Below, one piece after another: positions 1-64,000 of a stretch of 64,000 nucleotides of DNA. This stretch comes from Desulfobulbus propionicus (GTDB taxonomy: Bacteria; Desulfobacterota; Desulfobulbia; Desulfobulbales; Desulfobulbaceae). Positions within the stretch are counted from its first letter, which is position 1, and the number at the start of each line of letters is the position of its first letter. The stretch spans positions 20,470 through 84,469 of the forward strand of contig PDTC01000019.1 in the NCBI GenBank assembly GCA_002748735.1, given 5' to 3'. The position numbers and the translations under genes were made by a program. A model generated the notes under the pieces. The model was not told the DNA's origin, ran no database searches, and saw nothing but the letters and a program-made list of their open reading frames with translations.

Positions 1-1168
1 GGTACTGAGCCAGGTCGAGCCGCAAGGTGCCGGCGACCTGCTTCATGGCCTTGACCTGTGCAGCACCACCGACGCGGGAGACAGACAGGCCGACATTGAT
101 CGCCGGACGGACACCGGCAAAGAACAGGCTCGGCTCCAGATAGACCTGGCCGTCGGTAATGGAAATAACGTTGGTGGGAATAAAGGCGGAGACATCACCC
201 GCCTGGGTTTCGATGATGGGCAGTGCCGTCAGTGAACCGGCACCAAGCTCGTCATTGACCTTGGAGGCACGCTCAAGCAACCGGGAATGGTTGAAGAAGA
301 TATCACCCGGATAGGCCTCACGTCCGGGAGGGCGACGAAGCAGCAGCGACAGTTCGCGGTAGCTGACCGCCTGTTTGGAGAGATCATCATAGATAATCAG
401 GGCATGCTGGCCATTGTCGCGGAAGTACTCGCCCATGGCGCAACCGGCAAAGGCAGAAACATACTGCATGGGCGCAGGATCAGAGGCGCAGGCGGCAACC
501 ACGGTGGTGTACTCCATGGCGCCATGCTTGCGCAGCGCCTCGACCACCAGGGCAACAGTGGATTTTTTCTGGCCGATAGCCACATAGATGCAGTGAACAT
601 CGGTGTTTTTCTGGGCAATAATAGCGTCAACACACAGGGCAGTTTTACCGATCTGCCGGTCTCCGATCACCAGCTCTCGCTGGCCACGGCCAACAGGTGT
701 CATGGCGTCAACCGCCTTGGCTCCAGTATAGCAGGGCTCATGCACGCTCTTCCGGGCGATAACTCCGGGAGCCAGCACCTCGATCTTGGAGAACTGCTTG
801 GCGTCAATGGGGCCCTTCCCGTCAATGGGCTGGCCGATACCATCAACAACCCGGCCTTCCATTTCAGGGCCAACCGGCACCTCGGCAATACGGCCCGTCC
901 GCTTGACAATATCGCCCTCTTTGATGTCGCGGACATCACCGAGAACCGCGCAACCGACATTGTCCTCTTCAAGATTCAATGCCAGGCCAAAGATGTTGCC
1001 AGGAAACTCGAGCAGTTCCATGGCCTGGCAATTCTCCACGCCGTAGACACGGGCAATACCGTCACCCACAGAGAGGACGACGCCAGTTTCCTTCAGGTCA
1101 ACATCACTCTCATAGCCCGCGATCTGGTCTTTGATGATTTGACTGATTTCTTCGGCTTTGATCTGCAT
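1..1168 (-). CDS. atpA: F1F0 ATP synthase subunit alpha, 3' truncated by window edge
   Basis: Alpha subunit of the F1 catalytic head, which binds nucleotide at non-catalytic sites in the alpha3beta3 ring. About 389 N-terminal residues are visible and the C-terminus lies outside the window. The protein starts [10 protein letters not shown]. The P-loop GDRQIGKTA is near residues 169-177, preceded by the beta-barrel domain and the [11 protein letters not shown] segment typical of AtpA. It lies four bases downstream of atpH on the same strand and continues the order b', b, delta, alpha. Family identity is certain. Only the missing end prevents a full description. Confidence 0.97.
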
Positions 1169-1172
1169 TTGA

Positions 1173-1718
1173 CTAATCTCTCCCCTTAATAGATTCTTTT
1201 AAGCTGTTGAGCTGCGTTCTTATGCTTCCGTCCAGCACCAGATCGCCAACCTTTGCTATGATTCCGCCAATAATGGAAGGATCCACCTCGGTTGTAATGG
1301 TCACCTTGTTGCCAGTGAGTTGCTCCAGGGTCGTACGGATCTTTTCCTGAAGGTCATCATCCAGCTCCACTGCAGAGATCACCGAACCATGGCTGATACC
1401 CTTCTCCCGGTCGACCATTACCTGCATCTCTTCGGCAATGTCCGGCAGGAGCGTGGCCCGTTTCTTTTCGATCAGCAGGTGGAGGAAACCAGTCAAAAAG
1501 GTATCGGCCTCAATGGACTCAGCGATCCTCGCCATGATTTTTTGTCTGGCCTCCAGAGGATACAGCGGATTCGACAGGGAATCACCGACACCTGACTCGG
1601 GCGTGTAGAGCGCGGCAATACTGTTGAGTGCCTCGCTGTAGGTCTCTTCCTGCCCCTGTTCCTTGCCAAGGGAAAAAAGTGCTTTCGCATATCTGCGGGC
1701 CAAAATTGTCTGTTTCAC
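1173..1718 (-). CDS. atpH: F1F0 ATP synthase subunit delta (OSCP)
   Basis: Peripheral-stalk protein that ties the top of F1 to the b/b' stator. It has 181 residues, the usual family size. The N-terminal helical domain starts [18 protein letters not shown], and the C-terminal part carries the conserved [14 protein letters not shown] segment followed by LDGSIRTQL, both hallmarks of the family. Its start overlaps the end of the upstream atpF by four bases, so translation is probably coupled. Confidence 0.96.
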
Positions 1719-2401
1719 CGTACCGCACCCACTCGTTGGAGATACTGTTCAGTGATCGTTTTCTGATCCTCCGGAGTGAGGTTCTTGACGATCAGCTCCT
1801 CAGCCATACCGGCTGCCGCATCTGCAGCGTCAACCAGTAATCTGCGGCGGGCATCAACCACTTCCGCCTGGACGGCAGCCTCAGCCTGACGCTTGATATC
1901 TTCAGCGGCTTTCTCGGCCTCGGCAAGAATCCGCTCTTTCTCGTTTTTCGCCTGGGCGATGGCCTTTTCAACAACCTGCTCCATCTCCTTTTCCATGCCC
2001 GCCAGTTTTTCGGTAAACTCACGATAGGATTGCTGGGCCTCGTCACGACGACCCTCAAGCTCTTCAAGCTCTTCCCGCACCTGCTTTTGCCTTCCGGTAA
2101 GCCCGTTGCTGATGGGTTTGCCAAGGAAATAGACAAGAAGGACCACCAAGGCGACAAAGTTGACGGTTCGCCAAAAAAGGTCCTTCCATTTCGCCGCAGG
2201 AGGAAAGCCACCGTGATGCTCTTCGCTGTTGGCTTCATGGGCAACAGCGCCGCCCTCATGGATGGCACCACTCACCTGCGCAGAGGTCTGCACTGCCTCA
2301 TGACCACCATCATCCGTCGAGGAAGCACAGACAAAAGACGCCGTGCCGACAGCGAACATCAGCGCGGTCATGAACAGAATCTTCGTGATAAATGATCTCA
2401 T
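1715..2401 (-). CDS. atpF: F1F0 ATP synthase subunit b with N-terminal hydrophobic leader
   Basis: Stator b subunit of 228 residues, longer than the roughly 160-residue E. coli b. The extra length is an N-terminal signal-like hydrophobic stretch (about residues 6-26, ending near a CASS motif) and a His/Glu-rich linker. A second membrane segment follows at about residues 83-97 (WRTVNFVALVVLLVYFLGKP). The rest is a long charged coiled coil (about 105-200). This extended form occurs in Desulfobacterota, where the leader may be cleaved. It overlaps atpH downstream and the b' gene upstream. Confidence 0.93.
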   Translation of the reverse strand: MRSFITKILFMTALMFAVGTASFVCASSTDDGGHEAVQTSAQVSGAIHEGGAVAHEANSEEHHGGFPPAAKWKDLFWRTVNFVALVVLLVYFLGKPISNGLTGRQKQVREELEELEGRRDEAQQSYREFTEKLAGMEKEMEQVVEKAIAQAKNEKERILAEAEKAAEDIKRQAEAAVQAEVVDARRRLLVDAADAAAGMAEELIVKNLTPEDQKTITEQYLQRVGAVR

Positions 2402-2829
2402 GCTTCCAGACTCCTTCCAAGAATCTTTTCGGCCATCTCCCTGGCAAAACCGGCAACATTGCCCTGGAGCTGTTTACCGGCGGTATCCACCTGCACGCGG
2501 ATCTCTGCCAGCTGCTGTTCTTTACCCTCATCCATCTCACTGCGGATGGCGGCCAGTTTTTCGCTCCCCGCAGCCTGTGCCTCACTGCGGGCACCATCAA
2601 GGGCCTTTTTTGCGCGGCTGCTGGCTTCACGCATCTGCTCTTCCACTTCTGCCTGACGCTGCCGGGCGTCTTGACGAAACCGCTCAATATCACCGTGTAG
2701 TGAGGCAATTTTTTCCTTGCGCTGCTCAAGAATGCCGAGGACCGGCTTGTACAACACAGCGTTGAGGACAAACATCAGCACGATCATGTTGATGATGTGC
2801 AGGACCAGGGTAATGTCAATCGTAATCAT
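2398..2829 (-). CDS. atpF2: F1F0 ATP synthase subunit b' (second b-type stator subunit)
   Basis: 143-residue protein with one N-terminal membrane helix (about residues 8-28, then NAVLYKPVLGILEQRK) and a coiled coil for the remainder, ending in a LGRSLEA tail. It pairs with the larger b subunit as a b/b' heterodimer. It is the first gene of the visible atp run. The 135 bases upstream to the oleD stop should hold its promoter, but I see no convincing -35/-10 pair. Confidence 0.92.
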   Translation of the reverse strand: MITIDITLVLHIINMIVLMFVLNAVLYKPVLGILEQRKEKIASLHGDIERFRQDARQRQAEVEEQMREASSRAKKALDGARSEAQAAGSEKLAAIRSEMDEGKEQQLAEIRVQVDTAGKQLQGNVAGFAREMAEKILGRSLEA

Positions 2830-2964
2830 ACCAATTACTCCTCATCGCTCAAAAATAGTAATAATTTCGCTGGCAGAGTGAATGGCTGTTCACATCGGCT
2901 TAAAATAACTAATGAAAAAAGTGGGTACTGTCAAACCTTTTTTAAGTATAATTTATGCCATTTT

Positions 2965-4002
2965 TCAATATTCCTTTTCAGCCACCGGCTTCTCGTCCAG
3001 GACAGGTCTCCCACTGGTCTGCAGCCAGCTGACCAGGCGGTCCAGCCCTTCTTCCATGCCAACCTGCTCCTGGTATGCCAACAACCGCTTCGCCTTGGAA
3101 TGGTCGAACCAGTGAGATCGGGCCAGCTGAAGGGCAAGAAATCTTGTCATCTTAGGCTCCTCTTGCCACCGGGCAAGGGCATAAACGCCTTCCAGGGTCC
3201 AGCCAGCGAGGTAGGCGATCACCAGCGGCACCCGTCTGCGTACTGGAGCGATATCAAGACGACGAAACAGGGTATTGATCCAGTCCCACAGGTTCACCGC
3301 TCTTTCCTGGCCGATAAAAAAAGCCTCGCCAGCGGCAGCACCATCTCCATGAAGACTTTCAGCAGCCAGCAGATGGAGATGGACAACATTCTCGATATAG
3401 CTGATATCCACACGGTTGCCACCATCACCGACAATCCGCAGTTGCCCATTTCTGCCCCGTTCCAGCAGCCTCGGAATCAGGTGACGATCACCAGGCCCCC
3501 AGACCAGGTGCGGACGTATCGCCGTGGTCCTGAGCTCCGCAGTACTGGCTGCGAGCACCAGCCGTTCCGCTTCAATTTTGGTGCGGGCATAGGCACAGAG
3601 CGGCCTCCTGCCGTACGGCAACGTTTCCTCCCCTCCCTCAATGTTTTTTCCGGCAAAAACCACCGATGGCGTAGACGTATAGACCAGTGCCGCAACGCCG
3701 GACTCCTGGCATGCCCTGATAACATGTACAGTGCCACCCACGTTAATGTCGTGATACTCCCGACTCGCTCCCCAGATACCAGCCTTGGCAGCAACATGAA
3801 AGACTGTATCCCGGCCCATGACGGCCTGCCTCACCTCTTCAAGGTCACGAAGATCGCCGACGATGCACTCGGCCCCAAGCGCCTCAATCTCTGGGTACCT
3901 GTTGCGGCCGAACACCGCTACCCTGAGCCCCCTGGCAAGCAGAGCCCTGACAATTCCCTGGCCGATAAACCCTCCGCCACCGGTGACCAGAACGTTCTTC
4001 AT
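2965..4002 (-). CDS. oleD: OleD-like NAD(P)-dependent beta-keto acid reductase (extended SDR)
   Basis: Predicted to reduce the OleA product, a 2-alkyl-3-keto acid, to the 2-alkyl-3-hydroxy acid. The Rossmann motif GGGGFIGQ is near the N-terminus, the YxxxK pair lies in YARTK, and the rest is like 3-beta-hydroxysteroid dehydrogenase/epimerase. The ATG at 4002 (MKNVLVTGG) is chosen over an upstream ATG because it overlaps the oleC stop as ATGA and places the Rossmann strand correctly. It is the last gene of the operon, and no clear terminator was seen after it. Confidence 0.88.
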   Translation of the reverse strand: MKNVLVTGGGGFIGQGIVRALLARGLRVAVFGRNRYPEIEALGAECIVGDLRDLEEVRQAVMGRDTVFHVAAKAGIWGASREYHDINVGGTVHVIRACQESGVAALVYTSTPSVVFAGKNIEGGEETLPYGRRPLCAYARTKIEAERLVLAASTAELRTTAIRPHLVWGPGDRHLIPRLLERGRNGQLRIVGDGGNRVDISYIENVVHLHLLAAESLHGDGAAAGEAFFIGQERAVNLWDWINTLFRRLDIAPVRRRVPLVIAYLAGWTLEGVYALARWQEEPKMTRFLALQLARSHWFDHSKAKRLLAYQEQVGMEEGLDRLVSWLQTSGRPVLDEKPVAEKEY

Positions 4003-5648
4003 CTGCCGCCCTCCTTGTCGCTTCCCACACGGTCTGCCGCCCATTGTCCCAACTGTTCACGAAAGATCTTGGCATTGTGGCGAATATCCACAGGAAAGCC
4101 CGGGTGAACAAGAAAATCGGTAATGGTTGCCGTCAAAGGATTCCCCAGGGCCAGCGCTCGCAGCTCCTTGAACAGGGCAGCGGGCTCCTGCCGATCCATA
4201 AGCTCGACGAGCAGTACAGGGCGCTGTTGACCGGGAGCTCCGATCCCCACCAGGGCTGACCTGAACACCCGAGGATGCGCATTGAAGATCGCCTCACAAC
4301 AGACGGTGTACATGGGGCCTGTCGGCGTGAGCACCCGATGGGCCTTACGCCCGCAGAACCAGAGCCTCCCTGTATCGTCCCGGTATCCCATGTCCCCGAA
4401 GCGGTGCCAAAGCCCCTCGTCACTGGCAATTTTTGCCAGTCGCGTTTCCTCTGCATTGTCGAAATAGGCCTGGGTGACCACCGGACCGCGCACCACAATC
4501 TCGCCAATGTCCCCTGGTGGTAGTTCCTCTGCCAGCTCCATCCGACTGATGGGCCCATCCACCGGCCGGATCACCCGGATCTCCATGCCTGGCAGAGGTC
4601 TGCCCACACAGGCACCGGCGCCACTGCCCGTCATTGCCCAGGTGGAGCGCAGAATTTCCTCACCGGTACAGGAGGTGGTCGGCAACGATTCAGTGGCACC
4701 GTAGGGTGTATGAATCTCTGCCCGGTCCGGAAGAATTCGCCGCACCCTGTCAATCAATTCACCGGGAACCGGTGCCCCGGCCATGAGCACCTTACGAACC
4801 GGCAGTGTAATTCCCTGTTTCAGGCAGTAGCGGCTGACCACGTTCCAGATTGCCGGAGACCCGAAGGAGTAGGTCACCCCCTGCTCAACTATACTGCGAA
4901 CAAACTTGTCGGGCTGCACCTGAGCCGGACGGCTGGGATCCATATCCGGGATAACAGCTCGGACACCCAACGCTGTGGAAAACAGCGCAAAAAGGGGGAA
5001 ACCGGGCTGATCAACATCATCCGGACCTATACGGTAATAGTCGCGGATCATCTCAAGTTGGGCATGAAAGATACCGTGGGTATACTCCACGCCCTTGGGC
5101 GGCCCGGTGGAACCGGTGGTAAAGATAATGGCGGCCAGCTGTCCGGGCGCCGCCTTCACCACCGGAAAAGGGGTGGCAACAGCAGGACGCAGCCGTCTGG
5201 CCAGCGGCCCGAGTCCGCCGCCAACACAGAAACGCTGCCGGAGCGTTTTAAAGGGGCCAGGGACAAACCGACTGAAAAGTACGGCCCGGGGAATGCCCAC
5301 CAGGATATCGGGACGAACCCCGCCGATGCAGCGCAGCAGGTTTGCATACCCCATCCCCGGATCTATAAGGATAAGCACTGCCCCCAGCTGAAAGAGGGCA
5401 AAGGTGAGCGAGATGAACTCCATGGATGGCCGTACCATGAGGATAACCCGGTCACCGGCACGGACGCCTTCGGCCTCCAGGCGTGCCGCATAGCCATCGG
5501 CGGCCTCCTGTAACTGGGCAAAACTCCAGTGCCGGTAGCCCCTTCTCCCTGCGGTCATGGTCACGGCCCGGGCCGACCCCTGGACCGCCGCCACCTTCCG
5601 CAGCACCGAGGCGATATTATACTCAGCAGCCAAGGCAGCGCTCCACAA
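3999..5648 (-). CDS. oleC: OleC-like beta-lactone synthetase (AMP-binding family)
   Basis: About 549 residues of the acyl-CoA synthetase/AMP-ligase superfamily. The phosphate-binding motif IIFTTGSTGPPKG lies near residues 174-186 and an HTPYGATESLP motif near residues 315-325. In ole clusters this enzyme adenylates the 3-hydroxy acid and closes it to a beta-lactone. Its start overlaps the end of oleB. The longest frame begins with TTG at 5648, and the exact start is uncertain by a few codons. It has ATGA overlap with oleD. Confidence 0.86.
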   Translation of the reverse strand: MWSAALAAEYNIASVLRKVAAVQGSARAVTMTAGRRGYRHWSFAQLQEAADGYAARLEAEGVRAGDRVILMVRPSMEFISLTFALFQLGAVLILIDPGMGYANLLRCIGGVRPDILVGIPRAVLFSRFVPGPFKTLRQRFCVGGGLGPLARRLRPAVATPFPVVKAAPGQLAAIIFTTGSTGPPKGVEYTHGIFHAQLEMIRDYYRIGPDDVDQPGFPLFALFSTALGVRAVIPDMDPSRPAQVQPDKFVRSIVEQGVTYSFGSPAIWNVVSRYCLKQGITLPVRKVLMAGAPVPGELIDRVRRILPDRAEIHTPYGATESLPTTSCTGEEILRSTWAMTGSGAGACVGRPLPGMEIRVIRPVDGPISRMELAEELPPGDIGEIVVRGPVVTQAYFDNAEETRLAKIASDEGLWHRFGDMGYRDDTGRLWFCGRKAHRVLTPTGPMYTVCCEAIFNAHPRVFRSALVGIGAPGQQRPVLLVELMDRQEPAALFKELRALALGNPLTATITDFLVHPGFPVDIRHNAKIFREQLGQWAADRVGSDKEGGR

Positions 5649-6486
5649 AGGGAGTGATCACTCCCATGGCCTCGGCAAAGGCGTCCTCAAGCACATAATG
5701 TCCGGCATCCTTACAGTACAGAGTCTGTGCATCGGGAAAACGTCGGCGCCACTCAGCAAAAAAGACCTCATTAAAACAAAAATCACGCCCTCCCCAGCAA
5801 AGCAGCATGGGGCAATCTTCAAGACCCGCTAAACCGGCCTCCACCTCCTTGAGTGTTGCCCATGAGGGATGCCTGCTGTTCATGGGAATATCCCTGACGA
5901 AACGGTACAGGGCGACACGGTCATGCCAGGAGCGGTACGGGGCAAGAAAGCCGGCAGCCCGCTCAGCTGTCAGGGGTGTTGTTACCGCCATCTGCACCGA
6001 TGGTCGGGCAAAGCCGTTGAGACCGCGCACCAGCAAGGCGCCAAGGCCCGGCACCCGGCAGACACTGAGGCGCAAAGGGATGTACGGCATAGGAAAGGCA
6101 GCGGTATTGGTAACGACAATACCGGCTACCCGATCCGGATGACGTCCGGCCCAGCCCATGCCAATAGCCCCGCCCCAGTCATGCACCATCAACAGGCACC
6201 GCTGGATATCGCGCTCCTCGAGCAAGGCTTCCAGATTATCGATATGCTGGCTGAGCGTGTAGGGGTACTGCTGGGGTTTGTCGGACAGGCCACAGCCGAT
6301 ATGATCCGGCGCCACACAGCGATATCGCCCGCTCAAGGCAGTGATGACCCTGCGGTACAGATAAGACCAACTGGGGTTTCCGTGCACCATGACCACTGCC
6401 GGACCATGGCCCTCATCCACACAAGACATCCGCACTCCACCCACCTCAACCCTGACCGGTTTGAAGGGGTACTCATACAAGGACAT
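5623..6486 (-). CDS. oleB: OleB-like alpha/beta hydrolase (beta-lactone decarboxylase)
   Basis: 287-residue alpha/beta hydrolase of the haloalkane dehalogenase group. It shows HGNPSW (oxyanion region), VHDWGGAIG with the nucleophilic Asp, and a C-terminal GHYVLED with the catalytic His. In ole pathways this fold decarboxylates a cis-beta-lactone to the cis-olefin. The start is ATG 6486 (MSLYEYPF), two bases after the oleA stop. A longer in-frame upstream extension runs into oleA and is rejected. Confidence 0.88.
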   Translation of the reverse strand: MSLYEYPFKPVRVEVGGVRMSCVDEGHGPAVVMVHGNPSWSYLYRRVITALSGRYRCVAPDHIGCGLSDKPQQYPYTLSQHIDNLEALLEERDIQRCLLMVHDWGGAIGMGWAGRHPDRVAGIVVTNTAAFPMPYIPLRLSVCRVPGLGALLVRGLNGFARPSVQMAVTTPLTAERAAGFLAPYRSWHDRVALYRFVRDIPMNSRHPSWATLKEVEAGLAGLEDCPMLLCWGGRDFCFNEVFFAEWRRRFPDAQTLYCKDAGHYVLEDAFAEAMGVITPFVERCLGC

Positions 6487-6488
6487 GC

Positions 6489-7523
6489 TCACCAGTCTAT
6501 CCCCAGCATCATGGTGTTGATTCCGGAACCGATGCCCAGCAAGGCGCAACGCTGCCCGGGTTGCAGGTATCCCCGTTCAATTCCCAGGGCCATGGTGATC
6601 GGCGCGCTCACTGACCCGACGTTGCCCAGCTCGGCAAGCGTCTCGAAGTTACGCGCCGGGTCAAGTTTCAGGCTCGAAAACAGGAGGTGAGCATGGGCGC
6701 GCCCCACCTGATGACAGAAAAACCGGTCAACGGTTTCCGGCTGCCATGCCAACTCCTGGAGAAAATCATCCCAGCAGTCACGGGCAGTCTCGACGCCGCG
6801 AATGAGCAGCTCCTCGGAATCCGTGGACATGAGTACACCCTGCTCGGCGTTCTGGCCGCCCTGGCAGAGATGGTTGTACTCGGTGTTGGCCCGACAGGCT
6901 CCGCCGCGCAAGTAATGGCCGGAATCGCTGAACGTGTCACTGGTGAGCACCAGGGCTACTGCTCCAGAGCCGATGGTCAGGGAGGCGAACAGCGGTTTGA
7001 TGCTCTTACGGGAAATCGTCTGGTCGGTCTGCAGAAGCCTGATGGTCGAATGAACCAGGTCTTCGGCGGTCTCCCCGGCAACGACAAGCCCGCTTTTCAC
7101 CTGACCAAGCTCGATCATCCCGGCCAGCATCACCATACCGTTGAGAAAACCCAGGCAGGCATTGGAGATATCAAACACCTGACAGCACTGGGGCAGTCCA
7201 AGCTGACGATGCACGAAAGAGGCGGTACTGGGCTCGAGCATATCCCGGCTCACCGAGGTAAACAGCAGGCAGCCAAGATCGTTCTTCCCGATGCCTGAGG
7301 CCGCAATGGCCTGTTCCCCCGCCATGGCTGCGGCCTGGCTGGGCCGGGTGCCTTGATCCCAGAGGCGACGGCTCCGGATCCCCGTCATCAGCTCCAGCCG
7401 TCCCTGTGGCAGACTGAGCCGAGAGTAAAGGGGACTCAACTCCTCTTCCAGTGCCGTGGAGGTGAGGTTCACCGGCGGCAACGCATACCCAAAAGCCTGG
7501 AGGCAGACCTTACTGAACCGCAT
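6489..7523 (-). CDS. oleA: OleA-like thiolase-fold enzyme (head-to-head acyl-CoA condensation)
   Basis: 344 residues of the KAS III/thiolase superfamily. Catalytic Cys is in DISNACLGFLNG (about residue 122), His in FCHQVGRAH and Asn in LGNVGSVSAP. OleA joins two fatty acyl-CoAs through non-decarboxylative Claisen condensation to a 2-alkyl-3-keto acid, the entry to long-chain olefins. ATG 7523 is supported by GGAGG seven bases upstream and a one-base gap from the preceding gene. Being followed by oleB, oleC and oleD makes OleA more likely than FabH. Confidence 0.88.
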   Translation of the reverse strand: MRFSKVCLQAFGYALPPVNLTSTALEEELSPLYSRLSLPQGRLELMTGIRSRRLWDQGTRPSQAAAMAGEQAIAASGIGKNDLGCLLFTSVSRDMLEPSTASFVHRQLGLPQCCQVFDISNACLGFLNGMVMLAGMIELGQVKSGLVVAGETAEDLVHSTIRLLQTDQTISRKSIKPLFASLTIGSGAVALVLTSDTFSDSGHYLRGGACRANTEYNHLCQGGQNAEQGVLMSTDSEELLIRGVETARDCWDDFLQELAWQPETVDRFFCHQVGRAHAHLLFSSLKLDPARNFETLAELGNVGSVSAPITMALGIERGYLQPGQRCALLGIGSGINTMMLGIDW

Positions 7524-7524
7524 A

Positions 7525-7785
7525 TCACCGCCTCCGGGAGTTGACGTCATCAGACGACGAAAACCGCCCTGCCCAGGCGATGAGCAGGGCTGCCAGGGCA
7601 ACGTCGTCGAGTATTCCGGCGACTGGCAGCCACTCGGGGATAAGGTCATAGGGCGAGAGGCAGTAGAGCAGCCCGCCGGCAAGGATGGCCTTTACCCAGA
7701 GCGGGGTTCCGGGCGCAAAAAAGACCCTGACGGCCCGACGGAGCATACCCCAGGCCTGGTGCAGCAGTGAGGCCGATGGTGTCAT
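7525..7785 (-). CDS. DUF1232 (YkvA-type) small membrane protein
   Basis: 86 residues with a central segment WVKAILAGGLLYCLSPYDL followed by IPEWLPVAGILDD, the DUF1232 signature, and a further hydrophobic helix. The function of the family is unknown. ATG 7785 has AAGGAG at good spacing. It sits between the FabI-like gene and oleA with almost no gap, so it is co-transcribed with lipid genes. A role as membrane partner of the Ole assembly is only a guess. Confidence 0.8.
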   Translation of the reverse strand: MTPSASLLHQAWGMLRRAVRVFFAPGTPLWVKAILAGGLLYCLSPYDLIPEWLPVAGILDDVALAALLIAWAGRFSSSDDVNSRRR

Positions 7786-7804
7786 GACTGTCTCCTTGCG
7801 GTAT

Positions 7805-8617
7805 TCATGTGCAGCCCTGCGCCACCGTCCGGGTGACGATGGCGCTGTCAAAATAGTTCTGCCCCATACCTGCATCGACCACCAGGCACTGACCAGTTAT
7901 CCCGGAGCTTCTCGAGGAGAGCAGAAAGGCAGCGGCATTGGCGGCCTCTTCGGTCTGCAGCGCCCTCTTTCGATAGGTTGCCTGCTCGGCAAAAAGGTAG
8001 GAGTCAATATAGCCGGGAATACCTGCTGAAGCCGATGTCTTCAGCAGGCCCGGACAAACCGCGTTGAAGCGTACCTCACTGAAGGCAGAAAAACTCTTTG
8101 CCAGAAAACAGAGTGACGATTCCAGCGCTGCCTTGACCGGTGCCATGTACCCATAATTTTCTGCAGCCATCCGTGTTGTCGAAATCGAAATGGTGACCAC
8201 AGAGGCATCCTTTGCCAGCAGCTCCTTCAGCGAATTTGCAATACTGATCAGGGAGAAACAGGAGATATTGACGGCCTGAAGAAAATCCTCCTGCCTGGTT
8301 TCATGAAAAGGTTTCATCCCGTCGCTGTAGTTGGCAAAGGCGATGGAATGGACCAGACCGTGCACAGGGCCATGGACAGCGGCGGCGATCTCGTCGCGCA
8401 CCCGATGGATATTTGTCTCATCCTCAACATCGCAGCAGAACACCTGACAGCCGGGAAAGAGTTTTCTGCAGGTCACGGCCCGCTGTTCACTTCGCACCAC
8501 GTGGAGCACCTCTGCGCCAGCCGCCTGGACAACACGGGCAATGGCGCAGGCCACAGACTTTCTGTTGGCCAGCCCAAAAACCACCACCTGCTTACCACTC
8601 AGCCCGAGAAAATCCAT
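7805..8617 (-). CDS. FabI-like enoyl-ACP reductase
   Basis: 270-residue SDR protein most like NADH-dependent enoyl-ACP reductase. It has [13 protein letters not shown] at the N-terminus in place of a classical Rossmann glycine motif, SIAFANY in the core, and the FabI-type Y-x6-K pair in [12 protein letters not shown]. It should reduce the enoyl intermediate in the last step of chain elongation. ATG 8617 is preferred to GTG 8620 for spacing from GGAGG. It overlaps the FabZ-like stop. As an extra copy in a lipid cluster it probably serves a specialised synthase, not bulk fatty acid synthesis. Confidence 0.82.
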
Positions 8618-9054
8618 CACCCCTCCTTGAGAGAACAGGCAAACTCCACCTGAAGCGCCACCTTGTCCTGCAGTTTCACGCTACCTTTCAGAAACCAGGC
8701 AGAGCTGAGACGTTCCTTCAGGGTGGCATGAATATTGATGGTTGCGCCAGGGCCGACCTCCCGCTTGAACCGGGCCGATTGAATTCTGGTCAGCACAGGC
8801 ACCGCACCTTGCAACGACGGCTCTATACCGGCCAGCTCAACGATCAACAGGGCGCCGGCCTGAAAAACCGCCTCGCAAAGCAGTACTCCCGGCATAAGCG
8901 GATGGTCCGGATAATGGCCACGAAAGATATCGAGGTCTTCGGGCAGATCCTTTTCCGCATGGATGCGCTGCTCATCCATTTCGACAATCCGGTCGATCCA
9001 GAGAAAAGGCGGCCTGTGAGGAAGGCGTTGCAGCACAGCAGCATCGGCCACCAT
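8617..9054 (-). CDS. FabZ-like 3-hydroxyacyl-ACP dehydratase
   Basis: 145-residue hot-dog-fold protein. The catalytic signature is clear: [19 protein letters not shown], carrying the active-site His and the Glu on the long helix. It dehydrates 3-hydroxyacyl-ACP to enoyl-ACP. The N-terminal [17 protein letters not shown] matches FabZ. It sits between the FabG- and FabI-like genes, which gives a complete reduction-dehydration-reduction set. The ORF overlaps both neighbours. Confidence 0.87.
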
Positions 9055-9788
9055 TACAACCCTCCGGTAATTTCCAGGACCGTGCCGGTGATGTAGGCCG
9101 CATGTTCACCGGCAAGAAAGAGTACGGCCTCGGCCACCTCATCTGCGGAACCAAAACGCCGCATCGGCACCATATTTTTGTACTGCCTCAGCTGCTCGTC
9201 GGAGAGCCCGTCAAGGAACTCAGTGCTGATAAAGCCCGGCGACACCGCGTTCACCGTGATCTTTCTCTTGGCCACCTCACGGGACAGCGATCGCATCAGC
9301 CCCACCTGCCCGGCCTTGGAGGCCGCATAATTTGCCTGGCCAGTGAAGCCCATCCGTCCCATCGGGGAGGTGATAAAGATGATCCGCCCATACTTCTGCT
9401 GCATCATCATGGGGACCGCGAACCGCGACATGGTAAAACCACCGGTGAGATTGACATCGAGGACCCGCTGCCACTCGTCCTCTTTCATGAGAGGCACCAA
9501 GGCGTCGCGACGGATGCCGGCATTGTTCACCAGGATGTCCAGGGTGGCGACGCTCTCTTCAAGGCGGCTGTAAAAGTCCTGAACAGCCGCGTAGTCAGCG
9601 ACATCCAGCTGCTCCAGATGCAGTCGATCAGTAGCACTCTCTTGGCGCAGCTCCTCGGCGGCAGCCTCATTTCCGCCATATACCCCGATAACTTCCGCAC
9701 CCCTCGCCAGCAGGGCAGAGGTAATCGCCCGACCAATCCCTCTGGTCGCCCCGGTCACCACCGCCCGTCTTCCCGAAAAATCGCTCAT
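9054..9788 (-). CDS. FabG-like 3-oxoacyl-ACP reductase
   Basis: 244-residue short-chain dehydrogenase with TGATRGIG near the N-terminus, NNAG, and the YAASK catalytic pair, ending in a GTVLEITGGL tail typical of FabG. It reduces 3-ketoacyl-ACP. ATG 9788 (MSDFSG) is chosen because GGAGGGG lies about nine bases upstream. The open frame runs further to TTG 9836, directly behind the preceding stop, so a longer form cannot be excluded. Together with the ketosynthase, ACP, FabZ- and FabI-like genes it forms a dedicated type II synthase set. Confidence 0.85.
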   Translation of the reverse strand: MSDFSGRRAVVTGATRGIGRAITSALLARGAEVIGVYGGNEAAAEELRQESATDRLHLEQLDVADYAAVQDFYSRLEESVATLDILVNNAGIRRDALVPLMKEDEWQRVLDVNLTGGFTMSRFAVPMMMQQKYGRIIFITSPMGRMGFTGQANYAASKAGQVGLMRSLSREVAKRKITVNAVSPGFISTEFLDGLSDEQLRQYKNMVPMRRFGSADEVAEAVLFLAGEHAAYITGTVLEITGGL

Positions 9789-9836
9789 CTTTTTCATCCC
9801 CTCCATCAATCCCGGCCACAGGTTGAGATCCGACAA

Positions 9837-11258
9837 TCAGTGATCACTCCTGAGCAACGCATCCGCATCGTTGGCGACGATCACCCCGTAGTTGATGGCC
9901 CCTAGCCAGCCGCTCATGATGATTCCCACCGACCCCACATGAAAGAGCCCGGCAACCTCTTTGAAGATCCCCCTGGAGAGGTCCAGTCCCTCGAACTTTG
10001 TCCCAAAAGATGTCCCCTTGGTATGCAGGGTATACCGGTTAAACGTCAGCGGTGTTGCCGAGTCAATGGTATCGATTTTCTCTCCAACCCCAGGTAGATA
10101 CCGTTCAAGATGCCGCAGACAACGCTCCTCCATCTTTTTCTTGGCAGCGCTGTACTCAGCCGGGGCAAGAGGTTTCCAGTCATCGTACCTCGCATTCATG
10201 GAGGCGACAATGGTGTAATCAGGATTTTCCGGCCGTGTCTTCGGGTAGTACAAGGAAAAGGTCATGCTGCCGGTGTCGGGACGCAGCATCTCTGATGAAG
10301 AAAACTCTGGTGCGGTTGAGGTAAACAGGAGATCTCCGATATCGTCGATCACCTCGCCCCGGCGAATCCCAAAGTATACCTGACAGCTGGAGTTATTCAC
10401 CCTGACCCCGTCAAACTGTTCACAGAAAGCAGCGGAAAAATGCTCCCGCCCCACCAGGTTATCGACAGTATTGGTGATACCGCTGTTGGAGATAACGCAA
10501 CGCGCTTCGATCCGGCGGCCACCCACGTCAACACCCCGCACCCTTCCCTTTTCGACAATAACCCGTTCCGCCCGTGCCCGGGTACAGATGGTGACCCCGG
10601 CTTCTCTCAATTGCCTGGTCATCATGTCGATCAGCTTGTCGGTCCCCCCCTGGAAGGTGAAGACCCCGCGATTCATGAAGTTAGAAAAGACGATCCCATA
10701 GGTGATGGCCGGTTCATCAAGGGTAGAGCCGTTGGCATAGGTAATAGGCTCCATAAGCAGGCGGTGCACATCTGTTCGGCCCGGAAAGAACTGGTTGAAG
10801 AGCTCGCGGGTGGTGATCTGGCGGTCGTCATAGTAGTTCATCTGTTCGACAGCACGAAAAAAGCCTTCCACTGTCTCCTGCGCTATGGCAAACCGCTCAA
10901 AAAGGATGCGGATAAAGTCGTCCTTGCTGAAGGTGGTGGTCAACTGAAACTGGGGATTATCAAAGACAATATTTTTCAGTTGAACAATGCAATCCCGAAT
11001 CTCTCCTCCCCAGTACTTCTTGCAGGTCTTGACCATGCCATAGGGGAAGCCGTGCAGGGAGACATCAAAGACATGGCCGCCGCGCTTGAACCAGGTGGCC
11101 AGTCCTCCCAGCTGAAAGTGGTGCTCCACCAGGAGAACACGGTGACCGGCCCTGGCGAGCCGATTGGCCGAAGTCAGGCCGCCAAGACCCGAGCCGATAA
11201 TAACGACATCGTAGGCCGGTTCAAGGTGTGTCAGCGGAGTAAAGGAAGAGTCAGCCAT
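9837..11258 (-). CDS. CrtI/phytoene-desaturase-like FAD oxidoreductase 1
   Basis: 473 residues. The FAD dinucleotide motif is IIGSGLGGLTSANRLARAG at about residues 20-38, followed by LLVEHHFQLGG, and the C-terminal FAD-contact segment is LFHVGSVGIIMSGWLGA. Members of this superfamily desaturate, isomerise or saturate long polyene chains. There is no carotenoid synthase gene nearby; the neighbours are fatty acid synthase and ole genes, so the substrate is probably an acyl or polyene chain (inference). GAGGA precedes the ATG. Confidence 0.83.
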   Translation of the reverse strand: MADSSFTPLTHLEPAYDVVIIGSGLGGLTSANRLARAGHRVLLVEHHFQLGGLATWFKRGGHVFDVSLHGFPYGMVKTCKKYWGGEIRDCIVQLKNIVFDNPQFQLTTTFSKDDFIRILFERFAIAQETVEGFFRAVEQMNYYDDRQITTRELFNQFFPGRTDVHRLLMEPITYANGSTLDEPAITYGIVFSNFMNRGVFTFQGGTDKLIDMMTRQLREAGVTICTRARAERVIVEKGRVRGVDVGGRRIEARCVISNSGITNTVDNLVGREHFSAAFCEQFDGVRVNNSSCQVYFGIRRGEVIDDIGDLLFTSTAPEFSSSEMLRPDTGSMTFSLYYPKTRPENPDYTIVASMNARYDDWKPLAPAEYSAAKKKMEERCLRHLERYLPGVGEKIDTIDSATPLTFNRYTLHTKGTSFGTKFEGLDLSRGIFKEVAGLFHVGSVGIIMSGWLGAINYGVIVANDADALLRSDH

Positions 11259-11276
11259 GGGAAAGTTGTCCTCAAA

Positions 11277-12650
11277 TCAGGAAAGGATATGCCGGTTGAC
11301 CATGGCCACGCCGCTGAGCATGGAACCGACAATCCCCAGGTAGCCCTGGTCAGTTCCGGCAAGAAAGAGATTAGCCCATGGCGTCTTCCCGTCACGGACT
11401 TTCACGGCACTGCCGTACACTGCGCCGGCAGCCTTACGGGTGAACCGTTCAATGGTGACAGGGGTAAAACAGTCCAGGCAGGTCAACGAGGAGGCAGCGA
11501 TCCCCAGATGACGGGCAGCGATCTCTCTGGCCCTGTTCTGCCACACCGCTTTTGCGCCATGATAGGCAACGGGCTGGAGTGACTGCCAGTATACGTGTCT
11601 GGCGCTCAGGGTGACCCGGACCTGGAGCCCATTCGCCAGATCCAGCCCCTGAAACTGATCTGGCCGGCAGAGCACCCCCCAGGATGGATCAACCGGCCCA
11701 GTCGGGCAGCAATAGGAAAAACGCTGCTGGTCATTAAAAAAAACGATCGCCCTTGCCTCAGCCGCTACACTGGCGGCGGTGGCTGGCGCCAGCAGTATGG
11801 TTTCCACAAAACTCATCCTGCCGACGTACGCATCACCAACCTTCCACCCGGTAAGTCTTGCGGTCTCCGGGACACCAGCTGTGGAGATTACAGCCGCAGC
11901 AGCCAGTCGTTCCCCGTCATCGAGCACCACCTCTGTGATCCGGTCACCGACAATGGTAAGGGAATCGACCCGCTTGCGTAGCCTGACCTCTCCTCCCAGC
12001 GCCTTGAAATGGTCGAGGAGTTGCCCGAGAAACTCACGGATAGTGTGCTCGGGCCGAAACAGCCCCTCAAGAAACAGGGCACGAAACATAATCATAAACT
12101 GCCGAAGATCCATATCTTTTTCCTCGGCGTTGCCGTAAACCATGACTGGCAGAAGCAACATATCGATCAACAGCGGGTCATTGAGCTGTTCGCCAAGGAA
12201 GGTCCTGGTGGAGCGCCAGGGTCCTGGAGCAAAGGGATCGAACGTCCGGACACACTCGAGCAGGCGCAGGAACCGGCGGCCTTCTTCAGGAAAGGCACGG
12301 TTAACCTCGTCAATGAGCACGGCAACATCATTGGTGAAGTTCAAACGAACATCAGGAAAACGAATTTCCGAACCGGTCTGTTCGCGGGTGACAAACTCCT
12401 TTCTGGGCAGTTTGAGCTGACGAAACAGGAGATTTAACGGCGCCCGCTTCTCGGTGACAGGCGCATGGTTGGTCATGGCATGCAGCCCGGTTTCATAAAG
12501 GATTCCCTGACGCCGGTAATACGAGTTCAAACCACCTGGCAGGCTGTGCTGTTCAAGGATAAGTGTCCGGACCCCATACCGGGCGGCTCGAATTCCAGCG
12601 GCAATACCGGAAAGCCCCCCACCAATGATGATCAGCTGGTAATCGGCCAT
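11277..12650 (-). CDS. CrtI/phytoene-desaturase-like FAD oxidoreductase 2
   Basis: 457-residue paralogue of the next gene. N-terminal FAD motif IIGGGLSGIAAGIRAARYG is followed by LILEQHSLPGG, and the C-terminal LFLAGTDQGYLGIVGSMLSG matches the FAD-binding end of CrtI-type enzymes. The two copies are clearly diverged in sequence, which suggests successive or different oxidations rather than a recent duplication. The gap to the next gene is 18 bases. No strong ribosome site is visible at the chosen ATG. Confidence 0.82.
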   Translation of the reverse strand: MADYQLIIIGGGLSGIAAGIRAARYGVRTLILEQHSLPGGLNSYYRRQGILYETGLHAMTNHAPVTEKRAPLNLLFRQLKLPRKEFVTREQTGSEIRFPDVRLNFTNDVAVLIDEVNRAFPEEGRRFLRLLECVRTFDPFAPGPWRSTRTFLGEQLNDPLLIDMLLLPVMVYGNAEEKDMDLRQFMIMFRALFLEGLFRPEHTIREFLGQLLDHFKALGGEVRLRKRVDSLTIVGDRITEVVLDDGERLAAAAVISTAGVPETARLTGWKVGDAYVGRMSFVETILLAPATAASVAAEARAIVFFNDQQRFSYCCPTGPVDPSWGVLCRPDQFQGLDLANGLQVRVTLSARHVYWQSLQPVAYHGAKAVWQNRAREIAARHLGIAASSLTCLDCFTPVTIERFTRKAAGAVYGSAVKVRDGKTPWANLFLAGTDQGYLGIVGSMLSGVAMVNRHILS

Positions 12651-12700
12651 AGTGGGAGAAAAAGATCAGTAAGGGACATCAGCCCATGGCGACTGGGAAT

Positions 12701-12952
12701 TTATACGTCCTGGAGTCGTGGTTCAAGATAGTCAACGCAACTGTTCAGGGTAGCAAGCTGCGGGTAGTCTTCTTCGGGGATCTGCAACTTATAGCGTTTC
12801 CGCAGCTCCATAACAATATCAAGAAAATCCATGGAATCCAGATCCAGTTGATCTCGAAGAGGCTCTGCGCCATTCAGATTATCAAAATCGGCCTCATCGT
12901 CAATATCCTCTATGATTTCAAGGATAACATCCTTGATTTCGTCCCGGGTCAT
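12701..12952 (-). CDS. Acyl carrier protein, cluster-specific
   Basis: 83-residue acidic protein with the phosphopantetheine attachment Ser at residue 40 in the motif LDLDSMDFLD, and four-helix ACP character throughout. It differs from housekeeping AcpP, which has a GADSLD motif, so it is probably a dedicated carrier for chains made by the adjacent ketosynthase. It lies 50 bases upstream of FAD oxidoreductase 2 and 116 bases downstream of the ketosynthase stop. Confidence 0.88.
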   Translation of the reverse strand: MTRDEIKDVILEIIEDIDDEADFDNLNGAEPLRDQLDLDSMDFLDIVMELRKRYKLQIPEEDYPQLATLNSCVDYLEPRLQDV

Positions 12953-13068
12953 AACGTCTTGTCCTTGCAGTGTTAACGCTTTATCATTGCCGTAAAAATC
13001 GTGAGCCCGCCACTGTTCCCTCTTCTGTCCTTGGGCTCAAACTGTCCTTTTTACCACATAACAGCCTT

Positions 13069-14313
13069 TCACGCCACAAATCTCTTGACGATCACCACGG
13101 AATTGATGCCCAGCATACCAAAAGAGTTGTTGAGGATGACGTCCACCCGGTCCACCTCTTCAGGACTCCCGGCGACAAGACCTGGAACGTGACACTGCGG
13201 ATCAAGGTCGTCGAGGTTGATGGTGGGGTGTACCTGATTATCGGTAAAACTGGGAAGATTACCGGCCAGTTCAAGTACACCGGCCGCCCCCATGGCATGG
13301 CCAATGCTCGACTTGGTGTTATTCACCCGAACACGGTTGCACCCTGCAAACAGGGACCGCACAGCCGAGCACTCCTCGACATCACCCTGCTGGGTCCCTG
13401 TGGCATGGGTATTGACAATCGAGACATCTTTGGGCTCCAGTGCTGCACGCCGCAACGCAGCCTCCATGCACTCCCGTTGTCGAGGTCCATGGGGCAGGAC
13501 AACATCACAGGCGTCGGAGTTCATCGCATATCCGGCAACCTCAGCATAGATTGACGCGCCCCGGCTCAGGGCGCTTTCCAGCCGCTCAACAACGAACATG
13601 CACCCACCTTCGGAAATGACAATACCGTTACGATTCTTGTCAAAAGGACGGCTCGCCCTGGTGGGATCTTCGTGCTGGGCAAGTGCCCCCTGGGCCTTGA
13701 AACTGGCAAAGATACCAAAAGACCCGACGCACTCTGAAAATCCACCACAAAGGGCCAGGTCGACCTCGTTTAAGCGTAACATCTGCACACCCTGAATAAG
13801 CGCGGCGTTACCGGCGGCACAGGCTGCGCCAATGGAATAATGCGGCCCGGTTATTCCCAGGTTCATAGTGATTTCGCCGGCAGGATTGTTGAGGACAGTA
13901 CGTGGATTATGGTGGTGGGTCCAGTAATCGACGTCATAGTCATACCGGCTGATATTGTACACCTCGTTTTCGGTCTCCACGGTTCCGTGTTCCGTCAATC
14001 CCGCATACACCCCTGTCCGGTGCGGCACCAGCATATCCCTGCTGAGCCCCGCGTCCTCCAAGGCCTGGTTGGCACAGTAGACCCCGATACAGCCGGCCCT
14101 GGTCCCCCGCTTGTTTTCACGTTTTTTCCGATACCTGGTTTCCTGAAACGAACAGAGCCCGGCCGGATGTTCGCCCATGTAGCGAAGGTCAATAGTGGAA
14201 ATACCACTGCGGCCAGCCAGGAGATTGGCCCGGAAGTCCATAAGGTTGTCAGCTCCCGGCGCGACAAGGCCAACACCGGTGAGTACGATTCGATCATTTT
14301 TCTGGTCAGTCAT
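13069..14313 (-). CDS. FabF-like beta-ketoacyl-ACP synthase
   Basis: 414 residues from ATG 14313 (MTDQKND). The decarboxylating KS triad is present: Cys165 in IGAACAAGN, His in NTHATGTQQGD and His in SSIGHAMGAAG. It elongates acyl-ACP with malonyl-ACP. The longer frame from 14358 is rejected because the Rossmann-like start IVLTGVGLVAPG should be near the N-terminus. It is the first gene of the 12-gene lipid operon, with a 210-base upstream region shared with the alaS 3' end. Its divergence from housekeeping FabF supports a special product. Confidence 0.88.
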   Translation of the reverse strand: MTDQKNDRIVLTGVGLVAPGADNLMDFRANLLAGRSGISTIDLRYMGEHPAGLCSFQETRYRKKRENKRGTRAGCIGVYCANQALEDAGLSRDMLVPHRTGVYAGLTEHGTVETENEVYNISRYDYDVDYWTHHHNPRTVLNNPAGEITMNLGITGPHYSIGAACAAGNAALIQGVQMLRLNEVDLALCGGFSECVGSFGIFASFKAQGALAQHEDPTRASRPFDKNRNGIVISEGGCMFVVERLESALSRGASIYAEVAGYAMNSDACDVVLPHGPRQRECMEAALRRAALEPKDVSIVNTHATGTQQGDVEECSAVRSLFAGCNRVRVNNTKSSIGHAMGAAGVLELAGNLPSFTDNQVHPTINLDDLDPQCHVPGLVAGSPEEVDRVDVILNNSFGMLGINSVVIVKRFVA

Positions 14314-14423
14314 GATATGCGCGATCCTTCCGGCCATAAAGGATGAAGGAAAAGACAAGATGCACAGTATTGACAGTTACTGATTGCCAGCACCATCCCC
14401 GGTCGTCACAGGCCTTTCCAGGG

Positions 14424-14452
14424 CACTGCCGCAACAAACCTATTCGGCAGTG
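14424..14452 (-). promoter_or_regulatory. 8-bp-arm hairpin in the leader of the lipid operon
   Basis: CACTGCCG and CGGCAGTG are perfect inverted arms around a 13-base loop, between the alaS stop and the ketosynthase start. No T-run follows on either strand, so a standard intrinsic terminator is unlikely. It could be an alaS 3' end structure, an operator or a leader-RNA element. Confidence 0.35.
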
Positions 14453-14523
14453 TCTCTGTGGAGGTAGACGCGAAGACCCCTCTCATCCCCAGGCCTGCTT
14501 ATCTTTAAGTTTATTTAAACAGC

Positions 14524-17199
14524 TCAAGAGGTTAGCTGCGTGGTTACCAGGTCACTGGCACGGGCCATCACCTCATCGAGTTTGTCAGGCATGGGGCCGC
14601 CGGCCTGGGCCATATCAGGGCGGCCTCCCCCCTTGCCGCCAACAATGGCTGCCGCCTCCCGGACAAGATCTCCCGCCTTGACCCGTCCGGTAAGATCTGT
14701 GGAGACCAACGCCAGTAGGACGGCCTTACCCTCCAGTTCTCCGCCAAGCAGGGCGATTCCGCTTTCCAGGCGGTCGCGAACCTTATCACCAATTTCCCTG
14801 AGCGTCTTTGCTGAGTCCAGGGGAACCTTTCCGGCCACCACCCGGATACCCTCGACCTCAACGGCGCTGGCCAGGAGCTGATCAAGGCCGCTCAGGGCTA
14901 CCTGCTCATGCAAACGGCTCACCTCCCGTTCAAGGGATTTCTGCCGGTGCAGCAAGGTGGCAATCCGCGCTGCTGCCTCCTCAAAAGGTACACTCAGCGC
15001 ATCGCTTACCCCAGCGGCACGGGCAGCCAAGTCCTGGAGCCATTCCACGGCAACCGGCCCAGTAACAGCCTCTATCCGGCGAACACCTGCAGCAATACCG
15101 GTCTCTGCGACGATCTTGACAAGGCCGATCTCACCGGTGGCGCCCACGTGGGTTCCCCCGCATAACTCCTTGGAAAAGGCGCCCATGGTGACCACCCGTA
15201 CCGCATCCCCGTATTTCTCACCAAAAAGGGCGGTGGCCCCATTACTAAGCGCCTCTTCCCTTGCCATCACCTCGGCGTCGACCCGAAGATCAGCACGAAC
15301 CTGCTCGTTGACCAGTTGCTCGGTCCGCGCCAGTTCTTCCTCTGTCACCGGAGAAAAATGGGTAAAATCAAAGCGCAGACGGTGGTGCTCCACCAGCGAA
15401 CCAGCCTGTTTGACATGGTCACCCAGCACCTGACGAAGGGCCTCGTGCAAGAGGTGGGTGGCGCTGTGATTCAACATGATCTTCTGCCGACAGGGAGCAT
15501 CCACCCGCAGGTGTACGCTATCACCAACGGCAAGCCTGCCCTTGAGAAGCCTGCCACTATGGAGGATCAGCCCTTCAGCGGCAAGTGTGGTGGACTCCAC
15601 CTGGAACCGCCCGTCAGCCCAGAGAATCTCGCCTCGATCGCCGATCTGGCCGCCGGCTTCAGCGTAAAAAGGTGTCTGCGGACAGTAAATCCGGGCCTCG
15701 GCACCGCTCTTGATTTCCCTGACGAGACAGCCATCGACGTCGATAATTCCAGCGACTGCCGAATCAGCCTCAAGGTCTTCATACCCGAGAAAGACGGTGG
15801 TCATTCCCTGGCCGGCAAGTTCGAGGACACCGGCATCAAGATGCTCCACATCTGCACCCTTCCAGGATTTACGAGACTGTTCCCGTTGCCGTCCCATGGC
15901 CGCTGCAAAACCGGCCTGATCAAAGTTGACCGAGCTTTCCAGGGCGATGTCCCGGACAATATCCACCGGGAACCCAAACGTATCATACAACTTAAAGATA
16001 AACTCACCGTCAATACATGCCTGCTTGCCCTGTGCCGCCTGAAGGGTCTCTATTTTCTGGTGCAGCATCTCCAGGCCATGATCAAGGGTCTCGCCAAAGC
16101 GTTTCTCCTCATTGCTCACCACCTTTTCCAGGAGGTTACGGTAGCCGTCAAGATAGGGATAGGCCTCCATCATCATGGCAAGAACCCTGTCGCAGACGCT
16201 GGTAAAAAAGGCGTCCAGCCCGAGATGGCGACCATAGCGGATAGCACGGCGCATAATCCGTCGCAGCACATAGCCGCGGCCCTCGTTGGCGGGAAGCACG
16301 CCATCGGCAACGAGAAAGGTGGTCGCCCTGGCATGATCGGCAATGACACGCATGGCAACATCGTCAGCCCTGTTCGCCAGGTAGGTTCGGCCGGCAAGGT
16401 TGCCGATATACCTAATAATCGGGGCAAACAGGTCAGAGTCAAAATTGTTGTATTTCCCCTGCAGTACCGCTGCCACCCGCTCCAACCCCATGCCGGTGTC
16501 AATGGCAGGCCGAGGTAAAGGGGTCATTGTTCCGGACTCATCCCGGTAGAACTGCATGAAAACCAGGTTCCACAGCTCAAGAAACCGGTCACATTCACAG
16601 CCGAGCTGGCAATCCGGTCGACCACATCCGGCCGCTGCCCCCTGATCGATGTGAATCTCCGAACAGGGCCCGCAGGGGCCGGTATCTCCCATGGCCCAGA
16701 AATTATCCTTCTCACCGAAGCGGACAATCCGCCCAGGGGGAAGGTCCTTGATCTGTTTCCACAGTTTCTCGGCTTCATCGTCATCGGTATAAATCGATAC
16801 CCAGAGCTGAGCAGGATCAAGCCCCAGTTCCTTTGTCAGAAAATCCCAGGCAAAGGTAATGGCCTCTTTTTTGAAGTAATCACCGAAACTGAAGTTACCA
16901 AGCATCTCAAAAAAGGTATGATGGCGGGCGGTGTAACCGACATTTTCCAGATCATTGTGCTTGCCCCCTGCGCGCACACAGCGCTGCGAGGTGGTAGCCC
17001 GGACATATGACCGCTTGTCCTCGCCCATGAACACCCGCTTGAACTGCACCATCCCAGCGTTGGTGAACAGCAGGGTGGGATCGTCCTGGGGAACCAGCGG
17101 TGAAGAATCCACCCGAGTGTGACCACGATCCTCAAAGTATTTGAGAAATCGCTCACGTATCTCGTCACCTGTCATGCCCGTTTCATCAGTTTGTTTCAT
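14524..17199 (-). CDS. alaS: Alanyl-tRNA synthetase
   Basis: 891 residues, the normal full length. It charges tRNA-Ala and edits Ser/Gly mischarging. Class II core: TNAGMVQFKRVF (motif 1 region), RCVRAGGKHNDLENVG and FFEMLGNFSFGDYFK (motif 2 region), and DTGMGLERVAAVLQG (motif 3). The editing domain carries HSATHLLH and CGGTHV zinc-ligand motifs, and the C-terminal DHHA1 domain shows GGKGGGRPDMAQAGG. GGAGGG precedes the ATG. It is probably transcribed from its own promoter in the 506-base gap upstream. Confidence 0.98.
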   Translation of the reverse strand: MKQTDETGMTGDEIRERFLKYFEDRGHTRVDSSPLVPQDDPTLLFTNAGMVQFKRVFMGEDKRSYVRATTSQRCVRAGGKHNDLENVGYTARHHTFFEMLGNFSFGDYFKKEAITFAWDFLTKELGLDPAQLWVSIYTDDDEAEKLWKQIKDLPPGRIVRFGEKDNFWAMGDTGPCGPCSEIHIDQGAAAGCGRPDCQLGCECDRFLELWNLVFMQFYRDESGTMTPLPRPAIDTGMGLERVAAVLQGKYNNFDSDLFAPIIRYIGNLAGRTYLANRADDVAMRVIADHARATTFLVADGVLPANEGRGYVLRRIMRRAIRYGRHLGLDAFFTSVCDRVLAMMMEAYPYLDGYRNLLEKVVSNEEKRFGETLDHGLEMLHQKIETLQAAQGKQACIDGEFIFKLYDTFGFPVDIVRDIALESSVNFDQAGFAAAMGRQREQSRKSWKGADVEHLDAGVLELAGQGMTTVFLGYEDLEADSAVAGIIDVDGCLVREIKSGAEARIYCPQTPFYAEAGGQIGDRGEILWADGRFQVESTTLAAEGLILHSGRLLKGRLAVGDSVHLRVDAPCRQKIMLNHSATHLLHEALRQVLGDHVKQAGSLVEHHRLRFDFTHFSPVTEEELARTEQLVNEQVRADLRVDAEVMAREEALSNGATALFGEKYGDAVRVVTMGAFSKELCGGTHVGATGEIGLVKIVAETGIAAGVRRIEAVTGPVAVEWLQDLAARAAGVSDALSVPFEEAAARIATLLHRQKSLEREVSRLHEQVALSGLDQLLASAVEVEGIRVVAGKVPLDSAKTLREIGDKVRDRLESGIALLGGELEGKAVLLALVSTDLTGRVKAGDLVREAAAIVGGKGGGRPDMAQAGGPMPDKLDEVMARASDLVTTQLTS

Positions 17200-17705
17200 A
17201 GCGTTTCCCTCCGCCGTTATCCTCGCACCTGGTCACCAGAGACTTTTGTCGTGACAACCAGGAGATGCTACCTTAGCAATTCATGAAACTCTTTACAGAG
17301 AAGCGCTCCGACAACGTCAGCACAGTACCCACAGGTATCCATGGACATCAGTCGCTTTCAGCTCATACCAAGTGTTGAGACGCTTATCGTCGTCGACGCA
17401 GGATAAATGGCTTTTCTAGTGAGAGTCAATACAATTTGCAACCAAAAACCGGCCCTGGACAACCTTCCCCGGTCGCAACGCCCTGGTACAGATGGTGTAC
17501 GCTATCAGGCTGCTTTTCTGCCTGGCTGCTGGCCAACAATGTCAACCGTACAAAGGAGGTTCATGGCCGCAGGCGTCAAGCTGACGATGCAGAGTGCTTC
17601 GTTGACCAGTTGCTCCGCGTTGGGGCAAAAAACAGCAGCGGTCTGCATCGACGAGCAGTGCCGCCTCACGAAAGAGATGACCACTCGACCTTGTTCGCTT
17701 TTGCT
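17200..17705. other. 506-base intergenic region upstream of alaS
   Basis: No convincing gene. Short open frames lack ribosome sites and family resemblance. The 80 bases nearest alaS should hold its promoter, but no clear -35/-10 pair stands out. The rest may be decayed coding sequence, which I cannot name. Confidence 0.4.
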
Positions 17706-18911
17706 TTATTTCCCCTGATCTCTACGCTCCTCAAGGGCGCCGGAAGCCGCCTCAACAAATCCCCATCCCAGTTCAGGCAACCAGTACTCTGTTGACAAGA
17801 GAATGACAGCATCCTTATGTAACAGCAGCCGATCCCAGTCCAGGGGCTCCCCCTGAATAGAGTGGCTTTCAACCTGAACCGGGTCAATTGTCCCGTTATC
17901 TGCCGGATAGTGGAAAGACCGTTTGAAGTAATACAGGGCATCTACCTCTTCGGATAACCGGGCCTCGGCCATGACCGCCACCAGGGTAAAAAGGAAACTG
18001 TCTCCGATAATCAAAAATGAAGGTTTTTCTCGATGGTCCTGGCTCTTCTGGGGGTGAAAAACCGGATAATCGGTGGCACGACTGATAAATACTGGGTCCC
18101 AAAGGTTCAATAGACGGCCAAGATCAGCCTCCACCGGTTCAGCGCGCCTTCTTTCCACAGCTTTAAGGGGCGGCAGCCTGACTGGTTGAGACATCTGGGT
18201 GTTGAGCAATGCTGCAAGTTCCTGCCAGGCCAGGTATACGCCATACTTGTTCCAGTGGATACCACCGGGCCCGAACAGATGCAGTGCCGGGTTCTCTTTC
18301 TTCTGCCGGGCGAAAAGGGCGTGACAGTCGACAAAGTGAACGCCATGTTGCTGCAAGGCCTTCACTGCCTGCTGATAGTCTGTCTCCTGGTTTTCCTGAA
18401 GTGGAGGACGCAACCAGTCCAGAGAAGGAATAAATTCCGGATAAACCTCTGCCTTGCTTGGAGCGATGATGTAGGCAAAGGCCTTCTTCCTGGCCTTGAG
18501 CTGATCCTGCAGGCGTCTCAATTGCCGAACCCGGGTACTGATCAATGTTCCGTCATCAGCAGAGGGTTTATTGAGTTTAGCCACATAGGTTCTCTCATAC
18601 AACCACCGGTCATCGCCAATGATAACGCTCGTGCCGGTGCCGCTGGTCACTCGGCCAAAAAGCGAATACTGCAGTTGATTGTAACTTTTCACCAGATGAG
18701 GGCGCAGGCCAAAACGAATATTACGCCGCTGCTCATACTGCCGCTGAAACGCCCCGGTAAACCAGGCGGTCGCCGTCAACTCTGCCTGCGGCACCGGCGG
18801 TTCTGCGCCGATGAGCTCGACCTGGGGCAAGACTCCCAGGCTATGCTGCAATGTGGGTATCCAGAGCAAACCAATGAAGACTGCACAGTAGACAACCGGT
18901 AAGCAACGCAT
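17706..18911 (-). CDS. AlgJ/AlgX-like SGNH-fold polysaccharide O-acetylation protein
   Basis: 401 residues with one N-terminal membrane anchor (about residues 5-25) and an extracytoplasmic SGNH-like domain: FLIIGDSFLFT (Ser block), APSKAEVYPEF, and GGIHWNKYGVYLAW in place of the usual DxxH block. Such proteins receive acetyl from a membrane MBOAT partner and transfer it to an exopolysaccharide. Its ATG overlaps the stop of the MBOAT gene as ATGA, so the two are translated together. Confidence 0.82.
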   Translation of the reverse strand: MRCLPVVYCAVFIGLLWIPTLQHSLGVLPQVELIGAEPPVPQAELTATAWFTGAFQRQYEQRRNIRFGLRPHLVKSYNQLQYSLFGRVTSGTGTSVIIGDDRWLYERTYVAKLNKPSADDGTLISTRVRQLRRLQDQLKARKKAFAYIIAPSKAEVYPEFIPSLDWLRPPLQENQETDYQQAVKALQQHGVHFVDCHALFARQKKENPALHLFGPGGIHWNKYGVYLAWQELAALLNTQMSQPVRLPPLKAVERRRAEPVEADLGRLLNLWDPVFISRATDYPVFHPQKSQDHREKPSFLIIGDSFLFTLVAVMAEARLSEEVDALYYFKRSFHYPADNGTIDPVQVESHSIQGEPLDWDRLLLHKDAVILLSTEYWLPELGWGFVEAASGALEERRDQGK

Positions 18912-20359
18912 CAGAATCGAAAGTAAATAAAAGGGTTAAAACCAACAGAGATCAGCGTGCAAGCCCCGAGCAGAAGCAAAAGGACCGAGCAGAAAAACTG
19001 TCCGGTCATCAAAGCCAGAGGCCGCCTCTCGCTCCAGTTGCGTTGTTCAAAAAATCTGAGCCCCCGGTCCATTGGTAAAAAGGCAAAAAAGGCTGCGATC
19101 ACCAGAATAACGAACGAGTTACTGTCCAGATAATGAGGGCGTATGAGCAGAGACTCTACCGGGATCAGACCAAAAAGGGCCTTGTAGTAGAGAACGGCAG
19201 AGGGTAAATCTTCTGCCCGAAAAAGTACCCAGCCGAGCATCACCAGAACAAATGTCAAAGGTACGCCAATCAGTCGACCCAAACGTCTGGTGCCGGCCAG
19301 TGGGTTAACCTTGTCCAGGGAAAGGAACAGACCATGATAAGCACCCCACAGGATAAAGTTCCATGAGGCGCCATGCCAGACCCCTGAAAGCAGAAAAACG
19401 ACCCATAGATTACAGGCTGTCCGAACAGCACCCCGTCGGTTTCCGCCAAGGGGAAAATAGAGGTACTCGCGCATCCAGCTGGAAAGTGAAATATGCCACC
19501 TTCTCCAGAACTCGGTAAAACTGTGCGCAATGTAAGGGGTATTAAAATTCTCCGGAAACTCAAAGCCCATCATCTTCCCCAACCCAATTGCCATATCCGA
19601 ATAACCGGAAAAGTCATAATAGATCTGCAGGGAATAACAGAGCAGTCCCAGCCAGGCGCAGCCAACTTCCGGGAGACCGTGCCCGAAGGCAAAGGCCTGA
19701 TCAGCAACCTGCCCTAGGGTATTGGCAACAATAACCTTCTTTGCCAGACCCAGACAAAAACGCCAGATTCCCGACAACATCCGCTGACTGGTATGCAGTC
19801 GGCTGCGCAACTGATCAACAATATCGTGATAGCGCACGATAGGGCCGGCAATAAGTTGGGGGAACATGACCACATACAACAGATATTCATTGTAACTTCT
19901 GGCAGGGGGACTGACGCCACGATAGGTGTCTACCAGATAACTGAGCTTCTGGAAGGTAAAAAATGAAATACCAATGGGGAGGGCCACCTCACTCCAGGAG
20001 AAAGCCGAGTATCCAAACGCGCTGAACAGCTCCTCCAGTTCACCAATGAAAAAGTTAGCATATTTGAAATAGGCGAGGAGGGCGATATTCAACGACACAC
20101 CAAGAACCAGCAGGTTTCTCCTTCTTGCCACAATGACCCTGTCATATCCTTGCCGGTCATCGACAAAAAAAAGACTAAGGTAATAATCAATGGCCGCTGA
20201 CAGTAACAGCACGAATATAAATTTTGGTGCCCCCCACGCATAAAAGACCAAGCTCAGGACAAGCGCGACCACATTTCGGTACCGTGGCGGTGCCAGATAA
20301 TACGCCGCCAGGGCAACCGGCAAAAAATGGAAGAGAAAAATAATTGAGCTAAAAACCAT
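18911..20359 (-). CDS. AlgI-like MBOAT O-acyltransferase
   Basis: 482-residue polytopic membrane protein starting MVFSSIIFLFHFLPVALA. MBOAT hallmarks are FWRRWHISLSSWMREYLYFPLGGNR-type sequence in the middle and LLSGVWHGASWNFILWGAYHG with the second conserved His. It should move acetyl groups across the inner membrane for the AlgJ-like partner. No alginate polymerase or other sugar genes are adjacent, so the polymer is unknown. Confidence 0.9.
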   Translation of the reverse strand: MVFSSIIFLFHFLPVALAAYYLAPPRYRNVVALVLSLVFYAWGAPKFIFVLLLSAAIDYYLSLFFVDDRQGYDRVIVARRRNLLVLGVSLNIALLAYFKYANFFIGELEELFSAFGYSAFSWSEVALPIGISFFTFQKLSYLVDTYRGVSPPARSYNEYLLYVVMFPQLIAGPIVRYHDIVDQLRSRLHTSQRMLSGIWRFCLGLAKKVIVANTLGQVADQAFAFGHGLPEVGCAWLGLLCYSLQIYYDFSGYSDMAIGLGKMMGFEFPENFNTPYIAHSFTEFWRRWHISLSSWMREYLYFPLGGNRRGAVRTACNLWVVFLLSGVWHGASWNFILWGAYHGLFLSLDKVNPLAGTRRLGRLIGVPLTFVLVMLGWVLFRAEDLPSAVLYYKALFGLIPVESLLIRPHYLDSNSFVILVIAAFFAFLPMDRGLRFFEQRNWSERRPLALMTGQFFCSVLLLLLGACTLISVGFNPFIYFRF

Positions 20360-20966
20360 AATACTTTCTCCCCGGGAAATATCCGGCAGAGACGCACAAC
20401 TTTTGCTGTATACGTTATCTGGAGAACCAGGCTATGCCAAGTTGAAAAAAACGCATTGTTATTGAGCAGCCAAAGGGTAAAAGACCTCTTTTTTACCGTC
20501 AATGGGTTAATAGTTCCGAGGCAGAAGCTGTCACCGCATTCTTTTCTTCTCCCATCTCCTCTCCCGACAAAGTCACTCACATGAGCGGATATTTTCCATC
20601 CTCATAACTCTCAGTGTGTTTTGACATATCAACCAAAAGAAGGACGGAGACGGGCCCACGATCAATAACAAACATGGTCCTAACAATCCAACATTTTCCA
20701 TAACGATCAAGCTGAGGCAATGAACCGAGGCGCTGCTTCGGCGCTCATCTTTCCCGGCCACAAAGAATGGCAGGGCTGGCAAGAACAACTCTGCCACAAG
20801 AACATTGACAGACAACAGGCCTGTATGTATCAGTACACGAGAACTCAAGATCACGTAACCTCGTCCTCTCCTCTATAGCTCACTCCACGATGAACCAAAA
20901 GAGGATAGACAAGGCTGAACGTCAGGGTGGCACCCCTGGCATAACCCACATCAGGGGCAATGTAGC
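20360..20966. other. 607-base intergenic region with a doubtful small hydrophobic ORF
   Basis: The only candidate is a minus-strand frame at 20573-20854: 93 residues, GTG start with GAGG close upstream, two hydrophobic stretches. It matches no family I know and has unremarkable composition. I leave it uncalled. The divergent ends probably hold promoters for the MBOAT gene and the DUF2892 gene. Confidence 0.3.
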
Positions 20967-21182
20967 ATGATTATCACCGACTGGATTCACACCATCGCAG
21001 GTACCTTCATTCTTGTCAGCTTGGCTCTGGGGGTCGATTGCGGCGGCAATCCCTTCTATGTCAGTTCATATTTCCTCTTTTTCACCGCCTTTGTTGGTGC
21101 CAATCTTTTCCAGTTCGGCCTTACCAAGTTCTGTCCGATCGGACTTGTCCTGAAGAAGCTGGGGGTTCCTGAAACCCGGTAG
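20967..21182 (+). CDS. DUF2892 small inner-membrane protein
   Basis: 71 residues. WIHTIAGTFILVSLALGV and YFLFFTAFVGANLFQFGLTK are two membrane helices, followed by FCPIGLVLKKLGV, the Cys-Pro tail typical of DUF2892 (the membrane domain of YgaP-like rhodaneses). In this family the protein often accompanies sulfurtransferases, but none is adjacent here. A GGGG stretch lies upstream of the ATG. It is apparently monocistronic. Confidence 0.8.
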   Translation: MIITDWIHTIAGTFILVSLALGVDCGGNPFYVSSYFLFFTAFVGANLFQFGLTKFCPIGLVLKKLGVPETR

Positions 21183-21429
21183 AGAATATACACGTAACGT
21201 TACGACAACAGCTTCTTATCATTCTCAAAAAGTGGGTTCCATGGCTAACGAGAAAAAAATCGAACAGTGACCATGGGGCAAAGATAAAGCAAACAAGCCT
21301 CTATTGAGCAAAAGAAAAAAATAGTACTTATCTATAAAGAGTCATAATTTTATTCGAGGACATATAGGACATGTATGCAGTGTAAGTTTTTTGTGCCAAC
21401 AAAAAAATACACCATTACCAACAATGCGC

Positions 21430-21661
21430 AGATTCATGATAAAGGTGGCGAGCTTGTGTAGTCAATTTCTCCATCATGCTCCCCTTACCGAAGTTACCCA
21501 TCAGGGTACCAAGCAGCAGGTCAAGTGGAAAAAAAGATTTTACTTGCTGGACTCAGATGATCGCGAAGTTGTTCTATCACCTGGTTCACGCTGATTCTCT
21601 TGGGAAAAGCAGTGATGTTCTCCAATGCTACCAAGACAAGATATGCAATCCTGCGTATTAG
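21430..21661 (+). pseudogene. IS4-family transposase N-terminal remnant, frameshifted
   Basis: In one frame VASLCSQFLHHAP resembles the start of DUF4372-type IS4 transposases. After a shift near 21530 the next frame reads FTCWTQMIAKLFYHLVHADSL and DVLQCYQDKI, matching the following FSCWDQF...QLAHADSLREI...GLQ region of that family. No downstream catalytic part exists. It is decayed debris just upstream of the OmpA-type gene. Confidence 0.5.
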
Positions 21662-21695
21662 CAAATCACTTATTAATATGGAGTAAAAAGAGACC

Positions 21696-22703
21696 ATGAA
21701 AACAATATGTTTATTGACTGTATACCTACTTTCAATGGCTATGGCAGCGGGGAACATCTTTGCAGATCAGCCTGAAACCGTCAATGTTCAGAAAAAAGAA
21801 GTCAATATCTTAGGGGAAGGGAGTTCTATTAATCTAGAAAACTCGAATGTCAACATCCAAAGTCCCTTTGGGGCAATTAACATAAAAAACCCAGATTCAA
21901 ATATTACTAAAAGCTTATCCCCAGAAGAGGAAGTTTCTGCAGAAAATGGTGGGTTCATCAACGGGGAGTTAATTAGCATCAACTTCAGCAACCAGAACCT
22001 TGCCGGAAAAAGCTTTGTCAATGCTGAGATTGTTAATTGTAATTTTACCGGCGCAGATCTTACCGGCGCAGATTTTTCAGGGGCTGATATTATTAATTCA
22101 AATTTCAACTATGCTATTTTGACCAACAGTGTCTTTATCAATGCGACTATAACCGGCAGTAATATATCATTTGCCGACCTTACAAATGCTGATCTTACCA
22201 ATGCCGATATCGACAATGTTGTAAAAAATGGAATAATTCTTACTGGAGCTACCCTGACAAACGTTGACATGGATGAATTCATTGAAAATGAATATAGCAG
22301 GAAGACTTTTTATCAATCTCAGGATATCATAAATGCCCTCGCACTGGAAGATTCTCCCGAAGCAAGAATTGATCTCAATGTAAATTTTGCTTTTGACTCA
22401 GACCAGCTTACAGCTTCCGGCAAAAAACAGGTCGCTGAAATTGCAAAAGCTCTTAATACACCATCTCTTCAGGCTGACAGATTCTTACTTGAGGGGCATA
22501 CAGACGGGGTAGGAAGCGAGGCCTACAATATTGACCTCTCGATGCGCAGGGCCTTAACAGTATCCCATACGTTGCAAAACGAATATGGGGTCAAGGTTGA
22601 GATGAGAACAAAAGGTTATGGCGAGACAAGGCCAGTTGCGACAAACGAAACAGAGGCTGGGCGAGCAGTAAACAGACGGGTTTCCCTTGTTAGGCTAAAA
22701 TAG
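21696..22703 (+). CDS. Exported pentapeptide-repeat protein with C-terminal OmpA peptidoglycan-binding domain
   Basis: 335 residues. Signal peptide at residues 1-23 (cleavage after NIFA). A region of N-x-x/S-x-x strands (about 25-70) is followed by pentapeptide repeats (about 95-190) of the A(D/N)LTxA(D) type, such as GADLTGADFSGADI and ADLTNADLTNADI. The OmpA/MotB domain (about 225-335) has NFAFDSDQLT, LEGHTDGVGSEAYN and NRRVSLVRLK. It probably stays in the periplasm bound to peptidoglycan, with the beta-helix displayed. Codon use is more AT-rich than neighbouring genes, and an IS remnant sits just upstream. Confidence 0.85.
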   Translation: MKTICLLTVYLLSMAMAAGNIFADQPETVNVQKKEVNILGEGSSINLENSNVNIQSPFGAINIKNPDSNITKSLSPEEEVSAENGGFINGELISINFSNQNLAGKSFVNAEIVNCNFTGADLTGADFSGADIINSNFNYAILTNSVFINATITGSNISFADLTNADLTNADIDNVVKNGIILTGATLTNVDMDEFIENEYSRKTFYQSQDIINALALEDSPEARIDLNVNFAFDSDQLTASGKKQVAEIAKALNTPSLQADRFLLEGHTDGVGSEAYNIDLSMRRALTVSHTLQNEYGVKVEMRTKGYGETRPVATNETEAGRAVNRRVSLVRLK

Positions 22704-22752
22704 GGATAACCTCCGGGAACTGTTTTGTGTTTCGCCGCATTAACGACAGGTT

Positions 22753-22774
22753 AGGAAGGGTAGGTCTCCTTCCT
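22753..22774 (+). terminator. Possible weak terminator after the OmpA-type gene
   Basis: AGGAAGG and CCTTCCT pair across an 8-base loop 50 bases past the stop. The following ATTCATTT is only partly T-rich, so termination strength is doubtful. Confidence 0.35.
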
Positions 22775-23555
22775 ATTCATTTACCTCTGTTAATTTTTCA
22801 TTTTTTACCCTTCCTACACCTCTTTTAATCACGGGGAAGGAAACATCACCAGTTCTCGAAAAACAACGATGTGGCGGTCGGTTCCCCTAGAATCATGACC
22901 TTAGGCCCATTTGGCAAAAGGAAAAGGGCTTCTAAATCAAGGCGCGGTCCGCATTATAGCCAGGGCTGGTTTTGTGCCAAGGCGTTTTCAGGCTTTTTCT
23001 TGAACAGAAAGAGCACCCAGGGAAGATCCTCGCTCCTTCTCAGAAGGGCGTCACCCTCTCCGGCAGCAAAGAGATTGCTGACGCTTTTACCATCGCTCAT
23101 ACTAAACCGGCAGGCCATGATGGTTGTAGCTCAGCTTGGCAAGGCAAAAACAGGCGGCGAATAGTATATGGGACAGGTTGCCGAAACCGGTTGCAGCAAC
23201 ATGGAATATACAGACGGAATTATCTGCGTTAGCCCTGGATATATACCGCCATTACAACTCACCGCACCGGGAACGCGATTTTATTTTTGTTGATCTTAAC
23301 AAAGCCTTTTTACAAGGTAAATTTACTTTTTGGGACTGACACCTAATCTTTCATGCCACGAACGTCTTTTCAGCATGGCTTGTCAATCCACCCCACCGGA
23401 CACGCACCTCTCTTATCTTATTGTTTTTTTAAAAAAATTCTCTCCAAAGGGTGGCCATGTTATTTTTTTATTGTCCCGCTGAGTAAGGCGTCATATAATA
23501 TAAAACGAAGTGTCACTTGGTTGTCATACCGAACCGCACCCTGGATGAGAAAAAT
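22775..23555. other. 780-base region with no recognisable gene
   Basis: Several short overlapping frames (22871-23339) read partly protein-like, for example a frame ending FIFVDLNKAFLQGKFTFWD. None has a ribosome site or a recognisable domain, and frames shift. It may be a decayed gene. The last 100 bases upstream of 23556 are AT-rich and could hold a promoter. Confidence 0.35.
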
Positions 23556-24239
23556 ATGCTCCTGCTCCGGCATCAGATACTTTTCACGATAGTACTGCTG
23601 GCTCTACCACTGTCCACGATGGCAGAGGAAGAGAGGCTCGACGAGAGGAGTCCGGCCTGGGACCGTACGGTAAATAGCCTGCTAGTAACGTCGATGTATG
23701 GAATTCCCAAAACTGCTGCAGACGGATTCTCTCTACATCTGAGTGGCACAGGTGATTTCTCTCAGGAAACCATTGCCCCCAAAGCATATCTGAAAGACCA
23801 GTCTATCACCTTCAGCTACGATGGTTCCGCCGGGCTGCTGGGTTTTTCTACGGGCTACATTCTCACCTCCGAACCATCTCAGGACACCCCTGGCACGGTC
23901 TTTCTGGGCATTAACGAGTTACCTTTCAATGATTTCAGCCCCAAATGCTCGTGGTACATGGCCTTCGGTCTCTCCAGCTCCTACCAGGTGGACGAATTGC
24001 TCAACTTTGGTTTTGACTCGACCCTCATACTCAAGAATGATCCTTTTTCCACCAATGAAGGGCGCGCATTTTCTATGCTGTTCAATATACCGGTAAATTA
24101 TAATAACTATCTCACCATCACGCCGCAATTCCAGTGGACCCGAAACTTCCCGGAACTACCACAAGGACTTTATCCGAATGAAGACGGATATACAAGAGAC
24201 AGCTTCTACGGCGGTGTTTCTCTTAGTTTTTCCTACTAA
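23556..24239 (+). CDS. Small outer-membrane beta-barrel protein
   Basis: 227 residues from ATG 23556. Signal peptide about residues 1-22 (LLLRHQILFTIVLLALPLSTMA). The mature part shows alternating hydrophobic strands (SITFSYDGSAGLLGFSTGYI, YMAFGLSSSYQVD, YLTITPQFQW) and ends in GVSLSFSY with a terminal aromatic residue, as expected for BAM-inserted barrels. I do not recognise the specific family. The upstream in-frame extension (MVVIPNRT) is rejected because it would bury the signal peptide. Confidence 0.65.
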   Translation: MLLLRHQILFTIVLLALPLSTMAEEERLDERSPAWDRTVNSLLVTSMYGIPKTAADGFSLHLSGTGDFSQETIAPKAYLKDQSITFSYDGSAGLLGFSTGYILTSEPSQDTPGTVFLGINELPFNDFSPKCSWYMAFGLSSSYQVDELLNFGFDSTLILKNDPFSTNEGRAFSMLFNIPVNYNNYLTITPQFQWTRNFPELPQGLYPNEDGYTRDSFYGGVSLSFSY

Positions 24240-24453
24240 CGACCACATGGATCATGGCAAAACATACGCGGCTCAACGTCTTTGAAAAAACAAAATATTG
24301 AGTGGCATTTCATATACATTCTCCAGATCCATTCAAGAGTTTCTCTCCTGTACAGCCTCTTCCCCCCTTCCAAGAACTCATTTTTCGAGTATAGTAGCTG
24401 GAGTATTGCTTATCCTTTTTCCTCGATGATGACCCAGGAGCCTTACTGATTCA

Positions 24454-26151
24454 ATGAATATCCATACGTTTCTCCGCCATCGGATGCCTCGTTTTCTCCT
24501 CAGTCGTATCAAACTGTCGAGTTTTTTCTGTCTGCTGATCTTTGCCTTTTCCTGTCCCGTTTCGGCCACGGATCAACAGCAGTCGCCGACTACCATGCTC
24601 TTCTTGCCATTCACGGTTGACCTTCCCCCCGCTTATGCGCACCTGCACACCGGCTTGCCGGAAATGCTCGCCAGCCGGATGACGGCCCGAACGGGAATCC
24701 GCCCGATCTATCAAAAGAAGACTCCCAAATCGAGCAAAACCACACTGGCGAACGACGATTTCGCTCAACTTACCAAAAAAATTCAAGCTGTAGGCGCCAA
24801 TTATGTGGCCTTAGGGTCCATTAGCACCAAAGACCAGCAATACGAACTTACCGTACATGTTTTCCCTGGAGTCACAGGTGCACAGGCAACGTTTTTCACA
24901 ACAGAAGTCAATACGATAGATGAAATTATGGATGGTGTTGATAGGCTAAGCTGGGATATTGCCGAAGCCTTATTCGACAAAAAACGCCCTGCACCTGTAC
25001 ACGCCGAATCGACCAAGAGCGGTATAGCCGCTTTTCAAACTGACCACCCGGAAAAAGCTTACCTGGAAGGCCTTTTCAGCAGTACCACTGTTGCTGGCCT
25101 TGAAAACAACGATAATTTCACCCTGATCAACAGTCTCTCCAGCCGACGTCTGGATTTTGACGCCGTAGACATGACAATAACTGACCTGGATAGTGATGGA
25201 AGCACAGAAATTATCCTGGCCGGGACCTCTGAACTCAAGCTGTACCAGTTCAACGGCGAGTACTTCCAGCACAAGTCTACCATCGAGCTGCCTGCATATC
25301 TGAGCGTCCACGCGATAACAGTAGCGGACATCAATGGTAACGGTTTTCCGGAGATCTATGTTTCTGCCAACAATCGCAACCGTCCCTCTTCCCTCCTCCT
25401 GGAATGGGATGGCAACACGCTGAAGATGCGCAAAATATCCATACCATTCTACCTGCGAGCCACCAAGATTCCAGGAAAAGCCCCCTATCTGGTCGGCCAA
25501 GCCCCATCTCAAAAAACACCTGCTGGCGGCAAGATATACGCCATGGAGTTAAGCGAACAAGGGACACTACGTAAAAAAGAACAGCTCCATATTCCCGAGG
25601 GGCTCAATCTTTTCGACTTTGTCCGTGCCGACATCACCGGAGACGGTTCTTCTGAACTGATTTTCATTGATGCCAATAATTTTCTCGGTGTATCTACACT
25701 CAATGGCACGTTACTCTGGCGAAGCAGCGTCAAGTACGGGGCGAGCTGTAATTACTTTGGCACAAAATCAACCATGGCACTGAAAGAAGACAGGACATAC
25801 ATCCCCACGCGGATAGTCATCCATGACATTAACCATGATGGCACGGCAGACGTGCTCATTGGCCGTAACCGCTTGGAACGCGTCAAGTATATGCAACAGA
25901 TCCGCTACTGGAAAGGCAGTTCACTGGCCGCGCTCACCTGGAAGGACAGCCGCCTTATTCCCCTCTGGGAAACTCGTCAGCGTAACGGATATATTGCTGG
26001 GTATGGGATTGAAGATAAAAACGAACAGGCCCTCTCCCTCTTTTTTACCGACGGTGTCGGTGACACCCTGTTTTCGTCTCTCTTCCCCGGTGCAGACCCC
26101 CTGACACTCCATCAGTATCTGCTGCATGTCAACGCGGCAGAAAAAAAATAG
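24454..26151 (+). CDS. Exported FG-GAP/VCBS-repeat protein with CsgG/TolB-like N-domain
   Basis: 565 residues. Signal segment about residues 18-38 (FFCLLIFAFSCPVSA). Residues about 45-180 (MLFLPFTVDLP, GANYVALGSI, a final LSWDIAEALF) resemble the CsgG/TolB/FlgT-type domain of envelope-associated proteins. The C-terminal two-thirds holds FG-GAP/VCBS repeats with calcium-type loops: DLDSDGSTEI, DINGNGFPEI, DITGDGSSEL and DINHDGTADV. It is probably a periplasmic or surface seven-blade-type propeller. Function is unknown. Confidence 0.72.
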   Translation: MNIHTFLRHRMPRFLLSRIKLSSFFCLLIFAFSCPVSATDQQQSPTTMLFLPFTVDLPPAYAHLHTGLPEMLASRMTARTGIRPIYQKKTPKSSKTTLANDDFAQLTKKIQAVGANYVALGSISTKDQQYELTVHVFPGVTGAQATFFTTEVNTIDEIMDGVDRLSWDIAEALFDKKRPAPVHAESTKSGIAAFQTDHPEKAYLEGLFSSTTVAGLENNDNFTLINSLSSRRLDFDAVDMTITDLDSDGSTEIILAGTSELKLYQFNGEYFQHKSTIELPAYLSVHAITVADINGNGFPEIYVSANNRNRPSSLLLEWDGNTLKMRKISIPFYLRATKIPGKAPYLVGQAPSQKTPAGGKIYAMELSEQGTLRKKEQLHIPEGLNLFDFVRADITGDGSSELIFIDANNFLGVSTLNGTLLWRSSVKYGASCNYFGTKSTMALKEDRTYIPTRIVIHDINHDGTADVLIGRNRLERVKYMQQIRYWKGSSLAALTWKDSRLIPLWETRQRNGYIAGYGIEDKNEQALSLFFTDGVGDTLFSSLFPGADPLTLHQYLLHVNAAEKK

Positions 26152-26220
26152 AACAACTGGCCTGCCTGAACGACTGAACACCGCAGGTAAAAAAAATTAA
26201 ACCGCTTCAGTAAAAAAAAC

Positions 26221-26249
26221 TTGACAAGCCCGGAGCCAAATCGTATTTT
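26221..26249 (+). promoter_or_regulatory. Sigma-70-type promoter of the porin gene
   Basis: TTGACA at 26221-26226 and TATTTT at 26244-26249 are separated by 17 bases. It lies about 80 bases upstream of the porin start, fitting a strongly expressed outer-membrane protein. Confidence 0.75.
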
Positions 26250-26331
26250 TCCCACAGAATACATTTTTTTACTTTTCCTGTCTCCCGCCCGGGGGCAAGT
26301 TAACCAACATTATCTGACAAGGAGATCCAGA

Positions 26332-27570
26332 ATGAAGAAAGTACTTGCTACAGGAGCAGCCCTGATGATGACGGCGGCCGTTGCCTCCACTGCTGCTGCT
26401 GAGGTTAATTTCAAGGGTGACGGTCGTGCCCGTGCGTTCTACAACAGTGGGTACGACTTTGGTAACACCCTCCAGCCGGATGGCACCTATGACGTGCGCA
26501 ACTCCTTTGGCTGGAGCAGCCGTGTCCGTCTGCAGTTCGAAGGCAAGGCTGCTGGCGGCGCCAAGGCCGTAGCTCGTATCCGCCTCATCGATACCCAGTG
26601 GAGCGGTCCCGAAGACAAATCTCTTGACAAGAACATCTGGGCTGACAAGGCCTATATTTTCGTCCCCTTCGGCGAGACATGTTCCGCTGAGATGGGCTAC
26701 ACCCAGTTGACCGTTTCCCGTATGACTCTCGATGATGTTGATATCGCCGGTGGTAAATTTGCCTATAACGCAGGCGGCCTGACCGTTATGCCGTTCTTCG
26801 CGTGGGGCCGTGATGGAGATTACGCCCAGCCAGCAGACAGCGTAGGTGTTCCCAACGCTAACTGGGTTGACGACAATGACGCCTACGCAGTGGGCCTGTA
26901 TGTCGCCGGAGAGGCCGCTGACTGGACCATCGGTGCTGCAGCCTGGGCCGTAAACGATGACAACGTTGATTTTGTCGACTCCGCAACCGGTGAACTTCTC
27001 GAGATGAACGACGACGGTGGCTGGACAGGAACCATCTTTGTCGACGGTAAGATAGGGGCAATGACTGCTGCCGCTGAACTGGCCTTTGCTGATGCCGACT
27101 ACCTTAATTCCATGGATGACGGCATGGGCGGCTTTGTTGAGCTGGGCTTTGCTGCCGATGCCCTGGATGCTCATGTAACCTTTGCGTACACTGCTGACGG
27201 CTATGTTCCGGACGGCGATTTTGGCGATATCAGCGGCTGGCTGATGTTTGGTGGTGGTTCTGCCGTCAATGTCGTCGATTTTAACGGTGGCGACGATATC
27301 ATGGCTATTGGTGGCCATGTCAACTTTACTGCCAGCGACGCCCTGTCGTTCTTCGGCAACCTGGTTTACGCCACCTTTGACGCCAACGATAATGGTGGCA
27401 GCGGCCTTGACAATGTCTGGGAGGTTTCCGGTGGTCTCGGATACACCATCAGTGAAGGATGCACCTTTGATTTTGTTCTCGGTTATCTGAGCCCAAGCCT
27501 GGATGAGCAGGTGCATGGTAACGACGACGCTGCCTTTGGTGCAGCCGGAACCCTGAACGTTAAGTTCTAA
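26332..27570 (+). CDS. Major outer-membrane porin
   Basis: 412 residues from ATG 26332, with AAGGAG upstream. Signal peptide MKKVLATGAALMMTAAVAS ending AAA, then EVNFKGDGRARAFY and a long run of amphipathic strands rich in Gly, Asp and aromatic residues, ending GTLNVKF with a terminal Phe. This is the architecture of the porins common in Desulfobacterota. A strong promoter and a strong terminator flank it, so it is probably a single-gene, highly expressed unit. A longer frame begins at 26221 inside the promoter and is rejected. Confidence 0.88.
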   Translation: MKKVLATGAALMMTAAVASTAAAEVNFKGDGRARAFYNSGYDFGNTLQPDGTYDVRNSFGWSSRVRLQFEGKAAGGAKAVARIRLIDTQWSGPEDKSLDKNIWADKAYIFVPFGETCSAEMGYTQLTVSRMTLDDVDIAGGKFAYNAGGLTVMPFFAWGRDGDYAQPADSVGVPNANWVDDNDAYAVGLYVAGEAADWTIGAAAWAVNDDNVDFVDSATGELLEMNDDGGWTGTIFVDGKIGAMTAAAELAFADADYLNSMDDGMGGFVELGFAADALDAHVTFAYTADGYVPDGDFGDISGWLMFGGGSAVNVVDFNGGDDIMAIGGHVNFTASDALSFFGNLVYATFDANDNGGSGLDNVWEVSGGLGYTISEGCTFDFVLGYLSPSLDEQVHGNDDAAFGAAGTLNVKF

Positions 27571-27607
27571 GTATTCCGTGTAACACACACGTTGCAAATG
27601 AAAAAAA

Positions 27608-27641
27608 AATCGGAACCGCAAATGCGGTTCCGATTTTTTTT
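27608..27641 (+). terminator. Strong intrinsic terminator of the porin gene
   Basis: A 13-bp perfect stem (AATCGGAACCGCA / TGCGGTTCCGATT) with a 2-base minimal gap is followed by eight T's. An A-run precedes it, so it may also act on the convergent histidine kinase transcript. Confidence 0.92.
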
Positions 27642-27694
27642 GCCGTATTGAACAAACTTTTCTCCGCACACCTCCCTCTCTATAAAGACAACGA

Positions 27695-29452
27695 CTATCG
27701 CGGCAGGCAAACTATGGCACGGGTGCCTCCATCTTCGAGACTTTCAAGACGAAAGACGCCCCCGTGGTCATCAATGATCCGCTTGACCAGGGTTAATCCC
27801 ATACCCGTACCCAGGGTTTTTGTGGTAAAAAAAGGAGTGGTCGCCTGCTCCTGCCCGACAGTCGCCAGACCTCTTCCCGAATCGGTGATGAACACACAGA
27901 CGTCTCTGTCGTTCTCAAGCAATTTCACCTCCAGCTCTCCACCATCTGGCATGGCTTCCAGGCTGTTACGGAACAGATGTGCCAGAGCCTGATACAAAAG
28001 CCGGGGATCAAGCCGTACCAGTACCTCATGCTCAGGCGTACGCAGAGAATACTCCACACCCTGCCGTTGCAGAGCGGTAAAGTGGAGCATCAACGACTTA
28101 TGCAGCAGTTTGCCTAGATCACTCATCTCGAATTCCGGCTGAGCCTGCTCGACAAAGCTAAACAGATCCTGGAGAATCCTCTCTACTTTTTCTGCCTCGG
28201 CAGCCATCATTTTCAAAAATTTTAACCAGTCCGGATCATCTGTTTTACGGGTCAGCAGTCGTGCAGTACCTCCGATGGAAGTAACAGGATTACGAATCGA
28301 ATGGGCCAGTTGCGCTGCCATATGCCCCACCGCAGAATAGCGCTCTGTCTCTACGAGAAGATCCTTGTTCTTCTCCAGCTCCTCGGTCATGGCTTCCAGC
28401 TGGGCAATTTTCGACTCCATGGCCATATACAGGCGACAATGCTCTATCGCCAGACTGGCCTGACCGGCAAAACTCTCCAGATCAATGATACGTTCTTCTG
28501 TTATCGGTGCCCGTGTAACACAATGATCGGCGATAATCACTCCCAGGGAGCGTTTCGGGGAAAAGAGCGGCACCACGACAAAGGTATCTTCCCCCAGGGT
28601 TGTCACGAGGTCGGAAGACACCTCCACATCAGCAATACCATTGACCACATTGATGGATCGCCGCTCCCGGGCTGCTCGAATAAGGATATGGTCACGCTCG
28701 TCACCGTCCACCTGTAATTTCCTGACAATACCATTGACCCTCTCGCCATTGACAATGCCGACACTGCCGGGCACAGAACTTTCTGTCTGCTCACCAAGCT
28801 CGCCACTGGGCGGTCCTATGGCCATGCGTCCCTTAAGGTGCTGATCCTGTTCGTCAAACAAGGCGAGAAAGGCCCGGTTAAACTGGAGCCCCTCCCTGGC
28901 GGTGATTCCCACGAGAAGGGCCTGAAGAATTCGATCGAGCTCCACTGGCCCCAAATGGGCAGAATTCATCTGCAAGGCAAGTTCATGGCTGAGCTGAAAG
29001 CGAAACCGGGCCTCCTCAATCTCTTTTTGGTATTGACGGTTACGAATGGAAAGCCGTCTTTTTTCCAGCACCTTACGAACCCTTTCAAGGAGCTGATCAA
29101 ACTGAACCGGCTTGGTGAGGTAATCATCAGCGCCCTTTCGTAGACAGTCTAAGGCGATCTCCAGCTTGGTCACCGCGGTGAGCATGATAACGCTTAAATC
29201 ACTGTCTCTTTTTTTCAGACGTGGCAGCAGCGCAGCACCATTGGCATCAGGCAGACCTATATCCAATAATATCAATGCAATATGCTTTTCCTCCAAACAC
29301 TTGTACAGTTCGCTGGCTGAATTTGCCGTACTGACGGCAAATCCGCACTTTTCAAGAAAATCTCTTAGCATTCCGGTAAGATCGGGATAATCATCAACGA
29401 GAAGGATGGTCTCGTTATCTTCGAGGAGCAATTCTTGAGGAAAATCTACCAT
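27695..29452 (-). CDS. Receiver-GAF-histidine kinase (receiver-first sensor kinase)
   Basis: 585 residues. The N-terminal receiver domain (about 15-130) has ILLVDDYPD, phospho-Asp in LILLDIGLPD and Lys in DYLTKPVQ. A GAF domain follows (about 175-340). The HisKA H-box is AQLAHSIRNPVTSIGG and the HATPase domain shows FRNSLEAMPDGG (N-box), DSGRGLA (G1) and TPFFTTKTLGTGMGL. ATG 29452 (MVDFPQE) is chosen. A receiver placed before the kinase suggests it is controlled by another kinase. No dedicated output regulator is adjacent. Confidence 0.88.
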   Translation of the reverse strand: MVDFPQELLLEDNETILLVDDYPDLTGMLRDFLEKCGFAVSTANSASELYKCLEEKHIALILLDIGLPDANGAALLPRLKKRDSDLSVIMLTAVTKLEIALDCLRKGADDYLTKPVQFDQLLERVRKVLEKRRLSIRNRQYQKEIEEARFRFQLSHELALQMNSAHLGPVELDRILQALLVGITAREGLQFNRAFLALFDEQDQHLKGRMAIGPPSGELGEQTESSVPGSVGIVNGERVNGIVRKLQVDGDERDHILIRAARERRSINVVNGIADVEVSSDLVTTLGEDTFVVVPLFSPKRSLGVIIADHCVTRAPITEERIIDLESFAGQASLAIEHCRLYMAMESKIAQLEAMTEELEKNKDLLVETERYSAVGHMAAQLAHSIRNPVTSIGGTARLLTRKTDDPDWLKFLKMMAAEAEKVERILQDLFSFVEQAQPEFEMSDLGKLLHKSLMLHFTALQRQGVEYSLRTPEHEVLVRLDPRLLYQALAHLFRNSLEAMPDGGELEVKLLENDRDVCVFITDSGRGLATVGQEQATTPFFTTKTLGTGMGLTLVKRIIDDHGGVFRLESLEDGGTRAIVCLPR

Positions 29453-29664
29453 GGAACACCCACCAATAGCCGCGCTGCACACCTAAGACGAGCACCTCAG
29501 ACGAGCCATCGGATGAAAAAAATGATGCTACTCTTTTACAGTTCGAAGCGGATGGTGTCAAGCAGTGGCAAAGAAAATGGTCATTGCCTTGCCACCGTGG
29601 TAATGCTAGGATGTGCTTGTCCAGAAAACAATCCTGTCTCTGGTGGTCCTCCATTTTCACATCC

Positions 29665-30084
29665 ATGAACGATTCGAAAAACTTCCACAAAGAAATCAGC
29701 GACGAAGAGCTTTTGCTGGTGATCGCCGATTTCCTCGACATGGGCCACGTCGACAACATCGTTGCCATGTTTCGCGCCGAACCCCGTTATTTCAGGTGGA
29801 CGGGCTCCCTGCTCACTGATCAACGCCTGGCCGTGCGTCTCGGCGTCTCGGTTCTTTTCGAATACCTTGTGGAAGATGTTCCCAACCAAACAGCCCTGGC
29901 CCTGGACTCTCTGGAACAAGCCCTTGCCGACGACCGTGACTGGGTGCGCGGCGAGGCCTTAACTGTGCTCGGCATCATCGGTGGTCAACGAGCTCATACC
30001 CTGATAAACGCCCATGTCAATGACCCTGCTCCATTGGTACGGGAGGTAGCAGTAGACATTCTCGAAGAGTTCGCCGATGACTGA
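29665..30084 (+). CDS. HEAT-repeat-like protein
   Basis: 139 residues from ATG 29665 (MNDSKNF). The second half shows HEAT-type paired helices: ALDSLEQALADDRDWVRGEAL and HVNDPAPLVREVAVDILEEFADD. Such small solenoids mediate protein contacts. It overlaps the DinG-type helicase start by eight bases, so the two are probably translated together and may work together. Specific function is unknown. Confidence 0.7.
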   Translation: MNDSKNFHKEISDEELLLVIADFLDMGHVDNIVAMFRAEPRYFRWTGSLLTDQRLAVRLGVSVLFEYLVEDVPNQTALALDSLEQALADDRDWVRGEALTVLGIIGGQRAHTLINAHVNDPAPLVREVAVDILEEFADD

Positions 30085-32065
30085 ACAGGACACCAGTATT
30101 CCTGCGATCTTCTCGGCAGGGGGTATTCTTGCGCGTAACCTCACAGGATACGAGACCCGAACCGGCCAGGCCGAAATGGCCGTGGCCGTGGCCGACCTCC
30201 TCGATATTGACGAGCAATCCGAGGAACACGGCCCTGCAGCCTGTCTTGTTGTCGAGGCTGAAACCGGCCTGGGTAAAACCCTTGCCTATCTGGTACCGGC
30301 AGCCCTCAGCGGCCGCAGGGTAGTGATCTCCACCAATACCCGCAATCTCCAGGATCAGATCCTCGAACGGGAGCTCCCCCTGATCCATCGCCTTATCGAT
30401 CCAGAGCTACGTGCCATGTGTATCAAGGGCCGCCAGAACTACCTCTGCCTGCACCGTTGGCACCAGTACCGCTCTGCCCGTCAGGATATGCTCTTCGATG
30501 ACAAGCTGGTCGGCCGCATTGATGACTGGCTGAAAGAGACAGTCTACGCGGAACGCTCGGAGCTCCCCTGGTTATCGACGGCTTCGCCGGTCTGGCAGCG
30601 CATCAACAGTCAGTCTCACCTCTGCCTGGGCAATGACTGCCTGCACGCCAGCCACTGTCACCTCAATCGGCTCCGCCAAGATGCCGCAACGTGCAGACTG
30701 CTGATCGTCAACCATCACCTGTTGTTTGCTGATCTCGCTGTCCGACGCTCTGGTCACGGCGAGGTGCTTCCCCGTTACGAAGCCGTGATCTTTGATGAAG
30801 CCCACCATGTGGAAAATGTGGCCACCACCTTTTTTGGGCAGAGCTTTTCCCGCTACCAGCTACTCGACCTGTTACATGATATGGAACGCAGCGCCCTGGC
30901 CGATCTTGGCGCATCAGCCCAGCAAAAAGTACAACAACAGACCGCTGAACTGGCCGGGCTGCTTGAACGGTTCATCGCCCTCTTTCCCGCCAATCCAGGG
31001 CGCCACCACCTCTCCCCCATTTTAACGGAAAATCAGGAGGTAGCTTCGCTGGCGGCAACAATGGCCGCTGCCATTCGAACACTGGGCGAACTGAGCAGAT
31101 CACTGCGGGGAGCCGAACCGTGGGAGCAGTACGAGCTGCGGACCATTGATCTTGCCGAGCGCCTCGAGCTGATCACCACCGAAGAGTTCACCGACATGGA
31201 TGAAGCGGAAGCCCGGCATACCCGCTGGTACGAGCGCACCGGCAAACGGGCAAACTTGACCCTGTCGCTCACGCCCATTGAGGTGCAGGAGTATTTACAG
31301 GAAACCCTCTTCGACAAGCTCCGGGCCTGTGTGTTCACCTCCGCGACCCTCTCGGCAGCCGGAAAATTCAACTATTTTCTCTCACGGCTGGGACTTCCGG
31401 AAGAGACCGTCCAGCTCCGTTTTCCCTCACCGTTCGATTACCGCAACCGCAGCCTGATCTACCTGCCGCCCAGCAACTTTCCCGAACCCAATGCACCGAG
31501 CGCGGTCCAGGCCCTCCACGAACAGATGAAGAAGCTTATCGACCTTGCCGGAGGCCGGACCCTGGGCCTATTCACCTCTTTTTCGGCAATGGACAAAGCT
31601 GCTGCAGCCCTGGCTGACTCCTTGCACTATCCCCTGCTGGTCCAGGGAGAGATGCCAAGAAAGCAGTTGCTGGACCGTTTCATCACCGAAGAAAACTCGG
31701 TGCTTTTTGGCGTTGCCAGCTTCTGGGAGGGTGTTGATGTGCCCGGTCCGGCACTGCGTCTGGTGATTATCGATAAATTACCGTTTGAAGTCCCCAGCGA
31801 CCCTGTTATTATGGCGCGAATTAACAAGATGAAAGCTGCAGGCGGAAACCCCTTTTTCGATTTTCAGGTGCCCCGGGCTATCCTCGGGATGCGCCAGGGA
31901 GTGGGGCGTCTGATGCGAACCTCCACGGACCTCGGCGTTATCGCCCTTATGGATGTTCGCCTGCGAACCAAGGGGTATGGCCGACGATTTCTGCAAAGCC
32001 TGCCACCTGCCCCTGTCTGTCAAACCCTTGCTGAGGTTGCTCAATTCTTCAAGCACCATGCCTGA
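30077..32065 (+). CDS. dinG: DinG/XPD-family ATP-dependent DNA helicase
   Basis: 662 residues. Walker A EAETGLGKT (about 60-68), Walker B/DEAH in AVIFDEAHHVEN, and the C-terminal helicase motif VASFWEGVDVPG and RQGVGRLMRTSTD. Cysteines in MCIKGRQNYLC and HLCLGNDCLHASHC fit the four-Cys iron-sulfur cluster domain of XPD-like 5'-3' helicases. It probably unwinds R-loops, forks or repair intermediates. It overlaps the HEAT gene and the prenyl synthase gene. Confidence 0.9.
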   Translation: MTEQDTSIPAIFSAGGILARNLTGYETRTGQAEMAVAVADLLDIDEQSEEHGPAACLVVEAETGLGKTLAYLVPAALSGRRVVISTNTRNLQDQILERELPLIHRLIDPELRAMCIKGRQNYLCLHRWHQYRSARQDMLFDDKLVGRIDDWLKETVYAERSELPWLSTASPVWQRINSQSHLCLGNDCLHASHCHLNRLRQDAATCRLLIVNHHLLFADLAVRRSGHGEVLPRYEAVIFDEAHHVENVATTFFGQSFSRYQLLDLLHDMERSALADLGASAQQKVQQQTAELAGLLERFIALFPANPGRHHLSPILTENQEVASLAATMAAAIRTLGELSRSLRGAEPWEQYELRTIDLAERLELITTEEFTDMDEAEARHTRWYERTGKRANLTLSLTPIEVQEYLQETLFDKLRACVFTSATLSAAGKFNYFLSRLGLPEETVQLRFPSPFDYRNRSLIYLPPSNFPEPNAPSAVQALHEQMKKLIDLAGGRTLGLFTSFSAMDKAAAALADSLHYPLLVQGEMPRKQLLDRFITEENSVLFGVASFWEGVDVPGPALRLVIIDKLPFEVPSDPVIMARINKMKAAGGNPFFDFQVPRAILGMRQGVGRLMRTSTDLGVIALMDVRLRTKGYGRRFLQSLPPAPVCQTLAEVAQFFKHHA

Positions 32066-33050
32066 ACATCTTTCCACACTCTTACAAGCCCGTGCCAGGG
32101 AGACCGCTACACGCCTGGAGCAGCACATCCGGGTCGATCTTGCCAGCGCCCTGGCTAACGCTGACCCTCTCTTGCCTGAAGTACTGGCATACGCACTCAT
32201 GGGAGGCGGCAAGCGAATCCGTCCACTGCTGGTGATACTTTCAGCCAGGGCCTGCGGTAGTGAGGCTACAGAGATCTGGCAGCTGGCCTGCGCCCTGGAG
32301 TACCTGCATGTCGCCACGCTGATCCATGACGACGTCCTTGATCATGCCGCTCTGCGGCGCGGCCGCGACTCGGTGGTAGCTCGTTACGGCATGGCTACGG
32401 CCATCCTCTGCGGTGACTGGCTGCATGCCCGGAGCATGTATCTGGTGGGACGACTCACCGGGGACAAAGGGCTCGAACTCTTTTGCTCGGCCACACAGGC
32501 GATGGTCGATGGTGAGTTTCTCCAGCTCCGCCACTGTGCAGATGTGCACACCAGTGAAGAGCGATACATGCGCATCATCCACTGCAAAACTGCCGGACTC
32601 ATCAGTTGTACCTGCGGTCTGGGCGCCTTGTACGCAAAAGCTGACCCGTCGAAAAGCCGGGCCTTAAAAGAGTATGGGCATCTCCTCGGAACCGCCTTCC
32701 AGGTGGTGGACGACCTCCTCGATTACCTGGGTGACACCTTGACAGGCAAGACCATCGGCAATGATTTCCGAGAAGGCAAGATAACCCTGCCGGTGATCCG
32801 CGCCCTGCAGGCCGCCAATCCCGAGGAGCAGCAACAGCTTGAAGCACTCCTCACCTCCAGAGGCGAGGATCCCGGACAACTGGAAGCTGTACGAGGGTAC
32901 ATTGCGCAGCTGGGCGGATTTGACGCTGCGCGTAACGAAGCCCGGGCCCTGGTTGACGCCGCCATCAGCGAACTTGCCCTCCTCCCGGACAGTGAAGAAA
33001 AACACCTACTCGAAGGCCTGGGAGTCTATGTTCTCAACCGTAAAAAATAA
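32058..33050 (+). CDS. Trans-isoprenyl diphosphate synthase (octaprenyl-type polyprenyl synthetase)
   Basis: 330 residues from ATG 32058, which overlaps the dinG stop. The two Asp-rich motifs are present: first in LIHDDVLDHA and second in FQVVDDLLDYLGD. MGGGKRIRPLLVIL is the conserved substrate region. It condenses isopentenyl diphosphate units, probably to make the long side chain of menaquinone. Small residues (Val/Ala) around the first motif fit a long-chain product. IspH, an upstream pathway enzyme, is two genes downstream. Confidence 0.92.
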   Translation: MPEHLSTLLQARARETATRLEQHIRVDLASALANADPLLPEVLAYALMGGGKRIRPLLVILSARACGSEATEIWQLACALEYLHVATLIHDDVLDHAALRRGRDSVVARYGMATAILCGDWLHARSMYLVGRLTGDKGLELFCSATQAMVDGEFLQLRHCADVHTSEERYMRIIHCKTAGLISCTCGLGALYAKADPSKSRALKEYGHLLGTAFQVVDDLLDYLGDTLTGKTIGNDFREGKITLPVIRALQAANPEEQQQLEALLTSRGEDPGQLEAVRGYIAQLGGFDAARNEARALVDAAISELALLPDSEEKHLLEGLGVYVLNRKK

Positions 33051-34017
33051 CACACCTGGTCCGGTACAGCCCCTGCTACTGGCCCTCATCCTGCTCCTCT
33101 GTCCGGCAGGCTGTCACCAGACAGATTCTGGAGCCCCCAGTATCGATCCGGCCCTGGAAGCTGTTCAGGCGGACGACTCGAGTATGAACGTCGATGACAG
33201 CGCCGAGGTAAGGGTGCTCCCGCCCATAGAGGAAACCTTCATCCCAGGGGAAGCTGCACCAATTATCGCGGCCCAGCAGACCAAAAAGGTCGTTAAAAAA
33301 ACTCTGCCGCGTGTTGCCATTATCATTGATGATATGGGGTATCATCGTGATATTGGAGAGGCCCTGTTGGAACTGGATATGGATATCTCCTTCAGCTTCC
33401 TTCCCTGCGCACCACTGACCAGGGAGCACGAAAAAAAAGCCTATGAACTGGGCCATGATGTACTGGTTCACCTGCCCATGCAGCCAAAAAACACAGCAAC
33501 CGATCCTGGGCCAGGAGCCCTGCTCGTGAATCAGAGCGAGGAGGAACTCTCTGCAGTGACACATCAGCTCCTGGACGGTGTTCCCCACGCCACCGGTGCC
33601 AACAACCACATGGGATCACTGTTCACCGAGCAGCGGGAGGCCATGCGTTCAGTACTTCGGGTCCTCCGCCAGCGCGGGTTTTTCTTTATCGATTCCTTTA
33701 CCAGCGCCGCTTCCACTGGCCTGGAAGAGGCCCGTCTCATGGGGATACCCTGCGAACGCCGCCACATCTTTCTTGACAATAAACAAGAGACCACCAAGAT
33801 CTGTGAACAACTGCAACACCTGGCAACGCTTGCCCGACAGCAGGGGCAGGCCATTGGCATTGGCCATCCCTATCAAACCACCCTGAATGCGCTTACCGAC
33901 TGTGCGTCTCTCCTGGACGGTGTACAAGTGGTTCCCGTACACATGTTACTGCCACCACCACCGACACTCTCCGATGACCAACAGCAACCGGCCCTCGTGG
34001 AACGATTTCACCCATGA
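33028..34017 (+). CDS. YibQ-type divergent polysaccharide deacetylase, probable lipoprotein
   Basis: 329 residues from ATG 33028, inside the end of the prenyl synthase gene. A hydrophobic leader LLLALILLLCPAGC suggests a lipoprotein signal (lipobox PAGC, slightly non-standard). The catalytic-like domain has VAIIIDDMGYH, VLVHLPMQP, GANNHMGSLFTE and FFIDSFTSA, the signature of the YibQ/DUF610 branch of the NodB fold. It probably acts on envelope glycans in the periplasm. The substrate is unknown. Confidence 0.82.
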   Translation: MFSTVKNNTPGPVQPLLLALILLLCPAGCHQTDSGAPSIDPALEAVQADDSSMNVDDSAEVRVLPPIEETFIPGEAAPIIAAQQTKKVVKKTLPRVAIIIDDMGYHRDIGEALLELDMDISFSFLPCAPLTREHEKKAYELGHDVLVHLPMQPKNTATDPGPGALLVNQSEEELSAVTHQLLDGVPHATGANNHMGSLFTEQREAMRSVLRVLRQRGFFFIDSFTSAASTGLEEARLMGIPCERRHIFLDNKQETTKICEQLQHLATLARQQGQAIGIGHPYQTTLNALTDCASLLDGVQVVPVHMLLPPPPTLSDDQQQPALVERFHP

Positions 34018-34055
34018 GGACAGCACCAGCAGTAAAACCTTAACGGATCTCGATC

Positions 34056-35006
34056 ATGGAGCTTTTTCTTGCCCGCCCCCGAGGTTTTTGTGCCGGTGTC
34101 AACCGCGCCATTGCCGTGGTGCACAAGGCACTGGACCGCTATAACGCTCCAGTGTATGTGCTGCACGAAATTGTCCACAATACCCATGTCATTGCCGAGC
34201 TCACCAAACGGGGGGCTGTTTTTGTGGAACACCTCACCGATATCCCCAAGGGAGCGATAGCCATATTCAGCGCTCACGGCGTCAGCCGCGCCGTGGTAGC
34301 CGAGGCAAAAGGCATAGGCCTGCATACCATCAACGCCACCTGTCCCCTGGTCTCCAGGGTCCACCGTCGGGTCCGTCGGCTTAACCGAGCCGGGTGCGAT
34401 GTCCTGGTTATCGGGCATAAGGGGCATCCCGAGGTCGTAGGGACCTGTGGTCACGCCGATGGTGCAGTCCACGTGATCTCGACGCCGGAAGAGGTCTATC
34501 GCCTCAAGGTACAACACCCGGAACGGGTGGGCTACGTCACCCAGACCACCCTCAGTGTCGACGATACCCGGGAAATCCTCGCTGCTGTTCACGCCCGCTT
34601 CCCCAATATCAGGGAACCGGAACGTACTGACATCTGCTATGCAACCACCAATCGCCAGGCAGCTGTACGCCGACTCGCCGAACAGGTGGATCTGGTACTC
34701 ATCGTTGGCTCCCGCAACAGCTCTAACTCCAACAGGCTCCGGGAAGCGGCTCACCTCATGGGGACACCTGCCTACCTCATCGATGATGCCAGTGAAATTG
34801 ACGACAGCTGGCTGGACGGTATCAGCCGGGTCGGTATCAGTGCCGGTGCCTCAGCACCAGAGCACCTGGTAACCGGCGTCATCGGCCGCCTGCAGGAGCA
34901 AGGCGCCGGAGAACCCGTGGAAATGGAAGGAGAGCAGGAAAACATCAGCTTTATCGTTCCGGAGCTCGAGGAGATACCTGGAAAACAACGAAAAAACGGG
35001 GGCTGA
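34056..35006 (+). CDS. ispH: 4-hydroxy-3-methylbut-2-enyl diphosphate reductase
   Basis: 316 residues of the last MEP-pathway enzyme, which makes IPP and DMAPP. The three cluster-ligand cysteines are in RPRGFCAGVNRA, INATCPLVSRVH and DICYATTNRQ. LHEIVHNTHV and GSRNSSNSNRL are also diagnostic. It carries a charged C-terminal tail after the core. It is probably co-transcribed with the prenyl synthase and YibQ genes (38-base gap). Confidence 0.96.
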   Translation: MELFLARPRGFCAGVNRAIAVVHKALDRYNAPVYVLHEIVHNTHVIAELTKRGAVFVEHLTDIPKGAIAIFSAHGVSRAVVAEAKGIGLHTINATCPLVSRVHRRVRRLNRAGCDVLVIGHKGHPEVVGTCGHADGAVHVISTPEEVYRLKVQHPERVGYVTQTTLSVDDTREILAAVHARFPNIREPERTDICYATTNRQAAVRRLAEQVDLVLIVGSRNSSNSNRLREAAHLMGTPAYLIDDASEIDDSWLDGISRVGISAGASAPEHLVTGVIGRLQEQGAGEPVEMEGEQENISFIVPELEEIPGKQRKNGG

Positions 35007-35088
35007 AAAGGGAGAGATATCTGGTGGCCATGGCAGGGCCTGACGACGTTGAGTGGCACCCCAGGACAGACAGACATACCGGACCAGC

Positions 35089-36270
35089 CTACTCCCTGAA
35101 GAGCTCTCCCTGATTGGCCCGTGACCAAAGTTCAAGAATGGTCATTGTCGCCAAGGCACACCGCTCCGGCAGGCTCTGCCGGACCATGTACTCCCGATCA
35201 CTGTGATCCTGGTCACCGATGGGCCCCAGGCCGTCAAGTACAGGTGTGCCGCTGGCGGCAATGATATTGGCGTCGGAGACACCAGAACGAAACTCTTCCA
35301 CCACATGCTGACCGAGAGTACCTGCCTGCTCAGCCACCAAGGAAAAAAGGTATCTGTTAGGCGCTGTCTGCTCCATGGGCAGCCGGCTTGTCTCGGCTTC
35401 AACAACAAGCCGGGTATCAGGATTTTTTGGGGACAGCACCTTGTGAAGACGTGCCTCCAGGGCAACAGCTGCCGCTGAATCCTTCACCCGGGTATCAACC
35501 AACGCCACTGCCCGCTCTGGAATAGTAGTAGGGCCGATACCTCCTTCCACTCGACCGACATTAAGGGTAATTCCCTGTCCGGGATCATTGAGTGCCTCGA
35601 GGGCAATGATGGCGTGAGCAAGGGCAAGCAACGCGCTGGGCTTAGGGCCAGGCTTGGCAAAGGCGGCATGGCCGGCCCTGCCAAAGGCTTCCACCCGGTA
35701 ACCGATCTTCCCCTTACGACCGGTTACAATTCCCCCTCCCAGACCGCCGCACTCAAAAATCAGACCACACTGTGCCTTTTCGGCCTCCCTGGTGATAAGC
35801 TCCCGTGAATCGAGGCTACCGGTTTCCTCATCGCTGTTACAGATGAAAATCACCGGAATACGGGCCAAGAGCCCTGTCCGATGCAGGGCCAGCAACGCCT
35901 GCACAGCCACCACCAGGCCGCCCTTCATGTCGATGACTCCGGGCCCACGAACCAGCTCCCCTTCTTCCCGGTACGTTTTAAAGGGTGAATCAGGAGGAAA
36001 GACCGTATCCATGTGACCAACAAGGAGGATGGGGCGCACACCAGTACCAGTGCAGGCAGGCGAACGGAACACCAGGTGATCACCGACGGTCGACGAAGAC
36101 CTCACTTCCAGCTGCATGGCAGTAGCCGCCAGGGCTGAAGCCATGGCCCGTCCCACCCGGTTGACCCCCTCGATATTGTTGGTGTGGCTCTGCAGCTCGA
36201 CCAGCTCCTTGAGTAAGGCAAACTGGCCTTCCCGGGCACGTTCCAAGAAAGAGAGAATCCGCTGACGCAT
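35089..36270 (-). CDS. M20-family metallopeptidase (glutamate carboxypeptidase-type)
   Basis: 393 residues. Zinc-site motifs: LLVGHMDTVFP (His, catalytic Asp), GPGVIDMKGG (bridging Asp), CNSDEETGS (Glu catalytic/ligand) and a late DQDHSDREY region. The central lid dimerisation domain contains GRAGHAAFAKPG. It probably cleaves a C-terminal glutamate or another amino acid from small peptides or conjugates. It converges on ispH with 82 bases between. It is not closely similar to the other M20 gene in this window. Confidence 0.85.
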   Translation of the reverse strand: MRQRILSFLERAREGQFALLKELVELQSHTNNIEGVNRVGRAMASALAATAMQLEVRSSSTVGDHLVFRSPACTGTGVRPILLVGHMDTVFPPDSPFKTYREEGELVRGPGVIDMKGGLVVAVQALLALHRTGLLARIPVIFICNSDEETGSLDSRELITREAEKAQCGLIFECGGLGGGIVTGRKGKIGYRVEAFGRAGHAAFAKPGPKPSALLALAHAIIALEALNDPGQGITLNVGRVEGGIGPTTIPERAVALVDTRVKDSAAAVALEARLHKVLSPKNPDTRLVVEAETSRLPMEQTAPNRYLFSLVAEQAGTLGQHVVEEFRSGVSDANIIAASGTPVLDGLGPIGDQDHSDREYMVRQSLPERCALATMTILELWSRANQGELFRE

Positions 36271-36323
36271 TATCAGTCACCATACCGAGAAAAGGCGATC
36301 AGCCATGTACAGACGAGGAGACG

Positions 36324-36660
36324 TCAAGGTAATGGACCCTCCTGGCCATTCAAGGGCTTAGGCAACGTACAGGCAATGCCCTTAACACTGACCACATTGT
36401 TGTAGTGCAGGAGAATCTTTTCGCTGGCTGCAGCAATATAGCGGAGAAGAGCGTCGCCGACAATGTTGGTGCACATGGATTCGACCATGTCGTGCTCACC
36501 TTAAGCGGCACCCGGAAATGGGCCAACTGCAGATGAGGCAGCTACAGTTAAAAGGTATAAGGCCGGCACAGGCCTCCTGCATGTTCTCGTAGCGCTGCGT
36601 CTTCACAGAGGTATCATCAATTCCCTTGAGCAGGACCGCCTGAGTAAAAGCACTGCAGTC
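36324..36660 (-). pseudogene. Degenerate KamA/EpmB-like radical SAM fragment
   Basis: Reading the minus strand from 36660, one frame gives FTQAVLLKGIDDT, matching the LNSQAVLLKGIND block of lysine 2,3-aminomutase-type enzymes. A second frame gives LQLAHFRVPL, matching the conserved (A/S)HFR(V/T) block about 30 residues later. A third frame continues open to 36324 with no clear homology. Frameshifts separate the pieces, and the radical SAM CxxxCxxC part is absent. It is a decayed tail, not a functional gene. Confidence 0.42.
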
Positions 36661-37313
36661 ACCCAGTCAGAGATATTGTGGAGGAGTTCCGGATTTTTTT
36701 GGGTACTGCCCTTTGTCAGTTGGCCAGTGCCAAGTGTCTCCCCCATGAGAGACAGTACAGTCTCTCATGTACGGGCCATTATCCATTACGGCTTAACATT
36801 ATTGCAAAAATTTAAACAAGTTACTCGTACTCCCGCCCTCAAACGTTGTCAACCCTTTGTTCCTCACCGACGCGATGATCACCACCGTATGGCAAATCTG
36901 GTACACTGACGTGGATCCCTTTGACAAACAATGCATTAGACATGACTAAAAAATAATGGTATTGAATACGCAGTAACCGCTCTACCAACGACAAGTACCG
37001 TCGGATTTATGATAATGTTACCACTCAGTGACACCGAGCTGTTCTTCGGCTCTTTTTACAGAGTAGCGCTAACAGCGAATTCCGGCGAACGCAGCGCGCC
37101 GGAACAAGAAATCAGGTGAAATTGACAGCAAAATTTTGTATATTTTAGACATGATCCATGTGGGTGGCGTACAGTTTATCGGTAAAGGAAGCTGAGGCAA
37201 TCTCGACCACATGACACCGATCTTATCGTGTGATTTCATGGTTACCAGATCGAAATTTTTGATCGCTTTGACACCATCGAATCCAGTAACTCTAACCCCG
37301 GAAGGAGGTACAT
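36661..37313. other. Intergenic region upstream of the YeiH-type operon with inverted repeats
   Basis: No gene supported. It holds the 10-bp inverted repeat at 36744-36769 and a hairpin at 37080-37104 (TTCCGGCG / CGCCGGAA, 9-base loop). TTGACA occurs at 37268-37273, but no good -10 follows. GGAAGGAGG lies just before the ATG at 37314. The operon promoter is presumably within the last 250 bases. Confidence 0.4.
36744..36769. repeat. Perfect 10-bp inverted repeat
   Basis: CATGAGAGAC and GTCTCTCATG flank the 6-base spacer AGTACA. No T-run follows, so an operator-type or mobile-element-end origin is more likely than a terminator. Confidence 0.5.
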
Positions 37314-37520
37314 ATGGCACAAGATCAAATGAGTGAAGCTGACATCAAAAAAGCTGCAGAGACCGGAACATTAACAGAAGACATGGATGTTGACAGCGCT
37401 CTCGAAGGAGCGGAACCTTGGGAACCCATTGAGACCAAGCTCTGCCTTTACTCCTTTCTTGCTGCTGCCGTCGCCCTGGTTATCGGGCTCATCCTGGTGC
37501 CAACGTCAATTTTCCATTAA
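37314..37520 (+). CDS. Small single-pass membrane protein, exporter-associated
   Basis: 68 residues: an acidic N-terminal half (about 1-40) and one C-terminal membrane helix LYSFLAAAVALVIGLILVPTS. An excellent ribosome site (GGAAGGAGG) precedes the ATG. It is the first gene of the set ending in the YeiH-type transporter and is probably an accessory subunit. I do not recognise a named family. Confidence 0.72.
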   Translation: MAQDQMSEADIKKAAETGTLTEDMDVDSALEGAEPWEPIETKLCLYSFLAAAVALVIGLILVPTSIFH

Positions 37521-37527
37521 AACTACC

Positions 37528-37812
37528 ATGATATTCACCAAGAAAAAAAACCGACAAGATATCAGCACCAGAGAAATGATTCTTGATCATGATGGGGACA
37601 ACTGGATCCTCTCTGACGATACGCTTGTCATACGAGCTCGTGAAATAGACGAGCTTGATCGAAAGCTGGAAAAAGAGTTACACGGTGAGCTTCAACATGA
37701 AAAAAAGATACATGTTTATATGCGAACCAATAATGATATTATTCCTGAGTGGATGCGGCCATATATGAATCACTACTTTAATCGTTACCTGGAGCTGCCA
37801 CTTCAGTACTAA
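37528..37812 (+). CDS. Small cytosolic protein, exporter-associated
   Basis: 94 residues, charged, with no membrane segment: DHDGDNWILSDDTLVIRAREIDELDRKLEKEL, then a WMRPYMNHYFNRYLELP tail. The ATG at 37528 is seven bases past the previous stop. The longer frame from 37387 overlaps the previous gene and is rejected. It sits 18 bases before the transporter gene. Function is unknown, possibly regulatory. Confidence 0.65.
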   Translation: MIFTKKKNRQDISTREMILDHDGDNWILSDDTLVIRAREIDELDRKLEKELHGELQHEKKIHVYMRTNNDIIPEWMRPYMNHYFNRYLELPLQY

Positions 37813-37830
37813 TAAAAAGGAGAATCTATC

Positions 37831-39471
37831 ATGGCACAACAAAAATCCTGGTATTCAGGTATGTCATCAACTGAAGACTGGTGGGCAGTCTGGCTTGGCT
37901 TGCTTTTTTTTGGACTTGGATTATTGACCATTTTTGGCATTGATTTGGTGGGCTGGATTGCCTATCCAAAAATGTGGGTTTTCAGCCTACCTGACGGCGC
38001 AGTTGCCAAAAAAATAACAACCGCCGGTCATGCTTTTTATGCACTGGGCGGTAAATACAGCAATACCTCAAAAGAATTTTACAAATCACTCGGCCCCATA
38101 GGCGCTATACTTGTCACCTATGTCGCCTTTACAATCCCCACAACCATTGGCGCCTATTTCCAGAAATGGGATGTTAAAAAGTTTTTTCAGGGCTGGACAG
38201 TCATCTTTTTCCTTACCTATCTTGTCTGGTTTATCGGTCATCATGCCTTTTTTGCAGCTTCCGTTGTTGACCTGAAAAAGAACCATATGGAGATGTTCAG
38301 CCTCTCCCTTGGTGGCGGAGCATCGTTTATCCTTGCCCTGATTGTCGGGCTGATCATCGGTAATTTTTTCAAACCTCTCGCTCGCTTTTTAAGCACAGCG
38401 GCCAAGCCCGAATGGTATATCAAAACCGCTATTGTTTTTTTGGGTGTCAAGGTAGGGTACCTCCCAATAAAGGCTGTACTTACCGGTTCAAAACTTGGTG
38501 GTAAGGGTGGAGAGGCACTGGGACAGCAAATGGCTCACTTCACCTTTGAGCTGTTTGTCGCTGGCGCCGCCGCCACTATTGTTGCCTATCTCATCTTCTG
38601 GCCGGGGGTCTACATTATCTCCCGTAAAATATTCAATCTCCCCCGTAAAACAGCGGCTGTGCTGGGTTCAGCTATCTCGATCTGTGGTGTTTCTGCAGCA
38701 GTAGCGACCGGAGGGGCGGTACGGGCCAAACCTGTTGTTTCCATTATGGTTTCAGCACTGGTTGTCGTTTACGCAGTTATTGAGTTGGTTATCCTGCCAG
38801 GTGTTTTCACTCATATCTGGCCGGGCACTAGCGACCCTATCGTTGCCGGTTCAGCCATGGGTATGGCGGTCAAGACTGACGGTGCCGACGCCGCTGCCGG
38901 TGAACTGCTTGACGAGTTCATGCGTAATAAGGTGGCAAAAGAGAGTGATGGTCAGGTTCAGTGGATGGAGGGGGTTATCACCACCAGTGCTGTGATGACT
39001 AAAATCTGGATTGACATGTTCATTGGCCTGTGGGCTTTTGTCCTTGCCATGGTCTGGGTCTATAAGATTGAAAAGCACGAAGGTGACCGTATCCCCTTTT
39101 CCGAGGTCTGGTTCCGTTTCCCCAAATTTGTCCTTGGTTACTTTTTGGCCTGGTTTGTCTACCTGGGTATCTTTTTTGGCCCCGGTCAATCCGGCGCGGC
39201 AGAGGGGTTGCCAATTCTTAAAGCGGCAAAGGCCGGAGCGGTATCAGTTGAAAAGGGCATGCGAAAACTCTTTTTCATGCTCACCTTTGTCAGCCTTGGT
39301 ATTATTACTGACTTCAAAAAACTGGCCGAAGCACAGTTTGGTAAGATGGTCTGGGTCTATTTCGTTGCGCTGACCTTCTTTATCATCCCTGTAGCGGTAA
39401 TCGTTGCCTATCTGTTCCATCATGGCATGGAGATACCTAACATGGCAACTGTTGCCGGAGCAGTAAAATAA
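37831..39471 (+). CDS. YeiH-family putative sulfate/anion exporter, long form
   Basis: 546-residue polytopic protein of the YeiH/UPF0324 family (putative sulfate exporter). Family-type segments include WYIKTAIVFLGVKVGYLPI, AAVLGSAISICGVSAAVATGGAV, and the C-terminal LFFMLTFVSLGIITDFKKL. It is far longer than the roughly 350-residue E. coli YeiH, with extra N-terminal helices and a central hydrophilic loop. AAGGAG lies eight bases before the ATG. The role in sulfate movement is a family annotation, not shown. Confidence 0.82.
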   Translation: MAQQKSWYSGMSSTEDWWAVWLGLLFFGLGLLTIFGIDLVGWIAYPKMWVFSLPDGAVAKKITTAGHAFYALGGKYSNTSKEFYKSLGPIGAILVTYVAFTIPTTIGAYFQKWDVKKFFQGWTVIFFLTYLVWFIGHHAFFAASVVDLKKNHMEMFSLSLGGGASFILALIVGLIIGNFFKPLARFLSTAAKPEWYIKTAIVFLGVKVGYLPIKAVLTGSKLGGKGGEALGQQMAHFTFELFVAGAAATIVAYLIFWPGVYIISRKIFNLPRKTAAVLGSAISICGVSAAVATGGAVRAKPVVSIMVSALVVVYAVIELVILPGVFTHIWPGTSDPIVAGSAMGMAVKTDGADAAAGELLDEFMRNKVAKESDGQVQWMEGVITTSAVMTKIWIDMFIGLWAFVLAMVWVYKIEKHEGDRIPFSEVWFRFPKFVLGYFLAWFVYLGIFFGPGQSGAAEGLPILKAAKAGAVSVEKGMRKLFFMLTFVSLGIITDFKKLAEAQFGKMVWVYFVALTFFIIPVAVIVAYLFHHGMEIPNMATVAGAVK

Positions 39472-39484
39472 TCTCTACCCGTAT

Positions 39485-39516
39485 AACAAGCAGGGCTTCT
39501 TCAAGCCCTGCTTGTT
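39485..39516 (+). terminator. 14-bp-stem hairpin after the exporter gene
   Basis: AACAAGCAGGGCTT and AAGCCCTGCTTGTT form a perfect stem with the loop CTTC, then TGTCTT. It acts as a terminator or as a structure occupying the start region of the next gene, whose ATG is only seven bases away. Confidence 0.75.
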
Positions 39517-39522
39517 TGTCTT

Positions 39523-39894
39523 ATGCCTGCCTATCTTGACGTCCTTATCTTTTTCCTCGCTGGAGCAGCGATTGTTTACCTTTTTCAGGTTCGTCGCTCC
39601 AGGGTGAAATCCTTGTCACCTGAGGATCTACCCGAACTCTCAAAAGATGATTTCAGCAGGTTAATTGTACTGCTGAAAACAGCTTACGAACGCATGCTTT
39701 ATATGGGTGTTCTTTTTTTCCCTCTGGCGTTATCAACCCTGCAACGAGAAAATCGAATGAGCACGCTGTTTTTTCTCCTGCTTATCTTTTTACTCTTTTT
39801 GTCAAACATTCCACCACGTCACAAGATCATGCAACTCCTCGAGGGCCATAATCTAACGACAGGTGATTTAAAACAAAGAGGCATACATCTCTAA
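39523..39894 (+). CDS. Two-helix membrane protein, exporter-adjacent
   Basis: 123 residues with an N-terminal helix (LDVLIFFLAGAAIVYLF), a charged middle, a hydrophobic pair (MGVLFFPLALS and LFFLLLIFLLFLS) and a basic tail. I recognise no family. There is no Shine-Dalgarno sequence: a strong hairpin ends seven bases before the ATG. Expression may therefore be leaderless, coupled or minimal. Confidence 0.6.
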   Translation: MPAYLDVLIFFLAGAAIVYLFQVRRSRVKSLSPEDLPELSKDDFSRLIVLLKTAYERMLYMGVLFFPLALSTLQRENRMSTLFFLLLIFLLFLSNIPPRHKIMQLLEGHNLTTGDLKQRGIHL

Positions 39895-40010
39895 AAACAT
39901 GTACAAGAGCAGGAGGCTGGGCTATCTCAGTTCTGCTGAGTTTGAGAAAAGGATGATGCCACAAAAAGAGTCCAGAAAGAGAGATACTTTTCCCCGCGAC
40001 GACATTACCC

Positions 40011-41462
40011 TCAGCTGATCACAAGACTCACCGGGCAGTGGTCTGAACCCGTGACGTCGTCATGGATCTCAGCAGCAACAACCCTGTCTCTGCTGGCAGG
40101 ATCCACAAGGAAATAGTCAATACGCCAGCCAATATTTTTTACTCTGGCGTTGAACCGATAACTCCACCAGGTATAGTTCCCAGGCTCTTCATGAAAGAGA
40201 CGGAAGGTATCGATATAGCCGGCAGCAACAACCTCGTCCATCCAGGCCCGTTCCTGCGGGGAAAATCCGGGGTTGGCGGTGTTAGCGGCCGGATTGGCAA
40301 GGTCAATCTCCTTGTGCGCCACATTGAGATCACCACAGAGCACCACGGTTTTGTCCTCACTCAAACGGTCCATGTGATGCATCACCGCCTGATTGAACCG
40401 CAGTTTGAAATCCAGCCGTTTGAGGCCAGGCTGGGCATTGGGAAAGTAAATATTGACGAGATAGTAATCCTCAAACTCAAGGGTGATCACTCGCCCTTCA
40501 CAGTCCCATTCATCATTACCCAGGCCGTAGATGACCTTCTCAGGTTCTCTTCTACTAAAAACCGCAGTCCCAGAGTAGCCTTTACGAACAGCAGGATTCC
40601 AGTACACATGATAGCCCGGAGGCGGTTTCACCGTATCGGGTAATTGCTCTGGCAGCGCCTTGATTTCCTGGAGGGCAAAGACATCAGCATTACTTTCGCT
40701 GAGCACATCGAGGAAACCTTTTCCCAGGGCAGCTCGCAATCCATTGACATTCCATGACATTAGTTTCATCTGAGAGGCCGCAATCACTGATATTTTGGGG
40801 ACCCGACGAGGTGTTACGCCAAGACGCGGGCATATGTGGGTAAGTACGCAACGGTCACAATGGGGGCTGACAGGACGGCAGGTTCCCTGACCGAAGGCAA
40901 CCAGCAGTCTGTTAACTTTGAGCCAGTACTGCCGAGGCAGCCTATCCCTCAGTGCCATCTCCGTTTCCAGTGGAGATTTCGTTGCCACATAGCCCCAGAT
41001 ATTCATAATGCGATGGACGTGGGTATCCACGCAAATCGCCGGAACTCCAAAGGCGGTCGCCAGCACAAGGTTGGCTGTTTTCCTGCCGACACCTGGCAGC
41101 TGCAGCAATTCCTCCATGGTGGCCGGGACCTGCCCGTCGAACTTCTCTGCAAGCTTTTCTGGTAACTTATGGAGATACGTGGCCTTGTTCCGAAAAAAAC
41201 CGACCGGATAAATCAAATTTTCGATCTCCTCACGGGACAGCATCGCCAGCTCTTCAGGATTCTGAGCACAGGCAAAGAGCCTACGTGCGGCAACAGCCGT
41301 GACCTCATCCCTGGTTCGAGCCGAAAGGATGGTGGCCACCAGCACCTTGAAGGGGTCTTTTGTCTGGGTAGCGATGAGGTCAACCACTGGGACCTCGTAT
41401 CCGGCTACTTCGCGTTCTAGAAGATCTAAGGCACAGTCAACAGGAAAGGTTACGATCACCAT
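40011..41462 (-). CDS. Fused endonuclease III - exonuclease III (bifunctional base-excision repair enzyme)
   Basis: 483 residues in one uninterrupted frame. Residues 1-225 are endonuclease III: helix-hairpin-helix LPGVGRKTA with catalytic Lys128, Asp146 in VDTHVHR, and a complete iron-sulfur Cys set (C195-x6-C202-x2-C205-x5-C211). After a linker of about ten residues, residues 232-483 are a full exonuclease III/AP endonuclease: MKLMSWNVNGLRA, LQEIKA, GDLNVAHKEIDL, IDYFLVD and GSDHCPV. The first half removes oxidised pyrimidines and nicks by beta-elimination; the second half cleans the 3' block and cuts AP sites. It lies 15 bases downstream of the CpsD gene. Confidence 0.93.
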   Translation of the reverse strand: MVIVTFPVDCALDLLEREVAGYEVPVVDLIATQTKDPFKVLVATILSARTRDEVTAVAARRLFACAQNPEELAMLSREEIENLIYPVGFFRNKATYLHKLPEKLAEKFDGQVPATMEELLQLPGVGRKTANLVLATAFGVPAICVDTHVHRIMNIWGYVATKSPLETEMALRDRLPRQYWLKVNRLLVAFGQGTCRPVSPHCDRCVLTHICPRLGVTPRRVPKISVIAASQMKLMSWNVNGLRAALGKGFLDVLSESNADVFALQEIKALPEQLPDTVKPPPGYHVYWNPAVRKGYSGTAVFSRREPEKVIYGLGNDEWDCEGRVITLEFEDYYLVNIYFPNAQPGLKRLDFKLRFNQAVMHHMDRLSEDKTVVLCGDLNVAHKEIDLANPAANTANPGFSPQERAWMDEVVAAGYIDTFRLFHEEPGNYTWWSYRFNARVKNIGWRIDYFLVDPASRDRVVAAEIHDDVTGSDHCPVSLVIS

Positions 41463-41476
41463 AACATCCCAGCATA

Positions 41477-42379
41477 TTACCGACTGTAATAATCTTTCTG
41501 CTGGTAATCATAAAAACCAAACACTTTAGTATCGAGCACGGTAGACTCGTAGGCATTAAAGACGATGCCAAGAATTTTGTCTTTACCAAGGATTTCCACC
41601 ATGCTCTTGATATGCTCACGCCGGGATCTGCCGTAGCGGACCACAAGAATAACGGCGTCAACCTGCTGGGCAAGCACAGCGGTTTCAGAAGCGGCATGCA
41701 GAGGAGGGCTATCCAGCAAGACCAGACGGTCTTCATAGCGCAGAACCACTTCCTCTACCAGACTGGCCATTGCTCCAGAACCGAGCAGTTCTGCAGGGTT
41801 AATCGGCGGAGGACCTGCAGGCAAGATGGACAACTTATCAACGCCAGAGGGAAAAATAAGGTGCTCCAGGGGAACCTGATCCAGGAGAAAATCGGTCAAG
41901 CCCCGATCACTCTCCAAACCGAACAGGCGGTGCTGAGTTGGCTTGCGTAAATCACCATCGACCAACAGGCTGTGGGTGTCAACACCTTGGGCCATAGAGA
42001 TAGCCAAATTGGCGCAGATAAAACTCTTTCCTTCTCCAGCATCAGCACTGGTTATTAAGAGAGAACGAGGGCGTTCTCCCTGAGAGGGATGAAGAATTCG
42101 GGTTCGCAGGGCGCGGATATTTTCGGTGACAACAGCATTGGCCGTAGCAGCAAAAATCAACCGGTCATCCCATTTTCTCCCGCTAAGACTCCTGGTCGAT
42201 CTTTTTTTCGACCGAGGTTCCTCTCCTGCAGACACCTTACGTCCTGAGGAAGCCAAAAGTTTGGAGGTAACCGCATCAGCTGCTTGATGATCCCCTGAAG
42301 ATGTTGCCTCTGCCTTTTCTTTTCCCTGAAAATTTCTGTTCTGCTCGGCTCTGTTCAGTATCTTATATACCTTTCCCAT
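41477..42379 (-). CDS. CpsD/CapB-type tyrosine autokinase for exopolysaccharide
   Basis: 300 residues. After a basic, low-complexity N-terminus (1-75) comes the BY-kinase ATPase: Walker A TSADAGEGKSF, Walker A' SLLVDGDLRKP, and Walker B RLVLLDSPP. The C-terminal tyrosine cluster YDYQQKDYY is the usual autophosphorylation site. It regulates polymer length together with the Wzz-type protein two genes upstream, as a separate kinase polypeptide. Confidence 0.88.
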   Translation of the reverse strand: MGKVYKILNRAEQNRNFQGKEKAEATSSGDHQAADAVTSKLLASSGRKVSAGEEPRSKKRSTRSLSGRKWDDRLIFAATANAVVTENIRALRTRILHPSQGERPRSLLITSADAGEGKSFICANLAISMAQGVDTHSLLVDGDLRKPTQHRLFGLESDRGLTDFLLDQVPLEHLIFPSGVDKLSILPAGPPPINPAELLGSGAMASLVEEVVLRYEDRLVLLDSPPLHAASETAVLAQQVDAVILVVRYGRSRREHIKSMVEILGKDKILGIVFNAYESTVLDTKVFGFYDYQQKDYYSR

Positions 42380-42471
42380 TGATCAAATCTCTCTACCTAA
42401 TTGACAAACTGATACACCTACCGCGATAATTTCTATGGCAGCCGCCTGTCAAGAGGAGAAAACGCCTTGGT

Positions 42472-43401
42472 TTATGGCAGCAATTGCAAAGCGAAGAACA
42501 GGAGGACTACGACAACGAGTACTCCTGTAATCCACCCCCCTAGCCGTTTCCAACTCTTTTTTCTAAGATGTTGAGGCAGCGGCAGATCGTCCCCTTCACC
42601 GGGAAAGTGCAGTTCAGCTATACACTCCTCAACCAGTTCAGCCGAGATAGTCGGTTTGCTGTCAGCAAAACCACTGATCAGAGCATGATCGCAAACAATG
42701 TTGATCAATCTCGGCGTTCCCTTGCTGACGCGGTGTATGACAGCCATTGCCTCATCTGTAAAAATATAGAGTTGCCTGCTCCCGGCTGCCCGCAGGCGAA
42801 AGAGGATATACTGTTTCGTCTCTTCCTGATTAAACAGGCTCAGATGAAAACGAATACCTATGCGTTGTCTGAGCGGGAGAAGTCGTTCATCACGCATTTG
42901 ATCATTTAATTCCGGCTGCCCTACCAGAAAAATAGACAATACATCCTGCCCTTCCACATCCATATTTGAAAGCAGCCGGACCTCTTCAAGGAGATCAACC
43001 GGTAGGACCTGGGCCTCGTCAATAATCAGCAAGACCCGCTCATTTCTCTGATAACACAGCTGGAGATACCTCTCGAACTCGAGAAGAAACATCGCCTTGT
43101 TACCGTCCCAAGGAAGCTCGAATTGTTCTGAAATATAAGAAAAAAATTCATCTCTCTTCAGGAGAGGATTATTAATCATACAGACTCGAATACCTACATC
43201 AATGGTGTCCAGCAGTGCCTGTAGTAATGTCGTCTTACCGATTCCCACTTCGGCCGTAAGTACCAGAAAACTCTTCTTACTGATCACCCCGTACTTCAGA
43301 ATAGCGAATGCCTCTTTATGAGTCTCGCTCATATAGACCACTTCAGGATCCGGGATAAGATCAAACGGCTTCTTTGTAAGCCCGTAATATTTCGTATACA
43401 T
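42472..43401 (-). CDS. ExeA/XrtA-type AAA ATPase with C-terminal membrane helix
   Basis: 309 residues. It starts MYTKYYGLTKKPFDLIPDP, typical of the ExeA/GspA and exosortase-associated ATPase group. Walker A TAEVGIGKTT and Walker B VLLIIDEAQVLP follow. A single C-terminal helix (WITGVLVVVVLLFFALQ) anchors it. It lies between wzz- and cpsD-type genes, a gene order known from exopolysaccharide loci with exosortase, but no exosortase is visible here. Confidence 0.84.
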   Translation of the reverse strand: MYTKYYGLTKKPFDLIPDPEVVYMSETHKEAFAILKYGVISKKSFLVLTAEVGIGKTTLLQALLDTIDVGIRVCMINNPLLKRDEFFSYISEQFELPWDGNKAMFLLEFERYLQLCYQRNERVLLIIDEAQVLPVDLLEEVRLLSNMDVEGQDVLSIFLVGQPELNDQMRDERLLPLRQRIGIRFHLSLFNQEETKQYILFRLRAAGSRQLYIFTDEAMAVIHRVSKGTPRLINIVCDHALISGFADSKPTISAELVEECIAELHFPGEGDDLPLPQHLRKKSWKRLGGWITGVLVVVVLLFFALQLLP

Positions 43402-43439
43402 AATCGCTCAGTTTCCCAGGGATAAATGTCCCGATATCC

Positions 43440-45020
43440 TCACAAAATAATCATTCCTCTATACCAGGCATATCCCACGGCAGCCAACAATGCACTCCAG
43501 GCCATCACAACCATTATTGCCAACAGCCAGTCCATCTGTTGTCTCTTTCTTTTCTCCTGTTGCAAAGTGATCAGCGGAATGGAACAGACAACAGGGATTT
43601 CAACAACATTTTCAATTTCCATCGGGTCCTTAAAAGAGGTGTCAACAAAGCTAAGTAAAAAGAATACCCCTGCTCCCAGGGTCAACCCTGCAGCCACAGC
43701 CACAGCCAACATTTTTAAGAACTCAGGCTTAATTGGTTTTTCAGGGCGGCGAGCTGCATCAATAATCTTGAACTTGCTTCCCTTCTGCTTACGTTCAAGA
43801 TGCTCCACCGATTCTGCCTGGAGGTTCTGGGCAACCAAGTAATCATAATGACGACGTAACTCATTATAGTCTCTGGTCAGCGCATTCCACTCTGCCTCAC
43901 GGACCGGGACAGCCTCGATCCATTGCTGATATCTCTCGATTTCCTTATTGATCCGCACCTGATCAATACGTAACTTTTTAATGTTTATATCAATATCTTT
44001 GCTCTGCAGTCGTAGCCCTTGAATTTCCTGGCTTTCACCGAGCCCTTCTGAACGTCTTCCTCCGGTTCCTCCCCCTGACACACCACCTTTCTGTTCATCC
44101 AATTCGTTCTCCAGGCGAAGAATCAGCTCCTTGGTCCGACGCACTTCCGGATGTTTGTCCGTATACTTTGACAGCAGAGACCTAAGATACGCCTGTAGTT
44201 GCTGAAGCCTTACATATGGATCAGAAGATTCAGAGATCTGAGGAGTTGTCCCCCCTACTGCATCCACTGTAGTTTGTACTGCAGCCAGCCGGTTGCGCAG
44301 GGAGATTTGTTCTTCCACCATAACCTTGGTTCGTTCCAGATTCTGGATTGAATCCTGGATACCCTGATACTGTTCATGGAGGGAATTAAGTCGATTCAGA
44401 TTTGCTGGACGTTGCTCAGGCATCTCATTGTAATGTTTCAGCTTATAGTCGCGCATGGTCTGTTCCATGCCGTCCAGACGCTCCTTGGCAATAGCCAGCT
44501 CATTCTCCGTGTACTTTGACGTCTCGGTGGCCCGCTCTTCACGGTACTTGAGATTTTCCTCAATAAATTTAGCGGCCAAGGCATTGACGACCTTCATCAC
44601 ACTGTCGGGGTCGACGCCTTCATACGAGACAGTAAAGGTATCGCCACTACGAGCAGGAGTAATGGCTATGTCCTTACGCATTACGTCGATAACATCTTCA
44701 ATGGGCAGACGCTCTCTGGCCTTTTCGTACAAGGAAAACTGGAAGATAATCGCCTCAAGATTGTTACGGCTCATCACCAGCTGACTCAGTGTACTCACCG
44801 TGTCCTGTAACTGCCGTTTCTCTTCCGGCGCCATACGAGAAGGGTTAATCTGCTGCCGTTCATAACTGAGCAGTGCTTCGCTCTGGTAAATTTTTGTTGT
44901 CAGTAGGTAGCTGACAAAGCCTGCCACAACTGTCAACAACAGGCAAAGAGCCAACAGTTTCCACCGTTTGAGAAGCAAATCCAGATATTTTCTAAGGAGT
45001 TGACGCTGTTCGACTTCCAT
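43440..45020 (-). CDS. Wzz/GNVR-type exopolysaccharide chain-length determinant
   Basis: 526 residues with a membrane helix at each end (about 19-37, LLALCLLLTVVAGFVSYLL, and about 430-455, plus a last helix near 500). Long periplasmic coiled coils lie between, and EWNALTRDYNELRRHYDYLVAQ is the GNVR-type segment. It sets polymer length or export in the inner membrane. It is the first gene of the minus-strand trio and diverges from the phosphatase gene with 53 bases between. Confidence 0.87.
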   Translation of the reverse strand: MEVEQRQLLRKYLDLLLKRWKLLALCLLLTVVAGFVSYLLTTKIYQSEALLSYERQQINPSRMAPEEKRQLQDTVSTLSQLVMSRNNLEAIIFQFSLYEKARERLPIEDVIDVMRKDIAITPARSGDTFTVSYEGVDPDSVMKVVNALAAKFIEENLKYREERATETSKYTENELAIAKERLDGMEQTMRDYKLKHYNEMPEQRPANLNRLNSLHEQYQGIQDSIQNLERTKVMVEEQISLRNRLAAVQTTVDAVGGTTPQISESSDPYVRLQQLQAYLRSLLSKYTDKHPEVRRTKELILRLENELDEQKGGVSGGGTGGRRSEGLGESQEIQGLRLQSKDIDINIKKLRIDQVRINKEIERYQQWIEAVPVREAEWNALTRDYNELRRHYDYLVAQNLQAESVEHLERKQKGSKFKIIDAARRPEKPIKPEFLKMLAVAVAAGLTLGAGVFFLLSFVDTSFKDPMEIENVVEIPVVCSIPLITLQQEKRKRQQMDWLLAIMVVMAWSALLAAVGYAWYRGMIIL

Positions 45021-45073
45021 GATTAACTCTGTTTATAATGTCCACAACAAAAAAATATGCCACCCTTTGAACC

Positions 45074-45733
45074 ATGATCACCTGCGCGATCGGAGACATC
45101 CACGGATGTGCCTGTTCCCTGCTCAACCTGCTGCCCCAAGTCATAAACCGTGCCGATCAAATTGTTTTTCTCGGCGACTATGTTGACCGGGGGCCCGCCT
45201 CAAAAGAGGTGGTGGAGACAATTATCGAACTTCAGGCCAGCCATCCCCGCGTCATTACCCTGCAGGGAAATCATGAACGCATGTTCTTTAACTATCTTGC
45301 CGGAGGTGATTCATCTGTCTTTTTTCGTACCGGCGGCCTGCAGACGCTCGCCAGCTATGACCTTGAGCCCGGGGCCACCGTAAAAGATCTCCCGGCTGAA
45401 CACCGACATTTTTTTGCCAATCTCCTCCCGTACTGGGAAGATGCCCACGCCATTTATGTCCACGCCGGCCTCCAGCCTGGTCGCCACCTGAGCCTCCAGC
45501 AGGCCTCCTGGTATCTCTGGGCAAAAGAAAACTTCATCAAAAATACCTATAATTTCGGAAAACCTGTGGTCTTTGGCCATACTGCTTTTTCAGAGCCCCT
45601 TGTCAGACCTGAAAAAATAGGTATTGACACCGGGGCCGTCTATGGTGGCCGGTTGACCGCGGTGCTCCTACCGGAACAGGAATTTATTTCCGTTCCCGGT
45701 GAACAGAAATATCCTTTTCTCTTTGAGCACTGA
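45074..45733 (+). CDS. PP-type metallophosphatase (bis(5'-nucleosyl)/protein phosphatase-like)
   Basis: 219 residues. All calcineurin-fold metal motifs are present: AIGDIHGC, FLGDYVDRGPAS, TLQGNHERMFF, YVHAGLQPG and VFGHTAF. This pattern fits PrpA/ApaH-like phosphatases acting on phosphoproteins or dinucleotides. Neighbouring a tyrosine kinase locus makes a role in exopolysaccharide control possible, but it is transcribed in the opposite direction. Confidence 0.87.
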   Translation: MITCAIGDIHGCACSLLNLLPQVINRADQIVFLGDYVDRGPASKEVVETIIELQASHPRVITLQGNHERMFFNYLAGGDSSVFFRTGGLQTLASYDLEPGATVKDLPAEHRHFFANLLPYWEDAHAIYVHAGLQPGRHLSLQQASWYLWAKENFIKNTYNFGKPVVFGHTAFSEPLVRPEKIGIDTGAVYGGRLTAVLLPEQEFISVPGEQKYPFLFEH

Positions 45734-45815
45734 TTTATTGTATGGAAGATTCGGGAGAAAAACAAATAATGATTTCAAAAATACGATGGTTCACCGTGGA
45801 CATGGCTAAAAAAGG

Positions 45816-46721
45816 TCACAAATCCGTTTGCGTAAAAGGAATGACATCGTCAAGGTGCCTGGCACCCTGCAAAAGCATAAGCAGGCGGTCCGCCCCTACG
45901 GCTATTCCCGCACACTCTTCCAGAAGATGAAGATCGTCGAGAAATTTTTCCGGCAAGGCGTATTCTTTGCTCTGGATCGACATTTCCCTGAGAAATCGAT
46001 CCCGCTGCTCAGCGGGATCGATCAGTTCGGAAAAACCATTAGCCAACTCAATGCCACAGCAATACAGCTCAAACCGCTCAACAAACCGCGAATCGCCGGG
46101 CTTACGCCGTGCAAGCGCCCCTAACTCTACGGGATAATCCACAAGAAAGACGGGGCGCTCTCTGCCAAGATGTGGCTCCACCTCCTCAACGAGCACCTCA
46201 TCAAAACACCCCAGAGAGAGCGCTGTCCTGAGTTCCATTGACGAGTACCGCTCAAAGGCCTCCTCAACACTCAATCTCTGCCAGGGAACAGCAAGCTCGA
46301 CCTCCTTTCCATCCCGCCGCAGGCAGCCCTGATGAACAGCCGCCCACCCCCTCTGTCTTGTTGCCAGCCACCCAAAAAGCTCCTCACACTCCTGCATCAA
46401 ATCGTGATAATTCCAGCCGACCCTGTACCACTCGAGCATGGTAAACTCGGGTTGATGAAGTCGTCCCGACTCTTCACCGCGAAAACAGTGACACAGCTGA
46501 AAGAGCTTCTCCGCCCCATGCGCCAGGAGGCGTTTCATGCACAGCTCTGGCGAGGTGTGGAGAAACCAGTCCCCACTGGTCACCGGGACAATATACGCTT
46601 CGGGGATGAGGGTGGGAAGACGGAGAGGAGTATCCACCTCCAGGTAGCCGCGATGCAGGAAAAATGACCGGACAGCCTGAAAAAAATCTGATCGGGCTCG
46701 CAGTCGCTCAGTGTCAAGCAA
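45816..46721 (-). CDS. epmA: EF-P lysyl-lysine ligase EpmA (GenX/PoxA)
   Basis: 301 residues, a truncated class II LysRS paralogue without an anticodon domain. Motifs: LEVDTPLRLPTLIPEAYI, LHTSPELCMKRLLA, FRGEESGRLHQPEFTMLEW and GIAVGADRLLML. It attaches (R)-beta-lysine to the conserved lysine of EF-P, the gene just upstream (4-base gap). Full modification normally needs the aminomutase EpmB, which is not intact in this window. Confidence 0.93.
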   Translation of the reverse strand: MLDTERLRARSDFFQAVRSFFLHRGYLEVDTPLRLPTLIPEAYIVPVTSGDWFLHTSPELCMKRLLAHGAEKLFQLCHCFRGEESGRLHQPEFTMLEWYRVGWNYHDLMQECEELFGWLATRQRGWAAVHQGCLRRDGKEVELAVPWQRLSVEEAFERYSSMELRTALSLGCFDEVLVEEVEPHLGRERPVFLVDYPVELGALARRKPGDSRFVERFELYCCGIELANGFSELIDPAEQRDRFLREMSIQSKEYALPEKFLDDLHLLEECAGIAVGADRLLMLLQGARHLDDVIPFTQTDL

Positions 46722-46725
46722 TGGC

Positions 46726-47289
46726 CTAGTCTTTCACCCGGGTGATATAGGTACCGGAACGGGTATCGATCTGAATTCGGTCACCCTGTTCAACAAACGG
46801 CGGTACCTGGAGGCTGTACCCGGTTTCCACCGTAACAGGCTTGGTATCCGTTCCCGAGGTATCGCCCTTGACCCAGGGATCGGCGACGGTCACCTCCAGG
46901 TTGACGAAAAGCGGCAGGCTGACATCGATGGGACGGCTCCCAAAAAACAACACCTGTACCTCCATATTATCGGTAAGATAATTGACGTTGTCGCCAAGCT
47001 GTTCACGGGTGAGAAAGATCTGTTCATACGAGGTGTTATCCATGAAGTGATACTCGCCGTCCTGCTCGTACAGGTACTGCATGGACCGTTCTTCGAGATC
47101 AGGTTTCTCAAACTTGTCATTGGAACGGTACGTGTTGACAAACTGGTTACCGCTTATCATGTTGCGCATCTTACAACGATACAGGGCCTGCCCCTTACCT
47201 GGCTTGGAAAACTCGAAATCAATGATGATATACGGTTCACCATCAATTTGAATTTTCAGACCCTTGCGAAGATCAGAAGCTGAATACAT
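46726..47289 (-). CDS. efp: Translation elongation factor P
   Basis: 187 residues. It relieves ribosome stalling at polyproline stretches. The KOW-like first domain carries the modification loop FSKPGKGQAL, with target Lys32 (equivalent to E. coli Lys34). The C-terminal OB domain has DTRSGTYITRVKD. ATG 47289 is chosen; the longer frame to 47454 adds a basic stretch without EF-P homology. The target lysine together with epmA next door supports beta-lysylation rather than rhamnosylation. Confidence 0.95.
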   Translation of the reverse strand: MYSASDLRKGLKIQIDGEPYIIIDFEFSKPGKGQALYRCKMRNMISGNQFVNTYRSNDKFEKPDLEERSMQYLYEQDGEYHFMDNTSYEQIFLTREQLGDNVNYLTDNMEVQVLFFGSRPIDVSLPLFVNLEVTVADPWVKGDTSGTDTKPVTVETGYSLQVPPFVEQGDRIQIDTRSGTYITRVKD

Positions 47290-47465
47290 AAGGATGCCTT
47301 TTGTAGAGGTTGATACAACTGTTCTCAGATATTCGATGTTAAGGAACCCTGTTTGATTTTGCAACCGCTTCCTGCCCCTTTCCTTTTTTTCTTCCCTCTC
47401 TTGTTTTTGTCGCGTTTCTTTTATACAGTCAGAGACACTCATCATGACGATCACTGACGCTCACC

Positions 47466-47960
47466 ATGACGATCAAAGCCGGCATCCTTTCCGATACTCA
47501 CCTCATCCGCCCTGACAGCAGATTCAAACGGCTGGTCAGCCACTGCTTCGGCGACTGCTCTGTCATTATCCACGCCGGTGACCTCACCGACCTGAGTGTC
47601 CTTGAGCCTTTCAAGGAGAAGGTCGTGTATGCCGTGTACGGCAACATGTGCACCGGGACCGCAAAAAAGTCCCTGGCCGGTGAAATCAGCTTTGTCCTTG
47701 GCGGGTTTACCGTCGGTCTCACCCATGGAGCACATTTAGGTGCGGACATTGAACTGCGCCTCTGGGATGTCTTTCCAGAGGCCGACTGTGTCATCTATGG
47801 CCATACCCACCGGCCAGCATGCCACCGGAGCGGCGGTCGGCTCTTTATCAATCCAGGATGCTTCCAGCAGACCGGCCGCTATGGTGCCCCTGGCACCTAT
47901 GCCATCCTGACCGTCACTGACAGCCTGAGCGCCAAAATTCACGAGGTCCCGCAACGCTGA
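47466..47960 (+). CDS. YfcE/MJ0936-type metallophosphoesterase
   Basis: 164 residues with the phosphodiesterase metal-site set: GILSDTHL, IIHAGDLTD, YAVYGNMC, LTHGAHLGAD and YGHTHRPACH. It is a small phosphodiesterase of unknown natural substrate. It shares a one-base overlap with the HIT gene that follows, so a linked nucleotide-related function is plausible but unproven. Confidence 0.88.
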   Translation: MTIKAGILSDTHLIRPDSRFKRLVSHCFGDCSVIIHAGDLTDLSVLEPFKEKVVYAVYGNMCTGTAKKSLAGEISFVLGGFTVGLTHGAHLGADIELRLWDVFPEADCVIYGHTHRPACHRSGGRLFINPGCFQQTGRYGAPGTYAILTVTDSLSAKIHEVPQR

Positions 47961-48469
47961 TGAAAACCCTGTGGACCCCCTGGCGCATGGAACATGTCCT
48001 GGGTAGCACTCCCAGGCAATCGCACTGCCTGTTTGAACCGCCTGGTACTGCCTCCCATGACCGGCATCACCTCCTGCTTTTTCGTGATGCATTATCGGTG
48101 GTGCTGCTCAATCGCTTTCCCTATGCCAACGGTCACCTGCTGGCAGCCCCCAGAAGGCACCTTGCCGATATCACTGAACTGACCACCGATGAACAGCAGG
48201 CCCTGATGCAACTCCTCAACAGCTGCGCAACTATTCTCCGTCGTCATCTTACCCCTGATGGACTGAACATCGGACTCAATCTGGGCAAAGTAGCCGGTGC
48301 CGGCATCGCCGAACACCTCCACTTCCACATTGTTCCTCGCTGGCAGCATGACCACAATTTCATGACCGTCTGCGCCGAAGTACGCACGATCCCACAGCAC
48401 ATCGACGCCACCTTTTCCCAGCTACTGCCCGACTTCATCGGGCTGCCCCGTCACGAGGAACGCCCATGA
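47960..48469 (+). CDS. HIT-family nucleotide hydrolase/phosphorylase
   Basis: 169 residues. The histidine triad is HLHFHIVPR near residue 117. The start MKTLWTPWRMEHV is typical of the Ap4A-phosphorylase/HIT branch found in Desulfobacterota and actinobacteria. It acts on dinucleoside polyphosphates or AMP conjugates. It overlaps mutS by four bases (ATGA). Confidence 0.9.
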   Translation: MKTLWTPWRMEHVLGSTPRQSHCLFEPPGTASHDRHHLLLFRDALSVVLLNRFPYANGHLLAAPRRHLADITELTTDEQQALMQLLNSCATILRRHLTPDGLNIGLNLGKVAGAGIAEHLHFHIVPRWQHDHNFMTVCAEVRTIPQHIDATFSQLLPDFIGLPRHEERP

Positions 48470-51129
48470 GTTCACCGGTCAAGCTGACCCCCATGCTCCG
48501 CCAGTACATGGAGATCAAGGAGAGCCACCAGGACACCATCCTTTTTTACCGGATGGGAGACTTTTACGAGATGTTTTTCGATGATGCCGAGATTGCAGCC
48601 CGCACCTTGAACATTACCCTGACCAGCCGCAGCCACAAAAACGACGAACACAAAATCCCCATGTGCGGCGTACCCTTTCATGCGGTCAACGGTTACCTGG
48701 CCAAAATGGTTAACGCCGGATTTCGGGTTGCCATCTGTGAACAGGTCGAAAACCCCAAAGAAGCCAAAGGCATCGTTCGCCGCAAAGTTACCCGCATCAT
48801 CACCCCTGGAGTTACCACCAACGAAGAACTCCTTGATGAAAAAGCCAACCGCTTTATCTGTGCGCTCGCCCCACCCTCTGACAAAAAGGGCGCAAAACGT
48901 TTCGGCATAAGTCTGCTTGACGCATCCACCGGCACCTTTCTGGTAAACGAGATCTCCGTTCATCAGCAGACACTCACCGCCGTTGTCGATGAGATCTGTC
49001 GCTACCAGCCGGCTGAGCTACTGCTTCCCCAGGGAAAAGAAGGGCCGGAGCCTTCTCTGGAGCCCCTGGTGCAGCAGTTACAGGTGGCCCTGGGCAACAT
49101 CTGTCTGACGCAGCGCCCCGAACATCAATTTGACCCGGCCACCGCACGTACGGCCCTTACCGAACATTTTCGTACCACCGATCTGGCCGGTTTTGGCTGC
49201 GATCATATGCAACCAGGGCTCCAAGCGGCAGGCGCTCTCCTTACCTATATCCAGGAAACCCAGAAAACCGACCTTGACCACATCCGGCAGCTAACCCCTG
49301 TACATAATGATCAACACCTGATTGTCGACGAGTCTTCCCGCCGTAATCTAGAACTCATCGAAACCCTTATTGGCGCGAAAAAACAGGGCACACTGCTGAG
49401 CGTCATGGACAAGACCGTGACACCTATGGGAGCAAGGTTACTCAGGCAGCGCCTTCTTTTTCCTCTCCAGGATATGGCCAGAATCACAGCCCGGCTGGAT
49501 GCCGTTGAAGAGTTGAACGACCGGAAGGAACTGCGCAGCGACATCCGGGTCCATCTCAACGACATTTATGATATGGAACGGCTGTGCAGCCGTCTGGTTC
49601 TCGGCCACGGGAACGCCCGAGATATGGTGGCACTCAAGGTAAGCCTCGGCAAATTACCGGCATTGAAAAACCTCCTGGCCACCACCAAAACAGCCTTGCT
49701 GCTGCGCATCAACGAGCAGATGGATGCACTGGAGGATCTTTTTCAGCTCGTTGCCAGAACAATCCGTGATGATGCGCCTGTTACCCTGCGTGAAGGCAAC
49801 CTCATACAAGAGGGCTATCATGAAGAGCTGGACCGACTCATTCTGCTACTCAGGGATGGCAAACAACTCATTCTCGACCTGGAGACAAAAGAACGGGAAC
49901 AGACCGGGATCACCAAGCTGAAGGTTGGCTACAACAAGGTCTTTGGTTACTACTTCGAACTGAGCCGCACCCAAGCCAGCGAAGTACCTGATCACTGGAT
50001 CCGCAAGCAGACACTGGTGAATGCCGAGCGTTTCATCACCCCGGAGCTCAAGGAGCTGGAGAACGCCATTGCTTCGGCCCAGGAGAGACGCCTTATTCTT
50101 GAATACGAGCTATTCCAGGAGATTCGCGGCCAACTGCACCAAGAAAGCCGTCGAATCCTTGACTGCGCCCACCACGTTGCCCGGCTCGACGTTCTTGCCT
50201 GCCTGGCGGAAACCGCCGCACGCAACCGATACATCAAGCCATCAATAAGCGACGATGGCCAGCTCTTTATCCGTGAAGGCCGTCACCCGGTCATCGAACA
50301 GGCTCTGGAGCCGGGCAGATTCGTGCCCAACGACGTCAGGCTCGACCAGGACCAGCACGAACTCCTGATCATCACCGGGCCGAACATGGCAGGAAAATCA
50401 ACGATCCTCCGCCAGACAGCGCTTATCGTTCTCCTCGCCCACATCGGCAGCTTTGTCCCGGCCGACGAAGCGAGTATCTGCCTGGTTGACCGGATCTTTA
50501 CCAGGGTTGGCGCAACTGATGACCTGCGCAGAGGGCAGTCAACCTTTATGGTGGAGATGAACGAAACCGCCAATATTCTCAACAATGCCTCTGCAAGGAG
50601 TCTGGTCATCCTCGATGAAATCGGGCGGGGGACATCCACCTATGACGGACTGGCTATCGCCTGGGCTGTGACTGAAGCCCTTGCCAGCAAGGGCGGCCAG
50701 GGTGTCAAGACACTGTTCGCGACCCATTATCACGAACTCATTGAGCTTGCTGCCAGTAACCCCAGAATAAAAAACTACTCTATTGCGGTACGGGAATGGA
50801 ATGATTCCATTATCTTTCTCCACAAACTCGTTGAAGGGGGCACCAGCCGCAGTTACGGTATCCAGGTCGCGTCGCTGGCCGGTGTCCCCGATGCTGTCAT
50901 CCGCCGCGCCCGGGAAATTCTCAGGAACATAGAAGAGACCGAGCAACAAAAGAAAACAAACAAAATTTCCAGTCAGCGACAAACCTCGCCCACCCAGCTA
51001 GCCCTGTTCAGGCCAAAGAAGAGCGAACTGGAGCAGCTGCTGGGCACTGTCAAACCCGACGAGGTGTCACCGCGGCAGGCCCTCGATCTGCTCTATGAAG
51101 CTGTCAGGCTTGTCAACAAGAACTCCTGA
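48466..51129 (+). CDS. mutS: DNA mismatch repair protein MutS
   Basis: 887 residues, full length. The mismatch-recognition Phe-x-Glu lies in FYRMGDFYEMFFDDA (N-terminus). The ATPase has ITGPNMAGKST (Walker A), VILDEIGRGTSTYDG (Walker B and signature) and LFATHYHELIEL. It binds base mismatches and recruits MutL. It is translated from an overlap with the HIT gene. Confidence 0.98.
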   Translation: MSSPVKLTPMLRQYMEIKESHQDTILFYRMGDFYEMFFDDAEIAARTLNITLTSRSHKNDEHKIPMCGVPFHAVNGYLAKMVNAGFRVAICEQVENPKEAKGIVRRKVTRIITPGVTTNEELLDEKANRFICALAPPSDKKGAKRFGISLLDASTGTFLVNEISVHQQTLTAVVDEICRYQPAELLLPQGKEGPEPSLEPLVQQLQVALGNICLTQRPEHQFDPATARTALTEHFRTTDLAGFGCDHMQPGLQAAGALLTYIQETQKTDLDHIRQLTPVHNDQHLIVDESSRRNLELIETLIGAKKQGTLLSVMDKTVTPMGARLLRQRLLFPLQDMARITARLDAVEELNDRKELRSDIRVHLNDIYDMERLCSRLVLGHGNARDMVALKVSLGKLPALKNLLATTKTALLLRINEQMDALEDLFQLVARTIRDDAPVTLREGNLIQEGYHEELDRLILLLRDGKQLILDLETKEREQTGITKLKVGYNKVFGYYFELSRTQASEVPDHWIRKQTLVNAERFITPELKELENAIASAQERRLILEYELFQEIRGQLHQESRRILDCAHHVARLDVLACLAETAARNRYIKPSISDDGQLFIREGRHPVIEQALEPGRFVPNDVRLDQDQHELLIITGPNMAGKSTILRQTALIVLLAHIGSFVPADEASICLVDRIFTRVGATDDLRRGQSTFMVEMNETANILNNASARSLVILDEIGRGTSTYDGLAIAWAVTEALASKGGQGVKTLFATHYHELIELAASNPRIKNYSIAVREWNDSIIFLHKLVEGGTSRSYGIQVASLAGVPDAVIRRAREILRNIEETEQQKKTNKISSQRQTSPTQLALFRPKKSELEQLLGTVKPDEVSPRQALDLLYEAVRLVNKNS

Positions 51130-51146
51130 TATCTCTCTCTGGTATT

Positions 51147-51165
51147 CAGGGGTGTTTCACCCCTG
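51147..51165 (+). terminator. Hairpin downstream of mutS
   Basis: CAGGGGTG / CACCCCTG with a TTT loop, 18 bases after the mutS stop. No T-run follows, so it may be Rho-assisted or only an RNA 3' end stabiliser. Confidence 0.5.
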
Positions 51166-51187
51166 CCAAGATAACAGTACAAATTAT

Positions 51188-51216
51188 TTTACGTCCTTGA
51201 TCAGATACGCTATACT
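51188..51216 (+). promoter_or_regulatory. Candidate sigma-70 promoter of the amidase gene
   Basis: TTTACG, a 17-base spacer and TATACT lie 66 bases upstream of the amidase ATG. The -10 is good and the -35 is partial. Confidence 0.5.
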
Positions 51217-51281
51217 CATAGTATTTACTATTGCCGCAATAACATCCACCCGTTGAGATCGTCGATCACAGCAGAACCCTG

Positions 51282-53162
51282 ATGCGCAGACCGTTAACCG
51301 TTATTGCACCCCGAAGGAAAGGGCTCACACACTGTTGCCGCATGGTTTTCCACCTTGTTGCAGCCTTGGCACTGTTCTGCGCCACCGAAGCCAGCGGTGT
51401 TGAACAAGACGTGCCTGCAGAACCAGATTCCCTTACGTCGGCAACGAGTGAAGCATACAAGGCTGCCAAGGATTACTATTACAGACTGGAACGTGAAGCC
51501 TCAGGGGGAAAACGCAGTAGCTGGCTCAAGGGCGTCCGTAACTTCAGAAAAATCTATCTTGCCCACACCCAGGGGGTTCTCGCGCCATCATGCCTTTACA
51601 TGATGGCGCGCATGTACCACCGTATGGGAGAAAGATTCCGTGTCCCCCTGGACCTGGACGAAGCCATCGACTATTTTAGCGATGTCGCCACGGTTTATCC
51701 CCGGAGCACGCTCGCCGACGATGCCCTGTTTAATATCGGTGATCTGTACCTGGAGAGTAAACATCTCCCTGAGCAGGCAGCAAAGGCCTACCTCAAAATC
51801 ATTGAAGAGTATCCAGAGGGGGATAAATACGCCCAGGCCCTGCAACGGCTGCAGTTGCTCGAACAAAAGCACAATGTACCACTGCCAAAAACCCTGAACA
51901 GGACCCGGACCCTCAAACGTCTGGTCAACGTCTTGCCCGTCAAATACTGGTCGTCGGACGAGTACACCCGCATTGTCATAAGAGCGTCAGGTCCTGTACA
52001 CTACAGCTCGAGTCTCCTGGAAAAAAGTGGCAACCAGCCCCGCCGACTCTATGTCGATTTTGCCCAGTGCCATATCCCGCCAAAATACCGCCAACCTGTC
52101 CCCATTAAGGATGGCCTCCTCAAGCAGGTGCGCACAGGCCAGTTCAACGACTCTACCGTGCGGGTGGTGCTGGATATCGAATCGATCTCCACCTACAACA
52201 TCTTCAGCCTTAACAATCCCTTCCGGGTGATTGTCGATGTCTATGGAGAAAAAAAGCAAAAGCCACGCGAGCAGGACGTCGTCAAGACGCCAACACCACC
52301 CTCTCCAGGCACCAAAAAGGTGGAGAAACCACCTGTTCAACCCACATCATCTGCGGACACGTCACCCCTGGTTGTCATCAGGGAAATCAACAAGAAAAGG
52401 CCTGGTGATCGGGGGCATACCATCGATCCTCTGAGCAGGCAACCGCTCTCCCTAGCTCAGCAGCTTGGCTTGGGGGTCAATACCATCGTCATTGACCCCG
52501 GTCACGGCGGTAAAGATCCCGGTGCTTCGGCCTTTGGCCTGCAGGAAAAGAATATTGTCCTGAAAGTTGCCAAAAGAGTAGGTCTGGTCCTCGCGGAAAC
52601 CTACGGCTTCCAGGTGAAATTCACCCGAACCAACGACATCTTTATTCCCCTGGAAGAACGAACGGCCATTGCCAACACTGAAAAGGCCGACCTGTTTCTC
52701 TCCATTCATGTAAATGCGCATCCGCAGCAGCAGGTGGGCGGCGTCGAGACCTACTTTCTCAACCTGGCAACAAACACCGAGGCCATGCGAGTCGCGGCCC
52801 TTGAAAATGCGACATCAACGCATAACATCAGCGAGATGCAGGACATCCTCAGCGATCTGATGCAGAATTCGAAAATCGAGGAGTCCTCAAAACTCGCCCA
52901 TAGGGTCCAGGACAACCTTATCACCGGCCTGCACAAGGCCAACTACAAGTTGAAAAACCTGGGCGTCAAACAGGCGCCTTTCTATGTTTTGCTTGGCGCA
53001 CAAATGCCTGCAATACTTACAGAAATAGGCTTTCTCACCAATCCGAAAGAAGCTCAACTTCTCAGTGATGACGCCTTTCTCAACACCCTCTCCAAACAGA
53101 TTGCCGCCGGGATAGTCGCCTACGTCAAAGAACACTCCTCCACAGCCATGCTCCTCCAGTAA
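51282..53162 (+). CDS. N-acetylmuramoyl-L-alanine amidase (TPR-like + AMIN + Amidase_3)
   Basis: 626 residues. The N-terminal signal (about 20-38, MVFHLVAALALFCATEASG) is followed by tetratricopeptide-like helices (about 100-200, e.g. ALFNIGDLYLESKHLPEQA). An AMIN domain (about 220-325, TRIVIRASGPVHY to PFRVIVDVYG) targets it to the envelope. A Pro-rich linker leads to Amidase_3 (about 400-620) with zinc motif VIDPGHGGKDPGA and LSIHVNAHP. It cleaves peptide stems from glycan strands during cell separation. The TPR-like addition is common in Desulfobacterota but absent from E. coli AmiC. Confidence 0.93.
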   Translation: MRRPLTVIAPRRKGLTHCCRMVFHLVAALALFCATEASGVEQDVPAEPDSLTSATSEAYKAAKDYYYRLEREASGGKRSSWLKGVRNFRKIYLAHTQGVLAPSCLYMMARMYHRMGERFRVPLDLDEAIDYFSDVATVYPRSTLADDALFNIGDLYLESKHLPEQAAKAYLKIIEEYPEGDKYAQALQRLQLLEQKHNVPLPKTLNRTRTLKRLVNVLPVKYWSSDEYTRIVIRASGPVHYSSSLLEKSGNQPRRLYVDFAQCHIPPKYRQPVPIKDGLLKQVRTGQFNDSTVRVVLDIESISTYNIFSLNNPFRVIVDVYGEKKQKPREQDVVKTPTPPSPGTKKVEKPPVQPTSSADTSPLVVIREINKKRPGDRGHTIDPLSRQPLSLAQQLGLGVNTIVIDPGHGGKDPGASAFGLQEKNIVLKVAKRVGLVLAETYGFQVKFTRTNDIFIPLEERTAIANTEKADLFLSIHVNAHPQQQVGGVETYFLNLATNTEAMRVAALENATSTHNISEMQDILSDLMQNSKIEESSKLAHRVQDNLITGLHKANYKLKNLGVKQAPFYVLLGAQMPAILTEIGFLTNPKEAQLLSDDAFLNTLSKQIAAGIVAYVKEHSSTAMLLQ

Positions 53163-53330
53163 ACCAAGCACATTCGGCTATGATCGACTGCTGGTATTCC
53201 GACAAACTCACCAGGATCGACCATGGAGGGGATGCTCAGACACCCTTGGCAAGCTCCCTTCCTCTGTAACCGTCCGGATAAAAACATACTTGACCTGTCT
53301 TGTTCAAATCATCCCTCCACAAAAACTGTG

Positions 53331-53531
53331 CCGACGATAAAAGGCGGCCTCAACCCCATACAAACAAAGAGTTCGGGGGCTGCGCCACCTACGGCAGTTG
53401 ACCCGGCACCTGGGTGCCGCTTTGCCTCAAGATGCACCGAGGCCATGGATATATGCAGGAAAGAGATGCCACAGCTGCAAAAAATATCCCCCGAACATAT
53501 GGTTGCCTGTCATCTCTTTTCAAATTCATAA
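53331..53531 (+). pseudogene. C-terminal remnant of an oligopeptide ABC transporter ATPase
   Basis: The frame reads KGGLNPIQ and then PGCRFASRCTEAMDICRKE and PEHMVACHLF, matching the oligopeptide/dipeptide transporter C-terminal domain (GCRFxxRC...C...HxVACHL) of OppD/OppF-type ATPases. No ATP-binding core precedes it. It is a leftover tail at the left edge of the accessory segment. Confidence 0.7.
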
Positions 53532-53857
53532 CTCCCCGGTGAGTTCAACCCGGATTCACTGGTTGCCGGTTGCCGGCGTATCCCATTGATAAATCTTCAA
53601 GGGACTCCGCCGAGACCCCAAGATAAAGCAACATCTCTTCTGTAAATTTTCTATCCTTTTAACTTTTTCAATAAATGCCTCCCGGGTAGCACGGACAGTT
53701 GAGGCTATCAAGGCCTAGCCCTGGGGGTGCTCGTTCCTCGCAGCCTTGACAACCTCAACCGCCCGCACTGTACCTAAAGGTGGCAATGGCGGAGAGGCAT
53801 CTCCGACGGGGCTCCAACAACAAGGCTGGGATGCAAAACCGTTATACGTTTCTGTAG
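53532..53857. other. Debris region with structured inverted repeats
   Basis: No gene. It contains an 11-base match (53638-53648, TTCTGTAAATT) to the inverse of the right end of the IS256-like element, and the imperfect inverted repeat at 53698-53759. The left end of the broken IS probably lies near 53620-53640. Confidence 0.4.
53698..53759. repeat. Imperfect 17-bp inverted repeat with 28-base loop
   Basis: The left arm (GTTGAGG, three mismatched bases, TCAAGGC) pairs with the right arm (GCCTTGA, three bases, CCTCAAC): 14 of 17 positions pair. A second small hairpin (GGAGA / TCTCC) follows about 40 bases later. This is not a typical terminator. It could be an element end, an attC-like fold or a degraded structured RNA. 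Confidence 0.45.
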
Positions 53858-54980
53858 TCATTCAAATGTTAAATACGCTTTTCCTCCCTCCCACTCGTCA
53901 GAAATCTCCATCGCCACAGCCGTCACAAGTCGCAACCACGAATCGGTGTTAGGAAAAATAGTAACGACACGAGTCCTTCTTTTTATTTCTTTGTTCACTC
54001 ATTCAAGCATATTGACAGTGCGGAGACGCCGATGATGTGATGGGGGCATTTTCATCACGGCAAGACCTTCAGGCACAGCAGTTTCAGCCCATGAAACGAG
54101 ATCAGGGGCTTTATTGCGATAATCGTTCAGAAAAAGCTCAAGTAACCTCAGAGCCTCTGTTTCTGTTGGTGCGGTGAAGACACCTCGCAGTCTTTCAGCC
54201 ACCTCCTTTTTCATAGCTTGCCTAGGCACATACTGTTGCCCATTCTGCTGCAGGTGAAACTGGCAACGTTGCCGGGGAACAGTTGGGAAAACTGTCTCAC
54301 GGGCTGCTTTCAGGCCTTCATGGGCATCGGATATAAAGAGTAGAACACCATAACGTCCACGATCTTTCAAGCTGCTGAGAAAGTCGCGCCAGTGAACTTC
54401 GTTCTCGGAAAGCTTGACGGAGGTTCCCAGCACTTCGCGGTGACCAGTTTCACTTACACCTATCGCCAAAAGAACTGCACGAGAGACAACCACTCCTCCT
54501 GTGCGAACCTTTTCGTACCTGGCATGGTCGATTGCGCCATGCCTGCAGTTGCTCATCCAGGCTCTGACTTGCCCGGCTGACTTCTGAAGAGTTGGCTACC
54601 TTACGGGTTGATACGCCCTGGATGTACATCTCAGCCAAGGCCAACTTCAAGGCTCTTTCTGATCTGAGGTCCCGCTCAAGACTCTGAGGGTAAAAGTCAG
54701 TTCCCCTGGTCTGCGGTATTGCAAGTTCTACTTCACCCAAACGGGTCTTCATCGTTTTGGCTTTGTAACCGTTGGCATAACCAATCCTGTCACCACTTCT
54801 CTCGTAGGGATCGGTCGTTACATGTCGGGATCTCTCCAGTTTCATCGCACTATTTATTAGCACGCCTACAGCTTCGGCTACTCCATCGAATCCGTTCTCA
54901 ATCAATAGTTCCATTGCCAGATCAAATTGGGTACACTCTGTCTTGCGGGTCATCGTCTTCTCCTTTCTTTTTGTTTCCAC
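53858..54980 (-). pseudogene. IS256-family (mutator) transposase, inactivated
   Basis: The N-terminal part (54980 down) reads ELLIENGFDGVAEAVGVLIN, NGYKAKTMKTRLGEVELAIPQ and LAEMYIQGVSTRKV. After STRKV the sequence is shortened, and near 54550 the frame changes into ARYEKVRTGGVVVSRAVL, ISDAHEGLKAA and RQRCQFHLQ (DDE-domain residues). A TGA at about 53999 interrupts NMLE-VNKEIKRRTRVV, after which the frame continues to a proper stop at 53858. At least one deletion/frameshift and one nonsense change show it is dead. A terminal-repeat-like end (CAATTTACAGAAAGAATGG...) lies at 55034-55062. Confidence 0.85.
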
Positions 54981-55033
54981 GAAAAATGAAAACGAAAGGA
55001 TAAACGATGGCCTGCTCTTGCCAAGACTTATCT

Positions 55034-55062
55034 CAATTTACAGAAAGAATGGTACACTAACC
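55034..55062. mobile_element. Probable right terminal repeat of the IS256-like element
   Basis: TTTACAGAAA followed by a GGTACACTAACC tail resembles IS256-family ends (TTTACA...ACACT). The inner 11 bases recur inverted at 53638-53648, giving a candidate element of about 1.4 kb. Confidence 0.45.
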
Positions 55063-55086
55063 ATTTAAAATAAAAAACTAGTTTAA

Positions 55087-55278
55087 ATAGAACGTATAGC
55101 AACTGAAAAAAATATAAGAAAAGTAAAGAATCTTACTGATAAACGGAGGAGGAAAACAAAAGACTGGAGAAAAATGAAAGGTTTTGATAAAGATGGAGTA
55201 GAGTACCATTGGTATAAAAAAAAAGGCGATAGCGCTAAATATGGATGCAAGAAAAAAGGAGAAAAAGATTCTTTTTGA
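55087..55278 (+). pseudogene. Orphan C-terminal tip of an Rhs/polymorphic toxin
   Basis: An open frame without a good start, directly after the IS end, reads RIATEKNIRKVKNLTDKR, KMKGFDKDGVEYHWYKKKGD and SAKYG and ends at 55278. The Lys-rich tip with a FDKDG(V/N)EYHWY-like turn resembles toxin ends found after Rhs cores, but I cannot name the toxin class. The core is missing, so the IS probably cut it off. An immunity-like ORF follows after 13 bases. Confidence 0.4.
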
Positions 55279-55291
55279 ATACTCAAAGATT

Positions 55292-55627
55292 ATGAAAATA
55301 AAATTTATAAGTTGGAATTATAGAGAAGCTGGCCTTAGCCGAGAAGAACTAACTGTTGGGAAAGTATACACAGTTATTGGAATTGAAGGTGATTTCTATA
55401 GGATTTTAAATGATGAAAAGCAGCCATTTCTTTATGAAAAAGAGATGTTTGACGTTGTTGATTACGCAATACCGGAAAACTGGATACGAACGGAATACGA
55501 TGATAATGAATTTTTTATAGAGCCACCTGAACTCTCTTCAGCAGGCTTCTACGAAGATTATTTTGACGGCAAAGCAGAGCCCAAAGAAAAACTTTCACAA
55601 TTTCTCAAGAGTTTTATTGACAAATAA
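55292..55627 (+). CDS. Putative immunity protein of the orphan toxin tip
   Basis: 111 residues from ATG 55292 (MKIKFISWNYREAG), acidic, soluble, no membrane segment; ends EKLSQFLKSFIDK. It lies 13 bases after the toxin-tip stop, the usual toxin-immunity spacing, and is followed by a YD-repeat scrap. Its strong AT-rich codon use differs from core genes in this window. A 17-codon longer frame from 55241 overlaps the toxin tip. The function is inferred only from position; no family recognised. Confidence 0.5.
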   Translation: MKIKFISWNYREAGLSREELTVGKVYTVIGIEGDFYRILNDEKQPFLYEKEMFDVVDYAIPENWIRTEYDDNEFFIEPPELSSAGFYEDYFDGKAEPKEKLSQFLKSFIDK

Positions 55628-55742
55628 CTTAAAGAATTTCAAATTAAAAGGCTACACCCCCTCAATCACCAACCCCATAGACCCAAACTGAAATTGCCAG
55701 CATGACAAGCATAGTCAGATAAAAAAAACAAAAGAAAGAACA

Positions 55743-55880
55743 CGCCATTTTCTATACAATCAAGACAATACACTGGCCAGTTTTACTACAGGTAAGGGAA
55801 ACACCACCAATTACCTCTACGATGCCATCAACCGCAGAATTGCCAAAAGCACAAAAGATCAACAAACAGACTATTTCTAG
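55743..55880 (+). pseudogene. Rhs YD-repeat fragment
   Basis: The frame reads FLYNQDNTLASFTTGKGNTT then NYLYDAINRRIAKSTKD and stops at 55880. YNxDNxLxSxxT(G)...YxYDAxxRRIAK is the canonical YD/Rhs repeat. It has no start and no continuation, so it is a fragment. It confirms that an Rhs locus once stood here. Confidence 0.65.
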
Positions 55881-55937
55881 ACTCTGTAAAGTATTTTGTG
55901 TAACTGGGACTTTCATTAGATATTAGAGAAGCGGTCT

Positions 55938-56385
55938 TCATGTGCAAGAATAAACCTTCGTTGCCGGCTTCCAGTTTCTGATGGGCATCGTCCATTTTTC
56001 AGAGGCTTTCTGGAGAGCCAAAAACCGACGTATCATTTGAGAAAATTCGTCTATTTTTACTGGCCTTACGAATGACACTGTTCAAAGATTCAATTGTATT
56101 GATTGTATAAATTAGCAGACCAAGGGCAATCGTTTTTCCTGCAGCACCACGATCTCATTTCCCTTTGCGTACACCTCCAAAATAACTTTCGTCAACTTCT
56201 ACTTTTCCACAAAATTACGCTGCACGCTCCTGCTGAATTGTAAAGATCGGGCAGCGCAATTTGTGGAAGAAACGAATCGCAGAATTGCGGTGAATACCAA
56301 CTAAATCTGCTGCTGTTCTTGCTGGCATACCTGCAACGAAGTGCTTCAACAGCCCTTGTTGCTTGCAACCTCTTAATTTACAGTT
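55938..56385 (-). pseudogene. Chimeric transposase remnant (IS1595-like front, IS256-like tail)
   Basis: From 56385 downward the frame reads GLLKHFVAGMPARTAADLVG, HRNSAIRFFHKLR, a stop, VEVDESYFGGVRKGK, a stop, and DRGAAGKTIALGLL, which is IS1595/ISXO2-type. It then passes directly into YTINTIESLNSVIRKASKNRR and, after a shift, KWTMPIRNWKPATKVYSC, which is the C-terminus of an IS256-type enzyme. Two unrelated transposases have been joined by deletion. It is not functional. Confidence 0.7.
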
Positions 56386-56587
56386 TTTATATACATGATT
56401 GAGCCCTGACCTGTTTAACGTCAGGTGTCAGCCCAAAAACCTTTAGGATATCTGCAGTATAGACATACTCTCTATCTTTAGATCTCAATAAAAAATAGAT
56501 GATAACATCACATAAAAACATACTTACTATCAAACGACCAGCAGGTTGTCGGGAAAATTTATCTGTCTACCCTGACCTCGCTACAAT
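56386..56587. other. AT-rich spacer between transposase remnant and DUF3100 operon
   Basis: No gene seen. It may contain the old right end of an IS1595-type element. It borders the terminator of the membrane-protein operon. Confidence 0.35.
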
Positions 56588-56619
56588 AAACCACCCCATC
56601 GCAAGCGACGGGATAGTTT
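56588..56619 (-). terminator. Terminator-like hairpin of the DUF3100 operon
   Basis: On the minus strand AAACTATCCCGTCGC pairs with GCGATGGGGTGGTTT (three G-U pairs) around a TT loop, directly after the last gene's stop and followed by ATTGT. It is a moderate intrinsic terminator. Confidence 0.6.
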
Positions 56620-56622
56620 ATC

Positions 56623-57129
56623 TTAAATCTGTCCAGTTAGCTTAAGCACAAAGTTAGAAATCGCTGCCGAGGCCACATAAGAGCCAGTAAAACTAAGACA
56701 AGCAACAATAATTATCTTCCATCCAGCTTTTTTAAATAGTTGCAACTCATTCTTAGCGATTGCAAATCCAGCATAGGCGAGAACGGGTGTCGCCATTGGC
56801 AACAGGGCAACTGGTGTAGTGTATTTGATGACAAATTCGTGTGTAGGCATCCAGGGCATTGAGACGAAAATAAGCACCACCGAAACCCATAGTACCGCAG
56901 GCCAACCGATAGTGATTTTTTTTGTGAGAATCAGGCCAATGACCGTACCCGCGTATAAGATAGCGTAACCAATTAACATATCAGTAAAATTAGCTGTTTT
57001 GGCAGTACTGATACCTATTGGTGCATAAAAATTTGCTGCTTGGGCTATCATAGAGATAACCGCGAAAATGATTAGAAAAACAGACCATTCAAGAATACTG
57101 AACGAAGGGGTATTTTTCTTAGAAACCAT
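56623..57129 (-). CDS. Five-helix membrane protein paired with DUF3100 protein
   Basis: 168 residues with about five membrane helices (e.g. FLIIFAVISMIAQAANFYAP, MLIGYAILYAGTVIGLILT, AVLWVSVVLIFVSMPWM, PVLAYAGFAIA, IIIVACLSFTGSYVASAAIS). I recognise no named family with confidence. It is 38 bases downstream of the DUF3100 gene and ends at a terminator, so the two probably form one transporter in the inner membrane. Confidence 0.75.
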   Translation of the reverse strand: MVSKKNTPSFSILEWSVFLIIFAVISMIAQAANFYAPIGISTAKTANFTDMLIGYAILYAGTVIGLILTKKITIGWPAVLWVSVVLIFVSMPWMPTHEFVIKYTTPVALLPMATPVLAYAGFAIAKNELQLFKKAGWKIIIVACLSFTGSYVASAAISNFVLKLTGQI

Positions 57130-57167
57130 TTTAGACCTCCATATCCTCTATTGAAACGTAATAATCG

Positions 57168-57986
57168 TTAGTTACGGGAAAATTTTTTGTATAAATACTC
57201 AGTTAACGGTATCCCCAAATAAATAGACATATACATCCCGGTCGATGTAGTGATGAGATTGCTTGCCGCAGCGTAGGCCATGACTAAATCGGCTTGTTCC
57301 GGTGTAACCAGTTCTTTTACTGTTGCCGCAGCAGCGGTCATCATGCTGGCCGAGCCGACCCCCGAAGCCATACCTAATGCGTAAGGATGAAAAATATTTA
57401 ACGAAGCGAAAATAGAACCGAGAAAACTGAAGAAGAGGGCGCCGATAACTGTGCCCACGATATAAGTTCCCATCGCGCCGATACCTTCCTGACTCTGGAG
57501 CCCCCACTTTTCAGCTGCCAATGCAAGAGAGGGCTCACGACAGACAGAAAATGAAGCACCGATAGATTCACGCCCCATGCCTAAAACGAGAACTGCAACG
57601 GGTAATGTTAATAAAATACTCCCTAAATTTCCAAATTCCTGAAGAACCATAGCCAATCCACCCTTTATGATTTTATCCATATTGGCACCAACCAAAACCG
57701 ATAGCTTGGCGATAAAAAGAATAATACCAATGGTGATACATGGTGTCGCCGCCTTTTGCTCAAATTTTCCAATGATTCCCTTGAAACTCGAGAAGTACTT
57801 TTCGGTCAGTGAAGGGTTTAGAAACAGTCCGAGTAGAAACGAATATACAAATGGGATAAGAAGAAAAACCGCAGGACCGGCCTTGAACTTATGTAACGCA
57901 ATCAACTCAGCAATAACACTTATAACCAAAACGGTTAAATGAAGCTTATACTCCGCGACCTTTGAATGCCAAACACCCGTTCCCAT
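57168..57986 (-). CDS. DUF3100-family membrane protein (putative transporter)
   Basis: 272 residues and about seven or eight membrane helices. GMGRESIGASFSVCREPSLAL and GVGSASMMTAAAATVKEL are conserved-looking polar segments within membrane regions, typical of DUF3100, a family usually found beside metallohydrolases and amino-acid catabolic genes. The transported molecule is unknown. GGAG lies upstream of the ATG. It follows the M20 gene by 64 bases on the same strand. Confidence 0.78.
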   Translation of the reverse strand: MGTGVWHSKVAEYKLHLTVLVISVIAELIALHKFKAGPAVFLLIPFVYSFLLGLFLNPSLTEKYFSSFKGIIGKFEQKAATPCITIGIILFIAKLSVLVGANMDKIIKGGLAMVLQEFGNLGSILLTLPVAVLVLGMGRESIGASFSVCREPSLALAAEKWGLQSQEGIGAMGTYIVGTVIGALFFSFLGSIFASLNIFHPYALGMASGVGSASMMTAAAATVKELVTPEQADLVMAYAAASNLITTSTGMYMSIYLGIPLTEYLYKKFSRN

Positions 57987-58050
57987 TGTTTTATCTCCTT
58001 TTTACAGTTAAAAAACCATTCACCATACACAGATATACAGTAACCATGTA

Positions 58051-59244
58051 TCATGTCAGCAATTCCATTGCCGTCCACAGGTACATTTGAGTTGCCTTTA
58101 CGACCTGGTCAACCGCAACAAATTCGCAAGTGCTATGCGCCTGATGGATCGATCCAGGCCCACAGACTACGGTGGGGAATCCCATATGAGGTGCATCTGA
58201 CCCTGCTACAAAGGCGGTTACTTTAGTATCCTTGCCGATGACCCGTTTATATGCCTTAAGAAGCGTCTGGACCACCGGCTCATCAACAGCTATATCGTTT
58301 GGTGGAATTAACCAAGATGGTTCGGTAATTTCATACCGGACTACCTGGTTTTTTGAGGTAACTTGGTCAAGTCTCAAGCGAAATTCTGCATACACGTCCT
58401 CCTTAGTTTCACCAGGCAGAGTTCGTCGGTCAACTTCTAGAGAACAGCAATCTGGCACCATATTCACCTGCACGCCCCCCTTTATGACACCCGGATTGAA
58501 TCGCCCATGGCCACATAGAGGATGGGGTACCTGCTTGAGAAGCATATCATTATAGTCGGCAAACGCTTGTATCACCTTTGCCATGTGGGCGATGGCATTT
58601 TCCCCTTGCTCGGGTACGCTGGAATGGGCCGCTCGACCGAAAGTCCGGATGAAAGTGCTGACGCGGCCCTTATTCGCTGGGCAAACAGTGAGGTCTGTTG
58701 GTTCGCCAATGACACCCTGATCAGCCCAAGGTCCGTATTTTCCAATATCCTGGCTTCCAAGCATCTGGTATTCTTCGTCGACGATACCAGCAATAATAAG
58801 GTCCCCCTTCATTCTGATGGACGAGCCTTGCAACAGTCTTACAACTTCAAGATAAGCAGAGAAGGCCGCCTTCATGTCACAAGAACCTCTACCATACACC
58901 AAACCTTCCTTTTCTTTTACATCATATGCTTCAGCGTATCCGTCTGACCGCGCGGTGTCCATATGGCCTGCCATCATAAGCGTCGGCCCCATGCCTGTTC
59001 CTTTTAGCCGTCCAAAAACATTCGAGCGACCGGGGAGGATTTCTTTCGTGGTCACCTCCATTCCCAAAGAGGACATTTGCTCCGCAAGATACTCCCCCAT
59101 TTCCTTTTCACGATAGCCTTCTCTAGGTGCTTCATCAAATGGGTTTTCGCTTTTGATCGAAACCATTTCCTTTAAACGGTCGACCAGGACTGTTCGTGCC
59201 ACCTGCTCAATTAATTCATTACACAATCCCACATCCATGACCAA
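58051..59244 (-). CDS. M20 ArgE/DapE-type amidohydrolase
   Basis: 397 residues. Metal-site motifs: MMAGHMDTARSD, GRGSCDMKAAFSA, IVDEEYQMLGSQD, GEPTDLTVCPANKG, and a late GPGSIHQAHSTCEFV. The dimerisation domain has GRAAHSSVPEQGENAI. This pattern fits ArgE/DapE/acetylornithine deacetylase-like enzymes, which remove an acyl group from an amino acid. With the DUF3100 transporter genes downstream, it probably deacylates the imported compound. Confidence 0.86.
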   Translation of the reverse strand: MVMDVGLCNELIEQVARTVLVDRLKEMVSIKSENPFDEAPREGYREKEMGEYLAEQMSSLGMEVTTKEILPGRSNVFGRLKGTGMGPTLMMAGHMDTARSDGYAEAYDVKEKEGLVYGRGSCDMKAAFSAYLEVVRLLQGSSIRMKGDLIIAGIVDEEYQMLGSQDIGKYGPWADQGVIGEPTDLTVCPANKGRVSTFIRTFGRAAHSSVPEQGENAIAHMAKVIQAFADYNDMLLKQVPHPLCGHGRFNPGVIKGGVQVNMVPDCCSLEVDRRTLPGETKEDVYAEFRLRLDQVTSKNQVVRYEITEPSWLIPPNDIAVDEPVVQTLLKAYKRVIGKDTKVTAFVAGSDAPHMGFPTVVCGPGSIHQAHSTCEFVAVDQVVKATQMYLWTAMELLT

Positions 59245-59805
59245 AAACCTCGTTTATTTTAATCATCCTGCCTCAACCCATCGAATTTAACCCATGATTA
59301 ATTATTGTATCGATTTTTAACATAAAATCACTAAGAATTATAAATTTTATTAAGCATTTTATTTCATGCTGATTGGTAATATTTCCTGAATATTATTGTA
59401 TTGCGAAGCCTCGACTTTAATATCCCGCCCCTTGAGGCGATCAAAACCTGTATTCTTATGGTTTTCTAAGTTCTTTCTAAAGCGTCGAATACACCTATGC
59501 TTGCGCCGGGGCAGTTTATTGGCCAAAAAATATTGGAACAACAATTAAAACCTCCTATTCTTCCTGATTTATTATTTATAGTATCAATTAAAAAAGTAGA
59601 TTTATGATAGCATAAAGACGACATTAACCACACGATCTGCAAGGAAATACCCGTCTTTTCCATGATCCCTGACCAGAAGCATATCACCGTTGCAAAATCC
59701 ATATTGATGGTATCCGGTCGACAAAAAAACGCCGTTACACTAAACTGACAACTTCTACTTTTCAAAGTAGAAGTTAAAGGCACAAAAATGATTCAGATAA
59801 TTAAT
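59245..59805. other. AT-rich gap between SHMT-like and M20 genes
   Basis: No supported gene. Minus-strand frames (59359-59783) show Arg/Lys-rich text without a recognisable domain. It contains the inverted repeat at 59750-59775 just past the SHMT-like stop. No clear sigma-54 site for the M20 gene was found here. Confidence 0.35.
59750..59775 (-). terminator. Perfect 12-bp inverted repeat after the SHMT-like gene
   Basis: AACTTCTACTTT and AAAGTAGAAGTT with a 2-base centre, 31 bases beyond the stop. It lacks a T-run, so it may be a weak terminator, an operator or a mobile-element end. Confidence 0.4.
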
Positions 59806-61071
59806 TTAACCGTCAGCCGCCAGTGGATTGTTACCGCTTGCATATATGGGAAAGCGGCCGCACATTTCTTTTACCGCTTTGCTAACGCTTGCGTGGGCTG
59901 CTTGATTTTCCGGCTCTCTCAACACCTGATCGAACCAATCGGCAATCTTGGCCATCTCTGATTTGCCCATTCCTCTGGCTGTGACAGCGGCGGTACCCAG
60001 CCGTAGGCCACTCACTTGGCCGGGGCTCTCCGCATCTCGCGGCACCACGTTGCGGTTGGCAACGATCCCGCAAGCTTCCAGTAATTTCTCGGCCTTTGAA
60101 CCAGAGACCGACTTGCCTTCTAGATCAACGACAACTTGATGGTTATCGCTTCCTCCAGTTACCAATCGGTAGCCTTTCTCGATAAGCAATTGGCCTAAAA
60201 GAGCAGCATGTTCAACCGTTTTGTGCTGTAACTGAATAAATTTTGAGCCTTCGGCTAATTTAAAAATTACGGCCTTGGCGGCAATCAAGCTGACAGAGCT
60301 GGTTCCTTGCCCGCCTGGAAATACCGCGCTGTTGAGTTTCTTGGCATAATCTTTTTTGGCCAGAATCACCCCACCACGTCCTCCCATCATGGTTTTATAG
60401 CAAGTGAAGGTGACAAAATCGCAGTGAGGCACCGGACTCGGAATAACCTTCCCGGCAACCAACCCCGAAAGGTGGGCCATGTCCGCAAGCAAATACGCAG
60501 ACACCTCCTTGGCAATGGTGGCCATACGTTCGTAATCGATTAGGCGGGGATACGAACTGGCGCCGACAACAATCATCTTGGGTTGATACTTCAAGGCTAT
60601 TTCCCTAACCAAATCATAATCAATCAATTCCGTTTTCGGGTTGACAGTATAATGGTCGAAGCGAAAGCATTTACTGGTGATTGAAGCCTTGTGCCCATGA
60701 GACAAATGGCCTCCGTGTGGCAAGCTCATGGCCAACACCCTATCACCGACACTCAATACGCTGAAATAGACGGCCAGGTTGGCTGAAGTACCGCTATGGG
60801 GCTGAACATTGGCATACTCAGCTCCGAACAATCGCATGGCCCGATCAACGGCCAGACGTTCGACCTTATCCACATATTCACATCCTGCGTGAAATCGATG
60901 CCCAGGATACCCCTCAATAGTTTTCGTGTTGAAAATCGACCCCATAACCTCCATGATTGACTTTGGCGCGTGGTTCTCAGCAGCGATCAAATTAAGCGTG
61001 TTTTCCATTCTGCCATCTTCTTTGAGAACCAACTCTGCAATTTTAGGGTCATCTTTGCGTAAGTATTCCAC
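59806..61071 (-). CDS. Serine hydroxymethyltransferase-like PLP enzyme, divergent active site
   Basis: 421 residues, clearly GlyA-fold: LNLIAAENHAP, EGYPGHRFHAGCEYVD, PHSGTSANLAVY, LADMAHLSGLVAGK, PLP Lys226 in TCYKTMMGGRGG, and GLRLGTAAVTARG (carboxylate-binding Arg). Several residues invariant in housekeeping GlyA are changed: Tyr55 and Tyr65 (E. coli) align with Thr51 and His61, and the THKTLRGPRGG block is YKTMMGGRGG. It is preceded by a sigma-54 promoter. It probably acts on another beta-hydroxy or alpha-substituted amino acid, perhaps as an aldolase or 2-methylserine-type hydroxymethyltransferase; which one cannot be told. Confidence 0.85.
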   Translation of the reverse strand: MEYLRKDDPKIAELVLKEDGRMENTLNLIAAENHAPKSIMEVMGSIFNTKTIEGYPGHRFHAGCEYVDKVERLAVDRAMRLFGAEYANVQPHSGTSANLAVYFSVLSVGDRVLAMSLPHGGHLSHGHKASITSKCFRFDHYTVNPKTELIDYDLVREIALKYQPKMIVVGASSYPRLIDYERMATIAKEVSAYLLADMAHLSGLVAGKVIPSPVPHCDFVTFTCYKTMMGGRGGVILAKKDYAKKLNSAVFPGGQGTSSVSLIAAKAVIFKLAEGSKFIQLQHKTVEHAALLGQLLIEKGYRLVTGGSDNHQVVVDLEGKSVSGSKAEKLLEACGIVANRNVVPRDAESPGQVSGLRLGTAAVTARGMGKSEMAKIADWFDQVLREPENQAAHASVSKAVKEMCGRFPIYASGNNPLAADG

Positions 61072-61156
61072 CTGATTTCCATCCTTTTTGAGTCAGCAAA
61101 ATTAACGAGACTGTTTTTATCAAACATGTCAAAAAGTTACGCTTAATCAAGGCGAA

Positions 61157-61171
61157 GCAATAAACATACCA
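61157..61171 (-). promoter_or_regulatory. Sigma-54 (-24/-12) promoter of the SHMT-like gene
   Basis: On the minus strand TGGTATGTTTATTGC matches the TGGCACG-N4-TTGC pattern at exact spacing (TGG at -24, TTGC at -12). It is 86 bases upstream of the SHMT-like ATG, next to a divergent sigma-54 activator gene. Confidence 0.75.
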
Positions 61172-61318
61172 ATAACTGGACGGAGGCAGAGATGATGATG
61201 GATCATTAGCGAAACAATTAATTCTTCAACGATTCTTGATAGAGAGGATAATGCAATTTGTTTCAATCTGATAGGCAGCAAAGACGAAGAGCATTATTAA
61301 AACTGAGAAAGATGACCT

Positions 61319-61380
61319 AGCCGATTATCAAACATAAGAAAAACAGGATAAAAAATGATAGCATATCGGCTCGCCGATTA
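61319..61380. promoter_or_regulatory. Candidate activator-binding half sites (GCCGATTA)
   Basis: GCCGATTA occurs at 61320-61327 and 61373-61380 in the same orientation, 53 bases apart (about five helical turns). The second copy is part of a dyad ATCGGC-TC-GCCGAT (61365-61378). They are 150-210 bases upstream of the sigma-54 promoter, the usual place for enhancer sites. No gene lies in 61172-61487. Confidence 0.4.
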
Positions 61381-61487
61381 ACTATTCTAGCAGATATCTC
61401 AAATATGATAAATTCAGCCTAAGAAAAATCGCTACGAACGGGTCAAGTCAGTCCACCACACACGAGGCTCTAACCGGAGGAAAAGGA

Positions 61488-63278
61488 ATGCCCGACCTTG
61501 TCATTAATCAATCAAAATTAAACGGACTTATAGACATTCAAGAAACCGTGCAACACGTAGTCAGCGCCATATCCGCTGCCCTTGGTGTAGATGTAGCTAT
61601 CATCGACGATCAATTCAAAATTATCGCAACTAGTAAAACATTTTTAAAGACCAGAGGCACCGATATTAACAGAGATTTTATCCGTGGCGTCTATCGTCAG
61701 GGGGTAATGGTTATACCCAACCCTGGTTATCATGAGCTTTGTAAAGGTTGCCGCTACGAAGACAACTGCCCGGAGACCGCTGAAATTCTACGGGTAATAG
61801 AGCAGAACGGCGTGCGTTACGGTGTGTTACTGATGGTTGCCTACACCCAGAAACAGAAAGAAACATTTCTAAATAATACTAGCAACTTGATGGATTTTGT
61901 CAGTGAAATGGCCAATCTAATTTACGATGAAATCCGCCTCCAGGAAAGCGTGGATAAGGAAAAATTAATTCAACGCCAATTAAAAACCACCATCGATTTC
62001 GTGGACAGCGGAATCATCACCATAGACCACCAGGGACGCATTACCCAAATCAACAACCAGGCAAAGACAATCATAGGCATGGAAGATCAGAATATTGATA
62101 ATCATTACTTGAGAGACTTTTTGCCGACACAGATCATCAACCAGCTCGTTCGGGAAGGACGGAAAGTAAAGCGATGCGAAATTCGAACGCAATCACCGCA
62201 AAAAGCACATTGTATTATATCTGCTAACCCAATTATGGTTCATCAAAAAGTGATGGGGGCCGTATTACGCATTCAGGATTTTACGGAATTACGCTCCGCT
62301 GTTTATGAGTTTTCAGCTGTTCAGATTGAAACCAATTTCAGCGACATTCAAGGTAAAAGCGCCGCCTTACTTCAAGCTAAAGAAAAGGCCGCAACTATAG
62401 CTAAAAATGACTCCACAATTTTGATTTCGGGTGAAAGCGGCACTGGTAAGGAGTTATTCGCCCGGGCCATTCACGCCAACAGCAGACGAAGCAGACATCC
62501 ATTTATCGCCATCAATTGCGCGGCCATTCCTGAAACACTGCTTGAAAGCGAGCTGTTCGGTTATGAAGAGGGGGCCTTTTCGGGTGCCCGAAAAGGGGGA
62601 AAACCCGGCAAGTTTGAAATGGCAGACGGAGGGACCCTTTTTCTGGATGAGATCAGCGACATGCCTCTGCACATGCAGGCGAAAATTCTGCGAGCCATCC
62701 AAGAAAAAGTAATCGAACGGGTTGGAGGAATGGTCTCGATTTTAGTGAATGTACGAATCATCACTGCGACCAACGTGAGTCTTGAAAAACTGGTAAAAAA
62801 TGGTGGTTTCCGCGAGGACCTTTACTACCGCCTCAACGTGGTTCCTCTTTTAATTCCACCCCTACGAACAAGAAAGGAGGATATTCCTGTTTTGGCAATC
62901 TATTTTTTAAATAAATACAGTCTAAAAATGGACCGGCCACTAATGACATTTTCTTCTGAAGCTATGGAGTTACTGCAATATTATGACTGGCCAGGAAATA
63001 TAAGAGAGCTACAAAATTCGGTCGAGTATGCCGTTAATATGGAACCAACTTCAACAATCCAACACAGCTCCCTCCCACCTGGCATCGCTCAGCAAGACGT
63101 TAACACAAAAAGAAGAAAACGAACATTATCCGACAAAATTCATGGATATGAAAAAATGATTATCAATGAAGTGCTCAACTCTTTCTCTCATTCTGGCGAA
63201 GGTAAAAGACTCGCGGCTAAAGAGTTAGGAATTAGTTTACCGACCCTTTATCGAAAACTTAAACAATTCAACTTATAG
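61488..63278 (+). CDS. Sigma-54-dependent transcriptional activator with Cys-containing sensor and PAS domains
   Basis: 596 residues. N-terminal sensor (1-150) contains C85-x2-C88-x5-C94 (CKGCRYEDNC) and resembles ligand-sensing domains of the PocR/GAF kind. A PAS domain (about 165-270) follows. The AAA+ core has Walker A GESGTGKE (315-322), the sigma-54 contact loop as GAFSGA (362-367; usual GAFTGA) and GGTLFLDEIS (381-390). The Fis-type helix-turn-helix is at the end (RLAAKELGISLPTLYRKLKQ). GGAGGAAAAGG precedes the ATG. It probably activates the divergent SHMT-like gene. Confidence 0.92.
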   Translation: MPDLVINQSKLNGLIDIQETVQHVVSAISAALGVDVAIIDDQFKIIATSKTFLKTRGTDINRDFIRGVYRQGVMVIPNPGYHELCKGCRYEDNCPETAEILRVIEQNGVRYGVLLMVAYTQKQKETFLNNTSNLMDFVSEMANLIYDEIRLQESVDKEKLIQRQLKTTIDFVDSGIITIDHQGRITQINNQAKTIIGMEDQNIDNHYLRDFLPTQIINQLVREGRKVKRCEIRTQSPQKAHCIISANPIMVHQKVMGAVLRIQDFTELRSAVYEFSAVQIETNFSDIQGKSAALLQAKEKAATIAKNDSTILISGESGTGKELFARAIHANSRRSRHPFIAINCAAIPETLLESELFGYEEGAFSGARKGGKPGKFEMADGGTLFLDEISDMPLHMQAKILRAIQEKVIERVGGMVSILVNVRIITATNVSLEKLVKNGGFREDLYYRLNVVPLLIPPLRTRKEDIPVLAIYFLNKYSLKMDRPLMTFSSEAMELLQYYDWPGNIRELQNSVEYAVNMEPTSTIQHSSLPPGIAQQDVNTKRRKRTLSDKIHGYEKMIINEVLNSFSHSGEGKRLAAKELGISLPTLYRKLKQFNL

Positions 63279-63636
63279 TCATCTGATTTTAAACTGCGTA
63301 TTCCGCTGATCTTCGCCGGTCATCCCTGAGATGGTCAATAAAAAACTGACACTTTTCTTTAGCAACTTTCTAAATCGTCATCATTTTCTCGAATTCAGAG
63401 GAACGGAGGCAACCCCAGGTAAGAAAGGATGATGCCTCTTGTTATCATAAAACATTTCTATACAGGTTCTCCTTAAAAACAAATAACCAATTGATTGTAC
63501 TAGAATGATTAACAAAGTCCCTCTGAAAGACTTGCACATTACATCATATTGTTGGCGGTATCCAAAAAAAGCTTAGCCCTGCCAAGCAACAACCAGAAAT
63601 ACCCTTCAGTCATCCCAGGGAATACTTTTTTCCTCC
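63279..63636. other. 358-base gap at the right edge of the accessory segment
   Basis: No gene supported. Short readable fragments (e.g. EFRGTEATPGKK near 63395-63430) may be debris. It contains the convergent 3' ends of the activator and the korB-type gene, but no clear intrinsic terminator was found. Confidence 0.35.
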
Positions 63637-64000
63637 CTACCGAAAACCCTCGTTAATCTTCTCGAGCGCAGCGTTACCGGGGCAGAGCGCATCCTTCCCC
63701 AGGCTGTTCAACGGCTCTTTGACGGTGCCCAGAATCTCGTGGGTGTCTTCGCTCTCGGGGTCGATATAGAGGAGGCCGGTCAGGATACGCCCTTTCTCCT
63801 TATGCCTTTCCAGGTTATCCATCGCCTGCCGCCGGTCGGTTACCGTAACCGAGCTGTCTGCCTTATGCAGCTGGATGGTACTGTTGTCGTGCAGGACAAC
63901 AGAGAAGCTGGTTCCATCCTCATGGTCGGTGGTAATCTCCTGTCTGAACGGTACATAATCAAAGGTGTTGGTGGCCTCACTGTGCTCACGTACCCAATGG
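63637..64000 (-). CDS. 2-oxoacid:ferredoxin oxidoreductase subunit beta, 5' part outside window
   Basis: 121 C-terminal residues in one open frame to the window edge: HWVREHSEATNTFDYVPF, then a segment HEDGTSFSVVLHDNSTIQLH, GRILTGLLYIDPES and PLNSLGKDALCPGNAALEKI, ending at TAG 63637. GRI(L)TGLLYI(D)P and the LNSL...LCPG tail are diagnostic for KorB/PorB-type beta subunits of the thiamine-diphosphate enzymes that make or use 2-oxoacids with ferredoxin. The substrate cannot be told from this end. Confidence 0.82.
   Translation of the reverse strand, partial: HWVREHSEATNTFDYVPFRQEITTDHEDGTSFSVVLHDNSTIQLHKADSSVTVTDRRQAMDNLERHKEKGRILTGLLYIDPESEDTHEILGTVKEPLNSLGKDALCPGNAALEKINEGFR

Follow-up and report, generated by a model that had tools for sequence, protein, structure and literature searches.

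Does one gene in this bacterium encode two consecutive enzymes of base excision repair, and does it matter that they are joined? The question is raised by an open reading frame in a 64,000-nucleotide stretch of the Desulfobulbus propionicus contig PDTC01000019.1 (hereafter, the window), in which a sequence-only reading had placed endonuclease III (Nth) and exonuclease III (Xth) in a single polypeptide.

Two repair domains in one reading frame

The gene occupies positions 40011..41462, as that reading had it, and lies on the minus strand. Its frame runs from 41462 to 40014 (483 codons, stop at 40013-40011) with no internal stops; the plus-strand translation of the same interval is interrupted by stops. 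This single frame encodes an entire Nth and an entire Xth-family AP endonuclease with a short linker between them, and the Pfam domains HhH-GPD, HHH, and Exo_endo_phos are all present above their cut-offs on the one protein. The features referred to below are the following.

40011..41462, minus strand: fused gene, 483 aa, ATG at 41462 and TGA at 40013-40011
40815..41462, minus strand: Nth (endonuclease III) domain, residues 1-216, from Pfam, NCBIfam, and a match to PDB EndoIII over residues 11-216
41079..41081, minus strand: Lys128, Schiff-base lysine of bifunctional glycosylases
41025..41027, minus strand: Asp146, catalytic aspartate
40830..40880, minus strand: Cys195, 202, 205, and 211, [4Fe-4S] site
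40770..40814, minus strand: linker, residues 217-231, poorly conserved relative to the domains
40767..40769, minus strand: Met232, place of the old Xth start
40014..40769, minus strand: Xth-family AP endonuclease domain, ExoA/APE1 type, residues 232-483, from TIGR00633, TIGR00195, and 5cfe
40665..40667, minus strand: Glu266, metal ligand
40323..40331, minus strand: Asp378 to Asn380, GDLN motif
40038..40043, minus strand: Asp474-His475, SDH motif

The same two-domain layout is found in 95 distinct fused proteins, including that of the window (96 distinct proteins less L112, which is split). All 17 sites checked, whether catalytic, iron-sulfur, or otherwise conserved, are invariant in all 95, and mean pairwise identity is 67% in the Nth domain and 62.5% in the Xth domain versus 27% at the junction. 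At the level of sequence, the two domains are joined in one chain. The host assembly is fragmented and incomplete (1.81 Mb in 30 contigs, 85.6% complete), which leaves some room for a sequencing or assembly artefact, but the 95 proteins come from many assemblies, named isolates and single-contig genomes among them. Since base composition puts the chance of a frame this long from any single start at about 4e-10 and the layout recurs in 95 distinct proteins, an assembly error is very unlikely, and we give it almost no weight.

The first half is an Nth-family protein. Pfam HhH-GPD matches residues 42-176 (78.8 bits, cut-off 26.2) and HHH matches residues 107-135, also above its cut-off. The NCBIfam nth model (TIGR01083) aligns with residues 34-202 (profile positions 24-192) at 189.0 bits, below the equivalog cut-off of 211.7; the protein is therefore assigned to the Nth family without being classed as a TIGR01083 equivalog. 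The sequence-only reading was right about Lys128, Asp146, and the four-cysteine iron-sulfur site, and each of these residues is present in 95 of 95 proteins. The HhH-GPD family membership, the Lys/Asp pair, and the cysteine spacing (C-x6-C-x2-C-x5-C) are all as in endonuclease III (Nth/NTHL1), from which the fused protein differs in its C-terminal AP endonuclease and in scoring below the nth equivalog cut-off. Among solved structures, the Nth half is closer to 9nzc (E 1.2e-57), human-type NTHL1 (7rdt, 4.4e-44), and 1p59 (2.6e-42) than to 2abk (4.9e-30), which we take to be E. coli endonuclease III; the solved EndoIII sequences 9nzc and 9nzd differ at the place of Lys128. The intact catalytic residues strongly support the prediction of glycosylase and beta-lyase function for this half.

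The second half resembles ExoA, Mth212, and APE1 in sequence rather than E. coli exonuclease III. Pfam Exo_endo_phos covers residues 235-475 (112.4 bits, cut-off 24.5), and both the NCBIfam xth model TIGR00633 (residues 232-482, 311.9 bits, cut-off 99.05) and TIGR00195 (294.6 bits, cut-off 182.55) score well above their thresholds. PRK11756, presumably the model for exonuclease III of the E. coli type, reaches 130.8 bits against a cut-off of 280. The closest solved structures are 5cfe (E 1.8e-86), 5j8n, 3w2x, and 3fzi/3g00, followed by APE1 entries at about 1e-68; we take 5cfe to be B. subtilis ExoA and 3fzi/3g00 to be Mth212. The structures of ExoA, Mth212, and APE1 match the whole domain, and 1ako, which we assume to be E. 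coli exonuclease III, is a distant member of the same superfamily (3.6e-25). The active-site set Asn238, Glu266, Tyr339, Asp378, Asn380, Asp449, Asp474, and His475, with roles that we assigned by presumed correspondence to APE1, is invariant at each position in the 95 proteins, and this constraint strongly supports a predicted AP endonuclease function. The union of two successive base-excision enzymes proposed from the sequence is thus upheld, and the label of exonuclease III for its second member is not.

Spread within the Desulfobulbales and origin of the fusion

The taxonomic distribution was surveyed in 160 Desulfobulbales genomes (all at least 90% complete except the window's own) and in 297 genomes of the phylum, 12 of which belong to the order and 285 of which do not. 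The fused protein is matched at E 1e-50 in 152 of the 160 genomes of the order, and in 126 a single match extends across both domains. These include G388, which has a TGA at the Trp237 codon. Three further genomes (G249, G423, and G422) have fused genes with longer linkers that break the match in two. Frames in G249, G418, G422, G423, and G331 were checked on the DNA, since listed lengths can run through stops; the listed 541-aa frame of G418, for example, is really two frames with a TAA between them. An uninterrupted fused frame is present in 128 of the 160 genomes. The remaining 32 comprise G388, five in which the gene is split in place (G009, G331, G332, G418, and G420), ten genomes of family f12 that keep Nth and have no Xth half, three more of the same kind (G035, G426, and G029), five in which a contig end, a locus end, or a run of N interrupts the gene (G033, G334, G428, G435, and G150, all but G435 with matches that nonetheless span the domain junction), and eight without a match at 1e-50. 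Of these eight, six have no match even at 1e-18; the exceptions are G444, with two fragments, and G032, with a pair of weak, separate matches.

Elsewhere in the phylum the fusion is found, among the matches listed (in which fused proteins rank at the top), in only two of the 285 genomes, G104 and G241; in the others each listed match covers one half only. The sequence-only reading took the two enzymes to be separate in nearly all bacteria; within this order the fused form is the usual one. The Nth sequences of G104 and G241 fall inside the fused clade of the Nth tree on long branches, which we read as acquisition by transfer, with mis-binning as an alternative. The long frames of G197, G171, and G211 were considered as new fusions and rejected; they look like overlapping frames around ordinary separate Xth and Nth genes. 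G354 has two full-length fused copies (L135 and L159, 70% and 61% identical to the window protein); its listed contamination is 5%, and it may be a mixed bin.

The search with the whole protein covered the host's phylum, plasmids, and phages, and was complemented by a pattern scan of named genomes. Among the 562 plasmid and 39 phage records matched, none covers 80% of the protein. Of 190 related loci from named genomes, the best 80 bear titles that include Desulfobulbaceae, Desulfobulbus, Desulfogranum, Desulfocapsa, Desulfurivibrio, and the cable bacteria Electrothrix and Electronema, and some read simply Deltaproteobacteria, Proteobacteria, or the like. Judging by these named relatives, we take the host to belong to the Desulfobulbales. 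Named isolates with the fusion include Desulfogranum marinum DSM 2058 and Desulfobulbus rhabdoformis DSM 8777.

Phylogenetic trees were built with 55 rows labelled as fused, about half of the available fused sequences. In the careful Nth tree (91 rows, after removal of eight outlying, truncated, duplicated, or broken rows), the fused, split, and f12 sequences together with G426 and G035 lie on one side of a branch that separates them from other Nth (support 97/69), and support is 100/99 when the unfused L129 and L131 are added to the grouping. The Nth of G029 groups with unfused Nth. The unfused Nth of f12 are nested among fused sequences (95/95, with the bootstrap not fully settled); on the quick tree, fused clades that leave out the f12 Nth were not rejected in two AU tests (p-AU 0.74 and 0.90). 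Because of the nesting in the careful tree and the many fused members of family f12, we favour loss over an ancestral state for these genomes, though this is unproven. Nine of the ten carry an Xth at another locus, as if the lost activity had had to be replaced; this Xth clusters with ordinary Xth, apart from the fused ones. No such Xth was found in the tenth, G399. For Xth, an AU test does not reject a tree that unites every fused sequence in one clade (p-AU 0.52). Two stand-alone Xth genes of family f49 (L127 in G071 and L128 in G306) are 60% and 53% identical to the fused half and were placed among fused Xth in the quick tree; they perhaps represent an Xth half that moved alone. One origin of the fusion followed by several fissions and losses is the best account of these trees, short of proof. 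Since lineages in which the fusion has been undone persist (G009, G331, G332, G418, G420, and f12), tethering is not indispensable.

In the window's assembly, the other HhH-GPD proteins are one MutY (above its cut-off) and one protein nearest to glycosylases of the 3-methyladenine/DR2438 type (below the cut-offs); the remaining Exo_endo_phos protein comes closest to PRK05421 models (below the cut-offs) and matches no Xth model. Nfo was not found in this 85.6% complete assembly. The fused gene is provisionally the only Nth and the only AP endonuclease of the Xth or Nfo type seen there, provisionally because the assembly is incomplete. Nfo is matched in 25 of 37 genomes searched, 24 of them over the cut-off, so in many genomes the fused AP endonuclease is not the sole one. 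In G031 (C85:16411-18694) the fused gene and a match to nfo (endonuclease IV) converge from opposite strands, with about 20 nt between them.

The window also contains exopolysaccharide genes (tyrosine autokinase, ATPase, and chain-length determinant; 41477-45020) on the same strand as the fused gene, ending 14 nt upstream of it. Their best NCBIfam models are XrtA/PEP-CTERM models, below cut-off, and the autokinase exceeds the eps_fam cut-off. A conserved operon was considered and rejected: each of the three genes is matched in only 11 of the 80 named loci (with flanks of unequal length), and they are for this reason not linked to the function of the fused gene. On the other side, a 123-aa frame at 39523-39894 matches nothing in Pfam or NCBIfam (E 0.001) or among the 80 named loci.

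The linker and the question of one chain or two

Unfused Nth of the phylum, among those examined, mostly end about nine residues after the last cysteine, and the true linker of the window protein is therefore about 10-15 residues long, close to the ten or so first estimated. Solved Xth proteins start just before the SWNVNG motif. Across the 95 fused proteins the stretch from the last cysteine to Trp237 spans 22-53 residues (median 27; longer in G422 and G423) and is basic in composition (25% K+R, 4% D+E). A flexible tether would be expected to be variable and basic in this way; because both the length and the sequence of the stretch vary, no fixed docking geometry is conserved.

The linker is also a site of repeat insertion. 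In G418 (L112/L137), G423 (L139), and G422 (L205), a palindromic repeat lies between the domains, with copies in roughly 53, 49, and 52 places, respectively (40 candidates scored). In G423 and G422 the repeat is read in frame and yields a longer, repeat-encoded linker; in G418 the inserted stretch carries the TAA that splits the gene. A different hairpin repeat sits at the junction in G009 (L116), where the halves are in different frames; it has 24 matches in its own genome (both strands) and none in two congeners. The inter-domain stretch of G331 (L142/L206) is 222 nt long, with strong hairpin potential and stops, and its gene is likewise split. Judging from these five genomes, the linker is thus a tolerated landing site for repeats.

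Separate proteins might still be made, through internal initiation at Met232 or cleavage of the linker. Met232 stands at the place of the Xth start, and an in-frame ATG is present within the 14 codons before Trp237 in 41 of the 95 genes, the window's among them (any of ATG, GTG, or TTG in 57). Against this, the Met232 column holds M in only 4 of 95, a start codon with an upstream Shine-Dalgarno-like 4-mer occurs near Trp237 in only 27 of 95 by a loose test, and no such 4-mer was seen in the sequence just before Met232 of the window. In the other 38 proteins none of the three start codons occurs in those 14 codons, so that a single chain is obligatory in at least these 38. An internal start that yields only separate proteins, which the sequence-only reading had set against a true fusion, is accordingly not what the clade displays, and we consider the two-protein reading improbable. 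A minor extra internal product from Met232 is possible in the window protein, as is an additional internal product in the 57 proteins with a nearby start codon. In lying inside a longer chain, and in the 38 proteins without a start codon near the old start, the domain differs from free ExoA, Mth212, and APE1.

Possible hand-over between the two repair steps

With moderate confidence, we propose that the glycosylase hands the AP site to the tethered hydrolase, the two working domains carrying out consecutive steps of base excision repair within one polypeptide. The constraint on their residues gives strong support to the view that both domains are functional and joined. We further infer that both activities meet on one lesion, that bypass of the lyase would outweigh 3' trimming, that the tether would speed turnover, and that kinetic channelling would keep the AP site hidden by the join. 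The Nth domain would locate a damaged pyrimidine and remove the base via Lys128; the ExoA/APE1-type domain, always at hand on its short, flexible, basic tether, would take the same site next and hydrolyse the backbone 5' of it, before or instead of slow beta-elimination. In an alternative order, the lyase would act first and the tethered domain would then trim the 3' unsaturated aldehyde. Either route would leave a 3'-OH ready for the repair polymerase. The fusion would substitute for the transient hand-over of other organisms, in which a free AP endonuclease displaces the glycosylase.

The lyase step and product release of NTHL1 are rate-limiting and APE1 bypasses the slow lyase step (PMC13022620), a relief likewise described in PMC12190888; glycosylases stay bound to their product and are displaced from it by AP endonucleases, with no stable complex formed (PMC7465369). 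The hand-over between NTHL1 and APE1 in human cells involves the same two activities in succession (PMC13022620), but there the partners are separate proteins that form no stable complexes (PMC7465369), and here they are one chain. APE1, Mth212, and ExoA are moreover capable of nucleotide incision repair, a direct cut 5' to the damaged nucleotide, and E. coli Xth is not (PMC8307549). Since ExoA, Mth212, and APE1 can incise directly, the fused protein might choose nucleotide incision on the same lesions. It is conceivable, if rather doubtful, that this is a single-chain incision enzyme that never releases the AP site and could choose between base excision and nucleotide incision; Nth would flip and remove the base, and the tethered domain would cut 5' of it in the same encounter with DNA.

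Removal of the toxic 3' unsaturated aldehyde left by the Nth lyase was the role first suggested for the fusion, with beta-elimination followed by 3'-phosphodiesterase action. The lyase route is available, as Lys128 and Asp146 are intact, and Xth-family enzymes can trim such ends. The Xth half is, however, of the ExoA/APE1 type and not like ExoIII, and in the case of NTHL1 the lyase step is bypassed by APE1 (PMC13022620), so that aldehyde removal is not the only or the likeliest job, and as the main role we regard it as unlikely. Somewhat less unlikely is a functionally neutral fusion, in which independent enzymes share a chain kept by inheritance or for 1:1 expression, with no benefit from hand-over. 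Recurrent fissions and losses in lineages that survive, a linker conserved neither in sequence nor in length, and the repeat-encoded linkers of G422 and G423 are all consistent with neutrality. Its difficulty lies in the retention of the fusion in 128 of 160 genomes of the order, although minor changes suffice to break it, as G388 and G420 illustrate, and in the 38 of 95 genes with no start codon near the old Xth start; neither observation measures a benefit. The tethered hand-over is the reading that we prefer.

Other fusions of repair activities are known, such as Cho with a PolIII-epsilon-like exonuclease and Ada with an AlkA-like domain; like the present protein they join repair activities in one chain, but they concern other pathways and domains (PMC1839093). 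By title, opening of the abstract, or, for PMC1839093 and PMC3950489, selected passages, no published description of an Nth-Xth fusion was recognised in a body of literature that takes in only a minority of subscription papers and no bioRxiv preprints. The fused protein is probably present in automatic annotations. We rate it as a conserved natural union of two known families for which no earlier description was recognised.

The AP site is a toxic intermediate, and the value of its hand-over is hard to measure because glycosylases and AP endonucleases form no stable complexes as they pass it on (PMC7465369). Evolution has joined both enzymes across an order and re-separated them in several lineages. 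Fused and split versions of the same enzymes therefore exist in nature, making the effect of linkage directly testable and providing a natural test of whether the physical connection of two repair steps matters. The fused protein may also serve as a compact single enzyme that nicks DNA at a damaged pyrimidine and leaves a clean 3' end.
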